Shown: positions 1-64,000 of the stretch, piece by piece
How positions within the stretch are numbered: the first letter of the stretch is position 1
How the letters are laid out: the number at the start of each line of letters is the position of its first letter
Source: Pseudobutyrivibrio ruminis CF1b
Lineage (GTDB): Bacteria > Bacillota > Clostridia > Lachnospirales > Lachnospiraceae
Assembly: GCF_000424005.1 (NCBI RefSeq)
Contig: NZ_AUJB01000011.1
Coordinates: 1 to 64,000 of the forward strand
Direction: 5' to 3'
Length of the DNA stretch: 64,000 bases
Program-made: the position numbers and the translations under genes
The notes under the pieces: model-generated
Database searches by the model: none
Told to the model about the DNA's origin: nothing
What the model saw: the letters and a program-made list of their open reading frames with translations, nothing else

Positions 1-2
1 CA

Positions 3-216
3 TTTTGTCATAAAACAATTGATAAAGCTTATTCTTTCGTTAGCCTTTGACAAAAAACTTTAATAATAGTCATTTTTTGTCAGGAAGCGTTCTGTAAGTC
101 GCATACCTTCGTTGTCCAGTGACAAAATAAGGAACTTGCAGGCAAATTTTTGTCAGAGCCATTCTTATAAATTGCATATTCTCGTTTTCTTTTTGACAAA
201 GGGCTTCGCCACAGTC
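3..216. repeat. Three tandem copies of a degenerate 72-bp repeat
   Basis: Three units start at 3, 75 and 147, exactly 72 bp apart. Each opens with TTTTGTCA and carries the inverse, TGACAAA(A), about 45 bp further on (48-55, 120-127, 194-200). Between these ends the copies share scattered bases, such as a TCGTT block near 37, 109 and 183. No frame is open across the units: the minus-strand translations align loosely but contain stops. The units are too divergent for a CRISPR array, and their function is unknown. Confidence 0.6.
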
Positions 217-376
217 CTATTTTTTTGAGCTTGTTTGCCTAGTATCTGCCAAAAGAGGCGCTGTCAAGAGGCGGCGAAGCCGAGCTGCCAGGCCTTGCAC
301 TTGCCTGGGACTCTTGGCAGATAGAATGAACAAAGCTCAAATAAAAAGAGGCCTAGCCTTCACTGACTAGACCTCT
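215..376. other. Long imperfect palindrome, possible structured RNA; minus-strand terminator-like end
   Basis: Nested arms pair 221-232 with 334-347, 243-252 (TATCTGCCAA) with 314-323, and 288-293 with 303-308. A separate hairpin pairs 347-356 with 367-376. Read on the minus strand, that hairpin is followed by a T-rich run, so it would work as a Rho-independent terminator for leftward transcription. Nothing obvious is encoded here. It may be a small RNA or a palindromic repeat element, and I could not match it to a known family. Confidence 0.4.
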
Positions 377-435
377 GGGTTAAACTAATCTTTAATGTAC
401 TAGTATAGAAATTCTTGATTAAAAAATAATATTTA

Positions 436-444
436 TGTTATTTT
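436..444 (+). promoter_or_regulatory. Extended -10 promoter, probable leaderless start of the LytTR regulator
   Basis: TGT plus TATTTT resembles an extended -10 element. It ends only 6 bp before the ATG at 451, so transcription would begin at or next to the start codon. No Shine-Dalgarno sequence precedes the gene, which fits a leaderless mRNA. The same 6-bp spacing is seen at the gene starting at 35437. Confidence 0.4.
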
Positions 445-450
445 AATTAC

Positions 451-1155
451 ATGATTAACGTATGTATTGTCGAAGACGAAGCTGAGCAGGCAAAACTATT
501 AAAAAATTACATAAGCAAATATGGAAATGATCATGGCGAGCAGTTTTCTATTGCCTATCTTCCAGATGGTATTGATTTGGTAGATGACTACAATGGCCAG
601 TTTGATATCATTCTTTTGGATATTCAGATGAGGCACATGGATGGAATGGTAGCTGCAGAGAAGATTCGCCAGATAGATCCAGATGTAATCATTATTTTTA
701 TTACATCTACAGTTCAGTATGCTGTTCAGGGATATGCTGTTGATGCTTTGGGATATGTTTTAAAGCCGGTGCCATACACTCAGTTTGAGCAGCTTTTTGT
801 GAAGGCTACCCAGCGTGTACAGGCAAAGCAAAAGCATGTGTATATAAAGGTTTCTGTGGAAGACAAGCAGCTTAAGCTTGACTGTGAAAGCATCAACTAT
901 ATCGAAAGCCAGAGAAATAATGTTATTCTTCATTGCAATGATCAGGATTATGTTACAGCAGGTCCTTTAAAGCGTTTTGAGGAGATGCTTTCTGATCATG
1001 GATTTAGCAAGTGCCATAATGCCTATGTAGTAAATCTTTCTTCAGTGGAGGCAGTTCAAAAAGAGGAAGTTTTACTTACAAGTGGAGAGACATTGCCAAT
1101 AAGCCGTGCCAAAAAGAAAGAATTTATGGCTGCTTTAACGGAGGATATTTTATAA
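451..1155 (+). CDS. LytTR-family response regulator (AgrA/ComE-like)
   Basis: This 234-residue cytoplasmic transcription factor has an N-terminal receiver domain (about 1-120). It shows an acidic pair near residues 8-9, the phosphoacceptor D57 in the LLDIQM context, and a KPV motif. A LytTR DNA-binding domain covers about 130-232 and includes an ESQRN motif. It lies 3 bp upstream of a GHKL sensor kinase, the usual pairing for Agr-type peptide sensing. LytTR regulators bind paired direct repeats about two helical turns apart. Sites of that geometry occur before the three surface operons downstream, so those operons are candidate targets, by inference only. No autoinducer peptide gene was seen nearby. 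The ATG lacks a clear ribosome binding site. Confidence 0.9.
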   Translation: MINVCIVEDEAEQAKLLKNYISKYGNDHGEQFSIAYLPDGIDLVDDYNGQFDIILLDIQMRHMDGMVAAEKIRQIDPDVIIIFITSTVQYAVQGYAVDALGYVLKPVPYTQFEQLFVKATQRVQAKQKHVYIKVSVEDKQLKLDCESINYIESQRNNVILHCNDQDYVTAGPLKRFEEMLSDHGFSKCHNAYVVNLSSVEAVQKEEVLLTSGETLPISRAKKKEFMAALTEDIL

Positions 1156-1158
1156 AAT

Positions 1159-2517
1159 ATGAACTTTTCAGCATTTCTAAATCCTGTAAATATTCAGGAC
1201 ACACCAAGATTATTTACCGCTATTGCCGAATGGCTGGCGGTTTTTGTGTATTTTAATATCTATAAGAAAAGATATAATGACAAAACATTCATTTTACAGT
1301 GCGTTTGTACACTGGGAATGCAGGTGCTCTTCCAGTTTATAGCAGGGATTTTGCCACTTTCTTTTTGGATTATTTCCATGGTTGGTGCTGTAGGAATGAT
1401 GTACTTGTCACTATATTTGGTTCTAGATATCAAGCCAAAGGATTGTGGCGTCATTACAACTCATGCATTTGTATTAGCCGAGTTTGCAGCCAGTCTTTAT
1501 AAGCAGCTATACGTATGGCTGGTAAAATTAGGAGATAATGATTCCCAATTGGCATCTGTTTGCATGATGATTATTGTTTATCTGTGCACATTTATCATCT
1601 ATTTCAATGTAGAACGTGGAAACATTGCACCAAATCGCAATTTAAATGTTAGTACTAAGGAGCTTGTCAGTGTTGTTATCACAGGTGTTGGTGCTTTTAT
1701 TATTTCAAACATAAGCTTCGTAACATCAAGGACACCCTTTTCAGCTACTGAAAACATGCTTTATGTAAGAACACTTGTTGATTTCGGTGGCATGCTCATG
1801 TTGATGACAGAAATGGGTCGTCGAAATGAGCTTGCCCTAAAGAATGAAAGTAATGCTATCAATCAGCTTTTCCAGAGACAGTATGAGCAGTACAAGCTGG
1901 CGGTGGATAATTCAGAGGCTCTTCGCAAGGAAATGCATGACATGAAGCACTATGTTATGGCTCTTAAAAATGAGGATGACCCTGACCGTAGAGCTGAGGT
2001 GCTTGAGGATATGGAGCAGGCCATTGCCATTCAGGAATCCTTTATGAACACAGGAAACAAGGTACTGGATGTTATTCTTACTACCAAGAGTCTCCAGTGC
2101 CAGAAGAAGAATATCACTTTAAATGCCATGGTTGATGGTGATTTGCTGGCAGATATTCACGTAAAAGATATTTGTTCTCTTTTTGGTAATATCCTAGATA
2201 ATGCCATCGAGGCTACCCAGCAGGTGGAGGATATGGAGAAGAGATTAATCACTCTTTCAGTTAGAAAGAGGAATCAGTTTACTATTGTGGAGTGTGAAAA
2301 CATCTCCGATAGTTCAAATGTAAAGCTTAGAAGTAACAAGAGACGCCGCCGTTTTGGCCGTAATTCCCTACCTAAAACCACCAAGGGGGATAACGTTAAG
2401 CATGGTTTCGGACTTAAGTCTATTTCCCAGGTTGCCGAGAAATACGGCGGAGCAATGAATTGTTCCTACGAAAATGGGTGGTTCAAGGTAAAGGTGCTTT
2501 TGGCCAATAAAAATTAA
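1159..2517 (+). CDS. AgrC-like membrane sensor histidine kinase (GHKL)
   Basis: The 452-residue protein has about six hydrophobic segments in its first 220 residues. A cytoplasmic linker follows, carrying the likely phospho-accepting histidine in an MHDMKHY motif near residue 260. The C-terminal GHKL ATPase domain shows an N box (NILDNAIEA, near residue 350) and a glycine-rich GFGLKS motif near 420. This is the architecture of AgrC/ComD peptide receptors that partner LytTR regulators. It starts 3 bp after the regulator stop, behind GGAGG, and is followed by a terminator, so the two genes form a short operon. The ligand cannot be predicted. Confidence 0.88.
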   Translation: MNFSAFLNPVNIQDTPRLFTAIAEWLAVFVYFNIYKKRYNDKTFILQCVCTLGMQVLFQFIAGILPLSFWIISMVGAVGMMYLSLYLVLDIKPKDCGVITTHAFVLAEFAASLYKQLYVWLVKLGDNDSQLASVCMMIIVYLCTFIIYFNVERGNIAPNRNLNVSTKELVSVVITGVGAFIISNISFVTSRTPFSATENMLYVRTLVDFGGMLMLMTEMGRRNELALKNESNAINQLFQRQYEQYKLAVDNSEALRKEMHDMKHYVMALKNEDDPDRRAEVLEDMEQAIAIQESFMNTGNKVLDVILTTKSLQCQKKNITLNAMVDGDLLADIHVKDICSLFGNILDNAIEATQQVEDMEKRLITLSVRKRNQFTIVECENISDSSNVKLRSNKRRRRFGRNSLPKTTKGDNVKHGFGLKSISQVAEKYGGAMNCSYENGWFKVKVLLANKN

Positions 2518-2542
2518 AAATGCAAATCGTCCGTGATTTTTG

Positions 2543-2573
2543 ACAAGTTGTCCTTCGGGGCAACTTGTTTTTT
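2543..2573 (+). terminator. Rho-independent terminator after the two-component system
   Basis: ACAAGTTG at 2543-2550 pairs with CAACTTGT at 2561-2568 around a TTCG-containing loop, followed by a T run. Confidence 0.85.
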
Positions 2574-2617
2574 ATATACCGTGATATATATATGATATCG
2601 ATTTATGGAGGAAGATT

Positions 2618-4969
2618 ATGGACGCTAAAGAAATAATTTCAAAGCTTACATTGATGGAGAAGGCCGCATTACTTAGCGGTAAAAATGAGTGGGAGTCACG
2701 TGATATTCCACGTGTAGGGGTTCAGTCAATTACTTTTTCTGATGGCCCTCATGGTTTGAGACGTCAGGAAGGTGCAGGAGATCACCTTGGTCTTAATGCA
2801 TCACTTCCAGCTACATGTTTCCCAACAGCAGCTACAGTAGCAAACAGCTGGGATCCACAGCTTGGTGAAGAAATCGGAGCAGCTCTTGGTGAGGAAGCAG
2901 TAGCTCAGAACGTAGATGTTCTTCTTGGACCTGGACTTAACATGAAGCGCTCTCCTTTATGTGGACGTAATTTTGAGTACTTTAGTGAGGATCCAATCTT
3001 AGCTGGAAAGATGGCAGCTTCTTACGTGAGAGGTATTCAGAGTCAGCATGTTTATTCCTGCCCAAAGCACTTTGCTGTAAATTCTCGTGAGTACCGCAGA
3101 ATGGCAATGAACGCTGTTGTTGATGAGCGTACACTTCGTGAGATTTATCTTACAGCTTTCGAGATTGCTGTTAAGGAAGGCAAGGCAAAGGCAATCATGT
3201 CAGCCTACAACGAGGTTAACGGAAAGTATGCAAACGAAAACGAGCATCTTCTTGTGGATATCCTTAGAAATGAGTGGGGCTTCGATGGCATCGTAGTTAC
3301 AGACTGGGGCGCAAGTAACGATCACGTTGCAGGTGTTAAGTGCCAGTCAAATGTGGAGATGCCAAATCCTGGTCTTGATTCAGCAAGAGAGCTTTTAGCT
3401 GCTGTTGAAGACGGACGTATCACAGAGGAAGAAATCGATAAGGCTATTCTTCCTGTTGTAGAGGCAGCTCTTTACTTCCAGGATAACGACCACACAAAGG
3501 GATTTGATAAGGAAGCTCATCACGCTATCGCAAAGAAAGCAACTGTTAATTCAGCAGTTCTTCTTAAGAACGATGAGGATATTCTTCCTCTTGCAGGTGG
3601 TACAAAAGTATGCCTTAAGGGACCATTTGTTGAGAAGCCACGTTATCAGGGTTCTGGTAGCTCACAGGTTAATTCAACAAAGGTTGAGACAATCGCAGAG
3701 CAGATTAAGAACTACGACCTTACAGTAGTTGAGAATCCTCAGGATGCAGATGTTGTTTTATTCTTCTTCGGACTTGATGAGATTGCAGAGTCAGAGGGTG
3801 GCGACAGAATGTCAATTGATGTTCCTGAGTATCAGATAAAGGAGCTTGAAAGCCTTGCAGTTGCCAACAAGCATATCGTAGGTGTTATGAGTGCAGGTTC
3901 ATCTGTGAAGATGCCTTGGCTCGACAAATTACAGGGACTACTTCACGGATATCTTACAGGACAGGCTGGGGCAAGCGCCATCCTTGATATCATCACTGGT
4001 AAGGAGATTCCAACAGGAAAGCTTTCCGAGTCATATCCATTCGCATATGCGGATTGTTCAATAGTTAATTATGCAGGTACAGAGAAGAGAAATCTTCAGT
4101 ACCGTGAGGGCCCATTCATCGGATATCGTTATTACGATACAGCAGAGGTTGCAGTTCAGTTCCCATTTGGATATGGACTTAGCTACACCACATTCGAATA
4201 CAGCGCACTTACAGTTTCAGAAAACGGTGTAAAATTCACAATTACAAACACAGGTAAGCGCGATGGTGCAGAAATTGCACAGCTTTACATTGGTAAGGTA
4301 GAGTCAGGACTTATCCGTCCTAAGAAGGAGCTTAAGGGCTTCAAGAAGGTATGGATCAGTGCTGGTGGAACAGCAGAAGTGGCGATTCCATTTGATGACA
4401 AGACATTCCGCTATTTCTCAACTGTTTCTAACAAGTGGGAAATCGAGGGTGGCGAATATCAGATCTACGTTGGTGCAAGCGTAGCTGACATTAAGCTTAC
4501 AGGTTCTATTACACAGGCTGGCACAATTACAGAATTGCCTTATGACATTGAGACACTTCCTAGCTACAAGTCAGGAAAAGTAAGAAATGTTCATTATGAG
4601 GAGTTCGAGAAGCTTTATGCACAGCCACTTCCAGAGGAAAAGGTGGGACCACTTGATATCAACGATGCTTTTTGCCAGATGGAGGATGCAAAGAGTGGAA
4701 TTGGGCGTTTAGTTTACCGAATTCTCAAGAAGAAGCTTGACCAGTCATATGAGAAGGGAATTCCTGATTTGAACATCATGTTCATCTACAATATGCCATT
4801 TAGAGCAATGAGTAAGATGACTGCCGGAATGGTATCTCGTGAGATGACAGAATCCATTGTAACCATATTTAATGGACATTTCTTCCGCGGACTTGGTGGA
4901 GTCATCGGAGGCTTCTTTAGAAACCGCCGTGAAAATAAGAAATATGAAGAGAGATTAAGGAGAAGCTAA
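2618..4969 (+). CDS. Glycoside hydrolase family 3 beta-glucosidase, cytoplasmic
   Basis: The 783-residue enzyme probably releases glucose or another sugar from beta-linked oligosaccharides. The GH3 N-terminal barrel (about 1-300) contains the KHF substrate motif (K150-H151) and the nucleophile D229 in VVTDWGA. The GH3 C-terminal domain follows (about 310-500), then a fibronectin-III-like domain beginning after PFGYGLSYT (about 505-640). About 130 extra residues at the C-terminus match no domain I recognise. There is no signal peptide, so it probably acts on imported oligosaccharides. The start is fixed by GGAGG ahead of the ATG. It is coupled directly to the GtrA-like gene with no gap. Confidence 0.92.
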   Translation: MDAKEIISKLTLMEKAALLSGKNEWESRDIPRVGVQSITFSDGPHGLRRQEGAGDHLGLNASLPATCFPTAATVANSWDPQLGEEIGAALGEEAVAQNVDVLLGPGLNMKRSPLCGRNFEYFSEDPILAGKMAASYVRGIQSQHVYSCPKHFAVNSREYRRMAMNAVVDERTLREIYLTAFEIAVKEGKAKAIMSAYNEVNGKYANENEHLLVDILRNEWGFDGIVVTDWGASNDHVAGVKCQSNVEMPNPGLDSARELLAAVEDGRITEEEIDKAILPVVEAALYFQDNDHTKGFDKEAHHAIAKKATVNSAVLLKNDEDILPLAGGTKVCLKGPFVEKPRYQGSGSSQVNSTKVETIAEQIKNYDLTVVENPQDADVVLFFFGLDEIAESEGGDRMSIDVPEYQIKELESLAVANKHIVGVMSAGSSVKMPWLDKLQGLLHGYLTGQAGASAILDIITGKEIPTGKLSESYPFAYADCSIVNYAGTEKRNLQYREGPFIGYRYYDTAEVAVQFPFGYGLSYTTFEYSALTVSENGVKFTITNTGKRDGAEIAQLYIGKVESGLIRPKKELKGFKKVWISAGGTAEVAIPFDDKTFRYFSTVSNKWEIEGGEYQIYVGASVADIKLTGSITQAGTITELPYDIETLPSYKSGKVRNVHYEEFEKLYAQPLPEEKVGPLDINDAFCQMEDAKSGIGRLVYRILKKKLDQSYEKGIPDLNIMFIYNMPFRAMSKMTAGMVSREMTESIVTIFNGHFFRGLGGVIGGFFRNRRENKKYEERLRRS

Positions 4970-5521
4970 ATGAATTTTTGGAATAATTTTGCAGATAAGC
5001 ATCCTGCTATCGCAAAGTGGGTACGCGAGGGTGGCTTATTCGTAATCGTAAGTAATTTGATTACTGTTTTTAAGTATTTACTACTTACATTTTTGCCAGC
5101 AGCTTTCGCCTTTATGGGAGACAAGACTTTCGGCTGGCCTGGAATTCCTCTTACCATCGCAGGTGAGACCTTCCAGTGGAACATTTTAGGATACGATCAG
5201 GCACACGGTGGCCTTGCATATTTTACAGCTTATATGATTGCAATGGTTATTGGAGAAGTAATCAACTTCCCAATCCAGAAACTTGTGGTTTTCAGAAATC
5301 ACGATAAGCCAGGTAAACAGATTGCATGGTACATTTTAGCCTTTATCGTAATCACCTGCATTGTTAACTCAATCAACTGTATCTGGGTTGCTGTAGCAGG
5401 AAAGTTTGTAGCTCCATTCGTATACAACATTGGAACTACAGTACTTAACGGAGGCGTTTCTATGGTGGTCTTCTTCTTCGTAAACAAGATCATCTTCCCA
5501 GAGACACCAAAACACGAATAA
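4970..5521 (+). CDS. GtrA-like small membrane protein
   Basis: The 183-residue protein has four predicted membrane segments, roughly at 22-48, 75-95, 110-135 and 145-170. The spacing and the PIQKLVVFRNHD-type segment resemble GtrA-like proteins, which are often linked to lipid-linked sugar transfer or export. Its ATG follows the stop codon of the beta-glucosidase without a gap, and its ribosome site lies in the end of that gene. The two are therefore co-expressed. A role in moving a glycosyl substrate for the flanking GH3 enzymes is possible but unproven. Confidence 0.65.
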   Translation: MNFWNNFADKHPAIAKWVREGGLFVIVSNLITVFKYLLLTFLPAAFAFMGDKTFGWPGIPLTIAGETFQWNILGYDQAHGGLAYFTAYMIAMVIGEVINFPIQKLVVFRNHDKPGKQIAWYILAFIVITCIVNSINCIWVAVAGKFVAPFVYNIGTTVLNGGVSMVVFFFVNKIIFPETPKHE

Positions 5522-5565
5522 TTCTAGATAATCCAAAGTATTAAAAACTTTTGGTTTATAGATGA

Positions 5566-5652
5566 GCCTGTAGGTATCAAGCTCTAATATTTCTTAAGCG
5601 AAGCCTTCTTCGGCTGAGCGTAGAAATCATTAGGCTTGTAACCGTAACAGGC
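5566..5652 (+). ncRNA. Intergenic hairpin with conserved double-GA core, copy A
   Basis: Outer arms pair GCCTGT (5566-5571) with ACAGGC (5647-5652), then CAAGC and CTAAT with ATTAG and CTTG. The core reads TTTCTTAAGCGA (5590-5601), a small stem-loop, then GAGCGTAGAAA (5616-5626). Copies B (41891) and C (43651) have the same core but different stems, which suggests selection on RNA structure. It ends 25 nt before the next start codon. Confidence 0.6.
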
Positions 5653-5676
5653 GGATTTAAGGAAGGAGAAGAGAGA

Positions 5677-8610
5677 ATGTTAGGTATTAATCCAGAGGAC
5701 GTGAAGGCGGTCCTCCAACAGATCCAGCCTCAGCTCATTATTTTGGGCGTAGTTCTTGCACTTGCGATTATTCTTACTATCGCTGTGCTCAAAGTGAAGA
5801 AGCCACTTCGTGGACTTATCAGAAAGAGCTCATGGATTGCTTTTGCACTTACACTTGTACTTGTAGTTTCAAACATTTTACTTTCGCCACTTTACTCAAT
5901 GGTAAACATGGCCATGGGTGGTGGAAAGATTACAGAGGCTTCAATCAATGAAGCAAAGGAACTTTGTACAGAAATCGCAGAGGAAGGTGTAGTTCTTCTT
6001 AAGAATGATGACAAGGCACTTCCACTTGCAGAAGGTACTAAGGTTAATGTATTTGGTTGGTCTTCAACAAACCCAATCTATGGTGGTACTGGTTCAGGTG
6101 CCCTTTCAACAGCATATCCTACAGTAGATTTCCTTAAGGGTCTTACTGATGCAGGTATCGAGTACAACCAGGATTTAGTAGATTTCTACACTGGCTGGAG
6201 AGATACAAGACCTGCAGTTAGTATGATGGGTCAGGACTGGACTATTCCAGAACCACAGGTTTCAGAGTACGGCAGCCTCATTTCAGATGCTAAGAATTAC
6301 TCTGACACAGCTATTTTCTTCATCGCTCGTTCAGGTGGAGAAGGTGCTGATCTTCCTATGTCATATGACGGTGAGGATACATTCCATGATGATGGTTCAG
6401 GAATGTTTGGTATCACTGGTGTTCGCTATTCTGAGTATGCAGATGATTTAGATGCTTCTAAGTCATACCTTGAGCTTTCAAACAGAGAGCAGGCACTTCT
6501 TGATGAAGTTACATCAAACTTTGATAAGGTTATCGTAGTTGTAAACTCAGCTAACGCTATGGAGCTTGGCTTTGTAAACGATTACTCACAGATTAAGTCA
6601 GTTCTTTACTGCCCAGGCACAGGTCAGACAGGTTTTGAGGGACTTGGCGAGATTATTGCGGGTAAGGTAAATCCTTCAGGAAAGACTGCAGATACATTTG
6701 TAGCTGACCTTTTTTCAACACCAACAGCAAACAACTTTGGTGATTTCGATTACACAAATATGTCTGAGTTTGGATATGAGAATATGTTCGCTGAGGGCGG
6801 CAAGTCTTATCCAACATTCGTTAACTATGTAGAGGGCATCTATGTTGGTTACAGATTCTATGAGACAGCTTTCGCTGAGGCAGAGGCTGGCAACATGGAA
6901 TTCGACTATGACAGCACAGTTGTATATCCATTTGGTTATGGACTTTCTTACACAACATTCACTCAGGAAATGGGTGATGTTACATCAGATGGCAAGACAG
7001 TTACATTTGATGTTACAGTTACAAACACAGGCGATGTTGCTGGTAAGGATGTAGTTCAGGTTTACTACAACCCACCTTACGAGAACGGCGGAATTGAGAA
7101 GTCAGCAGCAAACCTTATTGCATTTGAGAAGACTTCACTTCTTGAGGCAGGTGCTTCTGAGACAGTTTCAATCTCTTTTGCAGTAGAAGATATGGCTTCT
7201 TACGATGTTGATGGTGAGGGTTGCTACGTACTTGATGCAGGTTCTTACGAAATCTCTATCAACACAGATTCACACAACAAGATTGCAACTGATGATGTGA
7301 CAATCGCTTCAAAGGTTGTTTATGATGAGTCAAACAAGAGAGAGTCTGACCAGGTTGTAGCAACAAATCAGTTTGATTTTGCAAAGGGCGAGAACTTCGA
7401 GTACCTTTCAAGAGCAGATGGATTTGCTAACTACGACGTAGCAACAGCAGCTCCTACATCATTTGAGATGGGAGATGAGCTTAAGGCTACATATTTCAAC
7501 GAGACAAATTACAATCCAACAGATTACAACAATGATTCAGATGCTATGCCTACAACAGGTGCTGACAATGGCGTTCAGCTTGCAGACCTTCGTGGTGTAG
7601 ATTATGACGATGCTAAGTGGGATGAGCTTCTTGACGAGCTTACAGCTGCAGATATGAACACTCTTATCGCACTTGGTGGATATGAGACTTCAGCAGTTGA
7701 TTCGATCGGCAAGGTTATGACATACGATTGTGATGGTCCTGCTTCAATCAACAACAACTTTACAGGTCAGGGTTCTATCGGTTTCCCAGCAGCAGTTATG
7801 ATTGCTTGCACATGGAACAAGGATTTAGCTCACGCATTTGGTGATTCAATCGGTAAGATGGCTGATGAAATGGATGTATCTGGTTGGTATGCTCCAGCTA
7901 CAAACACACACAGAAGCGCATTTGCAGGACGTAACTTTGAGTACTACTCAGAGGATGGTGTTCTTGCAGGTTGGATGTGTGCAAACGCTGTACAGGGAGC
8001 TAGAGAGCACGGTGTATACTCTTACGTAAAGCACTTTGCTACAAATGATCAGGAGACAAACCGTACAGGATTCCTTTGCACATGGCTTAATGAGCAGTCT
8101 CTCCGTGAGATTTACTTAAAGTCATTTGAGATTACATTTAAGAACTCTAACCCAGCTGCAACAATGGTTGCATTCAACAACATTGGTACAATTCCAGCAG
8201 AGGCTTGCTCACCACTTCTTAACACAGTACTTCGTGACGAGTGGGGATTCAGAGGTCTTGCTGAAACAGATTACTTCGGTGGCTATGGTTACCAGGATTC
8301 AGACAGAATGATTAGAAACGGTTGCGACCTTATGCTTGCAACTTATGAGACTCCACAGTCTACAGTTACTGATCAGGAATCTGCAACTTCATTAATCGCT
8401 ATGAGACAGGCTTCAAAGAACATTCTTTACACAGTTGTAAACAGCCGCGCATACGATACAGAGGTTAGCACTGGTGCACCTACATGGGTTAAGATTCTCT
8501 ACGCAGTAGATGCAGTTCTTATCCTCCTCCTTGCATTCCTTGAGTTCAAGGCTATCAAGACTTACCTCAAGAAAAAGAAGGAAGTAGAACCAACTGTAGA
8601 GACTGAATAG
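5677..8610 (+). CDS. Membrane-anchored GH3 beta-glucosidase with inverted domain order
   Basis: In this 977-residue enzyme the GH3 halves are swapped. Two hydrophobic segments lie near 16-38 and 53-75. The C-type GH3 domain follows (about 90-400), then the fibronectin-III-like domain after PFGYGLSYT (about 415-540). The catalytic barrel comes last (about 640-920), with a KHFATN motif and the nucleophile Asp in LAETDYF. A final membrane segment lies near 940-960, before a basic tail. Inverted GH3 order is known from Butyrivibrio BglA and other rumen enzymes. The flanking membrane anchors suggest the catalytic part faces the outside, to attack oligosaccharides at the surface. The AGGAAGGAG site supports the start. 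Confidence 0.9.
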   Translation: MLGINPEDVKAVLQQIQPQLIILGVVLALAIILTIAVLKVKKPLRGLIRKSSWIAFALTLVLVVSNILLSPLYSMVNMAMGGGKITEASINEAKELCTEIAEEGVVLLKNDDKALPLAEGTKVNVFGWSSTNPIYGGTGSGALSTAYPTVDFLKGLTDAGIEYNQDLVDFYTGWRDTRPAVSMMGQDWTIPEPQVSEYGSLISDAKNYSDTAIFFIARSGGEGADLPMSYDGEDTFHDDGSGMFGITGVRYSEYADDLDASKSYLELSNREQALLDEVTSNFDKVIVVVNSANAMELGFVNDYSQIKSVLYCPGTGQTGFEGLGEIIAGKVNPSGKTADTFVADLFSTPTANNFGDFDYTNMSEFGYENMFAEGGKSYPTFVNYVEGIYVGYRFYETAFAEAEAGNMEFDYDSTVVYPFGYGLSYTTFTQEMGDVTSDGKTVTFDVTVTNTGDVAGKDVVQVYYNPPYENGGIEKSAANLIAFEKTSLLEAGASETVSISFAVEDMASYDVDGEGCYVLDAGSYEISINTDSHNKIATDDVTIASKVVYDESNKRESDQVVATNQFDFAKGENFEYLSRADGFANYDVATAAPTSFEMGDELKATYFNETNYNPTDYNNDSDAMPTTGADNGVQLADLRGVDYDDAKWDELLDELTAADMNTLIALGGYETSAVDSIGKVMTYDCDGPASINNNFTGQGSIGFPAAVMIACTWNKDLAHAFGDSIGKMADEMDVSGWYAPATNTHRSAFAGRNFEYYSEDGVLAGWMCANAVQGAREHGVYSYVKHFATNDQETNRTGFLCTWLNEQSLREIYLKSFEITFKNSNPAATMVAFNNIGTIPAEACSPLLNTVLRDEWGFRGLAETDYFGGYGYQDSDRMIRNGCDLMLATYETPQSTVTDQESATSLIAMRQASKNILYTVVNSRAYDTEVSTGAPTWVKILYAVDAVLILLLAFLEFKAIKTYLKKKKEVEPTVETE

Positions 8611-8619
8611 AAATAACAA

Positions 8620-8653
8620 GAGGACGGGAATTGATTTCCCGTCCTCATTTTTT
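8620..8653 (+). terminator. Terminator between converging genes
   Basis: GAGGACGGGAA at 8620-8630 pairs perfectly with TTCCCGTCCTC at 8636-8646 and is followed by a T run. The A-rich left flank means it may also stop the leftward HD-GYP transcript. Confidence 0.9.
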
Positions 8654-9737
8654 ATGCAGTAATAACTGTTGCAAGATATGAATGATTTGTAGCCAAATCG
8701 ATTATTTTTTTCTCTATGAGAGTTTTAACAATAGGTCTCAGTGGATAAGCTCGGTTTTGGCTTAATACAATGGCCTTATCACCGGTGCTCAGATTAACTG
8801 TGGAACCGTTTGGATATACATTTACAACAGATAAAAACGCCTTGAAATATTCCATATTGAATTTGTTGCTCATGGTGAACATAATTTCAATGGCCTGTGC
8901 AGGTGTTTTAGCTGCTTTATAAGAACGCTCTGTAACAAGTGCATCGTACACGTCCACTATAGAGATAATCTGGGCCATTTTGCCAATTTCATCACCCTTA
9001 AGCCCTCTTGGATAACCTGAGCCATCTATATTCTCGTGATGATTGAGGATACCCTTTCGCATTTCTTCTGTAATATTCTTTGAATCCATGAGTATATGAT
9101 AACCATGTACCGGATGCTTTTTCATGGTCATGAATTCTTCAGAAGTAAGTTTTGCAGGCTTATTGATTATCTCAGTGGGTATTCTTTCCTTGCCTATATC
9201 GTGAAGAAGACCAGCCACTGCAATATCTCTTACAAACTCCTTTGATTCACCTAATGCTTTGGCTACGATGGCTGCCATAGTACCTACATCTACTGAGTGT
9301 TTGTAAGTATATTCATCACAAACCTTAAGCTTTGAAAGATTTATACTTAATTCCTTGGCATCATCTATTATTTCACATACCTTGTGGCCAATTTCAGAAA
9401 CACCTGAAATAAGGCTGTCTGTATCCTCAAGGTTAGAGTAGAGGGTGTGAAGGGATTCAGCTACGAACTGTTTGAATGTTTCTTCAAACACAAGTGATGC
9501 ATCCTCCTCAGGAAGGAATTCATCATCCACTTCCTCTTCATATTCTTCTTCATCAAAACCTTCAAAGGAAACAACGGCGTGAATTTTGCCGCGATAGTGA
9601 GAAAGGGATTCAATCATCCCCTTATCCATTATTGTCATTTTAGGGCATAAGAGCGCCCCTGTACTTGTATATATGTCTGATTCTGTGATACATCCCATTG
9701 GAAGATCATAGATATATCCATAGATTTCTTTTGTCAT
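8652..9737 (-). CDS. HD-GYP domain protein, probable cyclic di-GMP phosphodiesterase
   Basis: The 361-residue protein has an N-terminal region of about 120 residues with an acidic stretch. An HD-GYP domain follows, with HSVDV, LLHDIGK and HHENIDGSGYP motifs, which together supply the metal ligands and the GYP signature. Such enzymes hydrolyse cyclic di-GMP. The start chosen is the ATG at 9737, preceded by AGGGG at good spacing. An upstream in-frame ATG at 9788 falls inside the promoter (9780-9808) and so cannot be used. The gene is divergent from the glycosyltransferase. C-di-GMP control of surface polysaccharide or pili would be plausible, but nothing here shows it. Confidence 0.88.
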   Translation of the reverse strand: MTKEIYGYIYDLPMGCITESDIYTSTGALLCPKMTIMDKGMIESLSHYRGKIHAVVSFEGFDEEEYEEEVDDEFLPEEDASLVFEETFKQFVAESLHTLYSNLEDTDSLISGVSEIGHKVCEIIDDAKELSINLSKLKVCDEYTYKHSVDVGTMAAIVAKALGESKEFVRDIAVAGLLHDIGKERIPTEIINKPAKLTSEEFMTMKKHPVHGYHILMDSKNITEEMRKGILNHHENIDGSGYPRGLKGDEIGKMAQIISIVDVYDALVTERSYKAAKTPAQAIEIMFTMSNKFNMEYFKAFLSVVNVYPNGSTVNLSTGDKAIVLSQNRAYPLRPIVKTLIEKKIIDLATNHSYLATVITA

Positions 9738-9779
9738 TCTCATTTCCCCTGATATTTCATTTATCATGCACGAAAAGTT

Positions 9780-9808
9780 ATTATACACAGATATAATTGA
9801 AATTGCAA
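9780..9808 (-). promoter_or_regulatory. Sigma-A-type promoter for the HD-GYP gene
   Basis: On the minus strand TTGCAA (9803-9808) lies 17 bp from a perfect TATAAT (9780-9785). It sits about 40 bp ahead of the start codon at 9737 and settles the choice of start. Confidence 0.75.
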
Positions 9809-9839
9809 TCTATAATATAACAAAAAGAGGGGCGCAATG

Positions 9840-9868
9840 TTGAATATAAATATATATTTTGTTAAAAT
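9840..9868 (+). promoter_or_regulatory. Promoter for the glycosyltransferase gene
   Basis: TTGAAT (9840-9845), a 17-bp spacer and TAAAAT (9863-9868) form a plausible sigma-A promoter, divergent from the HD-GYP promoter. Confidence 0.6.
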
Positions 9869-9908
9869 AAATTGGTTTTATTTTTATGCCAATAGGAGAT
9901 AAATAATT

Positions 9909-10925
9909 ATGAAATTACTATCATTTGCTGTACCTTGCTATAATTCGGCAGCATATATGGAACATTGTGTTCAGACACTTCTTCATGGTGGAGAAGATGT
10001 AGAGATTATAATTGTAGATGACGGCAGCCAGAAGGATAATACCGGAGAGATAGCAGACCGTCTTGCGGCAGAGCATCCTACTATCGTAAAGGCTGTTCAT
10101 CAGGAAAATGGTGGCCATGGTCAGGCTGTAAACACTGGTCTTAAGAATGCTACAGGTCTTTTCTTTAAGGTAGTAGATTCTGATGATTGGGTTGATTTAG
10201 AAGCTTATGATAAGGTGTTAAAGGTCCTTAGACAGTCAATTGAAAATGGCAAGAACCTGGACATGCTTATTTCTAATTTTGTATATGACAAAGAAGGCGC
10301 CAGCCACAAGAAGGTTATGTCTTATTCGAACCTTCCTAAGAATAAGTATTTTACATGGGACGAGACAGGTCACTTCAGAAAGGGCCAGTATATTCTCATG
10401 CATTCAGTTATTTACCGTACAAAGCTTTTGAGAGATTGTGGAATGGAGCTTCCAAAGCACACATTCTATGTGGATAATCTCTATGTTTATTATCCACTTC
10501 CATATGTAAAGACAATGTACTACCTTGATGTAGATTTCTATCGTTACTTCATTGGAAGAGATGACCAGTCAGTAAATGAAAAGGTTATGATTTCCCGTAT
10601 CGATCAGCAGATCAGAGTTAACAAGCTTATGCTTGAGGCTTATGATTACAAGAATATTAATAATTCACATGTTAAAAAGTACATGTTCAATTATCTGGAG
10701 ATGATTACTGTTATTTCCACAGTACTTCTTATGAAGAGTGGCACAAAGGAACATCAGCAGAAGAGACATGATTTATGGAAATACATTAAGTCTTACGATT
10801 ATTATCTCTATCGTAAGCTTCGCTATGGTTTTATGTGTGCTACTACTAACTTGCCAGGCCATGGTGGAAGAGCCATTTCCATCACAGCATACAAGATTGC
10901 ACAGCGTGTAGTAGGATTTAATTAA
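9909..10925 (+). CDS. Family 2 glycosyltransferase
   Basis: The 338-residue cytoplasmic protein has a GT-A fold at its N-terminus. IIVDDGS (about 35-41) and a DSDD metal/nucleotide-sugar motif (about 92-95) mark GT2 enzymes that transfer sugars to surface glycans. No membrane segment is evident. The C-terminal 150 residues are rich in Tyr and Lys and are typical of GT2 proteins acting on capsule or teichoic-acid-like polymers. AGGAG precedes the ATG. It is a single-gene unit between its own promoter and a terminator at 10991. The substrate cannot be told. Confidence 0.88.
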   Translation: MKLLSFAVPCYNSAAYMEHCVQTLLHGGEDVEIIIVDDGSQKDNTGEIADRLAAEHPTIVKAVHQENGGHGQAVNTGLKNATGLFFKVVDSDDWVDLEAYDKVLKVLRQSIENGKNLDMLISNFVYDKEGASHKKVMSYSNLPKNKYFTWDETGHFRKGQYILMHSVIYRTKLLRDCGMELPKHTFYVDNLYVYYPLPYVKTMYYLDVDFYRYFIGRDDQSVNEKVMISRIDQQIRVNKLMLEAYDYKNINNSHVKKYMFNYLEMITVISTVLLMKSGTKEHQQKRHDLWKYIKSYDYYLYRKLRYGFMCATTNLPGHGGRAISITAYKIAQRVVGFN

Positions 10926-10990
10926 CCATTAGGACAATTCGATTCCATGGTTATATAAAAATAGTCATAATAATATATCGGATAACTTGT

Positions 10991-11024
10991 AATACTCAGA
11001 CAACTGCTCTGGGTATTATTTTTT
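10991..11024 (+). terminator. Terminator after the glycosyltransferase
   Basis: AATACTCAGA (10991-11000) pairs with TCTGGGTATT (11008-11017), followed by six T residues. The T run merges into the first TTGCCA box of the next promoter. Confidence 0.8.
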
Positions 11025-11083
11025 GCCAAAAAATAGTTTTATTTGCCATACCTCTATCTTTCGATTCATAAGTGATTTAGCAT
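11023..11083 (+). promoter_or_regulatory. Paired TTGCCA boxes, surface unit I promoter
   Basis: TTGCCA occurs at 11023-11028 and 11043-11048, a 20-bp step. A weak -10 (TAGCAT, 11078-11083) lies 35 bp after the start of the second box, and there is no good -35. The 20 bp around the first box are identical to the corresponding site before unit II (17664-17683). The arrangement suggests an activator-dependent promoter of LytTR type. Confidence 0.55.
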
Positions 11084-11169
11084 AACATTTGGGGGCATGC
11101 ATATGTCTTTCGTTTTTTATTGTAATTCACATTTATTGTGAGGGGTTTTACGTTAGAGGGAGTGAGGCA

Positions 11170-14100
11170 ATGAGGAATTTTTACAAAGGTAGACTATTAT
11201 CCCTGGTGTTAGTTTTTATGCTGGTTATGGCATCTTCTATTGGCGTGTACGCTGATGGTGATGGTACTGATTTGCCACCAGTAATTACTGAGGAGAATGA
11301 AAATGCTCCACAGAATGATAATCCTACGCAAGGGGAACCTGGCGTAGGACAGAAAATTGATGGTCAATCAGATGATGGTCAGCAGAATAATGAAAATGAC
11401 GGAAAGAAAGACGATCAGCCTGCAGGAGAAGGGGCTGATGGAAATTCTGGTGGAAATGATGCCGGGCAGCCTGCAGAAGGAACTGGTGGAAGTTCTGACG
11501 GACAGGATCCGGGAGATGAGACCGGCAAGAAAATAGAGGACGAAGGTGTGCCAACAAGTGGCGACACACCTACAGAGAAGCCTGAAAGAGATCCTGAAGA
11601 ACATAATAAGGATTTAGAAAGTCCTTATGAGGAAGATGGAATAACATTAAGAGATGGATTTTATGAAGGTTGGATGTCTAACTGGGATGGTACTCATTAT
11701 AGAGTTATCTATAAAAACGATAACAAGGAGTATCACTATGATTTAGGACAGGCCCCTGTAAAATGTACTAATTTCGATGAATCTGGAATAGTATGTCTTG
11801 ACTGTGGCTATAAAAGAGAACTTGAAAACCTTGAAGAAGAAACAAAGACTGTAGATATACAGGCTGACTGTGAGGGTTTTTTGGCTTCAGCTCAGGTTCC
11901 AGAGGATGCTTTTGGTGAAGGTATAGACGTTTCAAAAGTAAAGTTTTCAGCAAAGATCATCACACTTGATGGTGCTGAAGATGCTGTCAAATCAGCCTAT
12001 GGTATCAGTGGCGTAGATAAATATGTAGTACTTGATTTAGAGTTTACATATGAAGGCACTGTTATCAAACCAAACAAAGCTGTAAAGATTGGTATAGCTG
12101 ATTTGGAATTTGCTCCAGAGAAGATAGCTCATTTCGATGAGAATAATAACGCTTCTGATGTTTCCTTTGGAATAACAGAAGACGGAATCATTTATTTTAG
12201 TTCATCTGAGTTTTCTCCATATATGTTCTTTACTGTTTTAAGTGAAGAATTGGAACCAACAGATAACGTGCTTTATGATGATGAATATGGTAAGGGCACT
12301 ACACCAAACAATAAGCATTTTACTGGAGAACGTACAGCCACTGAATTATTTAGTCCTGACAGATACGCTGTAAGACTTTATAACTATAATTCGGGTAATG
12401 GTATTGCTCTAATTGCGCCTAAAACTGAGAACAGATTCTTTGTTTATGGTGGAGAAAATAGCCCGAATTTTGATTTTGAATTTGAAGCTCCGGAAAATTA
12501 CTATATAGCAGCTGTTTACCAGGCTAATGCTGAAACACAGGAAGTATATAAAACTTTCCCTGCAACAGAAAAGTATCAGCAGAAAGTATCATTATCTCTT
12601 GAATTAAATAGAATGGGAGAAGGTGAAAAGCCTGTAGTAAATGATATTGTAGTTTCAATCACGGCTATTCCTGTTGAGTGGGCTGAAGATGAAAGCACCA
12701 CCACAGTAGCAGGGGCTACATTTGTAAATTATAGAAATTTTGCGGATAACTTAGGAAGCAACTTTATCTTTAATGGTGGACACGGCGGTGGCAGCAATGA
12801 ATGCTATCCAGTACAGGTTTATCAGGGATTAGCCAACGAAAAACTAGTTGATGGTGTGTTCTCTGTTAAGAATGGAAATGGAAATGTGCCATTCCCTAAA
12901 GCATCTGAATACGATAAGGATGATTCTAAATACAGTTATATAAGTGAATATATACCTGACGCAAAGGTAAAGTTTAAAAAGGACACCGATGGCTATTGGA
13001 CTATGGACAGTAGCCTAGATCGATATGAATTAAATAGTGAAAATGAATTAGTTCCTGTTGGCGGTGAAAAGCAGTTTAGACCATTTGGTCAGGACGATCA
13101 TTTTGGTATGATGTTGCCTATTAATTTCTCAATTAATAGTGACGGTCTTTCAAATGGAAAGGATACTATTTTCAAGTTCTCAGGTGATGATGATGTATTC
13201 GTTTACATCGATGACACCCTTGTTTTAGATTTGGGTGGTATCCATGATGCTATTAAGGGACAGATTAATTTTACAACAGGTGAAATCCTCATTCAGGGTG
13301 ATTGTGCTAGTAAATTATCATCATCTATAAATGGAACTGTTTATCAGAACATTAGCTTAGGTGATCAAAATATTTACAAAACTCTATATGACAGTGACGT
13401 TAGAACTGGTATCAGGAATTTGAGCACTGGTGAGCACGTACTTACAGTTGTTTATTTTGAAAGAGGTGCGTTTCTTTCGAATTGCAGAATTAGTTACAAC
13501 TTCAATAAGGATGAGCCAGTAGATATCGAGTTTGAAGGTTTAAAGGTTAAGTCGGACATGTCTCCACTTGCAGGAGCAGAGTTTAGACTTTACAAGGATG
13601 AAAAGTGTGAAAAGCCTGTTGAGGGTAAGGTGGCTACTTCTGATTCAAACGGTACCATCAAGTTTAAAGGCTTATCACTTGGAGTATTTACAAGTAGCGT
13701 GCATGAGTTGCCTCCAAAGTACTTCTATTTGAAGGAGACAAAGGCACCAGATGGATACATATTGCCAGAGAATGCTGTCTGGGAACTTAAAGTAATAGCA
13801 AAGGCAGATGGCACCACTAATAAGACTCTTAAGGCAGTTACAGATGACGCAAAGAAGGTTTCAGTAAAAACAAGTTCTGACAGCCAAAACGTAAAAGCCA
13901 TTAAGAATCTCAAACCTGGAAAGCTGAAAATCTCTAAGAAGTTGTCAAGCTACTATAAGACAGGCGGCACAGCTACATTTACCTTTGAGGTTTATTACAA
14001 GATTGGTGACAAGGAATACAGCGATGTATATCCTATATCATTTGATAACCCAGGAACAAAGGTGGTTGTGGATGAGATAGTTATTCCAGCAGGAGTTGAA

Positions 14101-14352
14101 GTAGAGGTTATCGAAAACCATACTGGTGGTGGCTATGATCTTGTAAGAGCCGAGTTAAATGGTGAAGGAACTGTTAGAGAAGATAAATCAGTACTGTTAA
14201 CTATAGAGGAAGATAAAACAGCAGAAGTTAAGTTTACCAACAAATATAATTATAAAGATATTTATGGAAGCATAAGTATCACAAATGTATTTGATAAGGT
14301 TACCAAAATTCTGGACCGATTGATTGAAGTAGTAGAGGAGGTACAGCGATAA
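11170..14352 (+). CDS. Secreted fibro-slime/SpaA surface protein without sorting signal (unit I)
   Basis: The 1060-residue protein begins with a signal peptide ending near VYA. A Gly/Asp/Asn-rich linker runs from about 30 to 160. A Cys-X2-Cys type motif lies near 197-215 and is shared with the VWA adhesin at 25853. A fibro-slime domain covers about 515-700 (FGMMLPINF, SGDDDVFVYID). A SpaA-like domain with the E-box ETKAPDGY lies near 783-877, and a DUF5979-like beta domain near 915-1027. Unlike its paralogue at 17825 it has no LPxTG or membrane tail; the end resembles that of the 31241 protein. The ATG at 11170 follows GGGAG, and an upstream in-frame ATG at 11089 lacks support. It probably forms or binds an extracellular structure. 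Confidence 0.75.
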   Translation: MRNFYKGRLLSLVLVFMLVMASSIGVYADGDGTDLPPVITEENENAPQNDNPTQGEPGVGQKIDGQSDDGQQNNENDGKKDDQPAGEGADGNSGGNDAGQPAEGTGGSSDGQDPGDETGKKIEDEGVPTSGDTPTEKPERDPEEHNKDLESPYEEDGITLRDGFYEGWMSNWDGTHYRVIYKNDNKEYHYDLGQAPVKCTNFDESGIVCLDCGYKRELENLEEETKTVDIQADCEGFLASAQVPEDAFGEGIDVSKVKFSAKIITLDGAEDAVKSAYGISGVDKYVVLDLEFTYEGTVIKPNKAVKIGIADLEFAPEKIAHFDENNNASDVSFGITEDGIIYFSSSEFSPYMFFTVLSEELEPTDNVLYDDEYGKGTTPNNKHFTGERTATELFSPDRYAVRLYNYNSGNGIALIAPKTENRFFVYGGENSPNFDFEFEAPENYYIAAVYQANAETQEVYKTFPATEKYQQKVSLSLELNRMGEGEKPVVNDIVVSITAIPVEWAEDESTTTVAGATFVNYRNFADNLGSNFIFNGGHGGGSNECYPVQVYQGLANEKLVDGVFSVKNGNGNVPFPKASEYDKDDSKYSYISEYIPDAKVKFKKDTDGYWTMDSSLDRYELNSENELVPVGGEKQFRPFGQDDHFGMMLPINFSINSDGLSNGKDTIFKFSGDDDVFVYIDDTLVLDLGGIHDAIKGQINFTTGEILIQGDCASKLSSSINGTVYQNISLGDQNIYKTLYDSDVRTGIRNLSTGEHVLTVVYFERGAFLSNCRISYNFNKDEPVDIEFEGLKVKSDMSPLAGAEFRLYKDEKCEKPVEGKVATSDSNGTIKFKGLSLGVFTSSVHELPPKYFYLKETKAPDGYILPENAVWELKVIAKADGTTNKTLKAVTDDAKKVSVKTSSDSQNVKAIKNLKPGKLKISKKLSSYYKTGGTATFTFEVYYKIGDKEYSDVYPISFDNPGTKVVVDEIVIPAGVEVEVIENHTGGGYDLVRAELNGEGTVREDKSVLLTIEEDKTAEVKFTNKYNYKDIYGSISITNVFDKVTKILDRLIEVVEEVQR

Positions 14353-14879
14353 TGAGTAAGAAGAAAACATTATTAATTGCCGCTGCACTTCTGATGCTGA
14401 GCGTAGTGGCAGTAAAGCCAGCGATGGCCTATTTGACAGATACACATTCTACAAATGGTGGAGCCGCAGTTTATCTTGAGGACAGAAGAATAGAGATTAT
14501 TCCAAAGGAGCGTATTGAAGAGAATACTAAAGTTATCTCAGTTGAAAATACTGGTGATCTTCCAGTGTTTGTAAGAGTAAAAGTAATTGCTGGAAGAACA
14601 CATCTTTTGGAACTTGATACTGAGAAGTCAGATTCCGGATGGAGCTATAACGAAGATGATGGCTATTACTATTACAGCGATATTTTGGAAGTTGAGAAAA
14701 CCTCAAAGGATTTATATGTAAAGATAGCTCCAGGTAATTCAGCAGAAGAAAAGTTTAATGTAATAGTAGTTGCTGAAGCAGCCAGACCTTTATCTGACGG
14801 AAGCGCTGGAGATTGGGAAGGCAAGATAGCTCAGGAAACTAATACATATGATCCAGCACAGAATGAAGGAGGTAATTAA
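14352..14879 (+). CDS. SipW-class secreted protein (TasA/camelysin-like), unit I
   Basis: The 175-residue protein has a signal sequence ending in AMAYLTDT, the form typical of substrates of SipW-type signal peptidases (compare TasA, camelysin). The mature part is a beta-rich domain with NTGDLPVFVRVKV and a Tyr-rich GYYYYSD stretch. Its paralogue at 32289 keeps both (HYPIFVRAM, DYYYYTK). The start codon overlaps the preceding stop as TAATG, so the genes are translationally coupled. By analogy with TasA it may be a fibre subunit or an assembly partner. The exact role is not known. Confidence 0.6.
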   Translation: MSKKKTLLIAAALLMLSVVAVKPAMAYLTDTHSTNGGAAVYLEDRRIEIIPKERIEENTKVISVENTGDLPVFVRVKVIAGRTHLLELDTEKSDSGWSYNEDDGYYYYSDILEVEKTSKDLYVKIAPGNSAEEKFNVIVVAEAARPLSDGSAGDWEGKIAQETNTYDPAQNEGGN

Positions 14880-14881
14880 TT

Positions 14882-15655
14882 ATGAAGATTAATTTAAAGA
14901 ATCCTTTATTCATATTTGGTGTAGGTGCACTGCTTGTGGCAGGTAGTTTCCTTGGTGCTACAAATGCAGCAGGTACTCCAACAAGGGAAAAGGTTGAGTT
15001 TAAGACAGTTCAGATTGGGGTTGAACTACAAGAGGATATAAGCACTGATTCAGAAGAATCTAATTACGTGAAAGTAGATGGAGATGGAGCGCTGGCGCTG
15101 AAGTCCCTGGATGCAGTTAAAGATGGTTCAGAGATTATGGAGCCTGGCAATCAATATCCAGAGCGAGTTCGTGTACTTAATAACTCACCTACTGAAGGAG
15201 AAGCTCCAGAGTATGTTCGAGTGGTAGTAAGAAAGTACTGGATAGATGATTCGGGAAACAAAGACACACGAATAGATCCATCAGTTATTCAATTGCTGGC
15301 TACAGATGATTGGGGTGCGGTAGCATCGCCATCAGGAGAAGAAGTTATTTACTATTGCAAGAAACCTATTAACAAAGGTGAAAGCAGTCAGGTAATAGAG
15401 TCAGTTTCATTTGAAAAAGATATTGAGAAATATTTGTATTTAATGAAGGCAACACAGACAACCACAAGGACTGATACAGAAGAGGGTATTATCATCGAAA
15501 GCTTCAGAACCTATGGCGGTCAGAAGTTTGTTGTTGAAATGAAAGTAGATGCCGTTCAGGCTCACGGAGCAGAACAGGCAATGCTTGGAGCCTGGGGTGT
15601 CAATGCCAAGTTCGAAGGAGACATCCTTAAATCTATTGATGGGGAGACCTTATAG
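14882..15655 (+). CDS. Secreted GATxAA-signal protein, unit I
   Basis: The 257-residue protein has a short hydrophobic signal segment ending in LGATNAA, followed by VEFKTVQIGVEL. The pattern is shared with the 32816 protein (VGATRAA, VNFKTATFDVEI). Both contain EYVRVVVRKYW-like strands and end with an A-I/M-x-AWG motif. The family resembles small secreted beta proteins common in Lachnospiraceae SipW clusters. There is no membrane tail. It starts 2 bp after the previous gene, behind GGAGG, and probably assembles with its operon neighbours outside the cell. Function is unassigned. Confidence 0.55.
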   Translation: MKINLKNPLFIFGVGALLVAGSFLGATNAAGTPTREKVEFKTVQIGVELQEDISTDSEESNYVKVDGDGALALKSLDAVKDGSEIMEPGNQYPERVRVLNNSPTEGEAPEYVRVVVRKYWIDDSGNKDTRIDPSVIQLLATDDWGAVASPSGEEVIYYCKKPINKGESSQVIESVSFEKDIEKYLYLMKATQTTTRTDTEEGIIIESFRTYGGQKFVVEMKVDAVQAHGAEQAMLGAWGVNAKFEGDILKSIDGETL

Positions 15656-15669
15656 GAGGAGAGCAGAAT

Positions 15670-16527
15670 ATGAAAAAAACAATATTTAATATAGTTCTTG
15701 CTCTTACTCTTGTAACCGCAGGAATCTCAGGTCTGAAACTTAATGCAAATGCAGAGACTATTCCAAGGGGATGGACAGTTACTTATACAGGAATGGATGA
15801 AGATAAGAATCCTGTATTTACTTCTACCTATAGCTCAGATTATAGGGAGATAGATAATGCTATGCCTGGTGATACGATTGAATACACCATCACTTATGTA
15901 AATGCCACTGATGAAGAGGCAGACTTTTACATGAATGCCAATGTACTTGATTCATTAGAAGATAGTAACAGCGGCGGAGCATATTCTTATAGAATCACTA
16001 ATAATGATAAGGATTTATTCAATAGCAATACTGTAGGTGGAGATGGTGCAGCAGTTGTTGGTCTTAAGCAGGTTAGTGGAAATAGTGGATTGTATTTTTC
16101 ACTTGGAACAGTTGGAAAGAAATCTGCAACAACTCATTCCGGAAAAGTTAAGGTCTTAATTCAGTTAGATGGTGATTCACAGCTTAACAGCTATGGAAAC
16201 AAGGATGCGTCACTTGAATTCTTCTTTAAGGCTGAACCTACATCTTCAGCTGTAGAGAAGAGAACTACCACAATTGTTAAGCAACAAGAAATGTCAAAGG
16301 AGGTTTCAGTTAGCCAACAGAAGTCAATAGTTAAGCAGATAGTAAAGACACTGGATAACGGCACAGAGATAGTTGAGATTGACGATGACAATGTGCCTCT
16401 TGCTGGTCCAGCTACAGGAGATTCTATTTTACCTTCAGCAATCTGCAGCGTGATGTTTGCCCTTGGTATGTGTCTGATCTTCTATTCTGTTGCAATCAGT
16501 ATTAATAAGAAAAGGAGGGAAGCCTAA
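15670..16527 (+). CDS. Surface protein with GPATGD sorting signal, unit I
   Basis: The 285-residue protein has a signal peptide ending near NANA. A beta-rich domain contains MPGDTIEYTITYVN and DADFYMN-like motifs. A Gln/Lys/Val-rich linker follows (about 200-235). The tail is PLAG, GPATGD near residue 246, a hydrophobic segment and a basic end. This resembles sorting signals used by class B sortases rather than LPxTG. Paralogue: 33556. Its anchor is probably attached by the signal peptidase-sortase fusion encoded at 35437, since unit I has no sortase of its own. That link is inferred. Confidence 0.65.
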   Translation: MKKTIFNIVLALTLVTAGISGLKLNANAETIPRGWTVTYTGMDEDKNPVFTSTYSSDYREIDNAMPGDTIEYTITYVNATDEEADFYMNANVLDSLEDSNSGGAYSYRITNNDKDLFNSNTVGGDGAAVVGLKQVSGNSGLYFSLGTVGKKSATTHSGKVKVLIQLDGDSQLNSYGNKDASLEFFFKAEPTSSAVEKRTTTIVKQQEMSKEVSVSQQKSIVKQIVKTLDNGTEIVEIDDDNVPLAGPATGDSILPSAICSVMFALGMCLIFYSVAISINKKRREA

Positions 16528-16528
16528 G

Positions 16529-17611
16529 ATGAAAGTAACAAAAAGATTATTAGGCTTCTGCCTGACAATTTTCCTTGTGATACCATTATCATTTGCCAGC
16601 TATACGGTGGTAAATGCATCTGGGTATGTGGTTAACATTTCATTGGGAAATAACCAGTTTGCCGAGTTTAACTCATCTGCTGCATCCATTGGTAATGTTT
16701 CAGCTGATGGACGTAAGCTCACACTGAAAAATGCAGCAACTGTATCTGAGATAGAATCGGCTATTACTATTAAGCCTGATCCTTCACATAATAATGAAGA
16801 GAAATATGTTTTTGATGGTCTCAGGGTTAGTGGCAACGATGATAAGTATACTGGCACTACCATTCCTGTGGACTGCGACCAGACATATGTGGTTGCATAT
16901 AAGATATGTAAAATAGTTCCATATACCGTTGAGTACAGATTAAAGACTTCAACTGGTAACACAATGGATAAGGAAGTGGCCGGAGCAAAAGCTTCTGATA
17001 CTTTGTACGGCGCAGTTAATGAAAAGGTAACCGTTCCTGCTCAGGAGATAGAAGGATATGTTCCAGATGCTAATTCCAAGTATTTTGTTTTGGCAGATTC
17101 TGATACAGATAATAAAGTAATTTTCACTTATTCTCGACTTGAAGAGAAGATTACATATCAGGAGATTACTAACACCAAGTATATTTATGGAAATCCTACC
17201 TATACATATACATATGATTATGTAGATGATGGAACTACTGTGAGAGAAAGTACTACACCAGGTCGTACTGTTGTAAGTAACCGTAGAGAAGGCGGTCAGA
17301 CTACCATTGCAGGCACTGTAGGAAATGGAACTGGCGAAGCTGGCGGTGCAGCAGGTGGTGCGACAAATGGTGAAGGTGGTGGTGACGCTGATATAACCAC
17401 AATTGGTGATGGAGAAACACCACTTGCTGGAGAAGGTGAAACTGGTACATCTATTCCAGACCCAGAACCTCCAAAGCGAGTTGACCCTAATAAAAAGGGC
17501 GGAATATCCCTTATCAGCAGAGTAGTTGTTACGGTTACAGTTATTACACTGATAACACTTGTAATAATTACGATTGTCACTTACATAGTGCGTAGAAGAA
17601 ATTATAAATAG
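16529..17611 (+). CDS. Membrane-anchored MucBP-like surface protein, unit I
   Basis: The 360-residue protein has a signal peptide and a beta domain. A MucBP-like module lies near 140-205 (YTVEYRLK, VPAQEIEGYVP). A Tyr/Thr-rich stretch and a Gly/Ala-rich linker (about 265-310) follow. The end is PLAGEGETGT, a proline-rich spacer, a membrane segment and an RRR tail. The distance between the ETGT and the membrane segment is too long for a standard sorting signal, so it may simply stay in the membrane as a base. The ATG at 16529 lies one base after the previous stop, behind AGGAGGG. An upstream in-frame ATG at 16490 would overlap the previous gene. Paralogue: 34375. Confidence 0.6.
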   Translation: MKVTKRLLGFCLTIFLVIPLSFASYTVVNASGYVVNISLGNNQFAEFNSSAASIGNVSADGRKLTLKNAATVSEIESAITIKPDPSHNNEEKYVFDGLRVSGNDDKYTGTTIPVDCDQTYVVAYKICKIVPYTVEYRLKTSTGNTMDKEVAGAKASDTLYGAVNEKVTVPAQEIEGYVPDANSKYFVLADSDTDNKVIFTYSRLEEKITYQEITNTKYIYGNPTYTYTYDYVDDGTTVRESTTPGRTVVSNRREGGQTTIAGTVGNGTGEAGGAAGGATNGEGGGDADITTIGDGETPLAGEGETGTSIPDPEPPKRVDPNKKGGISLISRVVVTVTVITLITLVIITIVTYIVRRRNYK

Positions 17612-17640
17612 TTATAAATTGAAAATTGCATGATTTTAAT

Positions 17641-17672
17641 AACCTAGTCCACATGGGGCTAGGTTATTTTTT
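17641..17672 (+). terminator. Terminator closing surface unit I
   Basis: AACCTAG (17641-17647) pairs with CTAGGTT (17659-17665), followed by a T run that runs straight into the TTGCCA box of the next promoter, as at 10991. Confidence 0.82.
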
Positions 17673-17730
17673 GCCAAAAAATAATAGATGTTGCCACAAG
17701 CTTTCATTTATGAATTAAAAAGCATATTAT
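17671..17730 (+). promoter_or_regulatory. Paired TTGCCA boxes and -10, surface unit II promoter
   Basis: TTGCCA at 17671-17676 and 17691-17696 are 20 bp apart. A -10 hexamer TATTAT (17725-17730) begins 34 bp after the second box. A -35 is not convincing. This matches the layout at 25687, with the same 34-bp step. Confidence 0.6.
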
Positions 17731-17824
17731 ACATCTCGGACACAAAAAGGACACAAAATTGATACCATTTATTCACATTTTGAATCCTTCAGTTCGCAAG
17801 TTATATTAAGGAGTTTTGAAATTA

Positions 17825-20800
17825 ATGAAAAAGTATCCTATCCTAAGGAGATTACTATGTTGTAGTCTTTCGGTAGCGATGCTGTTCTCCACCCAGGTAG
17901 CGGTATACGCCGCCGAAATAGATGGAGGGGCCCAGGGGCCGGAGATTTTAAGCAACACCGAATTTAGTAATACACAAACGAGCAATACCAATTCTGAAGA
18001 TATATCAACTAATCTAAGCAATACTCAAAGTAATTCTGAAGAAGTTAGTTCAAAAAACAATAATTCCATTGAAAACGATTCTAAGACAGAAAATTTGGAA
18101 GAAGATAGTCAGGAAGTTCCTGATGAAAAAGAAGTAGAAACTGAGTCTGAGAAGCCAGAAGAAACTATAGCGGAAGTTTCACAGGACAAAACATTCAATG
18201 TAAAAAAGGGAGATTTTTATATAACAGCTTTTGTTCCAGCAGGAACATTTGATGTGGATGTTGAGTTCAAGGCAGAAATAATCAGCCTTTCTACTTCTGA
18301 GCAGGAGCTTGTAGATGAAGCAGTTTCTTCTGAAGAGGTGGAAAACTATTATGCGTTCGATCTTCGCTTTGAAGCGGATGGCGAAGAGATTGAGCCAAGG
18401 GAGGGTTCAAACGTAAAGATTTCCATTGAGTCATCTTCAATAAATGCAAATGCGGTTGTGCATATTAAAGATGGTGACACAGCAGAGGAAGTTAGTTCTG
18501 AAATCAATGAAGACACAATCACATTTGAGTCAGACAGCTTCTCTACTTATGTTGTTACAGAGTTCATCGAAAAGCTTAACGATGGAAAGACTCTTTACAG
18601 CAATTCCTTATATGGTTCTGCAGAAGTAATCGACAAGGAATACAACTTCATTAAAGGAACAAACGAGGAAAACGGCGCAAACAAGGGCCGAATCGCCTTT
18701 AGAGTTTATCAGCAGAACAATGATAAATATGCACCTTTCGAAATTGCTCCACATGATGATGGAAGATGTTTCCAGTATGGTTCAAATAAAGCGGGAAATT
18801 TCACATTTAGATTCCAGGCACCAGAGAACTATTATGTTGCCAAGGTTACATTATATGAGGACAATGGTTCTGATTTTTATAAGAATTCTCCATTACAGAC
18901 TGTTAATGTGGACGGATTCCAGGCAGATTGCCAGGTGACTCTTTCTTTAAGAGGCATGGACGGCACTAACAAATTCGTAAATGCTGTTGTTGTAGACTTA
19001 GAGCCAATGCCATCTTTCTATACTGATAAGACTCAGTATGTCCAGGGGGCTACTTTTGTCAACTTCGTAAACGGAAACTTTTACGGAAAGGCAGAAGGAA
19101 AAGAAAATCGCTTCTTTGGCAATCAGTTTATGTTTGGCAGTGGACAGACTGGTGCTGAAAGCAACCACTGTAGCTACGGCCAGGTTTATCAGGGCCTTGC
19201 TTCAAATGAGTTGAAAGACGGCAAGTTTACACTTGCTAACAGTAATGGTTTGGAGGTATTTCCTTCATATGATAATTACCTTAGTAAGTGGTGGCAGTAT
19301 AACTACTATATAGATGAATACTATAACGATGCCCTTGTTCAGTTCGGTCTTGATACTGAAGGGTATTGGACTCTTGATAGTAGTCAGTACAAATATGTAA
19401 CTGAATACGATTATTACTATCACAAATATAAGTTGAAGCCTACTTATGGCTCTCAGTTTAGACCATTTAATGCAAGACCATATAAGAACAGCAAGGGAGA
19501 AGAATCACTTCATGAAGAAAACCACTTCGGAATGATGCTTCCTATCAACTTCTGCGTTGCAGAGGATGGATTAACTGACGAAGGTAAGGATACTATCTTT
19601 AAATTCTTCGGTGATGACGACGTTTTTGTATATGTAGATGGTCATTTAGTTCTTGACCTTGGTGGTATTCACAATGCTGTCAGAGGTCAGATTAATTTTA
19701 AAACTGGTGAGATTATCATCCAGGGTGACAGAGAAAATCAGCTTACTTCGTCACTTGCTGGTGATGATTCATGCTACGTAACTTTAAATGATGGTTCTAT
19801 CGCAAAGGGAATTGGAACTACTAATTTATATGATCTTATTCCTGAAAATGATGTTACTGCACTTAGTAAGAAGGAGCACGTTCTTACAGTTGTTTACTTC
19901 GAGCGTGGTGCTCATGAATCAAACTGTAAAATCAGCTACAACTTCACTAAGACAGAGACAAGAACAGCGGATTTTGAAGGTCTCAAGGTAGATGAAAATA
20001 TGAGAGGGCTGGCAAATGCTCAGTTTACTTTATATACAGATGAGGAATGCACAAATGTGGCAACTATGGGCATCGGTGTCCCAGCAGTAGCTACATCAGA
20101 TGAGAATGGAACAATTAAGTTTACAGGTCTTTCTGCTGGTGTTATTCCAAGAGGCAGTGACTCTATAACAAAGACTTACTATCTGAAAGAGACTCAGGCT
20201 GCTGACGAATATAAGACTCCTGAAGGTGCTCTTTGGAAGCTTGAGCTTACAGCATATTCAGATCCAGACAAAGATTATAGTCAAAAACTTTATGCTCTCA
20301 ATGCAGAAGCAGAGGCATTGTCATTTGATAAAAACAACAATAGCGTTTACAAGTCTTCTGCTAATGTAGTGAAGATTAAGAATAATCCTATTAAGTTCGC
20401 TAAAAAGCTTTCTGTAAGCAAAAAGGTGACTTATGGCATGGATAAGCATCTTGATAAGGAAGCTCAGTACATTTTCAAAATTGCGCAGGGTGTAAATGGA
20501 GTTTACAGTCCATTTGAAAACCAGCCATACAAGATTGGTGATAAGGAATTAAGAACAGACAGAGATGGTCAGTTTGTATTAAAAGCTGACGAGACAGCTG
20601 TATTTGAAGGCCTTATGGAGACTCAGTACATGGTTACTGAGGTTGGCATGATTTCCAATAATGGATACACATTAGGAAACTATGACACCAGAATCATTAT
20701 TGATGGCGATGAGAATGGAGCAGTTCTTTACAAGCATGATAATTCTGCTGACAGATATGCTCTCATCGATTTTGAGTACATCGGAGAAAATAACACTAAA

Positions 20801-21370
20801 TCAGTAGCAAACGAAAAGGCCGCTGAGTTTGAAAATAATTTGGTAAAAGTATTTGACTGGCAGCTGATCAAGATTAGCAAAACAAGCAAGTCAACATTAA
20901 TGGGAGCAGAATTTACTCTCGCTTCCACAGAACAGGGTTCTACAGATACTTACTATGGAAAGAGCGATGCCAACGGTGTTGTTCTCTGGTACAGATCTGT
21001 TAGTGATAGAGACAATAACATGAATCCTATTGAGGTTTCAGTAGGAAGATATATTCTTTCAGAAACCAAAGCTCCTGGCGGTTATGCCATGAGCATGGAT
21101 GTATGGCAGATAATCATCGACAGAGAAAACGGTGTACAGGCATACATCAATAACCCAGGCGACTTAGCTGAGAATACTGTTTCAGAGGAGCAGAACTTGG
21201 CAAACGGAGCAGTTCTCAAGACTGTCAAATTTAGTTTTGAGAATGAAGTTTCATACACTCTTCCTAAGACTGGAGGTAGTGGATTCCTACTTTATACAAT
21301 CGGCGGAGTACTACTTTTACTTGTAGCAGCGCTGTTGTTATACAAAGAGAAAAAGAAATTATATTTATAA
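17825..21370 (+). CDS. Pilus tip/adhesin protein, fibro-slime plus SpaA domains, LPKTG anchor (unit II)
   Basis: The 1181-residue protein has a signal peptide, then a Ser/Asn/Glu-rich linker to about 125. A beta domain is followed by a fibro-slime domain (about 405-625; FGMMLPINF, GDDDVFVYVD). Three SpaA-type domains with E-box motifs follow (about 712-818, 857-1008, 1012-1108). The LPKTGG sorting signal lies near residue 1146, with a membrane segment and KEKKK tail. It is the LPxTG-anchored paralogue of the 11170 protein. AAGGAG supports the ATG at 17825 over the TTG three codons earlier. It leads an operon with the backbone pilin and two class C sortases, the position of a tip adhesin. Confidence 0.82.
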   Translation: MKKYPILRRLLCCSLSVAMLFSTQVAVYAAEIDGGAQGPEILSNTEFSNTQTSNTNSEDISTNLSNTQSNSEEVSSKNNNSIENDSKTENLEEDSQEVPDEKEVETESEKPEETIAEVSQDKTFNVKKGDFYITAFVPAGTFDVDVEFKAEIISLSTSEQELVDEAVSSEEVENYYAFDLRFEADGEEIEPREGSNVKISIESSSINANAVVHIKDGDTAEEVSSEINEDTITFESDSFSTYVVTEFIEKLNDGKTLYSNSLYGSAEVIDKEYNFIKGTNEENGANKGRIAFRVYQQNNDKYAPFEIAPHDDGRCFQYGSNKAGNFTFRFQAPENYYVAKVTLYEDNGSDFYKNSPLQTVNVDGFQADCQVTLSLRGMDGTNKFVNAVVVDLEPMPSFYTDKTQYVQGATFVNFVNGNFYGKAEGKENRFFGNQFMFGSGQTGAESNHCSYGQVYQGLASNELKDGKFTLANSNGLEVFPSYDNYLSKWWQYNYYIDEYYNDALVQFGLDTEGYWTLDSSQYKYVTEYDYYYHKYKLKPTYGSQFRPFNARPYKNSKGEESLHEENHFGMMLPINFCVAEDGLTDEGKDTIFKFFGDDDVFVYVDGHLVLDLGGIHNAVRGQINFKTGEIIIQGDRENQLTSSLAGDDSCYVTLNDGSIAKGIGTTNLYDLIPENDVTALSKKEHVLTVVYFERGAHESNCKISYNFTKTETRTADFEGLKVDENMRGLANAQFTLYTDEECTNVATMGIGVPAVATSDENGTIKFTGLSAGVIPRGSDSITKTYYLKETQAADEYKTPEGALWKLELTAYSDPDKDYSQKLYALNAEAEALSFDKNNNSVYKSSANVVKIKNNPIKFAKKLSVSKKVTYGMDKHLDKEAQYIFKIAQGVNGVYSPFENQPYKIGDKELRTDRDGQFVLKADETAVFEGLMETQYMVTEVGMISNNGYTLGNYDTRIIIDGDENGAVLYKHDNSADRYALIDFEYIGENNTKSVANEKAAEFENNLVKVFDWQLIKISKTSKSTLMGAEFTLASTEQGSTDTYYGKSDANGVVLWYRSVSDRDNNMNPIEVSVGRYILSETKAPGGYAMSMDVWQIIIDRENGVQAYINNPGDLAENTVSEEQNLANGAVLKTVKFSFENEVSYTLPKTGGSGFLLYTIGGVLLLLVAALLLYKEKKKLYL

Positions 21371-21382
21371 GGAGAAATTGAG

Positions 21383-22789
21383 ATGAAGAATTTCAAGAAG
21401 GTTATCGCTTTTGTTTTAGCAGCGGTAATGATGATGGCAATGAGCGTAACAGCTTTTGCAGCAGATAGCACAGCAACTATCAAGATCACAAACATTTCAG
21501 AGAGAGATGCTGAGACAAAGTTTGATTTATATCAGATTGCTTCAGTAAACAAGGCTACAAATGAAATCGTAATCGCTGATTGGGCAAAGGATGCTTATGA
21601 TGAGAGCCTTGAGCCAAACTTCGACGCAACAGAGCTTAAGAATGCTTTCGAGGCTGTTGCATCTAACCTTACAGCTGATAAGACTGTTGTTTCAAACAAC
21701 GGTGCAGATGTTACAATCACAGGCCTTAAGGCTGGTGTATATTACATCAAGGCTATTGGTAGCGTAGTTAAGTACAGCCCAATGGTAGCAGTTACATACA
21801 AGACAGATGCAAACGGTAACTACATTGTAAACACAAACGTTATCGAGCTTAAGGCTAAGGGTTCTACAAACATCGTTACAAAGGATTCAAACGATGGTCT
21901 TGTTAGAGCAGGACAGACAGTTGAGTTTACAATTACATCTACTGTTCCTTACATGGCTAACAAGCAGAACAGAGAGTACAAGGTATTCGATAAGGAGACA
22001 AATCTTTCAGCTCCTACAAATGTAAAGCTTACAGTTGGTAACGCAGCTCCAGTTAACGCTTCTTTTGAGCTTGTATCAGAGAACGAGAACACAGCACTTT
22101 ATTCAATGAACCTTTCAAATCTTATCACAGCAGATGACAGAAATGCTGGTAAGACTGTTGTTATTACATACGAGGCAACTGTTGTTGGTGTAGAAGGTTA
22201 TGTAAACCTTGCTTATGACAGCACATTTGATTTTGATGAAAACGGTGATCCAATCAACCCTCCAACAGTTTATGGTCACCCAGCATGCATCACATTCATT
22301 AAGTATGCAGAGGATGGAACAACTATCCTTAACGGCGCTGAGTTTGAAGTAAGCAAGAACGGAGAGACACTTTACTTCGTTGTAACTTCAAATGATGGAA
22401 TCTATCACCTTGCAAACTCTTCTGTAGCAGGTGCTACAAAGACACTTAAGGCTCCTTATGGTAAGGTACTTCTTCTTGGCCTTGATGAGGGAACATATCA
22501 CTTCACAGAGACAAAGGCTCCAGAGGGATACTCAATCAACACAGCTGGTGTAGATGTTACAATCGATAAGGACAACAAGTACAGCAAGGCACTTATCGCA
22601 GTAAAAGAGCTTAACGAGCAGCAGAAGAAGGATTTACAGAAGGAAGGCTGGATGGTTGATACAAAGCTTTCAAGCCTCCCATTCACTGGTGGTATGGGTA
22701 CTACAATCTTCACAGTTCTTGGTGTAGCTATTATGGTACTTGCATCAGCTCTTTACTTTGCAACAAAGAAAAAGGCTTCAGTAAACTAA
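21383..22789 (+). CDS. Major pilin, isopeptide-forming backbone protein (LPFTG), unit II
   Basis: The 468-residue secreted protein has a signal peptide cut near AFA. It has an N-terminal pilin domain and a middle beta domain (about 160-300). A C-terminal SpaA-like domain carries FIKYAEDG and the E-box ETKAPEGY (about 305-405). LPFTGG lies near 432, with a membrane segment and KKK tail. This is the layout of backbone pilins joined by class C sortases and stabilised by internal Lys-Asn bonds. Codon use is strongly biased (AAG, GTT, ACA), which suggests high expression. It lies 12 bp after the tip gene and is followed by a large hairpin. Confidence 0.88.
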   Translation: MKNFKKVIAFVLAAVMMMAMSVTAFAADSTATIKITNISERDAETKFDLYQIASVNKATNEIVIADWAKDAYDESLEPNFDATELKNAFEAVASNLTADKTVVSNNGADVTITGLKAGVYYIKAIGSVVKYSPMVAVTYKTDANGNYIVNTNVIELKAKGSTNIVTKDSNDGLVRAGQTVEFTITSTVPYMANKQNREYKVFDKETNLSAPTNVKLTVGNAAPVNASFELVSENENTALYSMNLSNLITADDRNAGKTVVITYEATVVGVEGYVNLAYDSTFDFDENGDPINPPTVYGHPACITFIKYAEDGTTILNGAEFEVSKNGETLYFVVTSNDGIYHLANSSVAGATKTLKAPYGKVLLLGLDEGTYHFTETKAPEGYSINTAGVDVTIDKDNKYSKALIAVKELNEQQKKDLQKEGWMVDTKLSSLPFTGGMGTTIFTVLGVAIMVLASALYFATKKKASVN

Positions 22790-22794
22790 ATGGA

Positions 22795-22806
22795 CACAAT
22801 TGTGTG
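22795..22806. repeat. Perfect 12-bp palindrome
   Basis: ACACAATTGTGT lies six bases after the pilin stop. It could be an operator or part of the 3' structure; no further support. Confidence 0.3.
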
Positions 22807-22812
22807 ATATGA

Positions 22813-22899
22813 TGAATTATTCAGAACCAAGTAAATTTTATATAGGAAATGAATGCTTGCATTCACTTTTCTAATAAAATTTATTTGGTGAATAATTCA
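22813..22899 (+). ncRNA. Large intercistronic hairpin between pilin and sortase genes
   Basis: TGAATTATT (22813-22821) pairs with AATAATTCA (22891-22899). Pairing continues with few interruptions to an apex near 22856 (TGAATGC/GCATTCA). No T run follows, so it is not a standard terminator. It may protect the pilin mRNA or limit read-through into the sortase genes, which are needed in smaller amounts. Confidence 0.65.
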
Positions 22900-22927
22900 G
22901 TTAACTAAAATATCAAGGAGAGGTCAG

Positions 22928-23827
22928 GTGAAGATGAAGACTTTTTTTGCTAAGTATTTCAAATTAATCTGTATTGGAGCTTTAATGATAGCTGGCTTGT
23001 CCTTGCTGTTTTATCCTCTGGTGGCAAACATATGGAATAATCATGTGCAGGCCACACTGGTAAATAATTACACAGAGGCAGTATCTACAGCGATTGAATC
23101 AGGAGCCATTAATACTGAGGGAGAGCTTGAAAAAGCATATCAGTATAATGAGGACCTGCTTCCAAGTATCCTGCCGGATTCCTTTGCAGAAGCAGAGGCT
23201 AATGGTACGGATGAAAGATATATGAGCATCCTTAATGCAAATGGAGATGGAATAATGGGATATATTCAGGTCCCTGCTATAAATATTAAGCTTCCAGTAT
23301 TCCATACTACAAACGAGGATGTATTACAGATAGGTGTTGGACATCTTGAAGGTTCGTCCCTTCCAGTTGGTGGACCTAGTACACATTCTGTACTATCCGC
23401 TCACAGAGGTTTGCCAAGTGCCACACTTTTCACTGATTTGGATAAGCTTCAGATAGGAGATGATTTCTTCCTGATTATCATGGATGAATATTATGCCTAT
23501 GAAGTAGATTCTATTAATGTTGTTGAGCCAGATGACACTTCACTTTTAGCAGTGGAGGATGGACAGGATTTATGTACACTTATTACCTGTACGCCTTATG
23601 GTGTTAACACTCAGCGTCTGATGGTCAGAGGACACAGGGTTGAGTACACACCTGAGCTTTTGGAAGATGCCAGAACGCCAGCATTTGGAGCAGTTAGTCT
23701 CCATACCAATTACCTCCTTTGGGTAATCTTGGGATTATTAACAGTAGCAGCTTTTATTTTGATATTGTACCTTTACGATAAGCACAGTAATAAGAGGGCT
23801 GAAGAAGTTGAAACAAAGGATATTTAA
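22928..23827 (+). CDS. Class C (pilus) sortase 1, unit II
   Basis: The 299-residue protein has a membrane segment at about 10-32, an extracellular sortase fold, and a second membrane segment near 258-280. Catalytic residues are H159 (SAHRG), C221 (TLITC) and R230 (NTQR). Two membrane segments and the HRGLPSATLF motif mark class C sortases, which polymerise pilins through LPxTG. A GTG start at 22928 sits 7 bp after AAGGAG. An ATG at 22934 is the alternative. The second sortase gene overlaps its end by 20 bp. Confidence 0.92.
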   Translation: MKMKTFFAKYFKLICIGALMIAGLSLLFYPLVANIWNNHVQATLVNNYTEAVSTAIESGAINTEGELEKAYQYNEDLLPSILPDSFAEAEANGTDERYMSILNANGDGIMGYIQVPAINIKLPVFHTTNEDVLQIGVGHLEGSSLPVGGPSTHSVLSAHRGLPSATLFTDLDKLQIGDDFFLIIMDEYYAYEVDSINVVEPDDTSLLAVEDGQDLCTLITCTPYGVNTQRLMVRGHRVEYTPELLEDARTPAFGAVSLHTNYLLWVILGLLTVAAFILILYLYDKHSNKRAEEVETKDI

Positions 23828-24686
23828 AGGATTAATATTCATATTGTTTGTTGTGGGATTTGGATTATTAGCATATCCTACCATTTCCAATGAATGGAAC
23901 AACTATGTCCAAAGTCGACTCATAAATAATTATGAGAACTCTATCACAGAGATGACTCAGGAGGATTATTCAGCTCAATGGGCAGCAGCCAGAGCTTTCA
24001 ATGAAGGTATTGTAGAAAATGCCATAGGTACAGATGCATTTAAGACAGGTGCAGATGGAAATGACGCCACTGCTACAGAAGCATTTAAGGATTCAGAATA
24101 CTATTCTGTATTAAATTTAAATGGTGACGGAATAATGGGCTATCTGTCCATTCCAAAGATAAATCTGAAATTACCTATCATGCATGGTACTTTTGATGAG
24201 TACATACAGAAGGCATTAGGTCATCTTAATGGTACAGCACTTCCTATAGGCGGTCCTGGAACCCATTCAGTTATTGTAGGTCACAGAGGTTTGCCAAATG
24301 CAGAGCTCTTTACCAATATAGACCAGCTTGAAGCTGGAGATAAATTTTACATCCATGTTTTGGATGAAACTTTAGCCTATGAAGTGGATGAAATATATCC
24401 AATGATTGAGGCGGAAGACATAGATACTCTTGCAGAAGCCATGAAGGTGGAGCCAGGAAAAGATCATGTCACTTTATTTACATGTACACCTTATGGTGTA
24501 AACACACACAGACTTCTTGTGCGAGGAACCAGGGTTGAATACCTTGGTGAGGACGCAGTGCCTACAGGTGCGGAGGCTGTTGTGGAGACAGTAAAGGATT
24601 ATTATTTGATTTTTGGTATAGCAGGATTTGTTATTGCCATTATAATCATTGCAATTATTAGAAATATTTTTAAAAGGAAACAATAA
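23808..24686 (+). CDS. Class C (pilus) sortase 2, unit II
   Basis: The 292-residue protein is a clear paralogue of the gene before it, with membrane segments near 8-24 and 265-287. The triad is H159 (VGHRG), C226 (TLFTC) and R235 (NTHR). The TTG start at 23808 follows GAGGG and lies inside the end of the previous gene, so translation is coupled. No ATG or GTG gives a full signal/membrane segment. Two class C sortases in one operon often share backbone polymerisation and attachment of minor pilins. Which does what cannot be told here. Confidence 0.9.
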   Translation: MKQRIFKGLIFILFVVGFGLLAYPTISNEWNNYVQSRLINNYENSITEMTQEDYSAQWAAARAFNEGIVENAIGTDAFKTGADGNDATATEAFKDSEYYSVLNLNGDGIMGYLSIPKINLKLPIMHGTFDEYIQKALGHLNGTALPIGGPGTHSVIVGHRGLPNAELFTNIDQLEAGDKFYIHVLDETLAYEVDEIYPMIEAEDIDTLAEAMKVEPGKDHVTLFTCTPYGVNTHRLLVRGTRVEYLGEDAVPTGAEAVVETVKDYYLIFGIAGFVIAIIIIAIIRNIFKRKQ

Positions 24687-24701
24687 GGGAGCAATAATAT
24701 C

Positions 24702-25538
24702 ATGAAGTTTTTTGATATTAAGAAGAATATGGTGGCTTTTGCCCTTGCAGCAGTTGTGGCTGTAGGTTGTGCTGATGCAATTGACGTTCATGCTGCAGAG
24801 CCTGTTAACACAAATGCAACAGTTAACATTACCGCTCAGGTTGGTAAGGATGATGCATCTGTCTTTGCAAAAAGCTATACCGGAACAGTTGATATTAATT
24901 TGTATAAGATAGCAGTCATTGATGAGACAGGTAAGCCACAGCTTTCAGATTCATATCAGAATTGCGGAATTGATATTACAGTCCTTAATAACAGCCCAAA
25001 GGTTGCTGATATCGAAAAGAATATAGTAGAGCCAGCTGTTCAGGCAGTAAACGGTAAGCAGCCTGATGCAGTTATTACAGCATCAAGAAAAGATGGTTCT
25101 ATTTCAGGCAAGGTTTCTATAGCCAGTGGAGCAGGTGTTTACCTTTACATTCCACAGCCTGTTTCAGATGAGAAATATAAGTATAATTTTGTGCCATATA
25201 TTATCTTTGCCCCAACAAGTGATTATGTTGTTAGCGGTGTTGCAGGCGCAGATGAGACATGGAAATACGATGTTAGCTTTATTATTAAGCCACAGGAGAC
25301 ACCGATAATAGTGGAGCAGCCTCCTCATGATCCAACAACACCTCACGAAGATGAAATAGTAGAGTGGGGCGAGGAGATTATCGAGATGGAGTCGCCTCTT
25401 GTGCCATTGGCAGGACCAAAGACAGGAGATTCACTCATTCCAATGATTCTTTGTGGATTAGCACTTTTATTTGGATTAGGATTAATCGCTTGGTATTTTA
25501 GCCTTGTAGCTGGAAATAAAAAAGTAGTAGAAGAATAG
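24702..25538 (+). CDS. Surface protein with GPKTGD sorting signal, last gene of unit II
   Basis: The 278-residue protein has a signal peptide ending near VHA, then a beta domain with TGTVDINLYKIA and GAGVYLYIP. The 31241 protein has the same motifs (TGKITIDLYKIA, GAGLYLYVP), so the two are paralogues. A Pro/Glu-rich linker is followed by VPLAG, GPKTGD (near 238), a membrane segment and a charged tail. The signal is of the (G/N)PxTGD type, not LPxTG. This suggests a different sortase from the two class C enzymes just upstream, perhaps as a wall-anchored pilus base. Confidence 0.65.
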   Translation: MKFFDIKKNMVAFALAAVVAVGCADAIDVHAAEPVNTNATVNITAQVGKDDASVFAKSYTGTVDINLYKIAVIDETGKPQLSDSYQNCGIDITVLNNSPKVADIEKNIVEPAVQAVNGKQPDAVITASRKDGSISGKVSIASGAGVYLYIPQPVSDEKYKYNFVPYIIFAPTSDYVVSGVAGADETWKYDVSFIIKPQETPIIVEQPPHDPTTPHEDEIVEWGEEIIEMESPLVPLAGPKTGDSLIPMILCGLALLFGLGLIAWYFSLVAGNKKVVEE

Positions 25539-25546
25539 AGATATAG

Positions 25547-25573
25547 GACCGGTCAATATGACCGGTCTTTTAT
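25547..25573 (+). terminator. Terminator closing surface unit II
   Basis: GACCGGT (25547-25553) pairs with ACCGGTC (25561-25567), followed by TTTTATTTT. Confidence 0.85.
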
Positions 25574-25686
25574 TTTGCTGTGTTTGCTGGATTATAATAC
25601 ACACCTGTGGCGCAAATGCCTATAAAATTATCTGCTCTTTTTATTCACATTCTCTTCACAAATTGTATATTGAATCTGAAAACTTC

Positions 25687-25746
25687 TTGCCACTTTCAGA
25701 AAACTCATGCCAGTTCACAGATTTGTCACATAACAAGTGGTATTCT
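25687..25746 (+). promoter_or_regulatory. Paired TGCCA boxes and -10, surface unit III promoter
   Basis: TTGCCA at 25687-25692 and ATGCCA at 25707-25712 are 20 bp apart. A -10 hexamer TATTCT (25741-25746) starts 34 bp after the second box, as in unit II. The 280 bp between the terminator at 25547 and the start codon at 25853 hold nothing else that I can name. Confidence 0.5.
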
Positions 25747-25852
25747 ACCATTACATAAATTATTTCGTATAACACAATTACATGACATACCGTACGAAAC
25801 AATTTTTCAAATGTGTTGGTTCAGTGGTTTGGTTTTAGTGAGGAAGAATTAT

Positions 25853-28800
25853 ATGAAAAGAAAAGCTTTATTCAATAGAATTATCTCATTAAGCATCGTA
25901 GCAGTTCTGTTTCTGACTTCTTCAGCATCTGCTTTTGCAGACGTTGAGGGAGAGGGGGCTCCAGCAGTTGAAGAAACTGTGGAGACATCAGGAGAGGCTG
26001 CTATTTCTGATGTACCAGCTGCTGAAGAGACACCAGCTTCTGTAGAGAACAAGGAAGCGGTGACACCGGAGGGGGCTGAAACACCAGAGGTGACCACAAT
26101 ACCAGATGAAGGTACTCCTACTTCAATCGGAGAGAAGATTGGAGAGGTGGTGGACAAGGTTGTGGATGCCATAACAGGTGATTCTAAAAATCCTGAAGAT
26201 CCAGATGACAAATCTGCTGACGAAGACAAAAAGGATAAGGATGATGAAAAGTCAGAAGATGAGGAAGACGAGGATGAAGAGAAGGATAAGGATGCCAAGG
26301 AAGAACCTGAACATGACCTAATCTACACTCCAAACGGTGATGGTACTCATACAGTAAAGTGCAGCGAATGCGATATGGAAGAGTACATAGAGTCATGTGA
26401 GTTTGATGAGAGTGGAAAATGTATCCACTGCGGATTCCAAAGGCTTCCAGATCCAATTCTTACTTACGAAGATGAAGAAGTAATCGTAACAGTAAGAGGC
26501 GCCGTTCCTGATAATGCTGACCTTAAGGTTACTCCAATTAAGAAGGAGGTTGAAGAGACTAAGGAAGCATATGATCAGGTAGCTAATAAGATTTTTGCAA
26601 ACACTGAAATTGATACCTTTGGTTCTATTGGATTTTTAGCATATGATATTTGCTTTATAGATATGGAAACTAATCAGGAGGTTGAACCTAGTGGTGATGT
26701 AACCGTATCGATGGAATATAAAAAGCAAGTAAATCCTTTAGGAGATGAGAATAGAGAAAAAATTAAAAATGTGGATGTCTCTCTGGTTCATATTAAGCAG
26801 GAAGATGCAGCGATTGAGAACATTTCTGAAGAAGACAAAGCAGTCCTTGAATTGGACAGTGACAAAAATATTAAGAAAGCAGAATTTACAAATGACTCAT
26901 TTTCACCTTATGTTTTTGTGTTTACAGGAACATATAATTCAGAAAAGATAAATATTTATTTTAATAGTATTAATAAAGATGGTGATAACCTTGTCACTTT
27001 ACAGGAAGACTCAAATAATTTCGAAATCACCAGAGAAAATGGCAGGATAGATAATGTTGACCAGTTTAAAGACAATCTGGATGGCTATAGGTTTGTATCT
27101 GCCGGATATATGGTAGATGGTGAAATGATAGAGTTTGATAACTTCAGATATCGATTTGATGAAGAAGTTCAATCCGGTTGGTTTAGCACAAGAAGGTACT
27201 ATTATCCATATGTAGCATTATATAAGGGTGATGAGAAAGTAGTTGATTGGATTAAGTTTACAAACCAACAAATAATTGTGTACATGTTTTACGAGAAGGA
27301 TGTGACCTTAAGTATTTCAAAAATAGCAACAGGTCCACCTGCATCTGATACAGAAACTCTATATGAGTTTGGAATTACTGACCAAAATGGACAACCAGTA
27401 ACAGATATATCTTATAAAAATGGAAACAGTACCAGAAGACTTGATAGCGAAGGAAAGTTTTCACTTAAGGCAGGAGAAACAGCAGACTTCTCTACATTCC
27501 CAGATGGTGATTATAAAATTACCGAGCTTAGAGTTATAGGAACTGGCGAGGATGGCTATAAGATAAACGATTTTAAAACAAAAATCTTTATTGGTAGTGA
27601 GCAGGCAGCCGAATATGCTCCTGAGAGTATTGCTACGAGGGAAGCGAATTTCTCAGTAGAGGAACCTAAGCTTACAGATATAAAGATTAAGAATTATTAC
27701 TATACAAAAATAACAGAGTCCCAAAAAGAAGCAATTGCTTCAAAATTCGTTACATATTATCAAAATACTGATGATTATCAAGTTCAACTGAAGTTTAAGG
27801 GACCTGAATTAGTAAAAAAGGAAACAAGCTACGAAAAGGAGAGTCAGAATTCTATAAAAGCCAAAGATGTTCACGTAATATTTGCTGTGGATCGTTCAGC
27901 ATCTATGGCTGATAACAATCGTGCAGATCACATGCAGCAGGCATCTAAGATAATGGCAGAAATCATTAAAACTAAGAATAACGTAAATGCTCAATGGAAA
28001 ATAGTTGATTTTGGAGGAATAGTAACAAGTTCCGATTCATGGCTATCAACTGACCAGTTTTATAACATAGTTAAGGTTGATTCCGGTCCTAATGCATTTA
28101 ATTGGTCATATCCATCAAATGATAGTGTAAATCATTCAGGAAGAACAAATTACGAGGAAGCATTGGATTCAATACAGACAATAATAGCAAATGATACCAG
28201 TGACGCTCAAAAGATTGTGATTTTCTTAACTGATGGATTACCAACAGCTTATAGAGGTGGTGGCCAGAGTGGAGAGTTTTATTCATATGCATATGAAAGA
28301 GCACTTGAAGCGGCAGAAAAAGTCGGTGGTGATGCTTTCTATTCAATAGGATTAGATTTTAGCACAACAACATATAGATACAATGGAACTCCTAGAAGTG
28401 CCGAATGGTTTCTGACAAATATGACTAATACTACAAACGCAACCGTTAAAAAGACATCTACGGTTAGAGGTGATAAATTAGTTGATTTGTTCAGAAATAT
28501 GGCAGGTGTGATTTCTACAGATGAAACAGGAGATGAAATAGAGACAGTTGTTGCTTATCACGCAGAAGATGTATTGATTACAGATCCGCTTAGTGATTAT
28601 GTTGACATTGAGGATGGAACTAAAATTGCTATTGGTATTCGAGATGAGAATGTAGCAGTAACGGAAGAGGATCCAAATGCGAACGAGCTTAAAACTCTTG
28701 GAAGGGGCACATGGAGAAACGGAATAGTTGATAAGAATAGTGGAATCACAAATAATCATGATGATACATCTATAAATATTGCTGAATACGATATATATGA

Positions 28801-29680
28801 AACAGATGATAATGGCGTAAGTCATACATACACAGTATCAGCATATTACGACAAGGATTCCAGAAGTATCAAAATGACTTATCCAGATGGATATGAACTT
28901 CCGCCTAACTATTCATTTACAGTGTCCTTTAAGGTTGTTCCAAGTGAAACTGCTTATGCGGAATACTTCGACAACCTCCAAAATAATAGACCGTTATATA
29001 ACAAGGTGGGAGATCCATTCACTGATAATTTAACTATACCGGAGGAACAGTGGACATCATCTTTGAAAGAGGGATTCTATTCAAATGGAGATGCCAAGGC
29101 TTCATATGAGTTCTGTGGAAATCATATGGATGATGACTTCCCTCATCCTGTAATACAAGTTCACTTAAAGACAGTTTGGAAGGTATATAAAACAGACGGT
29201 GATGGTGAAACAGGAAAACGACTTGCAGATGCCGAATTTACTATACAGGAAGATGGACGTAATGCCATTACAGGTAAAAGCAAAACAGAGGACGATAAGC
29301 AAGGACTGATTGAATGGGATGGAGAGGTTGTAGCAGGAAAAACATATATTCTTACAGAGAAAACTGCTCCATTTGGTTATGCAAAGAGTGATGTGAAATG
29401 GAAAATAACATTGGATGGGGATAATAAGCCAACTGTTATTCCTTGCACATACAATGCAGAAGGGGAATTGGTAGAAGAAGCAGAGTATAAGGTGACACCT
29501 AACAGAGTAGGAAATATTGTTACCTATGAGTTCTACTTCAAGAATATTCAAACCTACAATTTACCAGAAACTGGTGGAAACGGAATTTACAGAACGACAT
29601 TATATGGAATTGTATTAATGCTGGCTTCAGTATTCCTTTTCTATAAAAACAAAAGAAAAACAAAGGTTACATGTAAATAG
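25853..29680 (+). CDS. VWA-domain pilus tip adhesin, LPETG anchor (unit III)
   Basis: The 1275-residue protein starts with a signal peptide ending near AFA, then an acidic, Lys-rich linker to about 150. A CxxC-x(n)-CxxC motif near 168-192 may bind zinc. A von Willebrand A domain covers about 670-880, with the metal-binding DRSAS motif near 680 and FLTDGLPT. A C-terminal SpaA domain lies near 1103-1229. LPETGG is near 1237, with a membrane segment and basic tail. This is the layout of RrgA-like tip adhesins that bind host or substrate. The ATG at 25853 follows GAGGAAG. A much longer in-frame extension to 25607 would cover the promoter and is rejected. Confidence 0.85.
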   Translation: MKRKALFNRIISLSIVAVLFLTSSASAFADVEGEGAPAVEETVETSGEAAISDVPAAEETPASVENKEAVTPEGAETPEVTTIPDEGTPTSIGEKIGEVVDKVVDAITGDSKNPEDPDDKSADEDKKDKDDEKSEDEEDEDEEKDKDAKEEPEHDLIYTPNGDGTHTVKCSECDMEEYIESCEFDESGKCIHCGFQRLPDPILTYEDEEVIVTVRGAVPDNADLKVTPIKKEVEETKEAYDQVANKIFANTEIDTFGSIGFLAYDICFIDMETNQEVEPSGDVTVSMEYKKQVNPLGDENREKIKNVDVSLVHIKQEDAAIENISEEDKAVLELDSDKNIKKAEFTNDSFSPYVFVFTGTYNSEKINIYFNSINKDGDNLVTLQEDSNNFEITRENGRIDNVDQFKDNLDGYRFVSAGYMVDGEMIEFDNFRYRFDEEVQSGWFSTRRYYYPYVALYKGDEKVVDWIKFTNQQIIVYMFYEKDVTLSISKIATGPPASDTETLYEFGITDQNGQPVTDISYKNGNSTRRLDSEGKFSLKAGETADFSTFPDGDYKITELRVIGTGEDGYKINDFKTKIFIGSEQAAEYAPESIATREANFSVEEPKLTDIKIKNYYYTKITESQKEAIASKFVTYYQNTDDYQVQLKFKGPELVKKETSYEKESQNSIKAKDVHVIFAVDRSASMADNNRADHMQQASKIMAEIIKTKNNVNAQWKIVDFGGIVTSSDSWLSTDQFYNIVKVDSGPNAFNWSYPSNDSVNHSGRTNYEEALDSIQTIIANDTSDAQKIVIFLTDGLPTAYRGGGQSGEFYSYAYERALEAAEKVGGDAFYSIGLDFSTTTYRYNGTPRSAEWFLTNMTNTTNATVKKTSTVRGDKLVDLFRNMAGVISTDETGDEIETVVAYHAEDVLITDPLSDYVDIEDGTKIAIGIRDENVAVTEEDPNANELKTLGRGTWRNGIVDKNSGITNNHDDTSINIAEYDIYETDDNGVSHTYTVSAYYDKDSRSIKMTYPDGYELPPNYSFTVSFKVVPSETAYAEYFDNLQNNRPLYNKVGDPFTDNLTIPEEQWTSSLKEGFYSNGDAKASYEFCGNHMDDDFPHPVIQVHLKTVWKVYKTDGDGETGKRLADAEFTIQEDGRNAITGKSKTEDDKQGLIEWDGEVVAGKTYILTEKTAPFGYAKSDVKWKITLDGDNKPTVIPCTYNAEGELVEEAEYKVTPNRVGNIVTYEFYFKNIQTYNLPETGGNGIYRTTLYGIVLMLASVFLFYKNKRKTKVTCK

Positions 29681-29709
29681 GGTGGTTCATCACAGAAGGA
29701 GGTAAATCT

Positions 29710-31086
29710 ATGAGTAACGTAAAAAGGTTTTTAGTATTGCTTATGTCATTAGTAATGGTGCTAGGAATGACATTAACAGTATCAGCTGAGGGCGATACCA
29801 CTCCACCAGGAGCAACTATCATAATTGAAGGCGCTGATGGTGCAGAATTAGCATATGCTCAGGTAATTAAGGCAGATCCTACAAAGGAAACAGGATGGAC
29901 AATCGTATCTGGATACGAAAGCTTATTTGCTGGATTTCTTCCTGCTGGAAAGACAGGGGAACAGGAAATGATTAAGGGTTGGATTGCAGCCTCAGACGAG
30001 AATGGTGGAAATGAGAATTCGAGACTGGAAAATCTTGGTTCTGTAGGAACAACTACAGTGATTACTGGAACTTCTATTACTAATGCACAAGCAGGTTTAT
30101 ACGTAATCAAGGCACAGGATTCAGAGAACGCAACAATTAAGCATACATATAGCACAGTACTTGTTTATGTCAGCCTTGCTGATGCAAAAGAAGGTAAAGA
30201 GGTAAAAGCAGTAATAAAGAAAACACCTTATAAAGTTGATAAGACATATGGCGAAGGCAATAAATATGTAGCAATTGGTGATCAGGTAGGATATACAATT
30301 AAAGCCACAGTTCCATATAAGCCAGCAGGTGGCTCAGCAGAGCTCGTTGTTACAGATAAGCTAACAGGTGGAGAGTTTGTAGAATCTACAATTGAAGTAA
30401 AGATTGGTGAAGACATTATAACACCTGATAGCATTACTATAAGTGACGACAAAACAGAAATGGAAATCGTTCTTACAGAGGTATTAATTAATGATGTTAC
30501 TGTAGCTAACGAAAACGCAAATAAAGAAGTAGTTATCACATATAAGGCAGTTGTTACTGGTACTGCAATTGAGAATGAAGCTACTGTAAATAATAATCCA
30601 GAGACAACAAAAGTTAAGTCATATACAGGAACACTTCAGATTACAAAGATAGACGCTACTACAGAGGAAAAATTAGATGGTGCAGAATTCGTAATTGTAA
30701 ATGGCAGTAAGTACGCAATTCTCGAAACAGTTGATGGTGTAAAGCAACTTGCAGACTGGACAACAAATATTGATGATGCTACAAAGCTTTTAACAAATGA
30801 TGAAGGTGTAGATTCAGCAGTTGGATTTGACAAGGATGTTATTTATTCATTCCACGAAGTAACAGCTCCAGATGGATATTCACTTAACACAACAGATGAA
30901 GATGTTACATGGAGTGGCGAAGATGATGCATTATTAGGAACAGCAACAATGGGTAATACAACACTTTCAACACTTCCTTACACTGGTGGTAAGGGTACAG
31001 CAGCTTTCACAGGCTTCGGTGTACTTTTAATGAGCGTTGCAGCAGGTTTGTATTATGCAAACAAGAAAAATAAATCAGTTAAGTAA
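29710..31086 (+). CDS. Major pilin, backbone protein (LPYTG), unit III
   Basis: The 458-residue protein has a signal peptide ending near VSA, an N-terminal pilin domain, and a middle domain starting near 165. A SpaA-type C-terminal domain carries LQITKIDATT and the E-box HEVTAPDGY (about 305-400). LPYTGG lies near 422, with a membrane segment and a KKNKSVK tail. It is similar in design to the unit II pilin but divergent in sequence, so it probably makes a separate fibre. Unit III has no class C sortase. The unit II sortases would have to polymerise it, or it uses one encoded elsewhere. Confidence 0.85.
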   Translation: MSNVKRFLVLLMSLVMVLGMTLTVSAEGDTTPPGATIIIEGADGAELAYAQVIKADPTKETGWTIVSGYESLFAGFLPAGKTGEQEMIKGWIAASDENGGNENSRLENLGSVGTTTVITGTSITNAQAGLYVIKAQDSENATIKHTYSTVLVYVSLADAKEGKEVKAVIKKTPYKVDKTYGEGNKYVAIGDQVGYTIKATVPYKPAGGSAELVVTDKLTGGEFVESTIEVKIGEDIITPDSITISDDKTEMEIVLTEVLINDVTVANENANKEVVITYKAVVTGTAIENEATVNNNPETTKVKSYTGTLQITKIDATTEEKLDGAEFVIVNGSKYAILETVDGVKQLADWTTNIDDATKLLTNDEGVDSAVGFDKDVIYSFHEVTAPDGYSLNTTDEDVTWSGEDDALLGTATMGNTTLSTLPYTGGKGTAAFTGFGVLLMSVAAGLYYANKKNKSVK

Positions 31087-31092
31087 GTAGAA

Positions 31093-31138
31093 TAGTGTGG
31101 GCCCCCGTCACAAATGAAGTGTGTCGGGGCACCCACTA
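31093..31138 (+). ncRNA. Strong intercistronic hairpin after the unit III pilin
   Basis: TAGTGTGGG (31093-31101) pairs with CCCACTA (31132-31138). A CCCCG/CGGGG stem and CACA/TGTG continue toward the loop. No T run follows. It holds the same place as the hairpin at 22813 after the unit II pilin. Confidence 0.65.
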
Positions 31139-31240
31139 CATTATCAGGAAGAGGATATTGATTCAGTATCTTGTTCCAGGTGATGTAAATCGGAGGATAG
31201 TAATAATGTTAAGGCCTAGTGGCTTGGAAGGGAGTCGCCA

Positions 31241-32263
31241 GTGATTAAAGTTAGTTTAAGAAGAAAAGGTCTAATAGGAATAAGCATGGCGCTAGTGTTA
31301 TGTATTCTGGGAGTGGGAGTGCATACCATTAGAGCTGCTTCAGCAGTGGATACAGATGCCAATGTAACTATTACTGCTGAGGTTGATACTACTTCTGCAT
31401 TGGCCATGAATTATACAGGCAAAATTACTATTGATTTGTATAAGATAGCCAGCATGGATGTCACTGGTGATGTTAAGACTTTGGAGGATGGATTTAAAAA
31501 CTCAGGAATTAATCTTTCAATTCTTAAAGATAATCCTACCGTTGCCACTGTTGAAGAATCAATCGTAAACAAGGCATTAGCCGTTGTGGATGGAGTTACT
31601 CCAACAGCAACAATCACAATTGACAGAAGAACAGGTCAAAGTAGTGGATATGTTTCTATTCCTAAGGGTGCAGGCCTTTACTTATATGTACCATCAGCTG
31701 AGGACAGAAGATACTTATATGAATTTACATCATATGTACTCTTTGCTCCTACAAGCCAGTACATCACACCAAGAGATAATTATGAAGCAGATGAGGGAAT
31801 GCCTTTAGATGAATGGAAATATGATGTTAAATTTGGACTTAAGTCAAATCAGGTGCCAAAGCTGGGAACACTGATTATTGAAAAGAAGTTGGATGATTAC
31901 AACGAAAGTTTAGCAGCAGCATCATTTGTATATAAGGTAAAAGCTCAGATTGATGAAAAAGTAGTATTTGATGATGTTGTTACTATAGAGTTTGAAAGTG
32001 CTGGGACACAACAGATAGAGCTTGAAATACCAGCAACAGCCACAGTTACTGTAGAAGAGGTATATACAGGTGCAAGTTACGAATTAGCATCAAATAAGGT
32101 AGTGAATGATTTAGTAATCGAAGCTGGTGGCGAGTCTACAGCGAGATTCGAAAACAGATACGATGAAGAAAAAATGATTTCAGGCGGTATAAGTGCTGTG
32201 AATACATTTGTGAAACGAGACGGTGAATATGTGCATGTGGGTATGGATGATATTCCACAATAG
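31241..32263 (+). CDS. Secreted pilin-like protein fused to a DUF5979-like domain, unit III
   Basis: The 340-residue protein has a signal peptide ending near RAASA. Its first 200 residues are homologous to the 24702 protein (YTGKITIDLYKIA, GAGLYLYVP, FAPTS). From about 205 to 310 it carries a beta domain like that at the end of the 11170 protein. It finishes with GGISAVNTFVK, matching GSISITNVFDK there. There is no membrane tail or sorting signal. The start is a GTG behind GGGAG at good spacing. The domain mosaic suggests it replaces a fixed anchor with a module for non-covalent assembly. Function is unknown. Confidence 0.6.
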   Translation: MIKVSLRRKGLIGISMALVLCILGVGVHTIRAASAVDTDANVTITAEVDTTSALAMNYTGKITIDLYKIASMDVTGDVKTLEDGFKNSGINLSILKDNPTVATVEESIVNKALAVVDGVTPTATITIDRRTGQSSGYVSIPKGAGLYLYVPSAEDRRYLYEFTSYVLFAPTSQYITPRDNYEADEGMPLDEWKYDVKFGLKSNQVPKLGTLIIEKKLDDYNESLAAASFVYKVKAQIDEKVVFDDVVTIEFESAGTQQIELEIPATATVTVEEVYTGASYELASNKVVNDLVIEAGGESTARFENRYDEEKMISGGISAVNTFVKRDGEYVHVGMDDIPQ

Positions 32264-32288
32264 TATTGAGAGAGCGAGGTAACTAACT

Positions 32289-32804
32289 ATGAAAACAAAA
32301 TGGTTATATTTAGTTGCTGCAGTAGCATTAGTAATTAGTATATCTGCAGTAAAGCCTGCTTTAGCATACTTCACAGCAACAAGGACTGTAGAGGGAACCA
32401 CCAAAGCATTAGAGATTGGCGATGTTCCACCGGAACTGGATGAAGATGTTGTGGAAATGACAAAGATGATTACAATCACCAACAATGGTCATTATCCAAT
32501 TTTTGTAAGAGCGATGGCCATTTCTCCAGACAATTGGCAGGTGAATTTCAATCCAGAAGATGGATGGATACAGGAAGGTGATTATTATTACTACACAAAG
32601 CCACTTGCTCCTGAAGAGTCAACTGCAACACAGTTGAAATTGGATATTGTTCCAAAGCAGGTGGATCAGGAATACGATGTTCCAGACAGCTTTAACGTAG
32701 TAATTGTTCAGGAAGCAACAAAGGTTATTTACGACGATGCAGGCAATCCTATTCCTGATGATTGGGCAAACGCAATTAGCAATAGTATCAATGTTGGAAG
32801 ATAG
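32289..32804 (+). CDS. SipW-class secreted protein (TasA/camelysin-like), unit III
   Basis: The 171-residue paralogue of the 14352 protein has a signal sequence ending in ALAYFTAT, the SipW-type form. The mature part has ITITNNGHYPIFVRAM and GDYYYYTKPL. It probably is a beta-rich extracellular subunit whose signal is cut by the SipW-like half of the 35437 protein, four genes downstream. It lies 25 bp after the previous gene with a GAGG site. Confidence 0.6.
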   Translation: MKTKWLYLVAAVALVISISAVKPALAYFTATRTVEGTTKALEIGDVPPELDEDVVEMTKMITITNNGHYPIFVRAMAISPDNWQVNFNPEDGWIQEGDYYYYTKPLAPEESTATQLKLDIVPKQVDQEYDVPDSFNVVIVQEATKVIYDDAGNPIPDDWANAISNSINVGR

Positions 32805-32815
32805 GAGGGAATAAT

Positions 32816-33541
32816 ATGAAAAAATTTTATAAGAACCCTCTGGTGCTTTTAACATTGGGATTGCTGGTAATTGGAGCCAGCACAGTGGGAGCCACGAGAG
32901 CCGCAATGATTTCCCAGTCAGAAGCTGACAGAGTAAATTTTAAAACAGCTACCTTTGACGTGGAAATTACAGGAGATGTTGATAATGGTCAGATTCAATT
33001 CAAAGAGATTGATGAAGACGAGTCAATAAAAATTGGAAAGCTTTATAAAGAAAATATTTCGGTGAAAAATACTTCTGGCGGAAACTACGATGAATATATT
33101 AGAGTGGTTGTACGAAAGAGCTGGAAGAGTGAGTCAGAGGATGGTGAATACAGAAAGAATCTTTCACTAACTCCTGCACTTATTGAAATTGAGGTTGAAC
33201 CAGGCTGGTACATTAATGATGATGAATCAACTGACGAACAGACAGTGTACTACAGACTTACACCAGTAGCTCAGAATGAAGAGGTTCCTTTTATTTCAGG
33301 AATTAGGGTAAATGATAAAGTTATAAGGGAAGTTCAGCATGGTGGAACATCTACAACAATCACCAATGAATATTCTTATAATGGCGCATGTATGGATATT
33401 TCTATTCAGGCAGATGCAGTTCAGACAAACAGTGGAAGAGATGCTATAAGCGCTGCCTGGGGTATTAAAGATTCATTTGCAGGTATAGACGTATCAACAG
33501 GAAACAAATCAACAGTCAACTTTGTTATTGAAGACGAATAA
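32816..33541 (+). CDS. Secreted GATxAA-signal protein, unit III
   Basis: The 241-residue paralogue of the 14882 protein has a signal segment ending in VGATRAA. It is followed by VNFKTATFDVEI, then EYIRVVVRKSW, and ends near AISAAWGIKDSF. There is no membrane tail. The shared signal form suggests processing by the same SipW-like peptidase as its neighbour. It starts 11 bp after the previous stop behind AGGAGGG. Role unassigned. Confidence 0.55.
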   Translation: MKKFYKNPLVLLTLGLLVIGASTVGATRAAMISQSEADRVNFKTATFDVEITGDVDNGQIQFKEIDEDESIKIGKLYKENISVKNTSGGNYDEYIRVVVRKSWKSESEDGEYRKNLSLTPALIEIEVEPGWYINDDESTDEQTVYYRLTPVAQNEEVPFISGIRVNDKVIREVQHGGTSTTITNEYSYNGACMDISIQADAVQTNSGRDAISAAWGIKDSFAGIDVSTGNKSTVNFVIEDE

Positions 33542-33555
33542 GAAAGGGGCAAGCG

Positions 33556-34368
33556 ATGAAAAAGAGAATAATGAATTTAGTCCTTGCTCTGGCTCTGACA
33601 GTAGTAGGACTGGCAGGACAAAATATTACAACAGAGGCAAAGACACATACAACCAGTTGGCCAGTCACATACGACGGAAATAAAGTTACATCAAAGTTTT
33701 CTGAAAATGTGACTAATGCAACCATGTCTGCAGTAATGCCTGGTGATACAGTCATTTATGAGATTGATTACAGCACATCAGTTGATGCGGATTTCTATCT
33801 CAATGCAGATATTATTAATTCTCTTGAGGAAAGAGATGCAAATGATAACGAGTCATACGAGGCTACAGAAGGTGCTTATACTTATATCATTAAAAATGGT
33901 GATCAGGTTATCTGTGACAGTGAATTAATCGGTGTTTCTGACGAAGCGGATCTTATTAAAGGTCTTAAGCAGGTGGACGGTGGGGATAAGTTTTTCGAAC
34001 TTGGACGTCTTCCAGCAGGTGGAAGTGGAAAAGTAACTATTTCAATTACTCTCGATGGAAACTCTCAGGACAATTCATATATGTACAAACTGGCCACTCT
34101 CGATATTAAGATTGGCGCACAGGCAGCCCCTAAAAACGTTGTTAATCACAAGCCTGGAGCTTCAAGGAAAGTTGTTTATACTGTACCTGGTGGAACGGAA
34201 ATTGTGTCAATCACAGATCCTGACACACCACTTGCAGTGGTTAGAAATAATCCACAGACAGGAGATATGATTGCTCCTATCTTAGTATGTACAACAGGAC
34301 TGATATTGGGATTTCTTATAATTGCCATTTATTTTTCTATAGTTTTCAAGCAAAGAAGCAGGAGGTAG
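33556..34368 (+). CDS. Surface protein with NPQTGD sorting signal, unit III
   Basis: The 270-residue paralogue of the 15670 protein has a signal peptide and the MPGDTVIYEIDY and DADFYLNADI motifs. The linker contains TPLAVV, followed by NPQTGD near 232, a membrane segment and an RSRR tail. NPQTG-type signals are the classic substrate of class B sortases (SrtB of Staphylococcus uses NPQTN). The only class B-like sortase in the window is the fusion protein at 35437, so it is the natural partner. That pairing is inferred. Confidence 0.68.
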   Translation: MKKRIMNLVLALALTVVGLAGQNITTEAKTHTTSWPVTYDGNKVTSKFSENVTNATMSAVMPGDTVIYEIDYSTSVDADFYLNADIINSLEERDANDNESYEATEGAYTYIIKNGDQVICDSELIGVSDEADLIKGLKQVDGGDKFFELGRLPAGGSGKVTISITLDGNSQDNSYMYKLATLDIKIGAQAAPKNVVNHKPGASRKVVYTVPGGTEIVSITDPDTPLAVVRNNPQTGDMIAPILVCTTGLILGFLIIAIYFSIVFKQRSRR

Positions 34369-34374
34369 TCTGAT

Positions 34375-35373
34375 ATGAAAAGGATCAATAAACTTACAAG
34401 CCTGCTTTTAGCAACGCTTATAGTGCTTACTGGTGTAATGTCTCTATCGACAGTAGCACATGCAGAATATCTTTATACCATCAGAGTTTATTTAGGTGGT
34501 ATGGGGGATGAGGGAGCATCATTTAAAGATAGCAGTGCCAGCTATATTGATTTCAAAAAAGAGGCTGGTGAGCGATTCGAATTTGACCCTCATGAAGGAG
34601 TTATTATTTCTTCAACAGATGCCAAATATAAGGTTATTGGTGCTAGAAAAAGTGGTGATAACAAGTGTGAAAGCACTATAGATATTGCAGCAGTTACACA
34701 GGATGAGACATATGTTATCGCCTATGGTGTTTATAAAACTATTCCTTATACAGCAGTGTTTGTGGATGAGAATGGTAATGCCATAGTCGATGCAAATGGT
34801 AATCCTGCTACTGATGAAACATATTACGGTATTGACCATACCCAGTTCTATGTTCCATATAAGGAAATTGAAGGATATTATCCTATTAACGGGGAGCGAT
34901 ATAAAGCAGTTACTCTTTCAGAAGCCGGGGAAGTTATTAGATTCGTATATACGAATCGCCCAGGTGATACATACTCAACCTCATATGGTGCAGATTCTGT
35001 AACCTATTCAACTGTTGTAGGTGATCCGACATATACATATCAGACCATCCCTGGAATGCCTGTAGAAGAAGTTGGCATAACAGATAACAGAGCACCAGCT
35101 GGTGGAGGTAATGCAGCAGGTGGAGAGGCAGCAGGAGAAGCCGGTGGAGCAGATGACACTACTACAATTGGTGAGGCGGATGTTCCATTAGGAGGAGATA
35201 CTGCTCCTACAAATATCCCAGAACCTGAAAATCCAAAGGGAAAGGATGAACAGGCATTATTCACAATGTATATCCGTTATCTTATTATCATTGCTGTAAT
35301 CGGCCTGTTGATTGCATTTATAACAATTATTGGAACAATCAAGGTTAATTACGATAAGAACCACAGAAATTAA
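34375..35373 (+). CDS. Membrane-anchored MucBP-like surface protein, unit III
   Basis: The 332-residue paralogue of the 16529 protein has a signal peptide ending near AHA and a beta domain. A MucBP-like module (YTAVFVDENGN, VPYKEIEGYYP) spans about 120-195. A Gly/Ala-rich linker lies near 240-260. DVPLGG and a Pro/Glu-rich spacer come before a membrane segment (about 297-322) and a charged tail. No sortase motif sits next to the membrane segment. It probably remains in the membrane as a base or tether. It is 6 bp after the previous gene and is followed by a terminator. Confidence 0.6.
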   Translation: MKRINKLTSLLLATLIVLTGVMSLSTVAHAEYLYTIRVYLGGMGDEGASFKDSSASYIDFKKEAGERFEFDPHEGVIISSTDAKYKVIGARKSGDNKCESTIDIAAVTQDETYVIAYGVYKTIPYTAVFVDENGNAIVDANGNPATDETYYGIDHTQFYVPYKEIEGYYPINGERYKAVTLSEAGEVIRFVYTNRPGDTYSTSYGADSVTYSTVVGDPTYTYQTIPGMPVEEVGITDNRAPAGGGNAAGGEAAGEAGGADDTTTIGEADVPLGGDTAPTNIPEPENPKGKDEQALFTMYIRYLIIIAVIGLLIAFITIIGTIKVNYDKNHRN

Positions 35374-35389
35374 CACAAAACACTAATTA

Positions 35390-35415
35390 GGGGCGACTTA
35401 ATAGTCGTCCCTTTT
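35390..35415 (+). terminator. Terminator before the signal peptidase-sortase gene
   Basis: GGGGCGACT (35390-35398) pairs with AGTCGTCCC (35403-35411), allowing one G-T pair, followed by TTTT. It separates the structural genes from the processing enzyme gene. Confidence 0.75.
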
Positions 35416-35421
35416 AAAGTG

Positions 35422-35430
35422 TGGTAGAAT
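35422..35430 (+). promoter_or_regulatory. Extended -10 promoter, probable leaderless mRNA
   Basis: TGG plus TAGAAT forms an extended -10 that ends 6 bp before the ATG at 35437. No ribosome binding site is present, so the mRNA is probably leaderless. The spacing equals that before the LytTR regulator. Confidence 0.5.
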
Positions 35431-35436
35431 TTAATT

Positions 35437-36675
35437 ATGGGAAAATTACTTAGAGTATTGGGGAATTGTATAATCATTTTGGTTATTGCAGCATGTCTGC
35501 CACTGGCTATTCCAAGGGCAATGGGAATGCAGGAATATAACGTCATTACAGGGTCAATGACTCCTGAAATACCAATAGGGTCTATAGTGTACGTTAAGCC
35601 TGTTGATTTTAATTCGCTGTCAGTGGGGGATATTATTGCCTTTGATGTGGGAGCAAGTGTGGTTACCCATAGAATAGTTGAGGTAGACGCTGAAAAAAAT
35701 ACACTGACTACAAAGGGAGATGCAAATCCGGCTAACGATTTCATGCCTGTGTCATATACTAATGTCAGAGGAAAAGTTGTTGCCCATTATCCTTTTATAG
35801 GAAATGTGGCTGCAATTATTTCAGAGACTACAGGTAAGATAGGGGCCTTTATCGTCCTTATTGTTGGTGTGCTTCTTTCAAATATTGGTGAGAAGAAGAA
35901 AAAGACTGATGATGAAGAAATCAAAAAGGGCATTAATCCTACAATAATACTTATCACAGGTCTTGTAATTGTGTTTGGCTCTGTAGGTGGATTTATCTAT
36001 ATTTACATGGGATACCAGAAGTCCAACGATTTATATGATTCGTTAGAGCAGACCTACGTTACAAAAGCTGACAATCAGGTGCAGCAGGTGCCATGGCAGG
36101 AGATGATAGATGTGGACATTGCTGCTTTGCAGAACATTAATCCTGATGTGGCTGGCTGGATTTATATAGAAGGAACAGACATCAGTTATCCAATAATGTT
36201 TTCTGGTGATGACGAAAAATATCTTCGCACCACTATAGATAAAGAATACGCTACAGCTGGCAGTATTTTTTTAGAGGGATATAATCTGAAAGATTTTAGT
36301 GACAGTCACAATATAATATACGGTCACAACATGAGAAATCTTTCCATGTTTGGAAAATTGAGATACTACAAGTCAGAGGAAAATTTCTATGACGAGCACA
36401 AATATTTCCAGATTATCACTCCAACTGGAAAGATGAGATATGAAATCTTTTCTTATTTTGATACAGAACCAGCTTCATGGGTTTACACCGTTCCGTATTA
36501 TGATAATCCAGAGTTTCAGGAGTATATTAACAATTTAAATAAGCATTCTTATAGGAAGCTTTCAATTGCTGAAAACGTTACTTCTGCAGACAAAGTTATT
36601 ACCCTTTCTACCTGTTCTGCCCAGGAAATGAGATTTACTCTACACGGTTATTTAATTGATGAAAATTTGTACTAA
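35437..36675 (+). CDS. Fusion of SipW-type signal peptidase and class B sortase
   Basis: This 412-residue membrane protein joins two maturation enzymes. TM1 (about 9-27) is followed by an S26B, SipW/ER-type signal peptidase domain. That domain has S40 in ITGSMTPEIPIGS, H78 in VVTHRIVEV and acidic residues D95/D101; the His in place of Lys marks the ER type. TM2 (about 133-149), a Lys-rich cytoplasmic loop and TM3 (about 168-191) lead back outside. The class B sortase domain (about 215-412) has H297 (IIYGHN), C393 (TLSTC) and R399. Both active sites would face outward. It could cut SipW-type signals and anchor (G/N)PxTGD proteins encoded beside it. It has its own promoter and no ribosome site. 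Confidence 0.9.
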   Translation: MGKLLRVLGNCIIILVIAACLPLAIPRAMGMQEYNVITGSMTPEIPIGSIVYVKPVDFNSLSVGDIIAFDVGASVVTHRIVEVDAEKNTLTTKGDANPANDFMPVSYTNVRGKVVAHYPFIGNVAAIISETTGKIGAFIVLIVGVLLSNIGEKKKKTDDEEIKKGINPTIILITGLVIVFGSVGGFIYIYMGYQKSNDLYDSLEQTYVTKADNQVQQVPWQEMIDVDIAALQNINPDVAGWIYIEGTDISYPIMFSGDDEKYLRTTIDKEYATAGSIFLEGYNLKDFSDSHNIIYGHNMRNLSMFGKLRYYKSEENFYDEHKYFQIITPTGKMRYEIFSYFDTEPASWVYTVPYYDNPEFQEYINNLNKHSYRKLSIAENVTSADKVITLSTCSAQEMRFTLHGYLIDENLY

Positions 36676-36689
36676 AGTTTTATTTATAA

Positions 36690-36735
36690 CTACCGATAAT
36701 CATGATAACGAAATTGTAGTGAGGTTATTCGGTAG
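36690..36735 (+). promoter_or_regulatory. Hairpin next to the ribosome site of the coiled-coil gene
   Basis: CTACCGA (36690-36696) pairs with TCGGTAG (36729-36735), and ATAAC with GTTAT, leaving GA on both sides of the loop. The right arm runs into AGGAG (36734-36738), so folding may limit translation of the gene at 36747. It may be a degenerate relative of the double-GA elements, but this is weak. Confidence 0.4.
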
Positions 36736-36746
36736 GAGATTAGTAC

Positions 36747-38393
36747 ATGGGTAAGAAAGTTATTAAGGTGTTAAAAGGTGTTGCGATTACAGGCTCAGCA
36801 GCCGCAGGGGTATCAGTTTTAGGAGATGCAAATTTGGCATATGCTCAGAGCCTGGAAGAAAATGTTGTAGAGCAGACATTAGAAGAAACAGTTGTTGAAA
36901 CAACTTTGGAAGTTCAGACAGAACTTAATCAGTTCAACACATACACTTATGAAACTGTTGAGAGTGCTGAGGAAGCAATCGCTGAGGCTGAGGTTCAGAT
37001 TACAGAGACAGAGGCTGAAAAAGCAGAAGCAGTGGCTGAGATGGAATCTGTACAGCAGGAAATCGATTTATCAGTTGAAGAGCAGGCATCAGTTCAGAGC
37101 CAGCTTGACACAGCTGTAAATGAAAAGGCTACTCTTCAGCAGGAGATGGCTGACAGAAAAGAGGCGTACGAGGAAGCAGGATATGCAACTGCAGGACTTG
37201 ATGAGCAGCAGGTAGTTGTAGATGAGAAAATAATAGAAGAAACAGCTGTAAGAACTCAGCTTGATGAGGCAAACAAGGATCTTACAGTGGATAATTACTA
37301 TAAGAATCAGGGCCGTGTGTTAGCAAAAGACATGATTCTTTACAAGCTGATTCTCACAGGGGAAGTTAGCGCAGAGGATGCAGACAAGGTTGTTTTCGGT
37401 GAGAACTTCAATCACGACTACGTAGGAAAGCACTACTGTGTTAAGTATGTAAAAATAATTGATGGCGAGCCAGTATATATCGAGAGATATTTCGATTATG
37501 TAACCTGCGATGAGGAAGGAAATTCTTTATATCAGGGACTTGTTGAGAATGAAAATGATTCATCAATTGTTGCAGGAATTAACGTAGTTGAAAAGACTCC
37601 TACATATAAGGTATGGAAAGAGGATTCACATAAGGTTTCTACTTACGACAAAAATGTGACTGGAATGATTAAGAACCAGAAAGTATTTGGATACACTTTC
37701 CATGCAGCACAGCGCGATGAGCAGGCAGGATGGTACGCTGAGGAAGGCCAGCAGGCAAAGGGAGTTGAATGGTACACTCAGAAGCAGTATCAGCAGGATG
37801 CAGCTAATCGTAATGAATATAAAGATTTTGTGGAAACAGCTACAACTACAATTTCCACTCTTGATGAGAAAATTGCAGAGCTTACAGCTACACTTTCTAA
37901 TATTACAAATCAAATCAATTACCTTTGTGAAGATATTGAAGATATTCAGGTCGAAATCCAGGAATATGATAATAAAATAAAGTATTTAAAGGACAAGGTG
38001 GATGCTCTTGGTGACAGAATCCAGGAGATTATGGCAGGACAGCAGGCTCAGCAGGTAAAGAACGATGTGACAACACCAGTGGCAGCTACAAGAACTATTG
38101 AGGAGGCTGCAGTTCCAGCATATGTTCAGACAATCCAGCCTGTTCAGGCTATCCAACCTGTTCAGACAATCCAGCCTATTCAGTCTATACAGGAAGTTCA
38201 GGTTCCACTTGCAGTAGTGGATGTTGAGATGGAGGATGATGTAGTAGAGACTGTTACAATCCAGGAACAGGAAGTAGCAATGGCAGGAGAAAATACAAGA
38301 CATATGGCTGTCTGGAATGGCTCTACACTTCCATTACTTGGCGCTATAGCTGGATTTATCGGTATCACAAAAGTAAAGAGAAATGAAAACTAA
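36747..38393 (+). CDS. Secreted coiled-coil surface protein with central domain
   Basis: The 548-residue protein has a signal peptide ending near AYAQS. A first Glu/Ala-rich coiled coil (about 70-180) is followed by a central domain of about 190 residues rich in Tyr, Lys and Val, with two Cys. A second coiled coil (about 358-430) comes next. A short Gln-Pro-Val repeat, (I)QPVQ(A/T), about five times near 455-480, leads to VPLAVV. The end is a hydrophobic segment and a KVKRNEN tail. There is no recognisable sorting motif. The paired helices around a domain suggest a rigid hairpin that displays the central domain away from the membrane. I do not recognise the family. Confidence 0.6.
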   Translation: MGKKVIKVLKGVAITGSAAAGVSVLGDANLAYAQSLEENVVEQTLEETVVETTLEVQTELNQFNTYTYETVESAEEAIAEAEVQITETEAEKAEAVAEMESVQQEIDLSVEEQASVQSQLDTAVNEKATLQQEMADRKEAYEEAGYATAGLDEQQVVVDEKIIEETAVRTQLDEANKDLTVDNYYKNQGRVLAKDMILYKLILTGEVSAEDADKVVFGENFNHDYVGKHYCVKYVKIIDGEPVYIERYFDYVTCDEEGNSLYQGLVENENDSSIVAGINVVEKTPTYKVWKEDSHKVSTYDKNVTGMIKNQKVFGYTFHAAQRDEQAGWYAEEGQQAKGVEWYTQKQYQQDAANRNEYKDFVETATTTISTLDEKIAELTATLSNITNQINYLCEDIEDIQVEIQEYDNKIKYLKDKVDALGDRIQEIMAGQQAQQVKNDVTTPVAATRTIEEAAVPAYVQTIQPVQAIQPVQTIQPIQSIQEVQVPLAVVDVEMEDDVVETVTIQEQEVAMAGENTRHMAVWNGSTLPLLGAIAGFIGITKVKRNEN

Positions 38394-38412
38394 TATAAGT
38401 AGATAAAATAAT

Positions 38413-38460
38413 ATGACCAGCTCCCAGGATTGATAATCTAAGGGGCTGGTCATTTTCTAT
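38413..38460 (+). terminator. Terminator closing surface unit III
   Basis: ATGACCAGC (38413-38421) pairs with GCTGGTCAT (38445-38453), followed by TTTTCT. It may serve both this gene and the opposing gene at 38457. Confidence 0.75.
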
Positions 38461-39050
38461 GAAATCTTTTCTAATATTGAATTCTTAAAGTATAAAGAGC
38501 TTTGCTCCACCTGATTCTTCAGTAAATCAAGCTTTGCATCCATTTCTTTTTGCTTATAGCACTTTGCAAGCAATGTGTAGGATTCGCTTATATCAGTGCC
38601 AGTTCCTACAGCAAATTCTAAAACTGTGATAACATCATCGATTCTGTCTGCCTCAAAAAGTGCCTCAGCATATTTGTTAAGGAGAACAGTAGCTCTGTCG
38701 TAGTCATCGCCGATTTTACTCATAGTTTCATAATTTGGCCCTCCATAGGTAAGCTTCAGGTCTGTATTTGTGACTCTTGTAAGGTTAAGAAGCTTATGAG
38801 TAGACAATTCTTTTAATTCATTTTCTATGGCAATAACTTCCTCGTCATTACTAAAATTTAATGGAAATTTCTCTATTGGAATGGTAATATATCTTAGATT
38901 AGATATATCTTTTGCAGGGGTTATATTTGCCTGACGTTCTTTTTCCCAGAATTCAGCTTCCTCCTGCTCACGTTTAGCATTCAAATGATGCAGGCGGATA
39001 GATAAAAGAACTAAAAATAAAAGGATAAACGGTAAAAGAGGAAAGCCCAT
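38457..39050 (-). CDS. Membrane-anchored TPR-like protein, function unknown
   Basis: The 197-residue protein has one N-terminal membrane segment (about 2-20), a charged helical stretch, and a soluble part. The C-terminal half (about 120-190) is helical, with repeated AEALFEADRIDDVITVL-like pairs that resemble tetratricopeptide repeats. The start is the ATG at 39050, behind AGGAG. A longer in-frame form to 39113 has no ribosome site. It is divergent from the tiny gene at 39093. Probably a protein-protein interaction factor at the inner membrane face. Confidence 0.6.
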   Translation of the reverse strand: MGFPLLPFILLFLVLLSIRLHHLNAKREQEEAEFWEKERQANITPAKDISNLRYITIPIEKFPLNFSNDEEVIAIENELKELSTHKLLNLTRVTNTDLKLTYGGPNYETMSKIGDDYDRATVLLNKYAEALFEADRIDDVITVLEFAVGTGTDISESYTLLAKCYKQKEMDAKLDLLKNQVEQSSLYFKNSILEKIS

Positions 39051-39092
39051 AGCGGTCACTCCTTTGCTTATAGAAGTTAACGAGGTACGAAT

Positions 39093-39194
39093 ATGAAACG
39101 CAGTAAAAAACATCAGATTATAGCAAGCATCGTATTAGTGGTAGTAGTGCTTAGTATGCTTATCACCACAATCGCAGCTGCATTTATAATTTAA
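39093..39194 (+). CDS. 33-residue single-span membrane peptide
   Basis: The reading frame gives a basic start (MKRSKKHQ) followed by a continuous hydrophobic segment to the end. GAGG lies 7 bp before the ATG. It is 46 bp upstream of the VanW-like gene and divergent from the TPR-like gene. Similar tiny membrane proteins are common in Firmicutes, but I cannot assign a role. It is short enough to be missed by automatic annotation. Confidence 0.55.
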   Translation: MKRSKKHQIIASIVLVVVVLSMLITTIAAAFII

Positions 39195-39240
39195 TTCTAG
39201 TTTTTGTAAAATATAAAGTCAATTACGAGGCGTTATTGTT

Positions 39241-40878
39241 ATGAAAAAAAAGTTAATATCATTACTACTGGCATCTTCAATTATTGCGGTATCCCCTGTC
39301 ACAGCCTACGCTGATGAGGTGTCCGACGAAGAGCTTGCAAACGAAGAGGCAGAAGCTATTGAAGAAGAGGTAGTCACAGACAACAGAATCATCCCAAATG
39401 GTATCAGTATCGGCGGTACAGACGTATCAGGTAAGACTGTTACAGAAGCTGAGGATGTAGTTAATAATTATTTTGCAGATTACGACAGCAAAGTCTTTAC
39501 ACTTTCAGCCAATGGCCAGACTTTCACAGCTACAGGAAAGGACCTTTGCATTGGAGCAAAGAATCCAGAGGTTGTTGAAAAGGCAGCTACTTACGGTTCT
39601 ACAGGAAATTTCGCAGAGAGATTTAAAGCCAGCAAGGATTTAGAGGATGGCAGAGGAAAGGATTTCCCTCTCTCTTTAGGAGCAGATGAAAAGGGCATAG
39701 AGTTCTATTTAAATGGAGCATCAGCTCAGGTTAATGATGTCGCCAGCGACGATTATCTTACACGTGAGAATGGTCAGTTTGTTTTCCATGAAGGTAAGGC
39801 TGGTGTTGTTGTTCAGATTCCTGAGTCAGCGGCGCTTTTAGAGAATTATATCGAGAACGACTGGGATGGCAGTGATGCCACAGTTGAACTTGTCACTGAG
39901 GTTAAGGAGCCTAGGGGAAGCAAGGAAGAGCTTGCTGAGATTAAGGATTTACTTGGCTCATTCACTACAGACTACAGCTCATCATCCAAGGCCAGAAAAA
40001 ATAACGTGGCCAACGGTGTTGGTTTTATAGATGGAACCATTCTTTACCCGGGAGACGAGTTCTCAGTACTTAACTGCATCACACCATTCACAGCTGAAAA
40101 TGGATATATGCTTGCAGGTTCTTATGAGAACGGCACTACAGTAGAGACATACGGCGGTGGTATCTGCCAGGTATCTACCACTCTTTACGGAGCAGTTCGT
40201 GAGGCTGAGCTTGGAATCGTTACAAGAAGCTCACATTCAATGATTGTTACTTATGTAAAGCCTTCTCAGGATGCAGCTATTTCAGAGTCTGGTGGTAAGG
40301 ATTTCCAGATTGTAAACAACAAAAACTATCCTATATATATAGAAGGTTACTGTGATGGCAGCAATGCCTACTTCAATATCTACGGCAAGGAAGAGGATGA
40401 CCCAGGTCACTCAGTTGCCTATGAGACAGAAGTTACAGGTGTAAATGTTCAGAACACTACATGGGTAGGCGACCCTAATGTACCACTTGGCAAGATGACT
40501 ACTACAGTTGGCGGCCACACAGGTTACACAGCACGCCTTTGGAAGATTGTTTATGAGAACGGCCAGGAAGTTAGCCGCGACGTATACAATAACAGTAAAT
40601 ACAATCCTTCAAACAGAACAGTTACTGTAGGTCTTGCATCAGAGGATCCAAACCTTTCATATGCAATGCTTCAGGCAATTGCCACACAGGATGTAAATAT
40701 AATTGCAAACGCCATTGCGACTTACGCACCAGGTGTTGCAAATTCCACACCATTTATTATTACACCAAAGTATCAGGTGACAAATGCACAGCCAGCTGCT
40801 GATGCTGCAGCACCAGCCACTGATACAACTGCAGCCCCAGACGCTAATACAGCACCAGCTGCAGCACCTGCAAACTAG
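39241..40878 (+). CDS. VanW-family secreted protein with peptidoglycan-binding-like domain
   Basis: The 545-residue protein has a signal peptide ending near AYA. A PG_binding_4-like domain follows (about 50-235). The VanW domain lies near 245-385 and contains the hallmark NVANGVGFIDGTILYPGDEFS and GGGICQVSTTLY motifs. The C-terminus is a low-complexity Ala/Pro/Thr tail. VanW-like proteins are thought to act at the cell wall, but their chemistry is unknown. Despite the name there is no vancomycin-resistance operon here. It ends 20 bp before the PurM-like gene. Confidence 0.85.
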   Translation: MKKKLISLLLASSIIAVSPVTAYADEVSDEELANEEAEAIEEEVVTDNRIIPNGISIGGTDVSGKTVTEAEDVVNNYFADYDSKVFTLSANGQTFTATGKDLCIGAKNPEVVEKAATYGSTGNFAERFKASKDLEDGRGKDFPLSLGADEKGIEFYLNGASAQVNDVASDDYLTRENGQFVFHEGKAGVVVQIPESAALLENYIENDWDGSDATVELVTEVKEPRGSKEELAEIKDLLGSFTTDYSSSSKARKNNVANGVGFIDGTILYPGDEFSVLNCITPFTAENGYMLAGSYENGTTVETYGGGICQVSTTLYGAVREAELGIVTRSSHSMIVTYVKPSQDAAISESGGKDFQIVNNKNYPIYIEGYCDGSNAYFNIYGKEEDDPGHSVAYETEVTGVNVQNTTWVGDPNVPLGKMTTTVGGHTGYTARLWKIVYENGQEVSRDVYNNSKYNPSNRTVTVGLASEDPNLSYAMLQAIATQDVNIIANAIATYAPGVANSTPFIITPKYQVTNAQPAADAAAPATDTTAAPDANTAPAAAPAN

Positions 40879-40898
40879 CACAAATTTAGGACTTACTT

Positions 40899-41882
40899 AT
40901 GGAAATTGGAAAGTTACCAGAGAGTGTGTTAAAACGCTCTGTTATTAAACAATTGCATGTAAAAAGACCTGAGGTGGGAAATGGCCCATCTATCGGTGAA
41001 GACTGCGCTACAGTTCAGATTGGTCCAGATGAGGAGATGGTTTTATCTACAGATCCTATTACTGGCACAGCTTCTGATATTGGAGAGCTGGCAGTGACTA
41101 TTTCTGTCAACGATTTGGCCAGCGCCGGAGCAGAGCCTATCGGTATTCTTCTTACAGTTCTTCTTACACCTCGTATGCGCGAAGCTAAGCTTAAGCACAT
41201 CATGGAACAGGTGGACGCTGCATGTAAGCGTTACAATGTTCAGGTTATCGGAGGTCACACAGAAGTTACAGAGGCAGTTAATCAGCCACTTATTTCTGTT
41301 ACAGCTGTAGGTAAGGTAAAGAAAGGCCAGATGGTTTCTACAGGCGGAGCCAAGCCTGACATGGATATCGTACTTACAAAGTGGATTGGCCTTGAAGGCA
41401 CATCTATCATCGCAAAGGACCACGAAGAGGAGCTTCTTACAAGATTGCCACAGTCCCTTATTGATACAGCTAAGGGCTTTGACCAGTACCTCAGTGTTCT
41501 TCCAGAAAGCAGAATCGCTGTGGAGCACGGTGTAGCTGCTATGCACGATGTTACAGAAGGTGGTATCTTTGGAGCACTTTGGGAGATGGGAGAGGCTTCC
41601 GGAGTAGGTCTTGATATTGATTTGAAAGCAATCCCTGTTAAACAGGAGACTATAGAAGTATGCGAGTTCTTTGGAATTAACCCTTACGAGCTTATATCAT
41701 CTGGAGCAATGCTTATCGCTACAAATGATGGAAATGGATTGGTTCGTAAATTAGCGGACGCGGGGGTAGCATCCGCCATTATCGGGAAGTCCAACTCTAC
41801 AAACGACAAACGTGTTCTGAATGGTGATGAAGTCCGTTTCTTAGAACCACCAAAATCAGACGCATTATACAGTGTAAATTAA
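40899..41882 (+). CDS. AIR synthase-related (PurM/HypE-like) protein
   Basis: The 327-residue protein has the PurM N-terminal fold with SIGEDCATVQIG, VNDLASAGAEP and GGHTEVTE motifs, and a C-terminal PurM domain. It resembles HypE-like ATP-binding enzymes but lacks the PRHGC-type C-terminal cysteine tail of HypE. It is unlikely to be PurM itself, because no purine genes are nearby. Its substrate is unknown. An RNA-like hairpin follows, then an Lrp regulator and an aminotransferase in the same direction. Confidence 0.78.
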   Translation: MEIGKLPESVLKRSVIKQLHVKRPEVGNGPSIGEDCATVQIGPDEEMVLSTDPITGTASDIGELAVTISVNDLASAGAEPIGILLTVLLTPRMREAKLKHIMEQVDAACKRYNVQVIGGHTEVTEAVNQPLISVTAVGKVKKGQMVSTGGAKPDMDIVLTKWIGLEGTSIIAKDHEEELLTRLPQSLIDTAKGFDQYLSVLPESRIAVEHGVAAMHDVTEGGIFGALWEMGEASGVGLDIDLKAIPVKQETIEVCEFFGINPYELISSGAMLIATNDGNGLVRKLADAGVASAIIGKSNSTNDKRVLNGDEVRFLEPPKSDALYSVN

Positions 41883-41890
41883 CAGGATGA

Positions 41891-41975
41891 ACCAGTAGCT
41901 AACAAGCTATTAGATTTCCTAAGCGAGACATGTTAGTCGAGCGGGGAAATACTAATGCTTGTTAGTGTAACTGGT
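41891..41975 (+). ncRNA. Intergenic hairpin with conserved double-GA core, copy B
   Basis: ACCAGT (41891-41896) pairs with ACTGGT (41970-41975), and CTAACAAGC (41899-41907) with GCTTGTTAG (41957-41965). The core at 41915-41949 has the order TTTCCTAAGCGA, GAC, loop ATGTTA, GTC, GAGCGGGGAAA. The 17-mer GAGACATGTTAGTCGAG recurs in copy C. It lies 22 nt before the Lrp gene. Confidence 0.65.
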
Positions 41976-41997
41976 GGATTAGAAAGGGGATTTTATT

Positions 41998-42480
41998 ATG
42001 AGAGAGAAGATTTTAACTTATATTGAACATAACAGCAGAATTGACCTTGCAGATCTTGCTATGATGCTTGGCACAGATGAAGCTACTATCATGAATGAGC
42101 TTGAGGCTATGGAAAATGAGCACGTAATCTGCGGTTATCCTACACTTATCAACTGGGAAAAAGCTAGTGTAGAGAAGGTTTCAGCTCTTATCGAAGTTCG
42201 TGTTACTCCACAGAGAGGAATGGGTTTTGACAAGGTTGCTGAGCGCATCTACAACTATCCAGAGGTTGATGCTGTTTATCTTATTTCGGGAAGCTATGAT
42301 TTCATGGTTTCTATCGAGGGACATACACTTAGAGAGGTGGCAGACTTCGTTTCTGCAAAGCTTTCTCCGCTTGACTCAGTGCTTTCTACACAGACCAACT
42401 TTGTATTAAAGAAGTACAAGGATCATGGTATTATCATGGCAGAAAAGCATGTTGATGAGAGGGAGAAGGTGAGCTTATGA
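41998..42480 (+). CDS. Lrp/AsnC-family transcriptional regulator
   Basis: The 160-residue protein has an N-terminal winged helix-turn-helix (about 1-60) and a RAM effector-binding domain (about 65-140) with VTPQRG and YLISGSYDF motifs. Such regulators sense amino acids. The aminotransferase gene overlaps its stop by 4 bp (ATGA), so the regulator probably controls or responds to that enzyme's metabolite. AGGGG precedes the ATG. Confidence 0.9.
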   Translation: MREKILTYIEHNSRIDLADLAMMLGTDEATIMNELEAMENEHVICGYPTLINWEKASVEKVSALIEVRVTPQRGMGFDKVAERIYNYPEVDAVYLISGSYDFMVSIEGHTLREVADFVSAKLSPLDSVLSTQTNFVLKKYKDHGIIMAEKHVDEREKVSL

Positions 42481-43646
42481 GAAACCCTCTGAATAAAACT
42501 ATTACTTCAATCAAGCCTTCGGGCATTAGAAAGTTTTTCGATATTGTGGCAGAGATGCCAGATGCAATTTCACTTGGTGTAGGCGAGCCTGATTTCGATA
42601 CACCATGGAAGGTTAGAGATGAGGCTATCTATTCTCTTGAGAGAGGCCGTACTTTCTATACTTCAAACTCAGGTTTGAAGGAGCTAAGAATCGAGATTGC
42701 TGATTTCTTAAAACGTCACTACGACCTTCACTATGATCCGCTTACAGAAATGCTTATGACTGTTGGTGGTTCTGAGGGTATTGACGTGGCACTTCGTGCA
42801 ATGCTTGATCCAGGCGATGAGGTTCTTATTCCTCAGCCTAGCTACGTTTCATACGAGCCTTGTACAATTCTTGCAGGTGGTGTTCCAGTAGCTATCAATC
42901 TTAAGGAGGAGAATGAATTCCGTCTTAAGCCAGAGGAATTAGAGGCTGCCATTACAGACAAGACAAAGATTCTTATCATGCCATTCCCTAACAATCCAAC
43001 AGGTGCTGTTATGGAAAAGGCAGATTTAGAGCCAATCGTAGAACTTGTTAAGAAATACGATTTGTTTGTTCTTACAGATGAGATTTACGGTGAGCTTACT
43101 TACACTGGAGAGGGACATGTTTCTATTGCATCTTTCCCAGGAATGAAGGAGCGCACTATCTATATCAATGGTTTTTCTAAGAGCCATGCCATGACTGGAT
43201 GGCGATTAGGATATGTTTGTGCACCGGCAGAAATAGTTCAGCAGATGACAAAAATCCATCAGTTTGCTATTATGTGTGCACCAACAACAAGTCAGTATGC
43301 AGCTGTTACTGCTATACGAGACTGCGACGAGGACGTTGCCAACATGCGCGAGGAGTACAACGACAGACGTCGTTACCTTGTAAACCGCTTCAAGAAAATG
43401 GGAATCAAATGCTTTGAGCCTTACGGAGCATTCTACATTTTTCCATCTATTGCAGAGTTTGGTATGTCATCAGAAGAATTCTGTACACGTCTTCTTAAGG
43501 AAAAGGAAGTTGCCGTAGTACCGGGCACAGCTTTCGGCGAAAGCGGAGAGGGCAATGTGCGTATTTCCTACGCCTACTCCCTTGAAAACCTGAAGAAGGC
43601 CATGGATCGTATAGAAGAATTTATTAGAGAGTTGAGAAATAATTAA
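42477..43646 (+). CDS. PLP-dependent class I/II aminotransferase
   Basis: The 389-residue fold type I enzyme shows NPTGAVM, the TDEIYG segment and the catalytic lysine in the GFSKSHAMTGWRLGY motif. An arginine near the C-terminus (NVRISY) would bind the substrate carboxylate. It resembles aspartate/aromatic or alanine-type aminotransferases. The coupled Lrp-type regulator favours an amino-acid substrate, but which one cannot be told. Length is normal for the family. Confidence 0.92.
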   Translation: MRNPLNKTITSIKPSGIRKFFDIVAEMPDAISLGVGEPDFDTPWKVRDEAIYSLERGRTFYTSNSGLKELRIEIADFLKRHYDLHYDPLTEMLMTVGGSEGIDVALRAMLDPGDEVLIPQPSYVSYEPCTILAGGVPVAINLKEENEFRLKPEELEAAITDKTKILIMPFPNNPTGAVMEKADLEPIVELVKKYDLFVLTDEIYGELTYTGEGHVSIASFPGMKERTIYINGFSKSHAMTGWRLGYVCAPAEIVQQMTKIHQFAIMCAPTTSQYAAVTAIRDCDEDVANMREEYNDRRRYLVNRFKKMGIKCFEPYGAFYIFPSIAEFGMSSEEFCTRLLKEKEVAVVPGTAFGESGEGNVRISYAYSLENLKKAMDRIEEFIRELRNN

Positions 43647-43650
43647 GGAG

Positions 43651-43738
43651 CAAAAACTAATTAACAATGTAATGGCATTCTGAACGAGACATGTTAGTCG
43701 AGAGAGGAATGACTATTCATTGTTAATGTAAGTTTTTG
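43651..43738 (+). ncRNA. Intergenic hairpin with conserved double-GA core, copy C
   Basis: CAAAAACT (43651-43658) pairs with AGTTTTTG (43731-43738), and TTAACAATG with CATTGTTAA. The core has the order GCATTCTGAACGA, GAC, loop ATGTTA, GTC, GAGAGAGGAATG. The stem differs from copy B while the core is kept. It fills nearly all of the gap before trmL. Confidence 0.65.
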
Positions 43739-43750
43739 AGCAAAGACTAT

Positions 43751-44248
43751 ATGTTAAATATAATTTTACATGAGCCTGAAATTCCAGCTAACACTGGAAA
43801 TATCGGACGTACATGCTGTGCCACAGGCACCCGCCTTCACTTAATTGAGCCTTTAGGCTTTGTCCTTACAGACAAGACTGTGAAGCGTGCAGGCATGGAT
43901 TACTGGGACCGCCTTGAGGTGTTCCGTTATGATGACTGGGACGATTTCAAAGCCAAGAACCCAGATGCAAAGATTTACATGGCCACCACAAAGGCTAAAC
44001 GTACTCATACCGAGGTGAATTACGAGCCAGACTGCTACATAATGTTCGGCAAGGAAAGCGCAGGCATCCCTGAAGAAATCCTTGTAGACAATGAGGAGAA
44101 TTGCGTTCGTATCCCAATGGGACATGATATACGTTCTCTTAATTTATCAAATTCAGTTGCCATCATTTTATACGAGGCACTGAGACAGAACGACTTCCTC
44201 GGTTTGGAGACTGAGGGTAATTTACATAGACTCAACTGGAAGGAATAG
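43751..44248 (+). CDS. trmL: tRNA (cytidine/uridine-34 2'-O)-methyltransferase
   Basis: The 165-residue SPOUT-class enzyme shows EPEIPANTGNIGRTC at its start, FGKESAGIPEEIL in the middle and IPMGHDIRSLNLSNSVAI near the end. These are the three knot motifs of TrmL, which methylates the wobble base of tRNA-Leu using S-adenosylmethionine. The ATG at 43751 gives the family's usual MLNI start. A TTG at 43736 lies within the hairpin arm and is less likely. It ends 9 bp before the ECF transporter ATPase. Confidence 0.92.
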   Translation: MLNIILHEPEIPANTGNIGRTCCATGTRLHLIEPLGFVLTDKTVKRAGMDYWDRLEVFRYDDWDDFKAKNPDAKIYMATTKAKRTHTEVNYEPDCYIMFGKESAGIPEEILVDNEENCVRIPMGHDIRSLNLSNSVAIILYEALRQNDFLGLETEGNLHRLNWKE

Positions 44249-44257
44249 TGGGTACCA

Positions 44258-46027
44258 ATGTCAATTATCAAATCAAAGAATTTAGTTCATGAATATATAA
44301 GACGTGATGAAGAGGGAAACGTGGAGTCTATCCAGGTTGCCCTCGACCACGTTAATCTTAATGTGGAACCAGGCCAGTTTATCTCTATTTTAGGACATAA
44401 TGGCTCTGGCAAATCCACTTTCGCCAAGCACATCAATGCACTTCTTACACCTTCTGAGGGCACTCTTTTCGTAGATGGAATGAATGTCTCAGATGATGAG
44501 TTCACTTTTGCAGTTCGTCAGACTGCAGGAATGGTTTTCCAAAATCCAGACAATCAGATAATTGCATCTGTAGTTGATGAGGACGTGGCTTTTGGTCCTG
44601 AGAACATCGGAGTTCCAACTGATGAAATTTTAAAGAGAGTTGAAAAATCTCTTAAGATGGTAGGAATGTACAAATATAAGAGTCATTCGCCTAACAAGCT
44701 TTCAGGTGGACAGAAGCAGCGTGTTGCCATTGCTGGAGTTATGGCTATGGAGCCAAAGTGTATTATTCTTGATGAGCCAACAGCCATGCTTGACCCTGAT
44801 GGACGTAAGGATGTGCTTCAGGCAGTTCATACACTTAACAAGGAAAAAGGAATCACAGTAATCCTTATCACTCATTACATGGAAGAGGTAGTTGATTCAG
44901 ATTATGTCTTCGTAATGGAAAAGGGTAAGGTTTTCATGGAGGGGACACCTCGTGAGATTTTTAAGGATGTTGACCTTTTAAAGGAGCACAGCCTTGATGT
45001 TCCTCAGGTTACACTTTTAGCTCATGAGCTTAGAAAGTCAGGACTTCCACTTCCTGAGTGTATTCTTACAAGAGAGGAGCTTGTAAACAGCCTTCTTCAG
45101 ATTAAGAATTCAGGGGCAGCAGTTACAGCTGCGGCATCTCAGGCTACAAAGGGTGGAGCTTCTGCTATTAAATCGGCTACAAACGAATTGATTTTAGATC
45201 ACGTTTCATATAAATACAGCCCAGGCACAGCCTATGAGGTTACAGCTCTTGATGATGTAAGCCTTTCTATAAAGGAAGGTGAGTTTATTGGAATCATTGG
45301 CCACACAGGCAGCGGCAAGTCTACACTTGTGCAGCACCTGAATGGTCTTATCAAAGCTACAGATGGTCACATCTATTATCGTGGCCAGGATATATACGAT
45401 AAGGATTATGATATCAAGGAGCTTCGCACTCAGGTAGGAATGGTATTCCAGTATCCTGAGCATCAGCTTTTCGAGACTACAGTATTTAAGGATGTTCAGT
45501 TTGGTCCTAAGAATCAGGGACTTGATGAGAAGGAGCAGATTAAGAGAGCATATGAGGCTCTTGGCTTAGTAGGTCTTCCTGAGGAGTTTTATCTTGCTTC
45601 TCCATTTGAGCTTTCAGGTGGACAGAAGCGCCGTGCAGCTATCGCAGGTGTTATCGCTATGAAGCCAAACGTTATCATCCTTGATGAGCCTACAGCAGGT
45701 CTTGATCCTAAAGGCCGCGATGACATTCTTGGAATGATTGCAGATATGCACAAAAAACGCGGCGATACAGTTATTTTGGTTTCTCATTCAATGGAGGATG
45801 TGGCCAATTACGTAGACCGTATCATCGTTATGGATGCTGGTAAGCCAGCATTTGATGGCACTCCAAAGGAGGTTTTCGCTCATTACAAGGAGCTTGAGGT
45901 TATGGGTCTTGCAGCACCTCAGGTTACATATGTTATGAACGATTTAAAGGCAGCAGGGTTTGACGTTAGAACTGACGCAACTACTGTTGAAGAGGCAAAG
46001 GAAGAAATTTTATGCTACGTGAAATAA
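44258..46027 (+). CDS. Fused ECF transporter ATPases (EcfA1-EcfA2 in one chain)
   Basis: The 589-residue protein contains two complete ABC ATPase domains. The first has Walker A GHNGSGKST (46-54), LSGGQ (148-152) and Walker B IILDEP. The second begins near residue 310 and has GHTGSGKST, LSGGQKRR and IILDEPTAGLD. They correspond to EcfA1 and EcfA2, normally separate genes. They power uptake of vitamins or metals through EcfT and exchangeable S components. EcfT follows with a 16-bp overlap. No S component is present, so this is a shared module for S genes elsewhere. Confidence 0.92.
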   Translation: MSIIKSKNLVHEYIRRDEEGNVESIQVALDHVNLNVEPGQFISILGHNGSGKSTFAKHINALLTPSEGTLFVDGMNVSDDEFTFAVRQTAGMVFQNPDNQIIASVVDEDVAFGPENIGVPTDEILKRVEKSLKMVGMYKYKSHSPNKLSGGQKQRVAIAGVMAMEPKCIILDEPTAMLDPDGRKDVLQAVHTLNKEKGITVILITHYMEEVVDSDYVFVMEKGKVFMEGTPREIFKDVDLLKEHSLDVPQVTLLAHELRKSGLPLPECILTREELVNSLLQIKNSGAAVTAAASQATKGGASAIKSATNELILDHVSYKYSPGTAYEVTALDDVSLSIKEGEFIGIIGHTGSGKSTLVQHLNGLIKATDGHIYYRGQDIYDKDYDIKELRTQVGMVFQYPEHQLFETTVFKDVQFGPKNQGLDEKEQIKRAYEALGLVGLPEEFYLASPFELSGGQKRRAAIAGVIAMKPNVIILDEPTAGLDPKGRDDILGMIADMHKKRGDTVILVSHSMEDVANYVDRIIVMDAGKPAFDGTPKEVFAHYKELEVMGLAAPQVTYVMNDLKAAGFDVRTDATTVEEAKEEILCYVK

Positions 46028-46812
46028 CCTTAGGACAATATTATCCAGCAGAATCAGTGCTTCACTCCCTAGATCCACGTGTGAAGCTATTTGGTACGCT
46101 GATTTTTATAATTACACTGTTTTCAGCTAATAATGTGATACTTTTTGGTGCAGTGCTTATTACACTTATCGGTATTATCAAAATGAGTCATGTACCATTT
46201 TCATTTATGGTAAAGGGTCTTCGTTCAATTATTATTTTGTTGATAATCGCAGGTCTTTTCAATCTGTTCCTTACACCTGGAAAGACATTGGCATCATTTT
46301 GGATTTTTACAATTTCAGATGTAGGTCTTAAGAACGCAGTACTTATGACAAGCCGCATGGTACTTCTTATTATCGGTACATCCGTTATGACACTTACAAC
46401 AACTCCTAATCAGCTTACAGATGGTTTAGAGAAGTCCCTTGGATTTATGAAAAAGGCAGGAGTTCCTGTTCATGAGATTTCCATGATGATGTCTATAGCT
46501 CTCAGATTTATCCCAATCCTCATTGAGGAGACAGATAAAATTATGAAGGCTCAGATGGCCAGAGGCGCAGACTTCGAGTCAGGCGGACTTATCAAAAAGG
46601 CAAAGAACATGGTGCCACTTCTTGTACCACTTTTTGTTTCTGCATTCAGAAGAGCAAATGACTTGTCTTTTGCAATGGAAGCAAGATGCTATAATGGAGG
46701 AGAGGGCAGGACTAAGATGCGACCTCTTAAGTACACATCCTTAGACCAGCGTGCCTACATTTGTATAGCACTTTATTTAATAGTTTTTTATTCAGCAAAG
46801 GTAATTTTATAA
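46012..46812 (+). CDS. ecfT: ECF transporter transmembrane protein EcfT
   Basis: The 266-residue membrane protein starts with LDPRVKL and has about five to six membrane segments. The paired coupling motifs ARG (QMARGADF) and a second Arg-containing helix (FRRANDLSFAMEARCY) contact the two ATPases. It couples ATP use to S-component toppling. The start lies in the end of the ATPase gene, behind AAGGAAG, and truA follows one base after its stop. Confidence 0.92.
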   Translation: MLREITLGQYYPAESVLHSLDPRVKLFGTLIFIITLFSANNVILFGAVLITLIGIIKMSHVPFSFMVKGLRSIIILLIIAGLFNLFLTPGKTLASFWIFTISDVGLKNAVLMTSRMVLLIIGTSVMTLTTTPNQLTDGLEKSLGFMKKAGVPVHEISMMMSIALRFIPILIEETDKIMKAQMARGADFESGGLIKKAKNMVPLLVPLFVSAFRRANDLSFAMEARCYNGGEGRTKMRPLKYTSLDQRAYICIALYLIVFYSAKVIL

Positions 46813-46813
46813 T

Positions 46814-47548
46814 ATGCGAGTAATGATTGTTGTGGCCTATGACGGGTCAAACTATTCTGGTTGGCAGATTCAGCCAAACGGAGTAACAATTGAACAGAAA
46901 TTAAACGAGGCTCTTACAGATCTTTTGCAAGAGCCTATCTCTATTATGGGAGCTAGTAGAACAGATGCTGGTGTGCATTCCCTTGGAAATGTGGCGGTAT
47001 TTGATACCACTAGCCGTATGCCAGCTGACAAAATCAGCTTTGCACTTAATCAGCGTCTTCCAGACGACATCGTGGTTCAATATTCCTGCCAGGTGGAGGA
47101 TGATTTTCATCCTAGATATGCCGCCTGCCGCAAGACCTACGAATACAAGATTTTAAACCGCAAGATGCCAGATCCTACAAAGCGTAAGGATACATTCCAT
47201 TACTACTATGACTTGGATGTGGAAAAGATGAATGAGGCAGCTGCATACCTTATTGGCCAGCATGATTTCACTTCATTTTCATCTGTAAAAGCACAGGTTA
47301 AGTCCCGTGTACGTACTATTTATACCGCAAAGGTTTATAAGGAAGATGATGTTATACACATTCGTCTCACAGGAGATGGCTTCCTTTATAACATGGTTCG
47401 CATCATTGCAGGTACTCTTATTAAGGTTGGTGCAGGAGAGATGGAACCAATGTATATGCTTGAGATATTCCGTGGTCGCAACCGCGAGCTGGCTGGCCCA
47501 ACAGCTCCAGCACACGGCCTTACCATGATTGGAATTGAATACGAATAA
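46814..47548 (+). CDS. truA: tRNA pseudouridine(38-40) synthase
   Basis: The 244-residue enzyme has the catalytic aspartate in ASRTDAGVHS and the family motifs YDGSNYSGWQ at the start and GDGFLYNMVRIIAGT near the end. It converts uridines 38-40 of the anticodon arm to pseudouridine. The ecfA-ecfT-truA order is a common Firmicutes arrangement, usually near rplM-rpsI as here. A terminator follows at 47561. Confidence 0.96.
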   Translation: MRVMIVVAYDGSNYSGWQIQPNGVTIEQKLNEALTDLLQEPISIMGASRTDAGVHSLGNVAVFDTTSRMPADKISFALNQRLPDDIVVQYSCQVEDDFHPRYAACRKTYEYKILNRKMPDPTKRKDTFHYYYDLDVEKMNEAAAYLIGQHDFTSFSSVKAQVKSRVRTIYTAKVYKEDDVIHIRLTGDGFLYNMVRIIAGTLIKVGAGEMEPMYMLEIFRGRNRELAGPTAPAHGLTMIGIEYE

Positions 47549-47560
47549 TAAATGTAATGT

Positions 47561-47586
47561 AAGCTTCCATGTTCGGAAGCTTTTTT
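47561..47586 (+). terminator. Terminator after truA
   Basis: AAGCTTCC (47561-47568) pairs with GGAAGCTT (47575-47582), followed by six T residues. Confidence 0.9.
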
Positions 47587-47633
47587 ACATGTTGGTGGAA
47601 ATTTCGATGTTGCGCTACAAAATTATATAGATA

Positions 47634-47642
47634 TGGTATAAT
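47634..47642 (+). promoter_or_regulatory. Extended -10 promoter for the GH43 gene
   Basis: TGG plus a perfect TATAAT (47637-47642) lies about 54 bp before the GH43 start. No clear -35 is seen at normal spacing. Confidence 0.5.
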
Positions 47643-47695
47643 CGTCATACAGGGAGTTATGAATAAAAATATAAGGGGAGAGAAAGGGAGTAATA

Positions 47696-49933
47696 ATGAA
47701 AAAAAGAAGGGGGATGATTGGGTTGCTTGCGGCAGCTCTTGTTTTAGTTGGCATGAATCCGACTGTAGCAAAGGCTGATAATCCAATCGTACAAACAATC
47801 TATTCCACTGATCCAGCGCCTATGGTCTATGGGGATACTGTGTATGTGTACACAGGTCACGATGAGGACGGAGCCAAGTACTACGATATGAGAGACTGGC
47901 ACTGCTACTCAACAAAGGACATGGTTAACTGGACAGACCATGGTGTAGTATGCTCGCTCGACACCTTCAGTTGGGCAAAATCTGATGCCTGGGCAGGTCA
48001 GGTGGTAGAGCGAGGCGGCAAATTCTATTATTATGTTCCTGTGATTGCAAAACAGGGCGGCAATTCTATTGGTGTGGCTGTATCTGATAGCCCAACAGGT
48101 CCATTCAAGGATGCACTAGGACATCCTCTATGTCAGGGTTACGGTTTTATCGACCCTACTGTTTATGTGGATTCAGACGGCCAGGCATATCTCTATTTTG
48201 GAAATCCAAATTTATGCTATGTAAAACTTAATCGAAACATGATTTCATATTCAGGTGGAATCAACAAGGTGAACACTACTACTCAAAGCTTTGGCCCTTA
48301 TCCTGGACGCGCCAGCGCATACGAGGAGGGTCCATGGTTCTATAAGAGAGGCAACCTGTATTACATGCTCTTCTCTGGTAATGGTATTCCAGAGCACATC
48401 GCATATTCTACAAGCCCAACACCTACAGGCCCTTGGACCTATCGAGGTGTCATCATGCCTACAGAGGGCAGAAGCTTTACAAATCACTGCGGTGTAGTTG
48501 ATTTTAAGGGTCACTCATATTTCTTCTATCATAATGGAGCTCTTCCAGGTGGTAGCGGATTTGCTCGTTCAGTAGCAGTTGAGGAATTTAAATACAATCC
48601 TGATGGAAGCTTCCCTACAATCAAGATGTCTACTTCAGGCCCAAATCCTATTGCAAACCTAAATCCTTACGGCAGAGTGGAGGCAGAAACAATCTGCTTC
48701 TCAAGCGGAGTAAAGACAGAGGCTTGTGGCGAAGGTACACAGAATGTAGCCTTCATCGAGAATAATGATTGGATCAAGGTTAAGAATGTTGATTTTGGTA
48801 GCGGCGCAAAGGCTTTCGCAGCAAGAGTTGCATCACCTTCTGGAGGAGGAACTATTGAGCTTCACCTGGATTCATTAACTGGAAGAACAATCGGCACAAT
48901 AAAGGTTCCAAACACAGGCAACTGGCAGAAATATGTTACAGAATATTGCGATGTAAATGGAGTGAGCGGACGCCATGATTTGTATTTCGCATTTAAGGGT
49001 AATGGTGGATCCCTGATGAACTTTAATTACTGGCAGTTCTTCCCAGTAGAAGATAAGCCAGCACCAACTCCAACACCTCAGCCTCAACCAAGCGGTCAGA
49101 ACGTAAATAATAACAGTACAGCTCATATTGATAATGGCTGGTATTATTTGAAGAATACAAATTCCCAGAGATATTTGGCTGTTGAGGGAGACAAGGCAGA
49201 AGCTGGTACAAACGTGTGCATCTTTAGGGGAACAGGTGCGGATGGACAGAAGTGGTATGTTGAAAACACATCTGACGGATATATCACATTAAAGTCAGGC
49301 CTTGGAAACTTCATGCTCGATGTGGCCAATGCAGAAAATGTGGATGGTGCAAATATCGGTATTTACCATGGATATTCAGGAGATGCCCAGAAATTTATAG
49401 TTAAGAATACAAAAAAATCTGGTGTTTATACCATCGGCACAAAGGTTTCCTCAGCTACTAAATATATAGATGTTTATGAACATAAAAAGACTGATGGTAC
49501 TAATGTATGCCAGTGGCTATACTATGGTAATCCAAATCAGGAGTGGATATTTGAGCCTTGTCAGGCGCCAGGTGCAGCTCAACCTACACCACAGCCTACA
49601 CCAGCACCACAGCTTACACCAACACCTTCACCTACTGTTAGCGGAAAGGGGCTCGAGGCAACTTCTACAGTAAACAGCTGGGGCTCAGGTTACACTGCAT
49701 CTGTTAAAATCTCTAATTCTACAGGCCAGCAGGTAAACGGATGGACTGCAAAGATTAAAAAGAGTCAGGTGAAGATTGATGCCATCTGGAATGTAAATCT
49801 TAAGGAATCTGGCGATTACTATGTTATTACACCAGTAGAATGGAACGCATCTATTGGAAATGGTGGAAGTGTAGAGTTTGGCTTTAATGGAGCTGGCTCA
49901 GTTTCTAACAATATCACTATTGAAATTGAATAA
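47696..49933 (+). CDS. Secreted GH43 arabinoxylan hydrolase with CBM6, CBM13 and CBM2-like modules
   Basis: The 745-residue protein has a signal peptide ending near AKA. The GH43 five-bladed propeller (about 30-320) has the base D39 in STDPAPM, a second Asp in GFIDPTV and the acid Glu in AYEEGPW. A CBM6 module follows (about 328-452, starting YGRVEAE), then a Pro/Thr linker. A ricin-type CBM13 lies near 475-625, then another Pro/Thr linker. A CBM2-like cellulose-binding domain (about 648-745) has conserved Trp residues. The order GH43-CBM6 is typical of arabinoxylan arabinofuranohydrolases (XynD-like). The enzyme probably trims arabinose from xylan while held on cellulose or xylan. Confidence 0.9.
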   Translation: MKKRRGMIGLLAAALVLVGMNPTVAKADNPIVQTIYSTDPAPMVYGDTVYVYTGHDEDGAKYYDMRDWHCYSTKDMVNWTDHGVVCSLDTFSWAKSDAWAGQVVERGGKFYYYVPVIAKQGGNSIGVAVSDSPTGPFKDALGHPLCQGYGFIDPTVYVDSDGQAYLYFGNPNLCYVKLNRNMISYSGGINKVNTTTQSFGPYPGRASAYEEGPWFYKRGNLYYMLFSGNGIPEHIAYSTSPTPTGPWTYRGVIMPTEGRSFTNHCGVVDFKGHSYFFYHNGALPGGSGFARSVAVEEFKYNPDGSFPTIKMSTSGPNPIANLNPYGRVEAETICFSSGVKTEACGEGTQNVAFIENNDWIKVKNVDFGSGAKAFAARVASPSGGGTIELHLDSLTGRTIGTIKVPNTGNWQKYVTEYCDVNGVSGRHDLYFAFKGNGGSLMNFNYWQFFPVEDKPAPTPTPQPQPSGQNVNNNSTAHIDNGWYYLKNTNSQRYLAVEGDKAEAGTNVCIFRGTGADGQKWYVENTSDGYITLKSGLGNFMLDVANAENVDGANIGIYHGYSGDAQKFIVKNTKKSGVYTIGTKVSSATKYIDVYEHKKTDGTNVCQWLYYGNPNQEWIFEPCQAPGAAQPTPQPTPAPQLTPTPSPTVSGKGLEATSTVNSWGSGYTASVKISNSTGQQVNGWTAKIKKSQVKIDAIWNVNLKESGDYYVITPVEWNASIGNGGSVEFGFNGAGSVSNNITIEIE

Positions 49934-49950
49934 TTTTGGTTTATAATATG

Positions 49951-49986
49951 ACCTCTGGCTGTTATAATACAACCAGAGGTTTTTTA
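49951..49986 (+). terminator. Terminator after the GH43 gene
   Basis: ACCTCTGG (49951-49958) pairs with CCAGAGGT (49973-49980), followed by six T residues. Confidence 0.9.
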
Positions 49987-50019
49987 TGATTTTTTCTACT
50001 CCAAAACGTAAATTTTATA

Positions 50020-50048
50020 TTGACGTCATTAGATTCCTATAGTAGAAT
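50020..50048 (+). promoter_or_regulatory. Promoter of rplM-rpsI
   Basis: TTGACG (50020-50025), a 17-bp spacer and TAGAAT (50043-50048) fit a strong sigma-A promoter. Confidence 0.8.
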
Positions 50049-50054
50049 GTCATA

Positions 50055-50178
50055 GTTGATGTAGTAAGGAGACTTGTGTCCATTAGCCCGGAGACAGGTT
50101 TTACTATAACTTTCCGAGACAGTGCCCGGACATCACTTTCTTGGAGCTTTTTCAGATTTATTTAAGGAGGAATTCTCA
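50055..50178 (+). promoter_or_regulatory. Ribosomal protein L13 leader
   Basis: The roughly 125-nt leader contains self-complementary segments and repeated GAGACAG motifs (around 50090 and 50116). Firmicutes rplM-rpsI operons often carry an L13-binding autoregulatory leader here. I assign it by position and length, not by a model match. Confidence 0.5.
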
Positions 50179-50607
50179 ATGAATACTTATATGCCAAACC
50201 CATCTCAGCTTGAGAGAAAATGGTATGTAGTTGATGCAGAAGGACAGACACTTGGTCGTCTTTGTGCAGAAGTTGCAAAGGTTTTAAGAGGTAAGAATAA
50301 GCCAGTCTTCACTCCACACGCTGATTGTGGTGACTATGTTATCGTAGTTAATGCAGAGAAGATTAAGGTTACAGGTAAGAAGCTTGATCAGAAGATCTAC
50401 TATCATCACTCAGACTATGTTGGTGGTATGAAGGAGACAACTCTTCGTGAGATGCTCAACACACACCCTGACAGAGTTATCGAGCACGCTGTTAAGGGCA
50501 TGCTTCCAAAGGGACCACTTGGTCGTCAGATGTACACAAAGCTTTTCGTTTACGCTGGACCAGATCACAAGCAGCAGGCACAGAAGCCAGAAGTGCTTAC
50601 ATTTTAA
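50179..50607 (+). CDS. rplM: 50S ribosomal protein L13
   Basis: The 142-residue protein starts MNTYMPN and carries the L13 signature near [22 protein letters not shown] and [12 protein letters not shown]. It is an early assembly protein of the large subunit. AAGGAGG lies 8 bp before the ATG at 50179. A longer in-frame start at 50122 lies in the leader and is rejected. It is followed by rpsI in the conserved order. Confidence 0.97.
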
Positions 50608-50620
50608 TAGGAGGTAGATC

Positions 50621-51013
50621 ATGGCTAATACAAAGTATTATGGAACTGGTAGAAGAAAGTCTTCAGTTGCTAGAGTATATCTTGTACCTGGCACAGGTAA
50701 GATCACTATAAATAAGAGAGATATCGACGAGTACCTTGGTCTTGAGACATTAAAGGTAGTTGTTCGTCAGCCACTTGTAGCTACAGGTACTGTAGAGAAG
50801 TTTGACGTTATCGTTAACGTTAAGGGTGGCGGATACACTGGCCAGGCTGGTGCTATCAGACACGGTATCTCACGTGCACTCCTTGAGGTAGATGCTGAGT
50901 ACAGACCTACACTTAAGGCTGCTGGATTCCTCACAAGAGATCCACGTATGAAGGAGCGTAAGAAGTACGGCTTAAAGGCTGCTCGTCGCGCACCTCAGTT
51001 CTCAAAGAGATAA
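50621..51013 (+). CDS. rpsI: 30S ribosomal protein S9
   Basis: The 130-residue protein has the [12 protein letters not shown] start and the conserved C-terminal PQFSKR tail, which reaches the P-site tRNA. The last bases (from 50997) double as the attachment site for the mobile element. Insertion keeps the coding sequence intact and only replaces what follows the stop codon. AGGAGG precedes the ATG. Confidence 0.97.
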
Positions 51014-51015
51014 TC
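50997..51015. other. attL: attachment core at the 3' end of rpsI
   Basis: The 19-bp core at this position recurs exactly at 57552-57570 and 63589-63607. Its first 15 bp recur at 60603-60617. It encodes the FSKR end and stop of S9. A tyrosine integrase gene lies just inside, pointing toward the site. Confidence 0.8.
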
Positions 51016-51040
51016 TTTCGAGATTTCAAAAGAACTTACA

Positions 51041-51076
51041 AACCTCAGAAACTCAGTGTTTCTGGGGTTTTTCTTT
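51041..51076 (+). terminator. Terminator after rpsI
   Basis: AACCTCAGAAAC (51041-51052) pairs with GTTTCTGGGGTT (51058-51069), followed by TTTCTTTT. It belongs to the inserted side of attL. Confidence 0.85.
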
Positions 51077-51124
51077 TATCTATAATTGTATTCAGTTGTG
51101 GTGAAACGCAGAAAATTTTGTACC

Positions 51125-51155
51125 GTAAACAGCGAGTAAACAGCAGGTAGACAGC
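51125..51155. repeat. Three integrase arm-type repeats
   Basis: GTAAACAGC at 51125 and 51136, and GTAGACAGC at 51147, are spaced exactly 11 bp. Matching pairs lie at 57485/57496 and 60536/60547 near the distal att copies. This is the pattern of integrase arm-binding sites. Confidence 0.65.
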
Positions 51156-51169
51156 AAAATTCTCAAGCC

Positions 51170-52222
51170 TTAGATCTTGTTAATTGCTTCTACCAGAGAC
51201 TGGATATCAAGGTGTGTGTACACTTTCTCTGTCAGAGACATTGCTCCGGAGTGTCCTACGATTTTCTTTATCATTGTAGGATCCACATGAGCTTCCGCCA
51301 GCATTGATATGCAGGTGTGCCTAGTATCATGAGGATTGTGCTCCATACCAAGGTTTTCTATTAGTGGTGTCCAGTAGCTGTCTTTATAGTTCCTGTAGGT
51401 GAATTTTTTGTTGTCATCTGTGTGAAGAAGGTATTCACAGTCAGAGGATTCATACCAGGCTTTGTAGAATGGTAGAACCTTATCTGCTATAGGAACCTTT
51501 CTGATACCATTTTCAGTCTTACTTAGTATCACATCGAAATACTGTTCTTCAAGATGAACATTTTTCTTTTCCAAATCCAGTAGTTCAGATATTCTACAGC
51601 CGTTGTAAATCAGCATCAGTACTGTCTGGTAGAACGGATTATCCTTGAGTTCCCATATCCTGTCAATCTCAGCTTTTGAAAAGATATCTCTCTCAACCTT
51701 ATTTGGATTTTTGTCCTTATACTTGAGGATATCTACAAATTCGGAATAGTCCTTGTTACAGATATCGTTCTTAAGGGCGTAATCATAGAGCTGATTGAAA
51801 AGGACTTTGATCTTACGGAGCGTAGGATAATTTTTTCCGCAGGTATCAATGACATTCTGAAGCTCTGCCAGCCTTATATCTCTAAAAGTTTTGTTGTAAA
51901 GGGTGCCACATACGTTATATGAGGCTGTATACCCATGCACATTGGATTTAGAAATGGTAGGATACTTTGCTTCAGACCAGGCATTATATACGTCTGTGAA
52001 TGTCATTTTGGCTGCTTTTGTATCAAATGGATTCTGATGATAATCTGATAGCATTTGCAAGCCTTCCTGCTTGGTTTCAGCATATCCTATGACATTGTAC
52101 GTCTGCTTTTTGGTACCTTTTTCCGGATCAATGGTCCATCCGGTGGTTACTCTTACCATATAGGGCTTTCTGCGTTTCCCGGACATTTTCATAACACTTC
52201 CATATCCGTTTGGTAATTTCAA
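51170..52222 (-). CDS. Tyrosine-type site-specific integrase
   Basis: The 350-residue protein has an N-terminal arm-binding region and a SAM-like core-binding domain (about 60-150). The catalytic domain has Arg in NGCRISEL, His/Arg in HDTRHTC, His in GHSG and the nucleophile Tyr in KVYTHLD. It belongs with integrases of Tn916/ICE-like and phage elements. The TTG start at 52222 follows AAAGGAGG. The gene ends about 155 bp from attL, the usual place for an integrase. Its likely target is the rpsI end. Confidence 0.93.
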   Translation of the reverse strand: MKLPNGYGSVMKMSGKRRKPYMVRVTTGWTIDPEKGTKKQTYNVIGYAETKQEGLQMLSDYHQNPFDTKAAKMTFTDVYNAWSEAKYPTISKSNVHGYTASYNVCGTLYNKTFRDIRLAELQNVIDTCGKNYPTLRKIKVLFNQLYDYALKNDICNKDYSEFVDILKYKDKNPNKVERDIFSKAEIDRIWELKDNPFYQTVLMLIYNGCRISELLDLEKKNVHLEEQYFDVILSKTENGIRKVPIADKVLPFYKAWYESSDCEYLLHTDDNKKFTYRNYKDSYWTPLIENLGMEHNPHDTRHTCISMLAEAHVDPTMIKKIVGHSGAMSLTEKVYTHLDIQSLVEAINKI

Positions 52223-52274
52223 GTTTTATAAACCTCCTTTGTGCTCAGGAAAATTTATGATTAAAGGTAAGACC

Positions 52275-52790
52275 TTAATCATCTGTCTTATCTGGCAGTG
52301 CTACATTAGCGTAGTATGCCAATTCTGTTTCGAACCAGTGGTCAAAACGATCTTTATTAGAAAAACCCTGTTCCAGGCTTTCCCATTCATCTGCATATCT
52401 TTCAAGGAATAGACATATATCTGCGTTATTTTCTGCCTGTTTGTCGTTTCCACTGAATTTGAGACTACAGCTCCATTCTTCTGTCTTAGGCGGACGTTTC
52501 ACATCTACTTCGAAATGTAATCCTGCCTTCTTGTTTATCTCGTTTAAAACGTACAGAACATCAGATAGTGTTTCTAACCTGATGTTTTGCTTCTGATAGC
52601 CTATAAGCTCAGCCGGTGATATCTGAAGTATCCTTGCTATTTCATTGATAATGGCAATAGAAGGCTCTATCTCTCCACTTTCGTATTTTTGTACGGTTCT
52701 CATGGTTTTGCCAAGCTTATTGGCGAGATCGGTTTGGCTCATATGTAAAGCTTTTCGTGCTGACTTGATTCTATTTCCGATGTCTTCCAT
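52275..52790 (-). CDS. XRE-family repressor of the mobile element
   Basis: The 171-residue protein has an N-terminal helix-turn-helix (about 5-60; MSQTDLANKLG, RTVQKYESG). An unrecognised C-terminal part is rich in acidic and aromatic residues. The ATG at 52790 lies 8 bp after AAGGAGG. It is divergent from the small gene at 52953, and six copies of an ATACGAATTA-like operator fill the gap. It probably keeps the element's excision and transfer genes off. Confidence 0.88.
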   Translation of the reverse strand: MEDIGNRIKSARKALHMSQTDLANKLGKTMRTVQKYESGEIEPSIAIINEIARILQISPAELIGYQKQNIRLETLSDVLYVLNEINKKAGLHFEVDVKRPPKTEEWSCSLKFSGNDKQAENNADICLFLERYADEWESLEQGFSNKDRFDHWFETELAYYANVALPDKTDD

Positions 52791-52828
52791 TATGACAACC
52801 TCCTTTTCCTGAATTGTAACACGTGGCA

Positions 52829-52929
52829 ATACGAATTACAAGAGCGTAATGCGAATTAAATATACATAATAAAGTTTGACAAACGAATTATTATGTCGTA
52901 TTATCAAAATACGAACTGGCAATTCGTAT
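52829..52929. promoter_or_regulatory. Operator array of the XRE repressor
   Basis: Copies of ATACGAATTA, with one to three changes, lie at 52829, 52849, 52881 and 52909. Reverse copies lie at 52895-52904 and 52920-52929. Several overlap the promoter at 52876-52904. Confidence 0.7.
52876..52904 (+). promoter_or_regulatory. Rightward promoter of the mobile element
   Basis: TTGACA (52876-52881), a 17-bp spacer and TATTAT (52899-52904) form a near-consensus promoter, covered by repressor operators. Confidence 0.82.
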
Positions 52930-52952
52930 TTTACAGAAGGGAGGTGAGAAGT

Positions 52953-53189
52953 ATGGAAGACAAGAAGCTCTATGTTGAACTACCAAGGTTTACCGGTAGA
53001 AATGTACCCATATCGGAGGTTGCAGAAGCTATGCACAAGGATGCACAGTTCGTACGAATAGGGATTCAACAGGGGATATTCAAGTTTGGATATGCCATGA
53101 AGAAAGAGAATTCCAGTGAGTACAACTACTATTGTCCGGACAGAAAGGTATGGGAAGAAATTGGTTACTTCAGTCCGGAAGCAGTGTAG
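52953..53189 (+). CDS. Small excisionase-like DNA-binding protein
   Basis: The 78-residue protein contains ISEVAEAMHKDAQFVRIGIQQG, a MerR/excisionase-like winged-helix pattern, followed by a short beta hairpin. It is the first gene after the repressed promoter. The ATG at 52953 follows GGGAGGTG; the in-frame start at 52893 lies within the promoter. Small proteins in this position often direct excision or regulate the integrase. The role is inferred from size and position. Confidence 0.6.
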   Translation: MEDKKLYVELPRFTGRNVPISEVAEAMHKDAQFVRIGIQQGIFKFGYAMKKENSSEYNYYCPDRKVWEEIGYFSPEAV

Positions 53190-53192
53190 GTA

Positions 53193-53225
53193 AGAAAAAA
53201 ACTCTCTTGCTGGTAACAAGAGAGT
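53193..53225 (-). terminator. Hairpin, terminator for leftward transcription
   Basis: ACTCTCTTG (53201-53209) pairs with CAAGAGAGT (53217-53225). On the minus strand it is followed by a T run (53193-53200). It would shield the element's control region from antisense transcripts. Confidence 0.55.
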
Positions 53226-53322
53226 AAGCAAATAGCCGGAGCTATTGTTAATTCGGTTGATTTAAGTATAGCAGTGGTTCCGGCTGAATTCAATCCACTA
53301 TTAAGAATTGGAGGTGATTTCA

Positions 53323-54297
53323 GTGGATGCATGTAATGCAGAATTAAACATTATTCAGATGTCAGACATTGAATCTGAACAAGTTTCCTGGTTGTGGTAT
53401 CCATTCATACCATACGGGAAGCTGACCATTGTGCAGGGAGATCCCGGCGATGGCAAGACAACCTTGGTACTAAACATTGCAGCAAAGTTATCAAAAGGAG
53501 TTCCGATGGATGAAGGGATGCAGTGTGAAGAACCAATAGACATCATCTATCAAACGGCTGAGGATGGATTGGCAGATACAGTAAAGCCAAGACTTGAAAG
53601 CGCCGGAGCGGATTGCACTAAAATCCACGTGATAGATGAGAGTGATAAGTCTTTATCCATGGTTGATAAGAGGATAGAGCAGGCATTGATAAGGACAAAA
53701 GCTAAGCTTCTTATCCTTGATCCCATACAGGCATATCTTGGAGGCGGAATGGATATGAACAGAGCGAATGAAGCAAGGGATATGACAAAGCGACTAGCAG
53801 CTCTGGCAGAGAAATACAAATGTGCTATTCTCCTAATCGGTCACATGAATAAAGCAGCCGGAAATAAGGCGGCATATCGAGGTATGGGATCGATAGACTT
53901 CTATGCGGTAGCAAGGAGTGTTCTCTTAGTCGGAAGAATTGAAGGAGAGCCAGACCTAAGGGCGGTTGTCCAAATAAAGAACAACCTGGCGGCTTTTGGA
54001 CACTCTAAGGCATTCAGCCTAACGGAAGATGGATTTGAGTGGATAGGTGATTATGAGATTACAGCGGACGAGGTTCTGGGAGGAATAGCACCGAGAGCCA
54101 ATAAGCAGGAGAAAGCAATATCTCTTCTGAAAGAGCTGGCTGAAGATCATAACATGATTCCAAGCACTGAAGTCTTCGAGATGGCCAAGGAAGAGGACAT
54201 TTCCAAAAGAACCATGGAAATTGCCAAGAGAGAACTTGGTATCAAAGCCAAGAGAATCAACAATATCTGGTATTGGCCATTAACGGATTTGGAATAA
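53323..54297 (+). CDS. RepA/RecA-like AAA ATPase of the mobile element
   Basis: The 324-residue protein has Walker A GDPGDGKTT near residue 40, a LLILDPIQAYLG Walker B segment and IGHMNKAAG sensor motif. A C-terminal winged-helix-like region lies near 255-324. It resembles AAA_25 / RSF1010 RepA-type helicases encoded by plasmids and integrative elements, which act in replication after transfer. The GTG start at 53323 follows GGAGGTGA at 8 bp. A TTG at 53308 would precede the ribosome site. Confidence 0.82.
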   Translation: MDACNAELNIIQMSDIESEQVSWLWYPFIPYGKLTIVQGDPGDGKTTLVLNIAAKLSKGVPMDEGMQCEEPIDIIYQTAEDGLADTVKPRLESAGADCTKIHVIDESDKSLSMVDKRIEQALIRTKAKLLILDPIQAYLGGGMDMNRANEARDMTKRLAALAEKYKCAILLIGHMNKAAGNKAAYRGMGSIDFYAVARSVLLVGRIEGEPDLRAVVQIKNNLAAFGHSKAFSLTEDGFEWIGDYEITADEVLGGIAPRANKQEKAISLLKELAEDHNMIPSTEVFEMAKEEDISKRTMEIAKRELGIKAKRINNIWYWPLTDLE

Positions 54298-54308
54298 AGG
54301 TTAAGAAC

Positions 54309-54390
54309 GCAACAATGCAAGGTTTATAGACTTACAGCCTTAAGGTTGCAAGGTTGTAAAAAGATAAACACATTGCATTGTTGCAACCTT
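54309..54390 (+). promoter_or_regulatory. Overlapping inverted repeats before the 77-residue gene
   Basis: GCAACAATGCAA (54309-54320) is the exact inverse of 54373-54384, and AAGGTTGCAA (54342-54351) is the exact inverse of 54381-54390. The right arms overlap, so the two hairpins exclude each other. That suits an attenuator, or the array may be a protein-binding or replication site. Confidence 0.45.
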
Positions 54391-54405
54391 ACAGAAAGGA
54401 CGATT

Positions 54406-54639
54406 ATGAAGAACATTCAAATACCACAAGAGTTATTTATTAGACTGATAAGATTTCATTTATTCGATATGGATGAGGATGCGGATCTTATCAAGAAAGG
54501 ATTGGAGGATAAGATGGAACGATTAGCAAGGCATGAAATCTATTCGAAATCCAAGACAGCTTCTTCTGAAGAAGAGAAAGAAAAAGCTCGTCAGGAATAC
54601 CTGGATATGGTCGGCATGCATCAGGATTTCAGATGGTGA
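54406..54639 (+). CDS. Small conserved mobile-element protein
   Basis: The 77-residue, mostly helical, highly charged protein starts MKNIQIPQELF and ends GMHQDFRW. Proteins of this kind sit beside relaxase genes in many gut Firmicutes mobilizable elements, where they are often mislabelled complexin. It may help the relaxase or control copy number. The ATG at 54406 follows AAAGG. The longer in-frame reading from 54346 runs through the inverted repeats. Confidence 0.6.
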   Translation: MKNIQIPQELFIRLIRFHLFDMDEDADLIKKGLEDKMERLARHEIYSKSKTASSEEEKEKARQEYLDMVGMHQDFRW

Positions 54640-54663
54640 TTTCTTCCTTGGTGGATATGGACA

Positions 54664-54797
54664 GGAGCGTGCCACGCTCCAGTTAATATCAGACAAGGGA
54701 AGGTAAAGTTTGGCGGCGAGCGGAGCGAGCTTCCCCATAACGTGTCGTTATGGGTAACCCCCTATGGATAATGACATTACACATCATTATCCGGGGG
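54664..54797. other. Probable origin of transfer (oriT)
   Basis: Three strong hairpins lie in the 220 bp before the relaxase gene: 54664-54680 (GGAGCGT/ACGCTCC), 54734-54754 (CCCATAACG/CGTTATGGG) and 54758-54797 (GGATAATGA/TCATTATCC inside CCCCC/GGGGG). The stretch is GC-rich and has no open gene. Position and structure fit an oriT; the nick site cannot be placed. Confidence 0.55.
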
Positions 54798-54859
54798 CTC
54801 TCCGAGGGGCCTGCCGGCGGCTTTGCTAATTTGATTTTATCGCGAAAGGAGGGTTTACT

Positions 54860-55939
54860 TTGATAACACAAACTTTTCACATATCATGCAAAAAGCATTC
54901 TATAGCAAAAGTGCGTGATGTAGTTTCTGTCAGCAAACACAATCTAAGGCAATATCAGAGTACAGAATATAGCGAAGAAATGATTGAAGTGGTTGAGGGC
55001 AGCGAGGTAAATATCCTTGATGATGTAAAAGAGATTTACGACAAGGAATTTACGGAGGCTCTGGAGGAATACAATAAAGGTAAAAGGAACGACAGGCAGA
55101 TATCCAATTACCTGGAATATGTATCCGAAAGCAAAAAGAATGATGTGGCAGTAGAGGTTATAATACAAACCGGAGATATGGAATTCTGGTCAGATAAGTC
55201 TCCAGAACAGTGGGAAGCAATGAAACCTCTGTTAAAGGAACAGCTAGAATTTGTTAAAGAGATTGTTCCGGAGTTCAAGATAGCTTCAGCGGTAATTCAC
55301 ATGGACGAAAATTCACCTCATATGCATGTTATAGGAGTTCCGGTGGCTACAGGATACAAGAGAGGTCTGAGTAAACAGGTTGCCAAGACCAAAGTCTTTG
55401 ATCAGGAACGCCTTGAGGCTATTCAGGATAAGATGCACGAATTTGTATCAAAACAGATGAGTGAACATCCTGAGATCTTTGAAGGTGAGACTCTAAAACC
55501 TAAAGAGAAGGGAAGAAATAGTGATTTCTCAAAGGAGTTTTACCTGAAGGTCAAGCAAAAGGAGTATGAGGAGCTTGAAACCAAGTGTCAAGCCAAAGAG
55601 GAACAAATAGAAGCTCTTGATGATACAGCAGAAGTCATTAAGCAGGATATTAAAGCAACGGAACAGCAATACGTTGATGCAGTGGTCAATTCAGAGATGA
55701 AAAAAGAATTTATGAGATATGCATCACTTGAGAATCCTAAGACTACACTTGGAAAACTCGTATCCGGAGCATTCAAGAAATTCAAGGAATGGTGGGATAG
55801 AACTAGAAAGCCTGAGGTAACCGAAAAGGCTAGAACGAGTATCCTGGAACAGCTAAGGGAAGCTAGGGTTAGAGCTGATCAGCACAACGAACAGCAGATT
55901 TCAAAGCCACACAAAACGGACTTGGGAATGGAGAGATAA
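54860..55939 (+). CDS. MobV-family relaxase (Mob/Pre)
   Basis: The 359-residue protein shows the MobV motifs: a SKHNLRQY segment near the start and the metal-binding IHMDENSPHMH near residue 150. The C-terminal half is a long coiled coil (about 225-290). MobV relaxases nick oriT and lead the strand into the recipient using a conjugation machine supplied by another element. The TTG start at 54860 follows AAAGGAGGG. No type IV secretion genes are visible, so the element is mobilizable rather than self-transmissible. Confidence 0.92.
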   Translation: MITQTFHISCKKHSIAKVRDVVSVSKHNLRQYQSTEYSEEMIEVVEGSEVNILDDVKEIYDKEFTEALEEYNKGKRNDRQISNYLEYVSESKKNDVAVEVIIQTGDMEFWSDKSPEQWEAMKPLLKEQLEFVKEIVPEFKIASAVIHMDENSPHMHVIGVPVATGYKRGLSKQVAKTKVFDQERLEAIQDKMHEFVSKQMSEHPEIFEGETLKPKEKGRNSDFSKEFYLKVKQKEYEELETKCQAKEEQIEALDDTAEVIKQDIKATEQQYVDAVVNSEMKKEFMRYASLENPKTTLGKLVSGAFKKFKEWWDRTRKPEVTEKARTSILEQLREARVRADQHNEQQISKPHKTDLGMER

Positions 55940-55951
55940 AATCTTCAAAAG

Positions 55952-55985
55952 ATAGAGCAGGGGCGTGAAAACGTCCTTGTTCTAT
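55952..55985 (+). other. Stable hairpin after the relaxase gene
   Basis: The arms 55952-55966 and 55971-55985 pair around a GAAA loop. No T run follows, so termination is uncertain. Confidence 0.5.
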
Positions 55986-55996
55986 GTGTAAGAATA

Positions 55997-56025
55997 TTGA
56001 AGAGGATAGAAAAAACACGTATAAT
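55997..56025 (+). promoter_or_regulatory. Promoter for the HD-domain gene
   Basis: TTGAAG (55997-56002), a 17-bp spacer and a perfect TATAAT (56020-56025) lie 111 bp before the next start. Confidence 0.65.
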
Positions 56026-56136
56026 CTAAAATGTTGGGTATTGCGTATGGCTTATACAGGCAAATCGCAATTTGATAAAACAATTATCTTGCAGAATAGT
56101 GTACTAATTATTGTTGGGAGCTAAGGGAGGATATGT

Positions 56137-56703
56137 ATGAACGCTAGAGAATATCTGGATATTTTACACGTTGCTGAGAGATTAAAAGATACACCTCGTC
56201 ATTGTACGACAACGAAGCGCAGAACAGAGAGTGTTGCTGAACATAGTTGGCGTATTTCTCTGATGGCATTTCTTTTGAGGCATGAGTTTCCGGAACTGGA
56301 TATAGATAAAGTTGTAGACATGTGTCTCATCCATGATTTGGGGGAATGCTTTACCGGAGATATTCCAACTTTTATCAAAACAGATGATGACAGAGAAGTT
56401 GAGGATTCGTTTCTCAACAAATGGGTGCAATCACTGCCGGAGGAATTATCCAGAGATATCGCCGAGTTATACAAAGAGATGGATGCGCAGGAAACTAAGG
56501 AAGCAAAGCTATACAAGTCTCTTGATAAGCTTGAAGCTCTTATACAGCACAATGAATCTCCTATAGATACATGGTCAGAAAACGAGTATGAGCTTAATAA
56601 AACATATGCATTTGATACTGTTGCATTCTCAGATTGGCTTACTGTACTGAGAAAAGAAATTTTGGATGATACCCTAAAAAAGATAGAAGCTGAGATGCAG
56701 TGA
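56137..56703 (+). CDS. HD-domain phosphohydrolase (YfbR/HDDC2-like)
   Basis: The 188-residue protein carries the HD metal motif: EHSWR near residue 35, LIHDLGE near 65 and a later Asp in KLYKSLDKLE. YfbR/HDDC2-like enzymes remove phosphate from deoxynucleoside monophosphates. In a mobile element it may be cargo that alters nucleotide pools, possibly against phage, but that is speculation. GGGAGG precedes the ATG. It has its own promoter. Confidence 0.8.
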   Translation: MNAREYLDILHVAERLKDTPRHCTTTKRRTESVAEHSWRISLMAFLLRHEFPELDIDKVVDMCLIHDLGECFTGDIPTFIKTDDDREVEDSFLNKWVQSLPEELSRDIAELYKEMDAQETKEAKLYKSLDKLEALIQHNESPIDTWSENEYELNKTYAFDTVAFSDWLTVLRKEILDDTLKKIEAEMQ

Positions 56704-56752
56704 CTCTTGCAGAATAACTTAGAGCAGCGAATTGAAATTTAGGGAGAATGGA

Positions 56753-57271
56753 ATGGGAACTATCAATGAGATAATTATCGGAAATGTCTGCAGCGTTTTT
56801 GCAATGATCTCTGATTCAATAAGCGGAACTAGGCAAAAGAGATCACAAATGCTGGGGATACAGATTATAAGCCAGTTCTTTTATGCGGCAGGATCATTTA
56901 TTCTTAAGGGCTACAGCAGTGTGGCTCAAAATGTTGTGGCTGTTCTCAGAAACATCGCTGGAATAAAAAACGTTAAGAGCAGGGGGGTGGAATGGGGGCT
57001 GATCCTGCTTGGCGTGGTATTGGGAGCAGTGTTCAATAACAGAGGAATCCTTGGCTGGCTCCCTATTGTTGCGAATTTCGAGTATTCTGTTTCAATCTTC
57101 AGGTTTAAAGATAATGACCGGGCATTAAAGATCTCTTTTGCCATAAATATGGTAATGTACAGCGTGTTCAGCTTCATAATCCTGAACTACGTAAGTGGCA
57201 TTGCTAATCTGGTAGTGGCTGCCACAACGGTAGTAGCGCTAGTCAAGAATGACCAAAATAAACAGGTGTGA
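56753..57271 (+). CDS. YgjV-family inner membrane protein
   Basis: The 172-residue protein has about five hydrophobic segments. The GNVCSVFAMISDS, RSQMLGIQ and AVLRNIAG motifs resemble YgjV proteins, a family of unknown function. The start chosen is the ATG at 56753 behind AGGGAG. It is the last complete gene before the second att copy. Confidence 0.68.
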   Translation: MGTINEIIIGNVCSVFAMISDSISGTRQKRSQMLGIQIISQFFYAAGSFILKGYSSVAQNVVAVLRNIAGIKNVKSRGVEWGLILLGVVLGAVFNNRGILGWLPIVANFEYSVSIFRFKDNDRALKISFAINMVMYSVFSFIILNYVSGIANLVVAATTVVALVKNDQNKQV

Positions 57272-57443
57272 TGTATCTGGCGAAGCAACCTGTATAAGAT
57301 CATAGGTAAAGCAACTTTGGATTATACGCAGAAAGATGAATTCATATTTGTCGAAATGACTGATCGGAAGTTAACTCGCAATATAAATGAGTACGACAAT
57401 TTCGGTTTGTAAAGACGAAAGGTATTGGAAAAAACAGATATAA
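57272..57443 (+). pseudogene. Gene remnant without start codon
   Basis: An open frame without a start runs from 57272 to a stop at 57410-57412, with a plausible protein-like segment (QKDEFIFVEMTDRK). It looks like the end of a lost gene just inside the element border. I do not recognise the family, and it may be chance. Confidence 0.25.
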
Positions 57444-57508
57444 AGTTGCCACCAGCAGCATACAGTAGCCCTGAGCTTTCTACCGTACGCAGCAGGTAAA
57501 CAGCAACT
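57444..57508. repeat. 65-bp attachment-arm repeat, copy 1
   Basis: This is identical over 65 bp to 60495-60559. It carries two arm-type sites (57485, 57496) 11 bp apart and ends 43 bp before an att core, the same distance as copy 2. Confidence 0.8.
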
Positions 57509-57551
57509 TGAAGGAGAAATGCCTAAAATACGGCACTTTCACTTCATTAAT

Positions 57552-57570
57552 AGTTCTCAAAGAGATAATC
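57552..57570. other. att copy 2 (distal end of the integrase-bearing block)
   Basis: Exact 19-bp copy of the rpsI-end core at 50997. It is followed by a hairpin (ATCTGC/GCAGAT, 57571-57586) and a terminator, as in copy 4. Confidence 0.8.
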
Positions 57571-57593
57571 ATCTGCTATGGCAGATTTCAGAA

Positions 57594-57622
57594 GACTCGG
57601 TACAATGTACCGGGTCTTTTTT
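57594..57622 (+). terminator. Terminator attached to att copy 2
   Basis: GACTCGGTACA pairs with TGTACCGGGTC (57594-57616), followed by six T residues. The same unit recurs at 63632. Confidence 0.85.
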
Positions 57623-57898
57623 GGTGCGCGAAAGTGGACCTGGGGGACGGGGTTAGTGGACCATTTTACGTTGTTGAGTTTATATGTTACTTTGATGTTA
57701 AGGAAATATCTGTCATTTTTTCCGTCGAAAGTGTAGAATTGAAGGTAGTGTTTTAGGGGGAAAATAATGTCATCACATTATAGTTATTATAAAAAAATAG
57801 ATGGAAAGCTGGCGTTTCTTTCTGGGAATAGCCTGGATACTTAAATGATCTTAACTATTAAATAATTAACATCAAGAGAAAGACCAAAGAGAGCGGCA
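57623..57898. other. Non-coding stretch before the MATE gene
   Basis: It contains a GTGGACC/GACGGGG repeat (57631-57665) that recurs after the MATE gene at 59269-59296. It also has a 25-codon frame at 57767-57844 with a good AGGGGG site, which may be a truncated gene. No convincing full gene is present. Confidence 0.4.
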
Positions 57899-59248
57899 AT
57901 GACAAATACAGAACAGACCACACATAATATGACCTCAGGAAACAGTATGAAACAGATCATACTGTTCTTTTTGCCCTTATTATGGGGAAATCTTTTCCAA
58001 CAACTATATAGTCTTGTGGATAGCATTATAGTTGGCAAGGGAATCTCGGATCAGGCGCTGGCTGCTGTTGGGGCAACCGGGACACTTAACTTCCTTATAC
58101 TTGGATTTGTTGTGGGGATGACCAGAGGATTTGGCATAACCTTTGCCCAGAGCTTTGGAAAAAACGATATGGCTATGCTGAATGCATACATCAGAGCAGC
58201 CAAGAAGCTCAGTATCACGTTTGGAATAGCCTTTACTGTTGTATGCGTTTCTTTGCTCAATAAGATGCTGACGTTCTTGAACACTCCTGAAGATATCTTT
58301 GACGATTCGTATAGATATTTTGCTGTGATCTTATTGGGAATAGTAGTGACGGTTATGAATAACCTTGAGATTACAATTCTCCAGTCAATGGGAGATTCCA
58401 GAACGCCCCTCACTGCTATGATCTGTTCATCACTCGTGAACATCATGCTTGATATTATTTTCATAATGGCCTTTGGCACAGGAGTTGTCGGAGCAGCAGT
58501 GGCAACAGTGGTCTCTCAGTTTGTATCATACCTTTTGTGTCTTAAAAAGCTTAGAACCATCGATTTTATGAGTCTGGGAAAAGACACGTCAGAAATAGCA
58601 GATGAAAAGAATATATTGGTTGAACTGATGAAAATAGGACTTCCTGTGGCACTTATGAATTCGGTCACAGCTGCAGGGGCCATGGTATTGCAGTACTTCG
58701 TAAATCTTATGGGAAGCGCATATGTGGCAGCCTATTCAGCCTGCATGAAATTTGCATCACTCTTTGAGCAGTTCGGAATGTCCGTAGGTCTTTCCATGAT
58801 GACCTTTGTGGGGCAAAATAAGGGCGCTGGCAAATATGACAGGATACGCACAGGAGTAAGACAGGGCCTGATGCTCTCTACACTTGTGAATGTGCCTATA
58901 TCGCTCCTTATGATATTTGTGCCCGGAAGCCTGGCAAGGATGCTGCTGACTGACAACATGATAATCGGTTATTGTACCGATTTCATGCCGATTATGGGAA
59001 TAAGCTTTTTTGCCCTGGGCTGGCTTTTTGTATACAGATACTCTGTTCAGGGGTTGGGCAATACCTTTATACCAATGCTCTCAGGCGGGCTCGAAGTCAT
59101 TATGAGACTGATCTTTGGCTTTTTGGTAGGAAGGAACGGATTTAAGGGAATTGCCATTTCTGAAGTATCTGCATGGATAGGCGCTTTTCTGATGCTCATG
59201 GTGACATACTATTGTTTAATTGGCAAAAGAACTAAAGCAATAGTATAA
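57899..59248 (+). CDS. MATE-family multidrug efflux pump
   Basis: The 449-residue membrane protein has about twelve membrane segments arranged as two similar halves. MATE signatures include LLWGNLFQQLYSLVDSIIVG near the start and GNTFIPMLSGG in the second half. It exports drugs or other cations in exchange for sodium or protons. It is the only large gene between two similar GC-rich repeats, and lies between att copies 2 and 3. This suggests it was acquired as cargo. Confidence 0.92.
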   Translation: MTNTEQTTHNMTSGNSMKQIILFFLPLLWGNLFQQLYSLVDSIIVGKGISDQALAAVGATGTLNFLILGFVVGMTRGFGITFAQSFGKNDMAMLNAYIRAAKKLSITFGIAFTVVCVSLLNKMLTFLNTPEDIFDDSYRYFAVILLGIVVTVMNNLEITILQSMGDSRTPLTAMICSSLVNIMLDIIFIMAFGTGVVGAAVATVVSQFVSYLLCLKKLRTIDFMSLGKDTSEIADEKNILVELMKIGLPVALMNSVTAAGAMVLQYFVNLMGSAYVAAYSACMKFASLFEQFGMSVGLSMMTFVGQNKGAGKYDRIRTGVRQGLMLSTLVNVPISLLMIFVPGSLARMLLTDNMIIGYCTDFMPIMGISFFALGWLFVYRYSVQGLGNTFIPMLSGGLEVIMRLIFGFLVGRNGFKGIAISEVSAWIGAFLMLMVTYYCLIGKRTKAIV

Positions 59249-59268
59249 AGTAGCAATAAAAAGACTCC

Positions 59269-59296
59269 CTGGGGACGGGGGTAGTGGTCCACTTTT
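59269..59296. repeat. GACGGGG repeat flanking the MATE gene
   Basis: CTGGGGACGGGG followed by GTAGTGGTCCACTTTT closely matches 57640-57665. Together with that copy it brackets the MATE gene. Confidence 0.5.
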
Positions 59297-59403
59297 GGGC
59301 TTAAAGATTAAGGGTAAGGCTTGCCTATTTTGATATGACTTTATTAAAATGTAAGAAAGAACTATGGAATAATGCTGAATTAACCGATGAGAGATGATAG
59401 ATT

Positions 59404-60459
59404 ATGGATAAATCATGGTCAGAAAACAATAAAGAAATACAGAAATTGCTGACGAAGGAAGCAACCTTTAAAGATGCTATTCAGAAGCTTTTGGCTTTCC
59501 GCGAGGAAATGTTTGAGCAGATTACTCAGATTGTGAGTGGATACCCGGATGAGGCCTTTGCCCAGATGCCATTTGCGGGTGCAGATGGATATCACAGTAA
59601 AACCCTTGCCTATTCTATATGGCATATTTTCAGGATTGAAGATATAGTTGCCCATGAGATGATAGCAGGGGATAGTCAAATCCTTTTTACACAAGACTTT
59701 CATAATCGCATTGGCGCACCTATTATTACTACGGGTAATGAACTTCAGGGGAACGATATTGCAGAGTTTTCAGAAAAACTGAATATTAAAGAACTTTATC
59801 TGTATGTAAAAGCTGTAAAGGAGTCTACGGATCAGATTCTTGGAGATCTGACATACAAGGATTTAAAGCAAAAATTCGGCGGCGATGTAAAGGAAAAACT
59901 TATCCGCAGTAAATGTGTCAGTGAGAATGAGAATGCCTTTTGGCTGATTGATTACTGGTGCGGAAAGGATATAAAAGGACTGATTCAGATGCCATTTAGT
60001 CGTCACTGGATCATGCATATCGAAGCCATGCGCCGCATCAAGAATAAACTCTGCAAGATAGCACGAAAGGGTGTTGATCCTGTTGCTTATTGTGGCTTTT
60101 CCTGTAATCACTGTTTCCTTTCAGAGTGGTGCGGATCCTGCAGAACGAAGTACAATGTCTGCTCTTTTGCTACCTGTGCTGAGGACAGAATATGTCCGAA
60201 TGTGAAATGCTGTAAGGAAAAAGATTTGGACGGATGTTATGAGTGTGATGAGCTCGAAAATTGCAATAAAGGATTCTATATTCCATCAAATGAGGGAGCA
60301 AATGCAGCAAAGGCTCAGGCATTATATATAAGGAAATACGGAAAGAAAGAGTTCTTAAGGGTTCATGACAGGCTACATGAGAAGTATGACTTCCAAAAGA
60401 CACAGGAAGTTTTGGGACAGGATTATAAGGAAGGACTGAGAATTCTGGAGGAAACTTGA
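59404..60459 (+). CDS. DinB-like domain fused to a Cys-rich DUF3795 domain
   Basis: The 351-residue cytoplasmic protein has an N-terminal four-helix DinB-like part (about 20-220). Spaced histidines (YHSKTLAYSIWHIF, HWIMHIEAMRR) could hold a metal. The C-terminal part (about 225-351) has about fourteen cysteines in pairs (CGFSCNHC, CGSCRTKYNVC) as in DUF3795, a likely metal-binding module. DinB-like proteins include thiol transferases and damage-inducible proteins. The fusion suggests a thiol- or metal-linked stress role. The exact activity is unknown. Confidence 0.7.
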   Translation: MDKSWSENNKEIQKLLTKEATFKDAIQKLLAFREEMFEQITQIVSGYPDEAFAQMPFAGADGYHSKTLAYSIWHIFRIEDIVAHEMIAGDSQILFTQDFHNRIGAPIITTGNELQGNDIAEFSEKLNIKELYLYVKAVKESTDQILGDLTYKDLKQKFGGDVKEKLIRSKCVSENENAFWLIDYWCGKDIKGLIQMPFSRHWIMHIEAMRRIKNKLCKIARKGVDPVAYCGFSCNHCFLSEWCGSCRTKYNVCSFATCAEDRICPNVKCCKEKDLDGCYECDELENCNKGFYIPSNEGANAAKAQALYIRKYGKKEFLRVHDRLHEKYDFQKTQEVLGQDYKEGLRILEET

Positions 60460-60494
60460 AAAAGCCTATAAATATGCCATTATATCAATAACAG

Positions 60495-60559
60495 AGTTGC
60501 CACCAGCAGCATACAGTAGCCCTGAGCTTTCTACCGTACGCAGCAGGTAAACAGCAACT
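60495..60559. repeat. 65-bp attachment-arm repeat, copy 2
   Basis: Identical to 57444-57508, with arm-type sites at 60536 and 60547. It ends 43 bp before att copy 3. Confidence 0.8.
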
Positions 60560-60602
60560 CGTCCTAGAAATGCCACAAACACAGCACTTAAGGCAGTGAA
60601 AA

Positions 60603-60617
60603 AGTTCTCAAAGAGAT
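60603..60617. other. att copy 3
   Basis: The first 15 bp of the rpsI-end core are kept. The sequence then departs and the end of the LysR gene begins within 4 bp. No terminator unit follows, unlike copies 2 and 4. Confidence 0.7.
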
Positions 60618-60620
60618 GGG

Positions 60621-61496
60621 TTATAACACTAGAACTTTTAGGTGCGATAAAAATCTTTCTGCTATAGGTGTAAATGCCTGATAGCGGTTCCATGCGAAAT
60701 ATATTTTGTTTTCAAGCTTAGGAGACAGCGGTCTGAATGCAAGGCCGTTGTCTTTTGATGTATCAATAAGATGATCATAGGTGAGAAGATACCCAAGACC
60801 TTCCATTGTGAAAATAGAGCCATTGTAGGAAAGACGGAAAGAACCTTCAAGCTGTAGCTCTGAAAATCTGCTCCCGGCCCATTTCTTTATATCTCCGTTC
60901 CAAGCCTGATCTGAGCAGAAAAGAGGTAATCCTATCAGGTCATCCAAACGAATGGATTTCTTTTTTGCCAGAGGGTCATTTTCAGGAATGATAAGTCCCC
61001 AGGTATCAGCCTGTGGAAATTCTATATATTCATACTTTCTGATGTCCGGCTGCTCAACAAGAACAACAAAATCAAGAAGCCCTTTTTCTGTTTTTTCAGA
61101 TAGCTGCTCTGTATCACCACTTGTGATGTGATAATGGAGATTGGGATAGCTTTCTTTAAAGGTCTTGATTGCTCTTGCAAGGAATCTTAGCTGATAAGAT
61201 TCTGCAAGTCCGAGGTAAAGATCGCCTCCGCTTATGTCATCAAGTGAAACAAATTCCTGCTCGATTTTATCAGCCATGCTCACAAGATCTTCTGCACGGT
61301 TTCTGAGAAGAATTCCTTCTTCTGTCAGCTTTATACTGAAACTGTGCCTTGTAAATAGCTTCTTACCCAATTCTTCTTCCAATGATTTTAATTGTTTGGA
61401 TAAAGTTGGCTGAGTCACATGCAGTATCTCAGCGGCTCTGCTCATGTTTTCTTCTCTTGCTACAGCTAAAAAATATCTTAAAGTCCTGATTTCCAT
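60621..61496 (-). CDS. LysR-family transcriptional regulator
   Basis: The 291-residue protein has an N-terminal helix-turn-helix (about 1-60; FLAVAREENMSRAAEILHVTQPTLSKQLK) and a LysR substrate-binding domain. It starts at the ATG at 61496 behind AAAGGAAG; the longer form to 61577 has no ribosome site. It is divergent from the small gene and hydrolase at 61643-62884, the usual layout of a LysR regulator and its target. Its last codons touch att copy 3. Confidence 0.93.
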   Translation of the reverse strand: MEIRTLRYFLAVAREENMSRAAEILHVTQPTLSKQLKSLEEELGKKLFTRHSFSIKLTEEGILLRNRAEDLVSMADKIEQEFVSLDDISGGDLYLGLAESYQLRFLARAIKTFKESYPNLHYHITSGDTEQLSEKTEKGLLDFVVLVEQPDIRKYEYIEFPQADTWGLIIPENDPLAKKKSIRLDDLIGLPLFCSDQAWNGDIKKWAGSRFSELQLEGSFRLSYNGSIFTMEGLGYLLTYDHLIDTSKDNGLAFRPLSPKLENKIYFAWNRYQAFTPIAERFLSHLKVLVL

Positions 61497-61642
61497 GGTG
61501 CTTCCTTTCCTGTACTGCTCATTGCTAAATGATATGCCAAAATGGAATAATATGATATTCATTATAACTATTAGCAAAAAATCTTACAAGCTCATACAAT
61601 AGAATTGTAAGTGAAATAGTTACATGGAAATGAGGAATACTC

Positions 61643-61867
61643 ATGGATAAAGAATATCTAAAGCAAAGCCTTTCAGATGCGGGATGCTGTAATGAGGCAA
61701 CAGACACTATCCTGGAAAGATTTGAGTCAGGCAGTATCGATGAAATGGTAAGGCTTCTGAAAAAAGAAAGATGCCGTGCTATGGACGAATACCACGAATG
61801 TGGAAGAAAAGTTGACTGCATGGATTTCATGCTAAGAAAAATCGAAAACGAAATGAAGCAGAGATGA
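61643..61867 (+). CDS. 74-residue Cys-containing helical protein
   Basis: This small charged protein with two adjacent cysteines near residue 15 and two more around 52-58 is likely all-helical. GAGG precedes the ATG, and the hydrolase gene begins 12 bp after its stop. It shares the divergent promoter region with LysR, so it is probably co-regulated with the hydrolase. I do not recognise a characterised family. Confidence 0.6.
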   Translation: MDKEYLKQSLSDAGCCNEATDTILERFESGSIDEMVRLLKKERCRAMDEYHECGRKVDCMDFMLRKIENEMKQR

Positions 61868-61879
61868 CGGAGGTATCAA

Positions 61880-62884
61880 ATGATGATTAGAACAGAAGAA
61901 CTTAATTTAGTAACAGAGTGGGATAAGACCTTTCCAAAGAGTGAGAAGGTAGAACACAGCAAGGTGACATTTGCAAATCGCTACGGGATAACTCTTGCGG
62001 CAGATATGTATATACCAAAGGATATAGATGGCAAGCTTCCGGCTATTGCAGTATCAGGACCTTTTGGAGCTGTTAAGGAGCAGTGTTCAGGATTATATGC
62101 CCAGACTATGGCAGAAAGAGGATTTCTTACAATAGCCTTCGATCCCTCTTTTACAGGAGAGTCAGGCGGCAACGTAAGATATATGGCATCACCTGATATC
62201 AATACAGAGGATTTTATGTCTGCAGTTGATTTTCTTTCACTTAATGAAAAGGTAGATCCGGAAAGAATAGGAATCATAGGAATCTGCGGATGGGGCGGAA
62301 TGGCTATCAATACAGCTGCTCTTGACACAAGAATCAAAGCTACAGCTGCAATGACCATGTATGACATGACAAGAGTTAATGCAAAAGGTTACTTTGATGC
62401 CGATGACAGTGAAGAAAAGAGATATGAAGCGAAAAAGGCTTTGTGCGCTCAGCGTCTTGAAGATTTAAAGAATGGAGAATATAAGCGTGCGGGAGGTGTT
62501 GTAGATCCTCTACCTGCAGATGCACCTTTCTTTGTAAAAGACTATTTTGATTACTACAAAACTGATCGTGGATATCATGCCCGTTCCCTTAATTCCAATG
62601 ATGGATGGAATGTGATAGGCTGTGAATCCTTCGTGAATCAGCCAATCCTTAAATACAGCAACGAAATCAGAAGTGCAGTGCTTCTTGTACATGGCGAGAA
62701 GGCTCACTCCTGCTACTTCAGTAAAGACGCTTATGCCGACATGATAAAGGACAGCAAATATGCTGATAATAAAGAACTGATGATCATTCCAGATGCAGTT
62801 CATACAGATCTGTATGATGGAGGAGATAAGGATTATATTCCGTTTGACAAACTTGAGAGCTTCTTCAATGAATATCTTAAATAA
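61880..62884 (+). CDS. Alpha/beta hydrolase-like protein lacking the standard nucleophile serine
   Basis: The 334-residue cytoplasmic protein has an alpha/beta hydrolase fold with YIPKDIDGKLPAI and a VHGEKAHS strand near the acid and a final HTD near residue 314. At the nucleophile elbow the motif reads GICGWGG rather than GxSxG, so serine is absent. A cysteine two positions earlier may serve, or the protein may not be an esterase. Related proteins with this variant are common in gut Firmicutes and Bacteroidetes. GGAGG precedes the ATG. Confidence 0.75.
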   Translation: MMIRTEELNLVTEWDKTFPKSEKVEHSKVTFANRYGITLAADMYIPKDIDGKLPAIAVSGPFGAVKEQCSGLYAQTMAERGFLTIAFDPSFTGESGGNVRYMASPDINTEDFMSAVDFLSLNEKVDPERIGIIGICGWGGMAINTAALDTRIKATAAMTMYDMTRVNAKGYFDADDSEEKRYEAKKALCAQRLEDLKNGEYKRAGGVVDPLPADAPFFVKDYFDYYKTDRGYHARSLNSNDGWNVIGCESFVNQPILKYSNEIRSAVLLVHGEKAHSCYFSKDAYADMIKDSKYADNKELMIIPDAVHTDLYDGGDKDYIPFDKLESFFNEYLK

Positions 62885-62890
62885 GGAAAG

Positions 62891-63556
62891 ATGACATGGG
62901 TGAAGCAGAAGGCAAAGAAGAGGAAAAGCGGGAGGCGTATGAGTTTGGAAAATCTCTTTTGTAAAAATACAGGTAAAACGCTTACAGCATTATGTGTGAT
63001 GGCTGTAAACCTCTTTACTGGATGTGGATATAATGAGAATGCACATGTTTACTCGAAGGTTGATTCTGTTCAAGACAATTATGTAGAAACAATACAGTCA
63101 CAGGTTAAAGCTGATGCTAAAACGAACAGTAATACGGCAACGGAAGATTACTTAAAGGATGAAGAAGACGTTATTACTGATGATGAAAGGTCGACGGAAA
63201 ATATGCTAAAGCTTTTTATAAATGATGAAGAGATACAGGTAATCTGGGAAGAAAATGAATCAGTAGAAGCTCTGAAGAATCTGGCTGAAGATAAACCTAT
63301 CATCATTGATATGTCTATGTATGGCGACTTTGAGCAGGTTGGCTCTATTGGTCAGTCTATTCCAAGTAATGATAAGCAGATGACTACAAGTGCCGGGGAC
63401 ATTGTTTTGTATTCAGGTAATCAGCTGGTAATGTTTTACGGTTCAAATAGCTGGGCTTATACAAAGCTCGGGCATATTGAAAATACATCTGCGGAAGAAA
63501 TGAAAAAAAGGCTTGGTTCCGGGGACGTTAACGTAACAATAAGTATTACTGAATAA
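62891..63556 (+). CDS. Lipoprotein with cyclophilin-like domain
   Basis: The 221-residue form has a basic start, a hydrophobic segment and a lipobox-like LFTGC near residue 45. A variable linker precedes a cyclophilin-like beta domain (about 103-221; MYGDFEQVGSIGQSIP, GDIVLYSGNQLVMFYG). Proteins of this fold bind small ligands and often accompany redox or hydrolase genes. An alternative start at 62939 gives a more normal lipoprotein signal, but its GGAGG is very close. It ends 32 bp before att copy 4. Confidence 0.68.
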   Translation: MTWVKQKAKKRKSGRRMSLENLFCKNTGKTLTALCVMAVNLFTGCGYNENAHVYSKVDSVQDNYVETIQSQVKADAKTNSNTATEDYLKDEEDVITDDERSTENMLKLFINDEEIQVIWEENESVEALKNLAEDKPIIIDMSMYGDFEQVGSIGQSIPSNDKQMTTSAGDIVLYSGNQLVMFYGSNSWAYTKLGHIENTSAEEMKKRLGSGDVNVTISITE

Positions 63557-63588
63557 GCTTATGAGAAGTGAGGCTAGCTGATTGAAAA

Positions 63589-63607
63589 AGTTCTCAAAGA
63601 GATAATC
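63589..63607. other. att copy 4
   Basis: Exact 19-bp copy of the rpsI-end core, followed by ATCTGC/GCAGAT and a terminator nearly identical to those after copy 2. Confidence 0.78.
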
Positions 63608-63631
63608 AATCTGCAATGGCAGATTTCAAAG

Positions 63632-63659
63632 GCTCGGTACAATGTACCGGGTCTTTTTT
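63632..63659 (+). terminator. Terminator attached to att copy 4
   Basis: GGCTCGGTACA pairs with TGTACCGGGTC (63632-63653), followed by six T residues. Confidence 0.85.
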
Positions 63660-63667
63660 GTGTGCCG

Positions 63668-63793
63668 AAAGCCTTTAAAACATTCAAGGAATGGTGGGAC
63701 AAGACTAATGCACATAATATTGAACAGGATGGTAGATATAGGTATAATTACAAACAGTTGCTACAAAGAAAAAAATTAAGTATTTCTGAATAG
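63668..63793 (+). pseudogene. Relic of a MobV relaxase C-terminus
   Basis: A frame without start, ending at 63791-63793, begins AFKTFKEWWDKT. The intact relaxase has AFKKFKEWWDRT at 55767 onward, and DNA similarity is clear there. It follows att copy 4 directly, so it probably marks the remains of another mobilizable element. The rest of the 63557-63891 gap holds the att copy, a terminator and no intact gene. Confidence 0.5.
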
Positions 63794-63891
63794 ATTAACT
63801 TTCGGGATAATAGACTAAGACAAATCGGCAGTTTGTCGGGATGAACGTTGGAGCATAAAATTGGAATATATTCCAGGTTAAGGAGGATAGA

Positions 63892-64000
63892 TTGAAGAAA
63901 GTATTAGTTTTAGGCTGCTCCGGCAGCGGGAAAAGTACATTCTCCATAAAACTTCAGAAGAAGACTAAGCTTCCTTTATATCATCTTGATAATATTTGGT
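63892..64000 (+). CDS. P-loop kinase-like protein (topology-modulation/FlaR-like), cut by window end
   Basis: The first 36 residues read MKKVLVLGCSGSGKSTFS onward, with a Walker A motif GCSGSGKST. This resembles small adenylate-kinase-like proteins annotated as topology modulation protein. The TTG start follows AAGGAGG at good spacing. The gene continues beyond the window. Confidence 0.72.
   Translation, partial: MKKVLVLGCSGSGKSTFSIKLQKKTKLPLYHLDNIW

What the first reader, a model, noticed from the sequence alone, without database searches (positions are those of the whole stretch)
35437..36675. Signal peptidase and sortase in one polypeptide
One protein carries an ER/SipW-type signal peptidase (S40, H78) and a class B sortase (H297, C393, R399) with three membrane segments placing both active sites outside. 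It lies next to its likely substrates: two SipW-class secreted proteins and an NPQTGD protein, with paralogues in unit I. Cutting the signal and anchoring the tail of partner proteins could thus be coupled. SipW and SrtB families are known separately; I am not aware of a characterised fusion.
Basis: partly seen in the sequence, partly recalled or inferred. Interest (0 to 1): 0.85.

Follow-up and report, generated by a model that had tools for sequence, protein, structure and literature searches.

The report
Fused signal peptidase and class-B sortase
A rumen bacterium makes one membrane protein that carries both the scissors that free a special set of secreted fibre proteins and the enzyme that fastens a partner protein to the cell wall; the join is real, has arisen several times and appears uncharacterised, but the two activities probably act on different partner proteins and can work unjoined.

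Summary
The 412-aa ORF at 35437-36675 joins a complete SipW/ER-type signal peptidase (res 12-147) to a complete class B sortase (res 169-396); both pass NCBI's curated cut-offs. It is not a frameshift: it is one ORF in about 26 of 29 Pseudobutyrivibrio genomes, and S40/H78/D95/D101 and H297/C393/R399 are invariant in 24 of 24 fusions. It closes a conserved surface-fibre cassette, D-A-B-N-U. A and B carry SipW-type signals; N carries NPxTGD. I favour one membrane enzyme maturing different subunits of one fibre, also in trans for paralogous cassettes. Outside the genus most cassettes have SipW without a neighbouring SrtB, a few an unfused SipW-SrtB pair; fusion arose repeatedly, and one genome has split it into two intact genes. 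Covalent linkage is thus recurrent but dispensable; channelling is unproved. Parallel: in group A Streptococcus a dead signal peptidase (SipA) is essential for class-B-sortase pili, and each half matches that pair structurally.

The parts
35437..36675 (+). SipW-SrtB fusion protein, 412 aa
   Evidence: catalytic residues invariant in 24 fusions
35470..35877 (+). SipW/ER-type signal peptidase half (S40, H78, D95, D101); C-terminal membrane helix included
   Evidence: TIGR02228 91.5 bits in the genome search; SEC11 E 3e-11 with the family profile
35881..35940 (+). cytoplasmic linker between the halves (res 149-168), charged, disordered in the model, no internal ribosome site
35941..36672 (+). class B sortase half with its own N-terminal membrane helix (H297, C393, R399)
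   Evidence: TIGR03064 164 bits; VIA-align Z 25.9 to S. aureus SrtB
35389..35412 (+). terminator-like hairpin between U and the fusion, with two compensatory pairs in 5 sequences
35420..35430 (+). extended -10-like TGTGGTAGAAT just upstream of the ATG; similar sequence in relatives, no Shine-Dalgarno site seen
   Evidence: not above chance in the window by itself
32289..32804 (+). A: SipW-class secreted protein (BsaA-like), cleavage ALA/YFT; likely substrate of the SipW half
   Evidence: TIGR04090 matched by 21 of 23 family members at E<=0.01, this member E 7e-4, below cut-off; P1'-P2' = YF
32816..33541 (+). B: SipW-class secreted beta-sandwich protein; likely substrate of the SipW half
   Evidence: profile match to A (prob 97.6, E 3.6e-12); AF2 beta-sandwich
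33556..34368 (+). N: protein with NPQTGD sorting signal, membrane helix and basic tail; likely substrate of the SrtB half
34375..35373 (+). U: secreted protein with C-terminal membrane helix, no sorting motif
31241..32263 (+). D: secreted DUF5979-like protein, first gene of the cassette
   Evidence: (below cut-off)
14352..14879 (+). A paralogue of unit I (AMA/YLT)
14882..15655 (+). B paralogue of unit I
15670..16527 (+). N paralogue of unit I, GPATGD
24702..25538 (+). further protein with a GPKTGD sorting signal

Best explanation
It is a bifunctional membrane enzyme that matures a surface-fibre cassette. The SipW half removes the special signal peptides of the two SipW-class subunits A and B, which ordinary signal peptidases cut poorly. 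The SrtB half cuts the NPxT/G signal of subunit N and joins N to the cell wall. The two activities act on different subunits of the same structure. The enzyme also acts in trans on paralogous cassettes that lack their own SipW and SrtB. The join arose by in-frame union of adjacent sipW and srtB genes: SipW ends in the cytoplasm and SrtB starts there, so topology is preserved. Shown: the fusion, its conservation, intact active sites, the neighbourhood, the unfused gene pairs and the fission. Inferred: catalytic activity, substrate assignments, wall attachment.
For: Both domains over curated cut-offs; active-site residues invariant in 24 of 24 fusions. Gene order A-B-N-U-fusion in every complete genus locus, apart from one where N and U form one ORF. 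The fusion is the only TIGR02228 protein over cut-off in the genome. A has Y-F at P1'-P2' in 22 of 23 relatives, like the F at P2' of TasA, a signal that E. coli LepB cuts poorly and SipW cuts (PMC10269814). C. perfringens SipW is needed for BsaA secretion (PMC7395162), and A is BsaA-like. Nearly every N protein of the genus has xPxTGD, the motif type of SrtB (NPQTN and the like; own knowledge), while outside the genus N proteins mostly read xVxTGD or similar. Unfused pairs always read SipW then SrtB (8 of 8). Two cassettes in the window and three in G020, each genome with one fusion.
Against: No enzymatic activity was measured. A second class-B-like sortase (L002, 392 aa) occurs across the genus and could anchor N. 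Most non-genus cassettes have N with a TGD signal but no SrtB beside them, so N anchoring can be done by something else there. In C. perfringens a srtB deletion had no effect on BsaA polymers. Whether B depends on SipW rests on family and neighbourhood only.
Confidence: 0.65

Rival explanations
1. Physically coupled assembly station: tethering the two active sites gives channelling or ordered hand-over, so that A and B are released only next to an N being anchored.
For: Fusion is kept across the genus and arose several times (at least 4 label changes forced in the SipW tree and 5 in the SrtB tree by well-supported branches; gains and losses not separable). GAS SipA and its class B sortase show that a signal-peptidase fold can be essential for class-B-sortase pili (PMC4049620).
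Against: G010 keeps separate halves encoded in two different cassettes; pairs elsewhere are unfused; fusions appear to serve other cassettes in trans; the model gives no firm domain orientation (pTM 0.58).
Confidence: 0.25
2. Neutral or merely regulatory fusion: adjacent same-strand genes with matching topology fuse easily, giving fixed 1:1 expression but no mechanistic coupling.
For: Adjacent genes in unfused relatives are mostly -7 to +43 nt apart; N and U, also neighbours, form one ORF in several lineages, one of them explained by a lost stop with an intact internal ribosome site; natural fission in G010.
Against: Independent recurrence of the same join and its retention across a genus at 57-84% identity.
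Confidence: 0.3
3. The signal-peptidase half is a SipA-like chaperone for the sortase and not a peptidase.
For: Fold match to SipA 4n31, Z 11.7 over 92 residues.
Against: SipA has lost its catalytic residues (PMC4049620), whereas S40, H78, D95 and D101 are invariant here, and no other TIGR02228 protein over cut-off exists in the genome to cut A and B.
Confidence: 0.06
4. The sortase half polymerises subunits, as class B pilus sortases of streptococci do, and does not anchor N to the wall.
For: Structural match to Spy0129 (3psq), Z 22.7, a pilus class B sortase; the cassette stands beside pilin genes.
Against: Two class C sortases in unit I can serve the LPxTG pilins; A and B lack sorting signals; S. 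aureus SrtB scores at least as high (Z 25.9).
Confidence: 0.15

Closest known systems
SipW of Bacillus subtilis / sipW-bsaA locus of Clostridium perfringens
   Same: ER-type Ser-His signal peptidase encoded beside SipW-class fibre proteins; a srtB gene flanks sipW in C. perfringens (PMC7395162)
   Different: separate proteins; there srtB lies 5' of sipW and its deletion had no effect on BsaA polymers
Class B sortases (S. aureus SrtB, B. anthracis SrtB, C. difficile SrtB)
   Same: fold Z about 25, His-Cys-Arg triad, NPxT-type signal on a neighbour
   Different: here preceded by a whole signal peptidase with its own two membrane helices
SipA plus class B SrtC of Streptococcus pyogenes pilus (FCT) loci
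   Same: signal-peptidase fold and class B sortase encoded together and both needed for a pilus (PMC4049620)
   Different: two proteins; SipA has lost its catalytic residues (of a Ser-Lys enzyme); the peptidase here is the Ser-His ER type with residues intact
TasA / BsaA fibres
   Same: A matches the BsaA family weakly; SipW-type signal with aromatic P2'
   Different: here in a cassette with a sortase-anchored N protein and next to LPxTG pilins; fold identity of B with TasA not settled

Membership tests
SipW / ER-type signal peptidase (S26B) | over the curated cut-off of TIGR02228 | tested here: met
   87.9 bits against 51.85
SipW / ER-type signal peptidase (S26B) | Ser and His in place of Ser and Lys, plus conserved Asp | tested here: met
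   S40, H78, D95, D101 invariant in 24 of 24
SipW / ER-type signal peptidase (S26B) | cuts SipW-type signal peptides | not testable with these tools
   candidate substrates with Y-F at P1'-P2' adjacent
SipW sensu stricto (Bacillus SipW, NF046067) | over the curated cut-off of NF046067 | tested here: not met
   74.5 bits against 190; so SipW-type, not a Bacillus SipW equivalog
Class B sortase | over the curated cut-off of TIGR03064 | tested here: met
   164 against 153.75 bits
Class B sortase | His-Cys-Arg active site | tested here: met
   H297, C393, R399 invariant in 24 of 24
Class B sortase | SrtB fold | tested here: met
   Z 25.9, 206 residues, rmsd 2.5 to 1qx6
Class B sortase | NPxTN/G-type substrate | tested here: inconclusive
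   NPxTGD or GPxTGD neighbours in the genus, but a second sortase is present
SipA-type inactive signal peptidase | loss of catalytic residues | tested here: not met
   catalytic Ser and His kept in all fusions
BsaA family (neighbour A) | over the curated cut-off of TIGR04090 | tested here: not met
   best E 2.3e-9 in the family; the window member scores 19.4 against a cut-off of 60; related but not filed as a member
TasA fold (neighbour B) | structural match to TasA | tested here: inconclusive
   8aur TMq 0.39, E 0.0097; several unrelated beta-sandwiches score similarly or better; model pLDDT 71

The most novel reading that the evidence does not exclude
Signal peptidase and class B sortase form a functional assembly station for Gram-positive fibres in general; the fusion is its covalent version, and SipA plus SrtC of group A Streptococcus is an analogous form in which the peptidase has become a pure substrate holder.
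Probability: 0.15. Interest if true: 0.78.

Novelty: new variant of a known kind. Interest (0 to 1): 0.52.

Why it matters
Why a signal-peptidase homologue is essential for pili built by a class B sortase has been an open question since SipA was described. A natural covalent pairing of an apparently active signal peptidase with a class B sortase, recurring independently and with a natural split version, makes the question testable: one can ask whether the pair must touch. It also describes a widespread, apparently uncharacterised surface-fibre cassette (D-A-B-N-U-SipW) of gut and rumen Clostridia.

Tried and rejected
Frameshift or assembly error: rejected. Internal start giving separate SrtB: no ribosome-site-like start in 30 of 31 genes. 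Inactive SipA-like peptidase: rejected on residues. Same-protein coupling: looked for cassette proteins with both a SipW-type signal and a sorting signal; none among A, B, N and U. One-ORF N+U proteins seemed to offer a natural substrate for both halves, but in L063 an AAGGAGG site precedes U's own ATG, so it is probably a lost stop. TasA fold of B: inconclusive; integrin-type beta-sandwiches gave the top Z of 7.0 and no TasA entry was in the 50 rows shown. Other long ORFs with a SipW domain are fusions to receiver-like or multi-helix domains and not to sortases. Literature searches for a described fusion found none in the open library; subscription papers are not covered.

Full report
Observation. 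ORF 35437-36675 (+) encodes 412 aa from an ATG, without interruption. Residues 12-147 match TIGR02228 (ER/archaeal-type signal peptidase, SipW group) at 87.9 bits (cut-off 51.85) and residues 169-396 match TIGR03064 (class B sortase) at 164 bits (cut-off 153.75). Pfam sees Sortase over its cut-off and Peptidase_S26 just below it.

Structure. An AF2 model from 24 fusions has mean pLDDT 84 and three membrane-type helices (2-28, 131-148, 168-207); residues 152-165 are disordered and the domain orientation is uncertain (pTM 0.58). The sortase half matches S. aureus SrtB (1qx6) at Z 25.9 and the S. pyogenes pilus class B sortase Spy0129 (3psq) at Z 22.7. Residues 29-124 match S. pyogenes SipA (4n31) at Z 11.7 over 92 residues. 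By sequence the peptidase half finds SEC11 (E 3e-11), so it is of the ER (Ser-His) type, not SipA's own (Ser-Lys-derived) branch. Hydropathy and the charged linker fit N-in, peptidase out, linker in, sortase out. The fusion simply joins a whole SipW, which ends inside, to a whole SrtB, which starts inside.

Distribution. The window lies in a 3.27-Mb genome whose relatives are Pseudobutyrivibrio (named matches: P. xylanivorans DSM 14809 83%, B. fibrisolvens 16/4 70%, P. ruminis DSM 9787 60%). In the genus 25 genomes carry it at 57-84% identity (the window's own included, one cut at a contig end), and G014 a divergent one at 40%; of the other three, G010 has split halves and G015 and G016 are incomplete assemblies. 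Outside the genus it is one ORF in L096, L098, L101, L105, L104 and an Eggerthellaceae MAG, L108. Eight loci have the two genes unfused and adjacent, always SipW first: L048, L050, L055, L100, L102, L106, L110, L139, with gaps of -7 to +43 nt in most (for L050 the gap is about 9 nt by the matches; L139 has 232 nt). Trees of each half put fused and unfused rows among one another: 7 changes of label in the SipW tree and 8 in the SrtB tree, at least 4 and 5 forced by well-supported branches. Gains cannot be told from losses by this count, and L107 lies at a contig end. L101/L105 sit beside the unfused pair L055 in the SipW tree, which suggests a fusion of their own; their genomic context differs too.

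Fission. G010 (RGIG4783) has a unit-I-type cassette ending in SipW alone (163 aa) and a unit-II-type cassette ending in SrtB alone (258 aa). Both group inside the genus fusions, with no remnant of the missing half beside them. Catalytic residues are kept in both. This reads as complementary loss from two paralogous fusions.

Neighbourhood. In genus loci the order is tip or slime protein, LPxTG backbone pilin, class C sortases in some, D, A, B, N, U, fusion, coiled-coil protein. A survey starting from B in 299 Lachnospiraceae genomes (about one per genus) found it in 36. Where neighbours could be read, D-A-B-N-U was kept; it was followed by SipW alone in about 15 cassettes outside the genus (two of these with SipW 1.5-1.8 kb away, one with SipW inside the cassette), by a SipW-SrtB pair in 3 (L048, L050, L210), by SrtB alone in 1 (L208) and by neither in several, some cut by contig ends. 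SipW is therefore the core partner of the cassette and SrtB an addition. G020 has three cassettes and one fusion; the window has two cassettes and one fusion, which is the only TIGR02228 protein over cut-off in its genome.

Substrates. A ends its signal with A-x-A followed by Y-F-T: P1' is Y and P2' is F in 22 of 23 relatives (the cleavage point is predicted from the A-x-A rule). An aromatic P2' helps make the TasA signal poor for E. coli LepB; SipW cuts it in B. subtilis (PMC10269814). A is weakly but widely similar to the BsaA family (21 of 23 members, best E 2.3e-9, below cut-off). B shares a core with A. N has an ordinary A-x-A signal and a C-terminal NPxTGD-helix-basic tail; nearly all N proteins of the genus have P before xTGD, whereas outside the genus V or another residue is usual. 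No cassette protein combines a SipW-type signal with a sorting signal.

Mechanism. I conclude that the enzyme carries out two maturation steps for different subunits of one fibre. Peptidase and sortase activity are inferred from conserved residues; substrates from signals, motifs and gene order; wall anchoring from class B sortase biology. The effect of tethering is unknown: recurrence argues for benefit, fission and trans service argue that it is not required.

Known work. C. perfringens has srtB 5' of sipW-bsaABCRSD; SipW is needed for BsaA secretion, while a srtB deletion leaves BsaA polymers unchanged (PMC7395162). In S. pyogenes SipA, an inactive signal-peptidase homologue, is essential for pilus polymerisation, and no interaction with SrtC or pilin could be shown in vitro (PMC4049620). 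I found no paper on a fusion in the held library.

Expression. Between U and the fusion lies a hairpin (35389-35412) with two compensatory pairs among five sequences, then an extended -10-like element close to the ATG and no evident ribosome site; comparable arrangements occur in several relatives. A standard scan does not call it a terminator, and the -10-like motif is not rarer than chance in the window. It may mean separate transcription of the enzyme; this is a lead only.

Noticed in passing
L186 3375-5381 and 8868-10604; L187 4227-5996; L188 4996-6978; L190 5393-6433; L192 5184-6125: SipW-type peptidase fused behind what looks like a response-regulator receiver domain in Clostridia (ORFs of 313-668 aa).
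   Followed up: partly
L180-L185, L191, L193: SipW-type peptidase at the C-terminus of a multi-helix membrane protein (about 390-430 aa).
   Followed up: no
L196 5225-10186 and L197 5770-10689: Class B sortase as the last roughly 240 residues of ORFs of about 1640 aa.
   Followed up: no
L063 10368-12233, L106 4155-5903, L220 5271-6992: N and U in one ORF, so a sorting signal is followed directly by a signal peptide; in L063 an internal ribosome site before U is intact, in L106 none is evident.
   Followed up: partly
35389-35437: Covarying hairpin and extended -10-like element immediately before the fusion's ATG, hinting at a separate, perhaps leaderless transcript.
   Followed up: partly
L051, L052 (genome G010): Natural complementary split of the fusion between two cassettes.
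   Followed up: yes
L002 901-2079: Second class-B-like sortase of the genome with a long cytoplasmic N-terminal part; a similar one is found in nearly all genomes of the genus.
   Followed up: partly
L108: The fusion occurs in a MAG labelled Eggerthellaceae (Actinomycetota) beside an N-like VQTGD protein; possible transfer or a misbinned contig.
   Followed up: no
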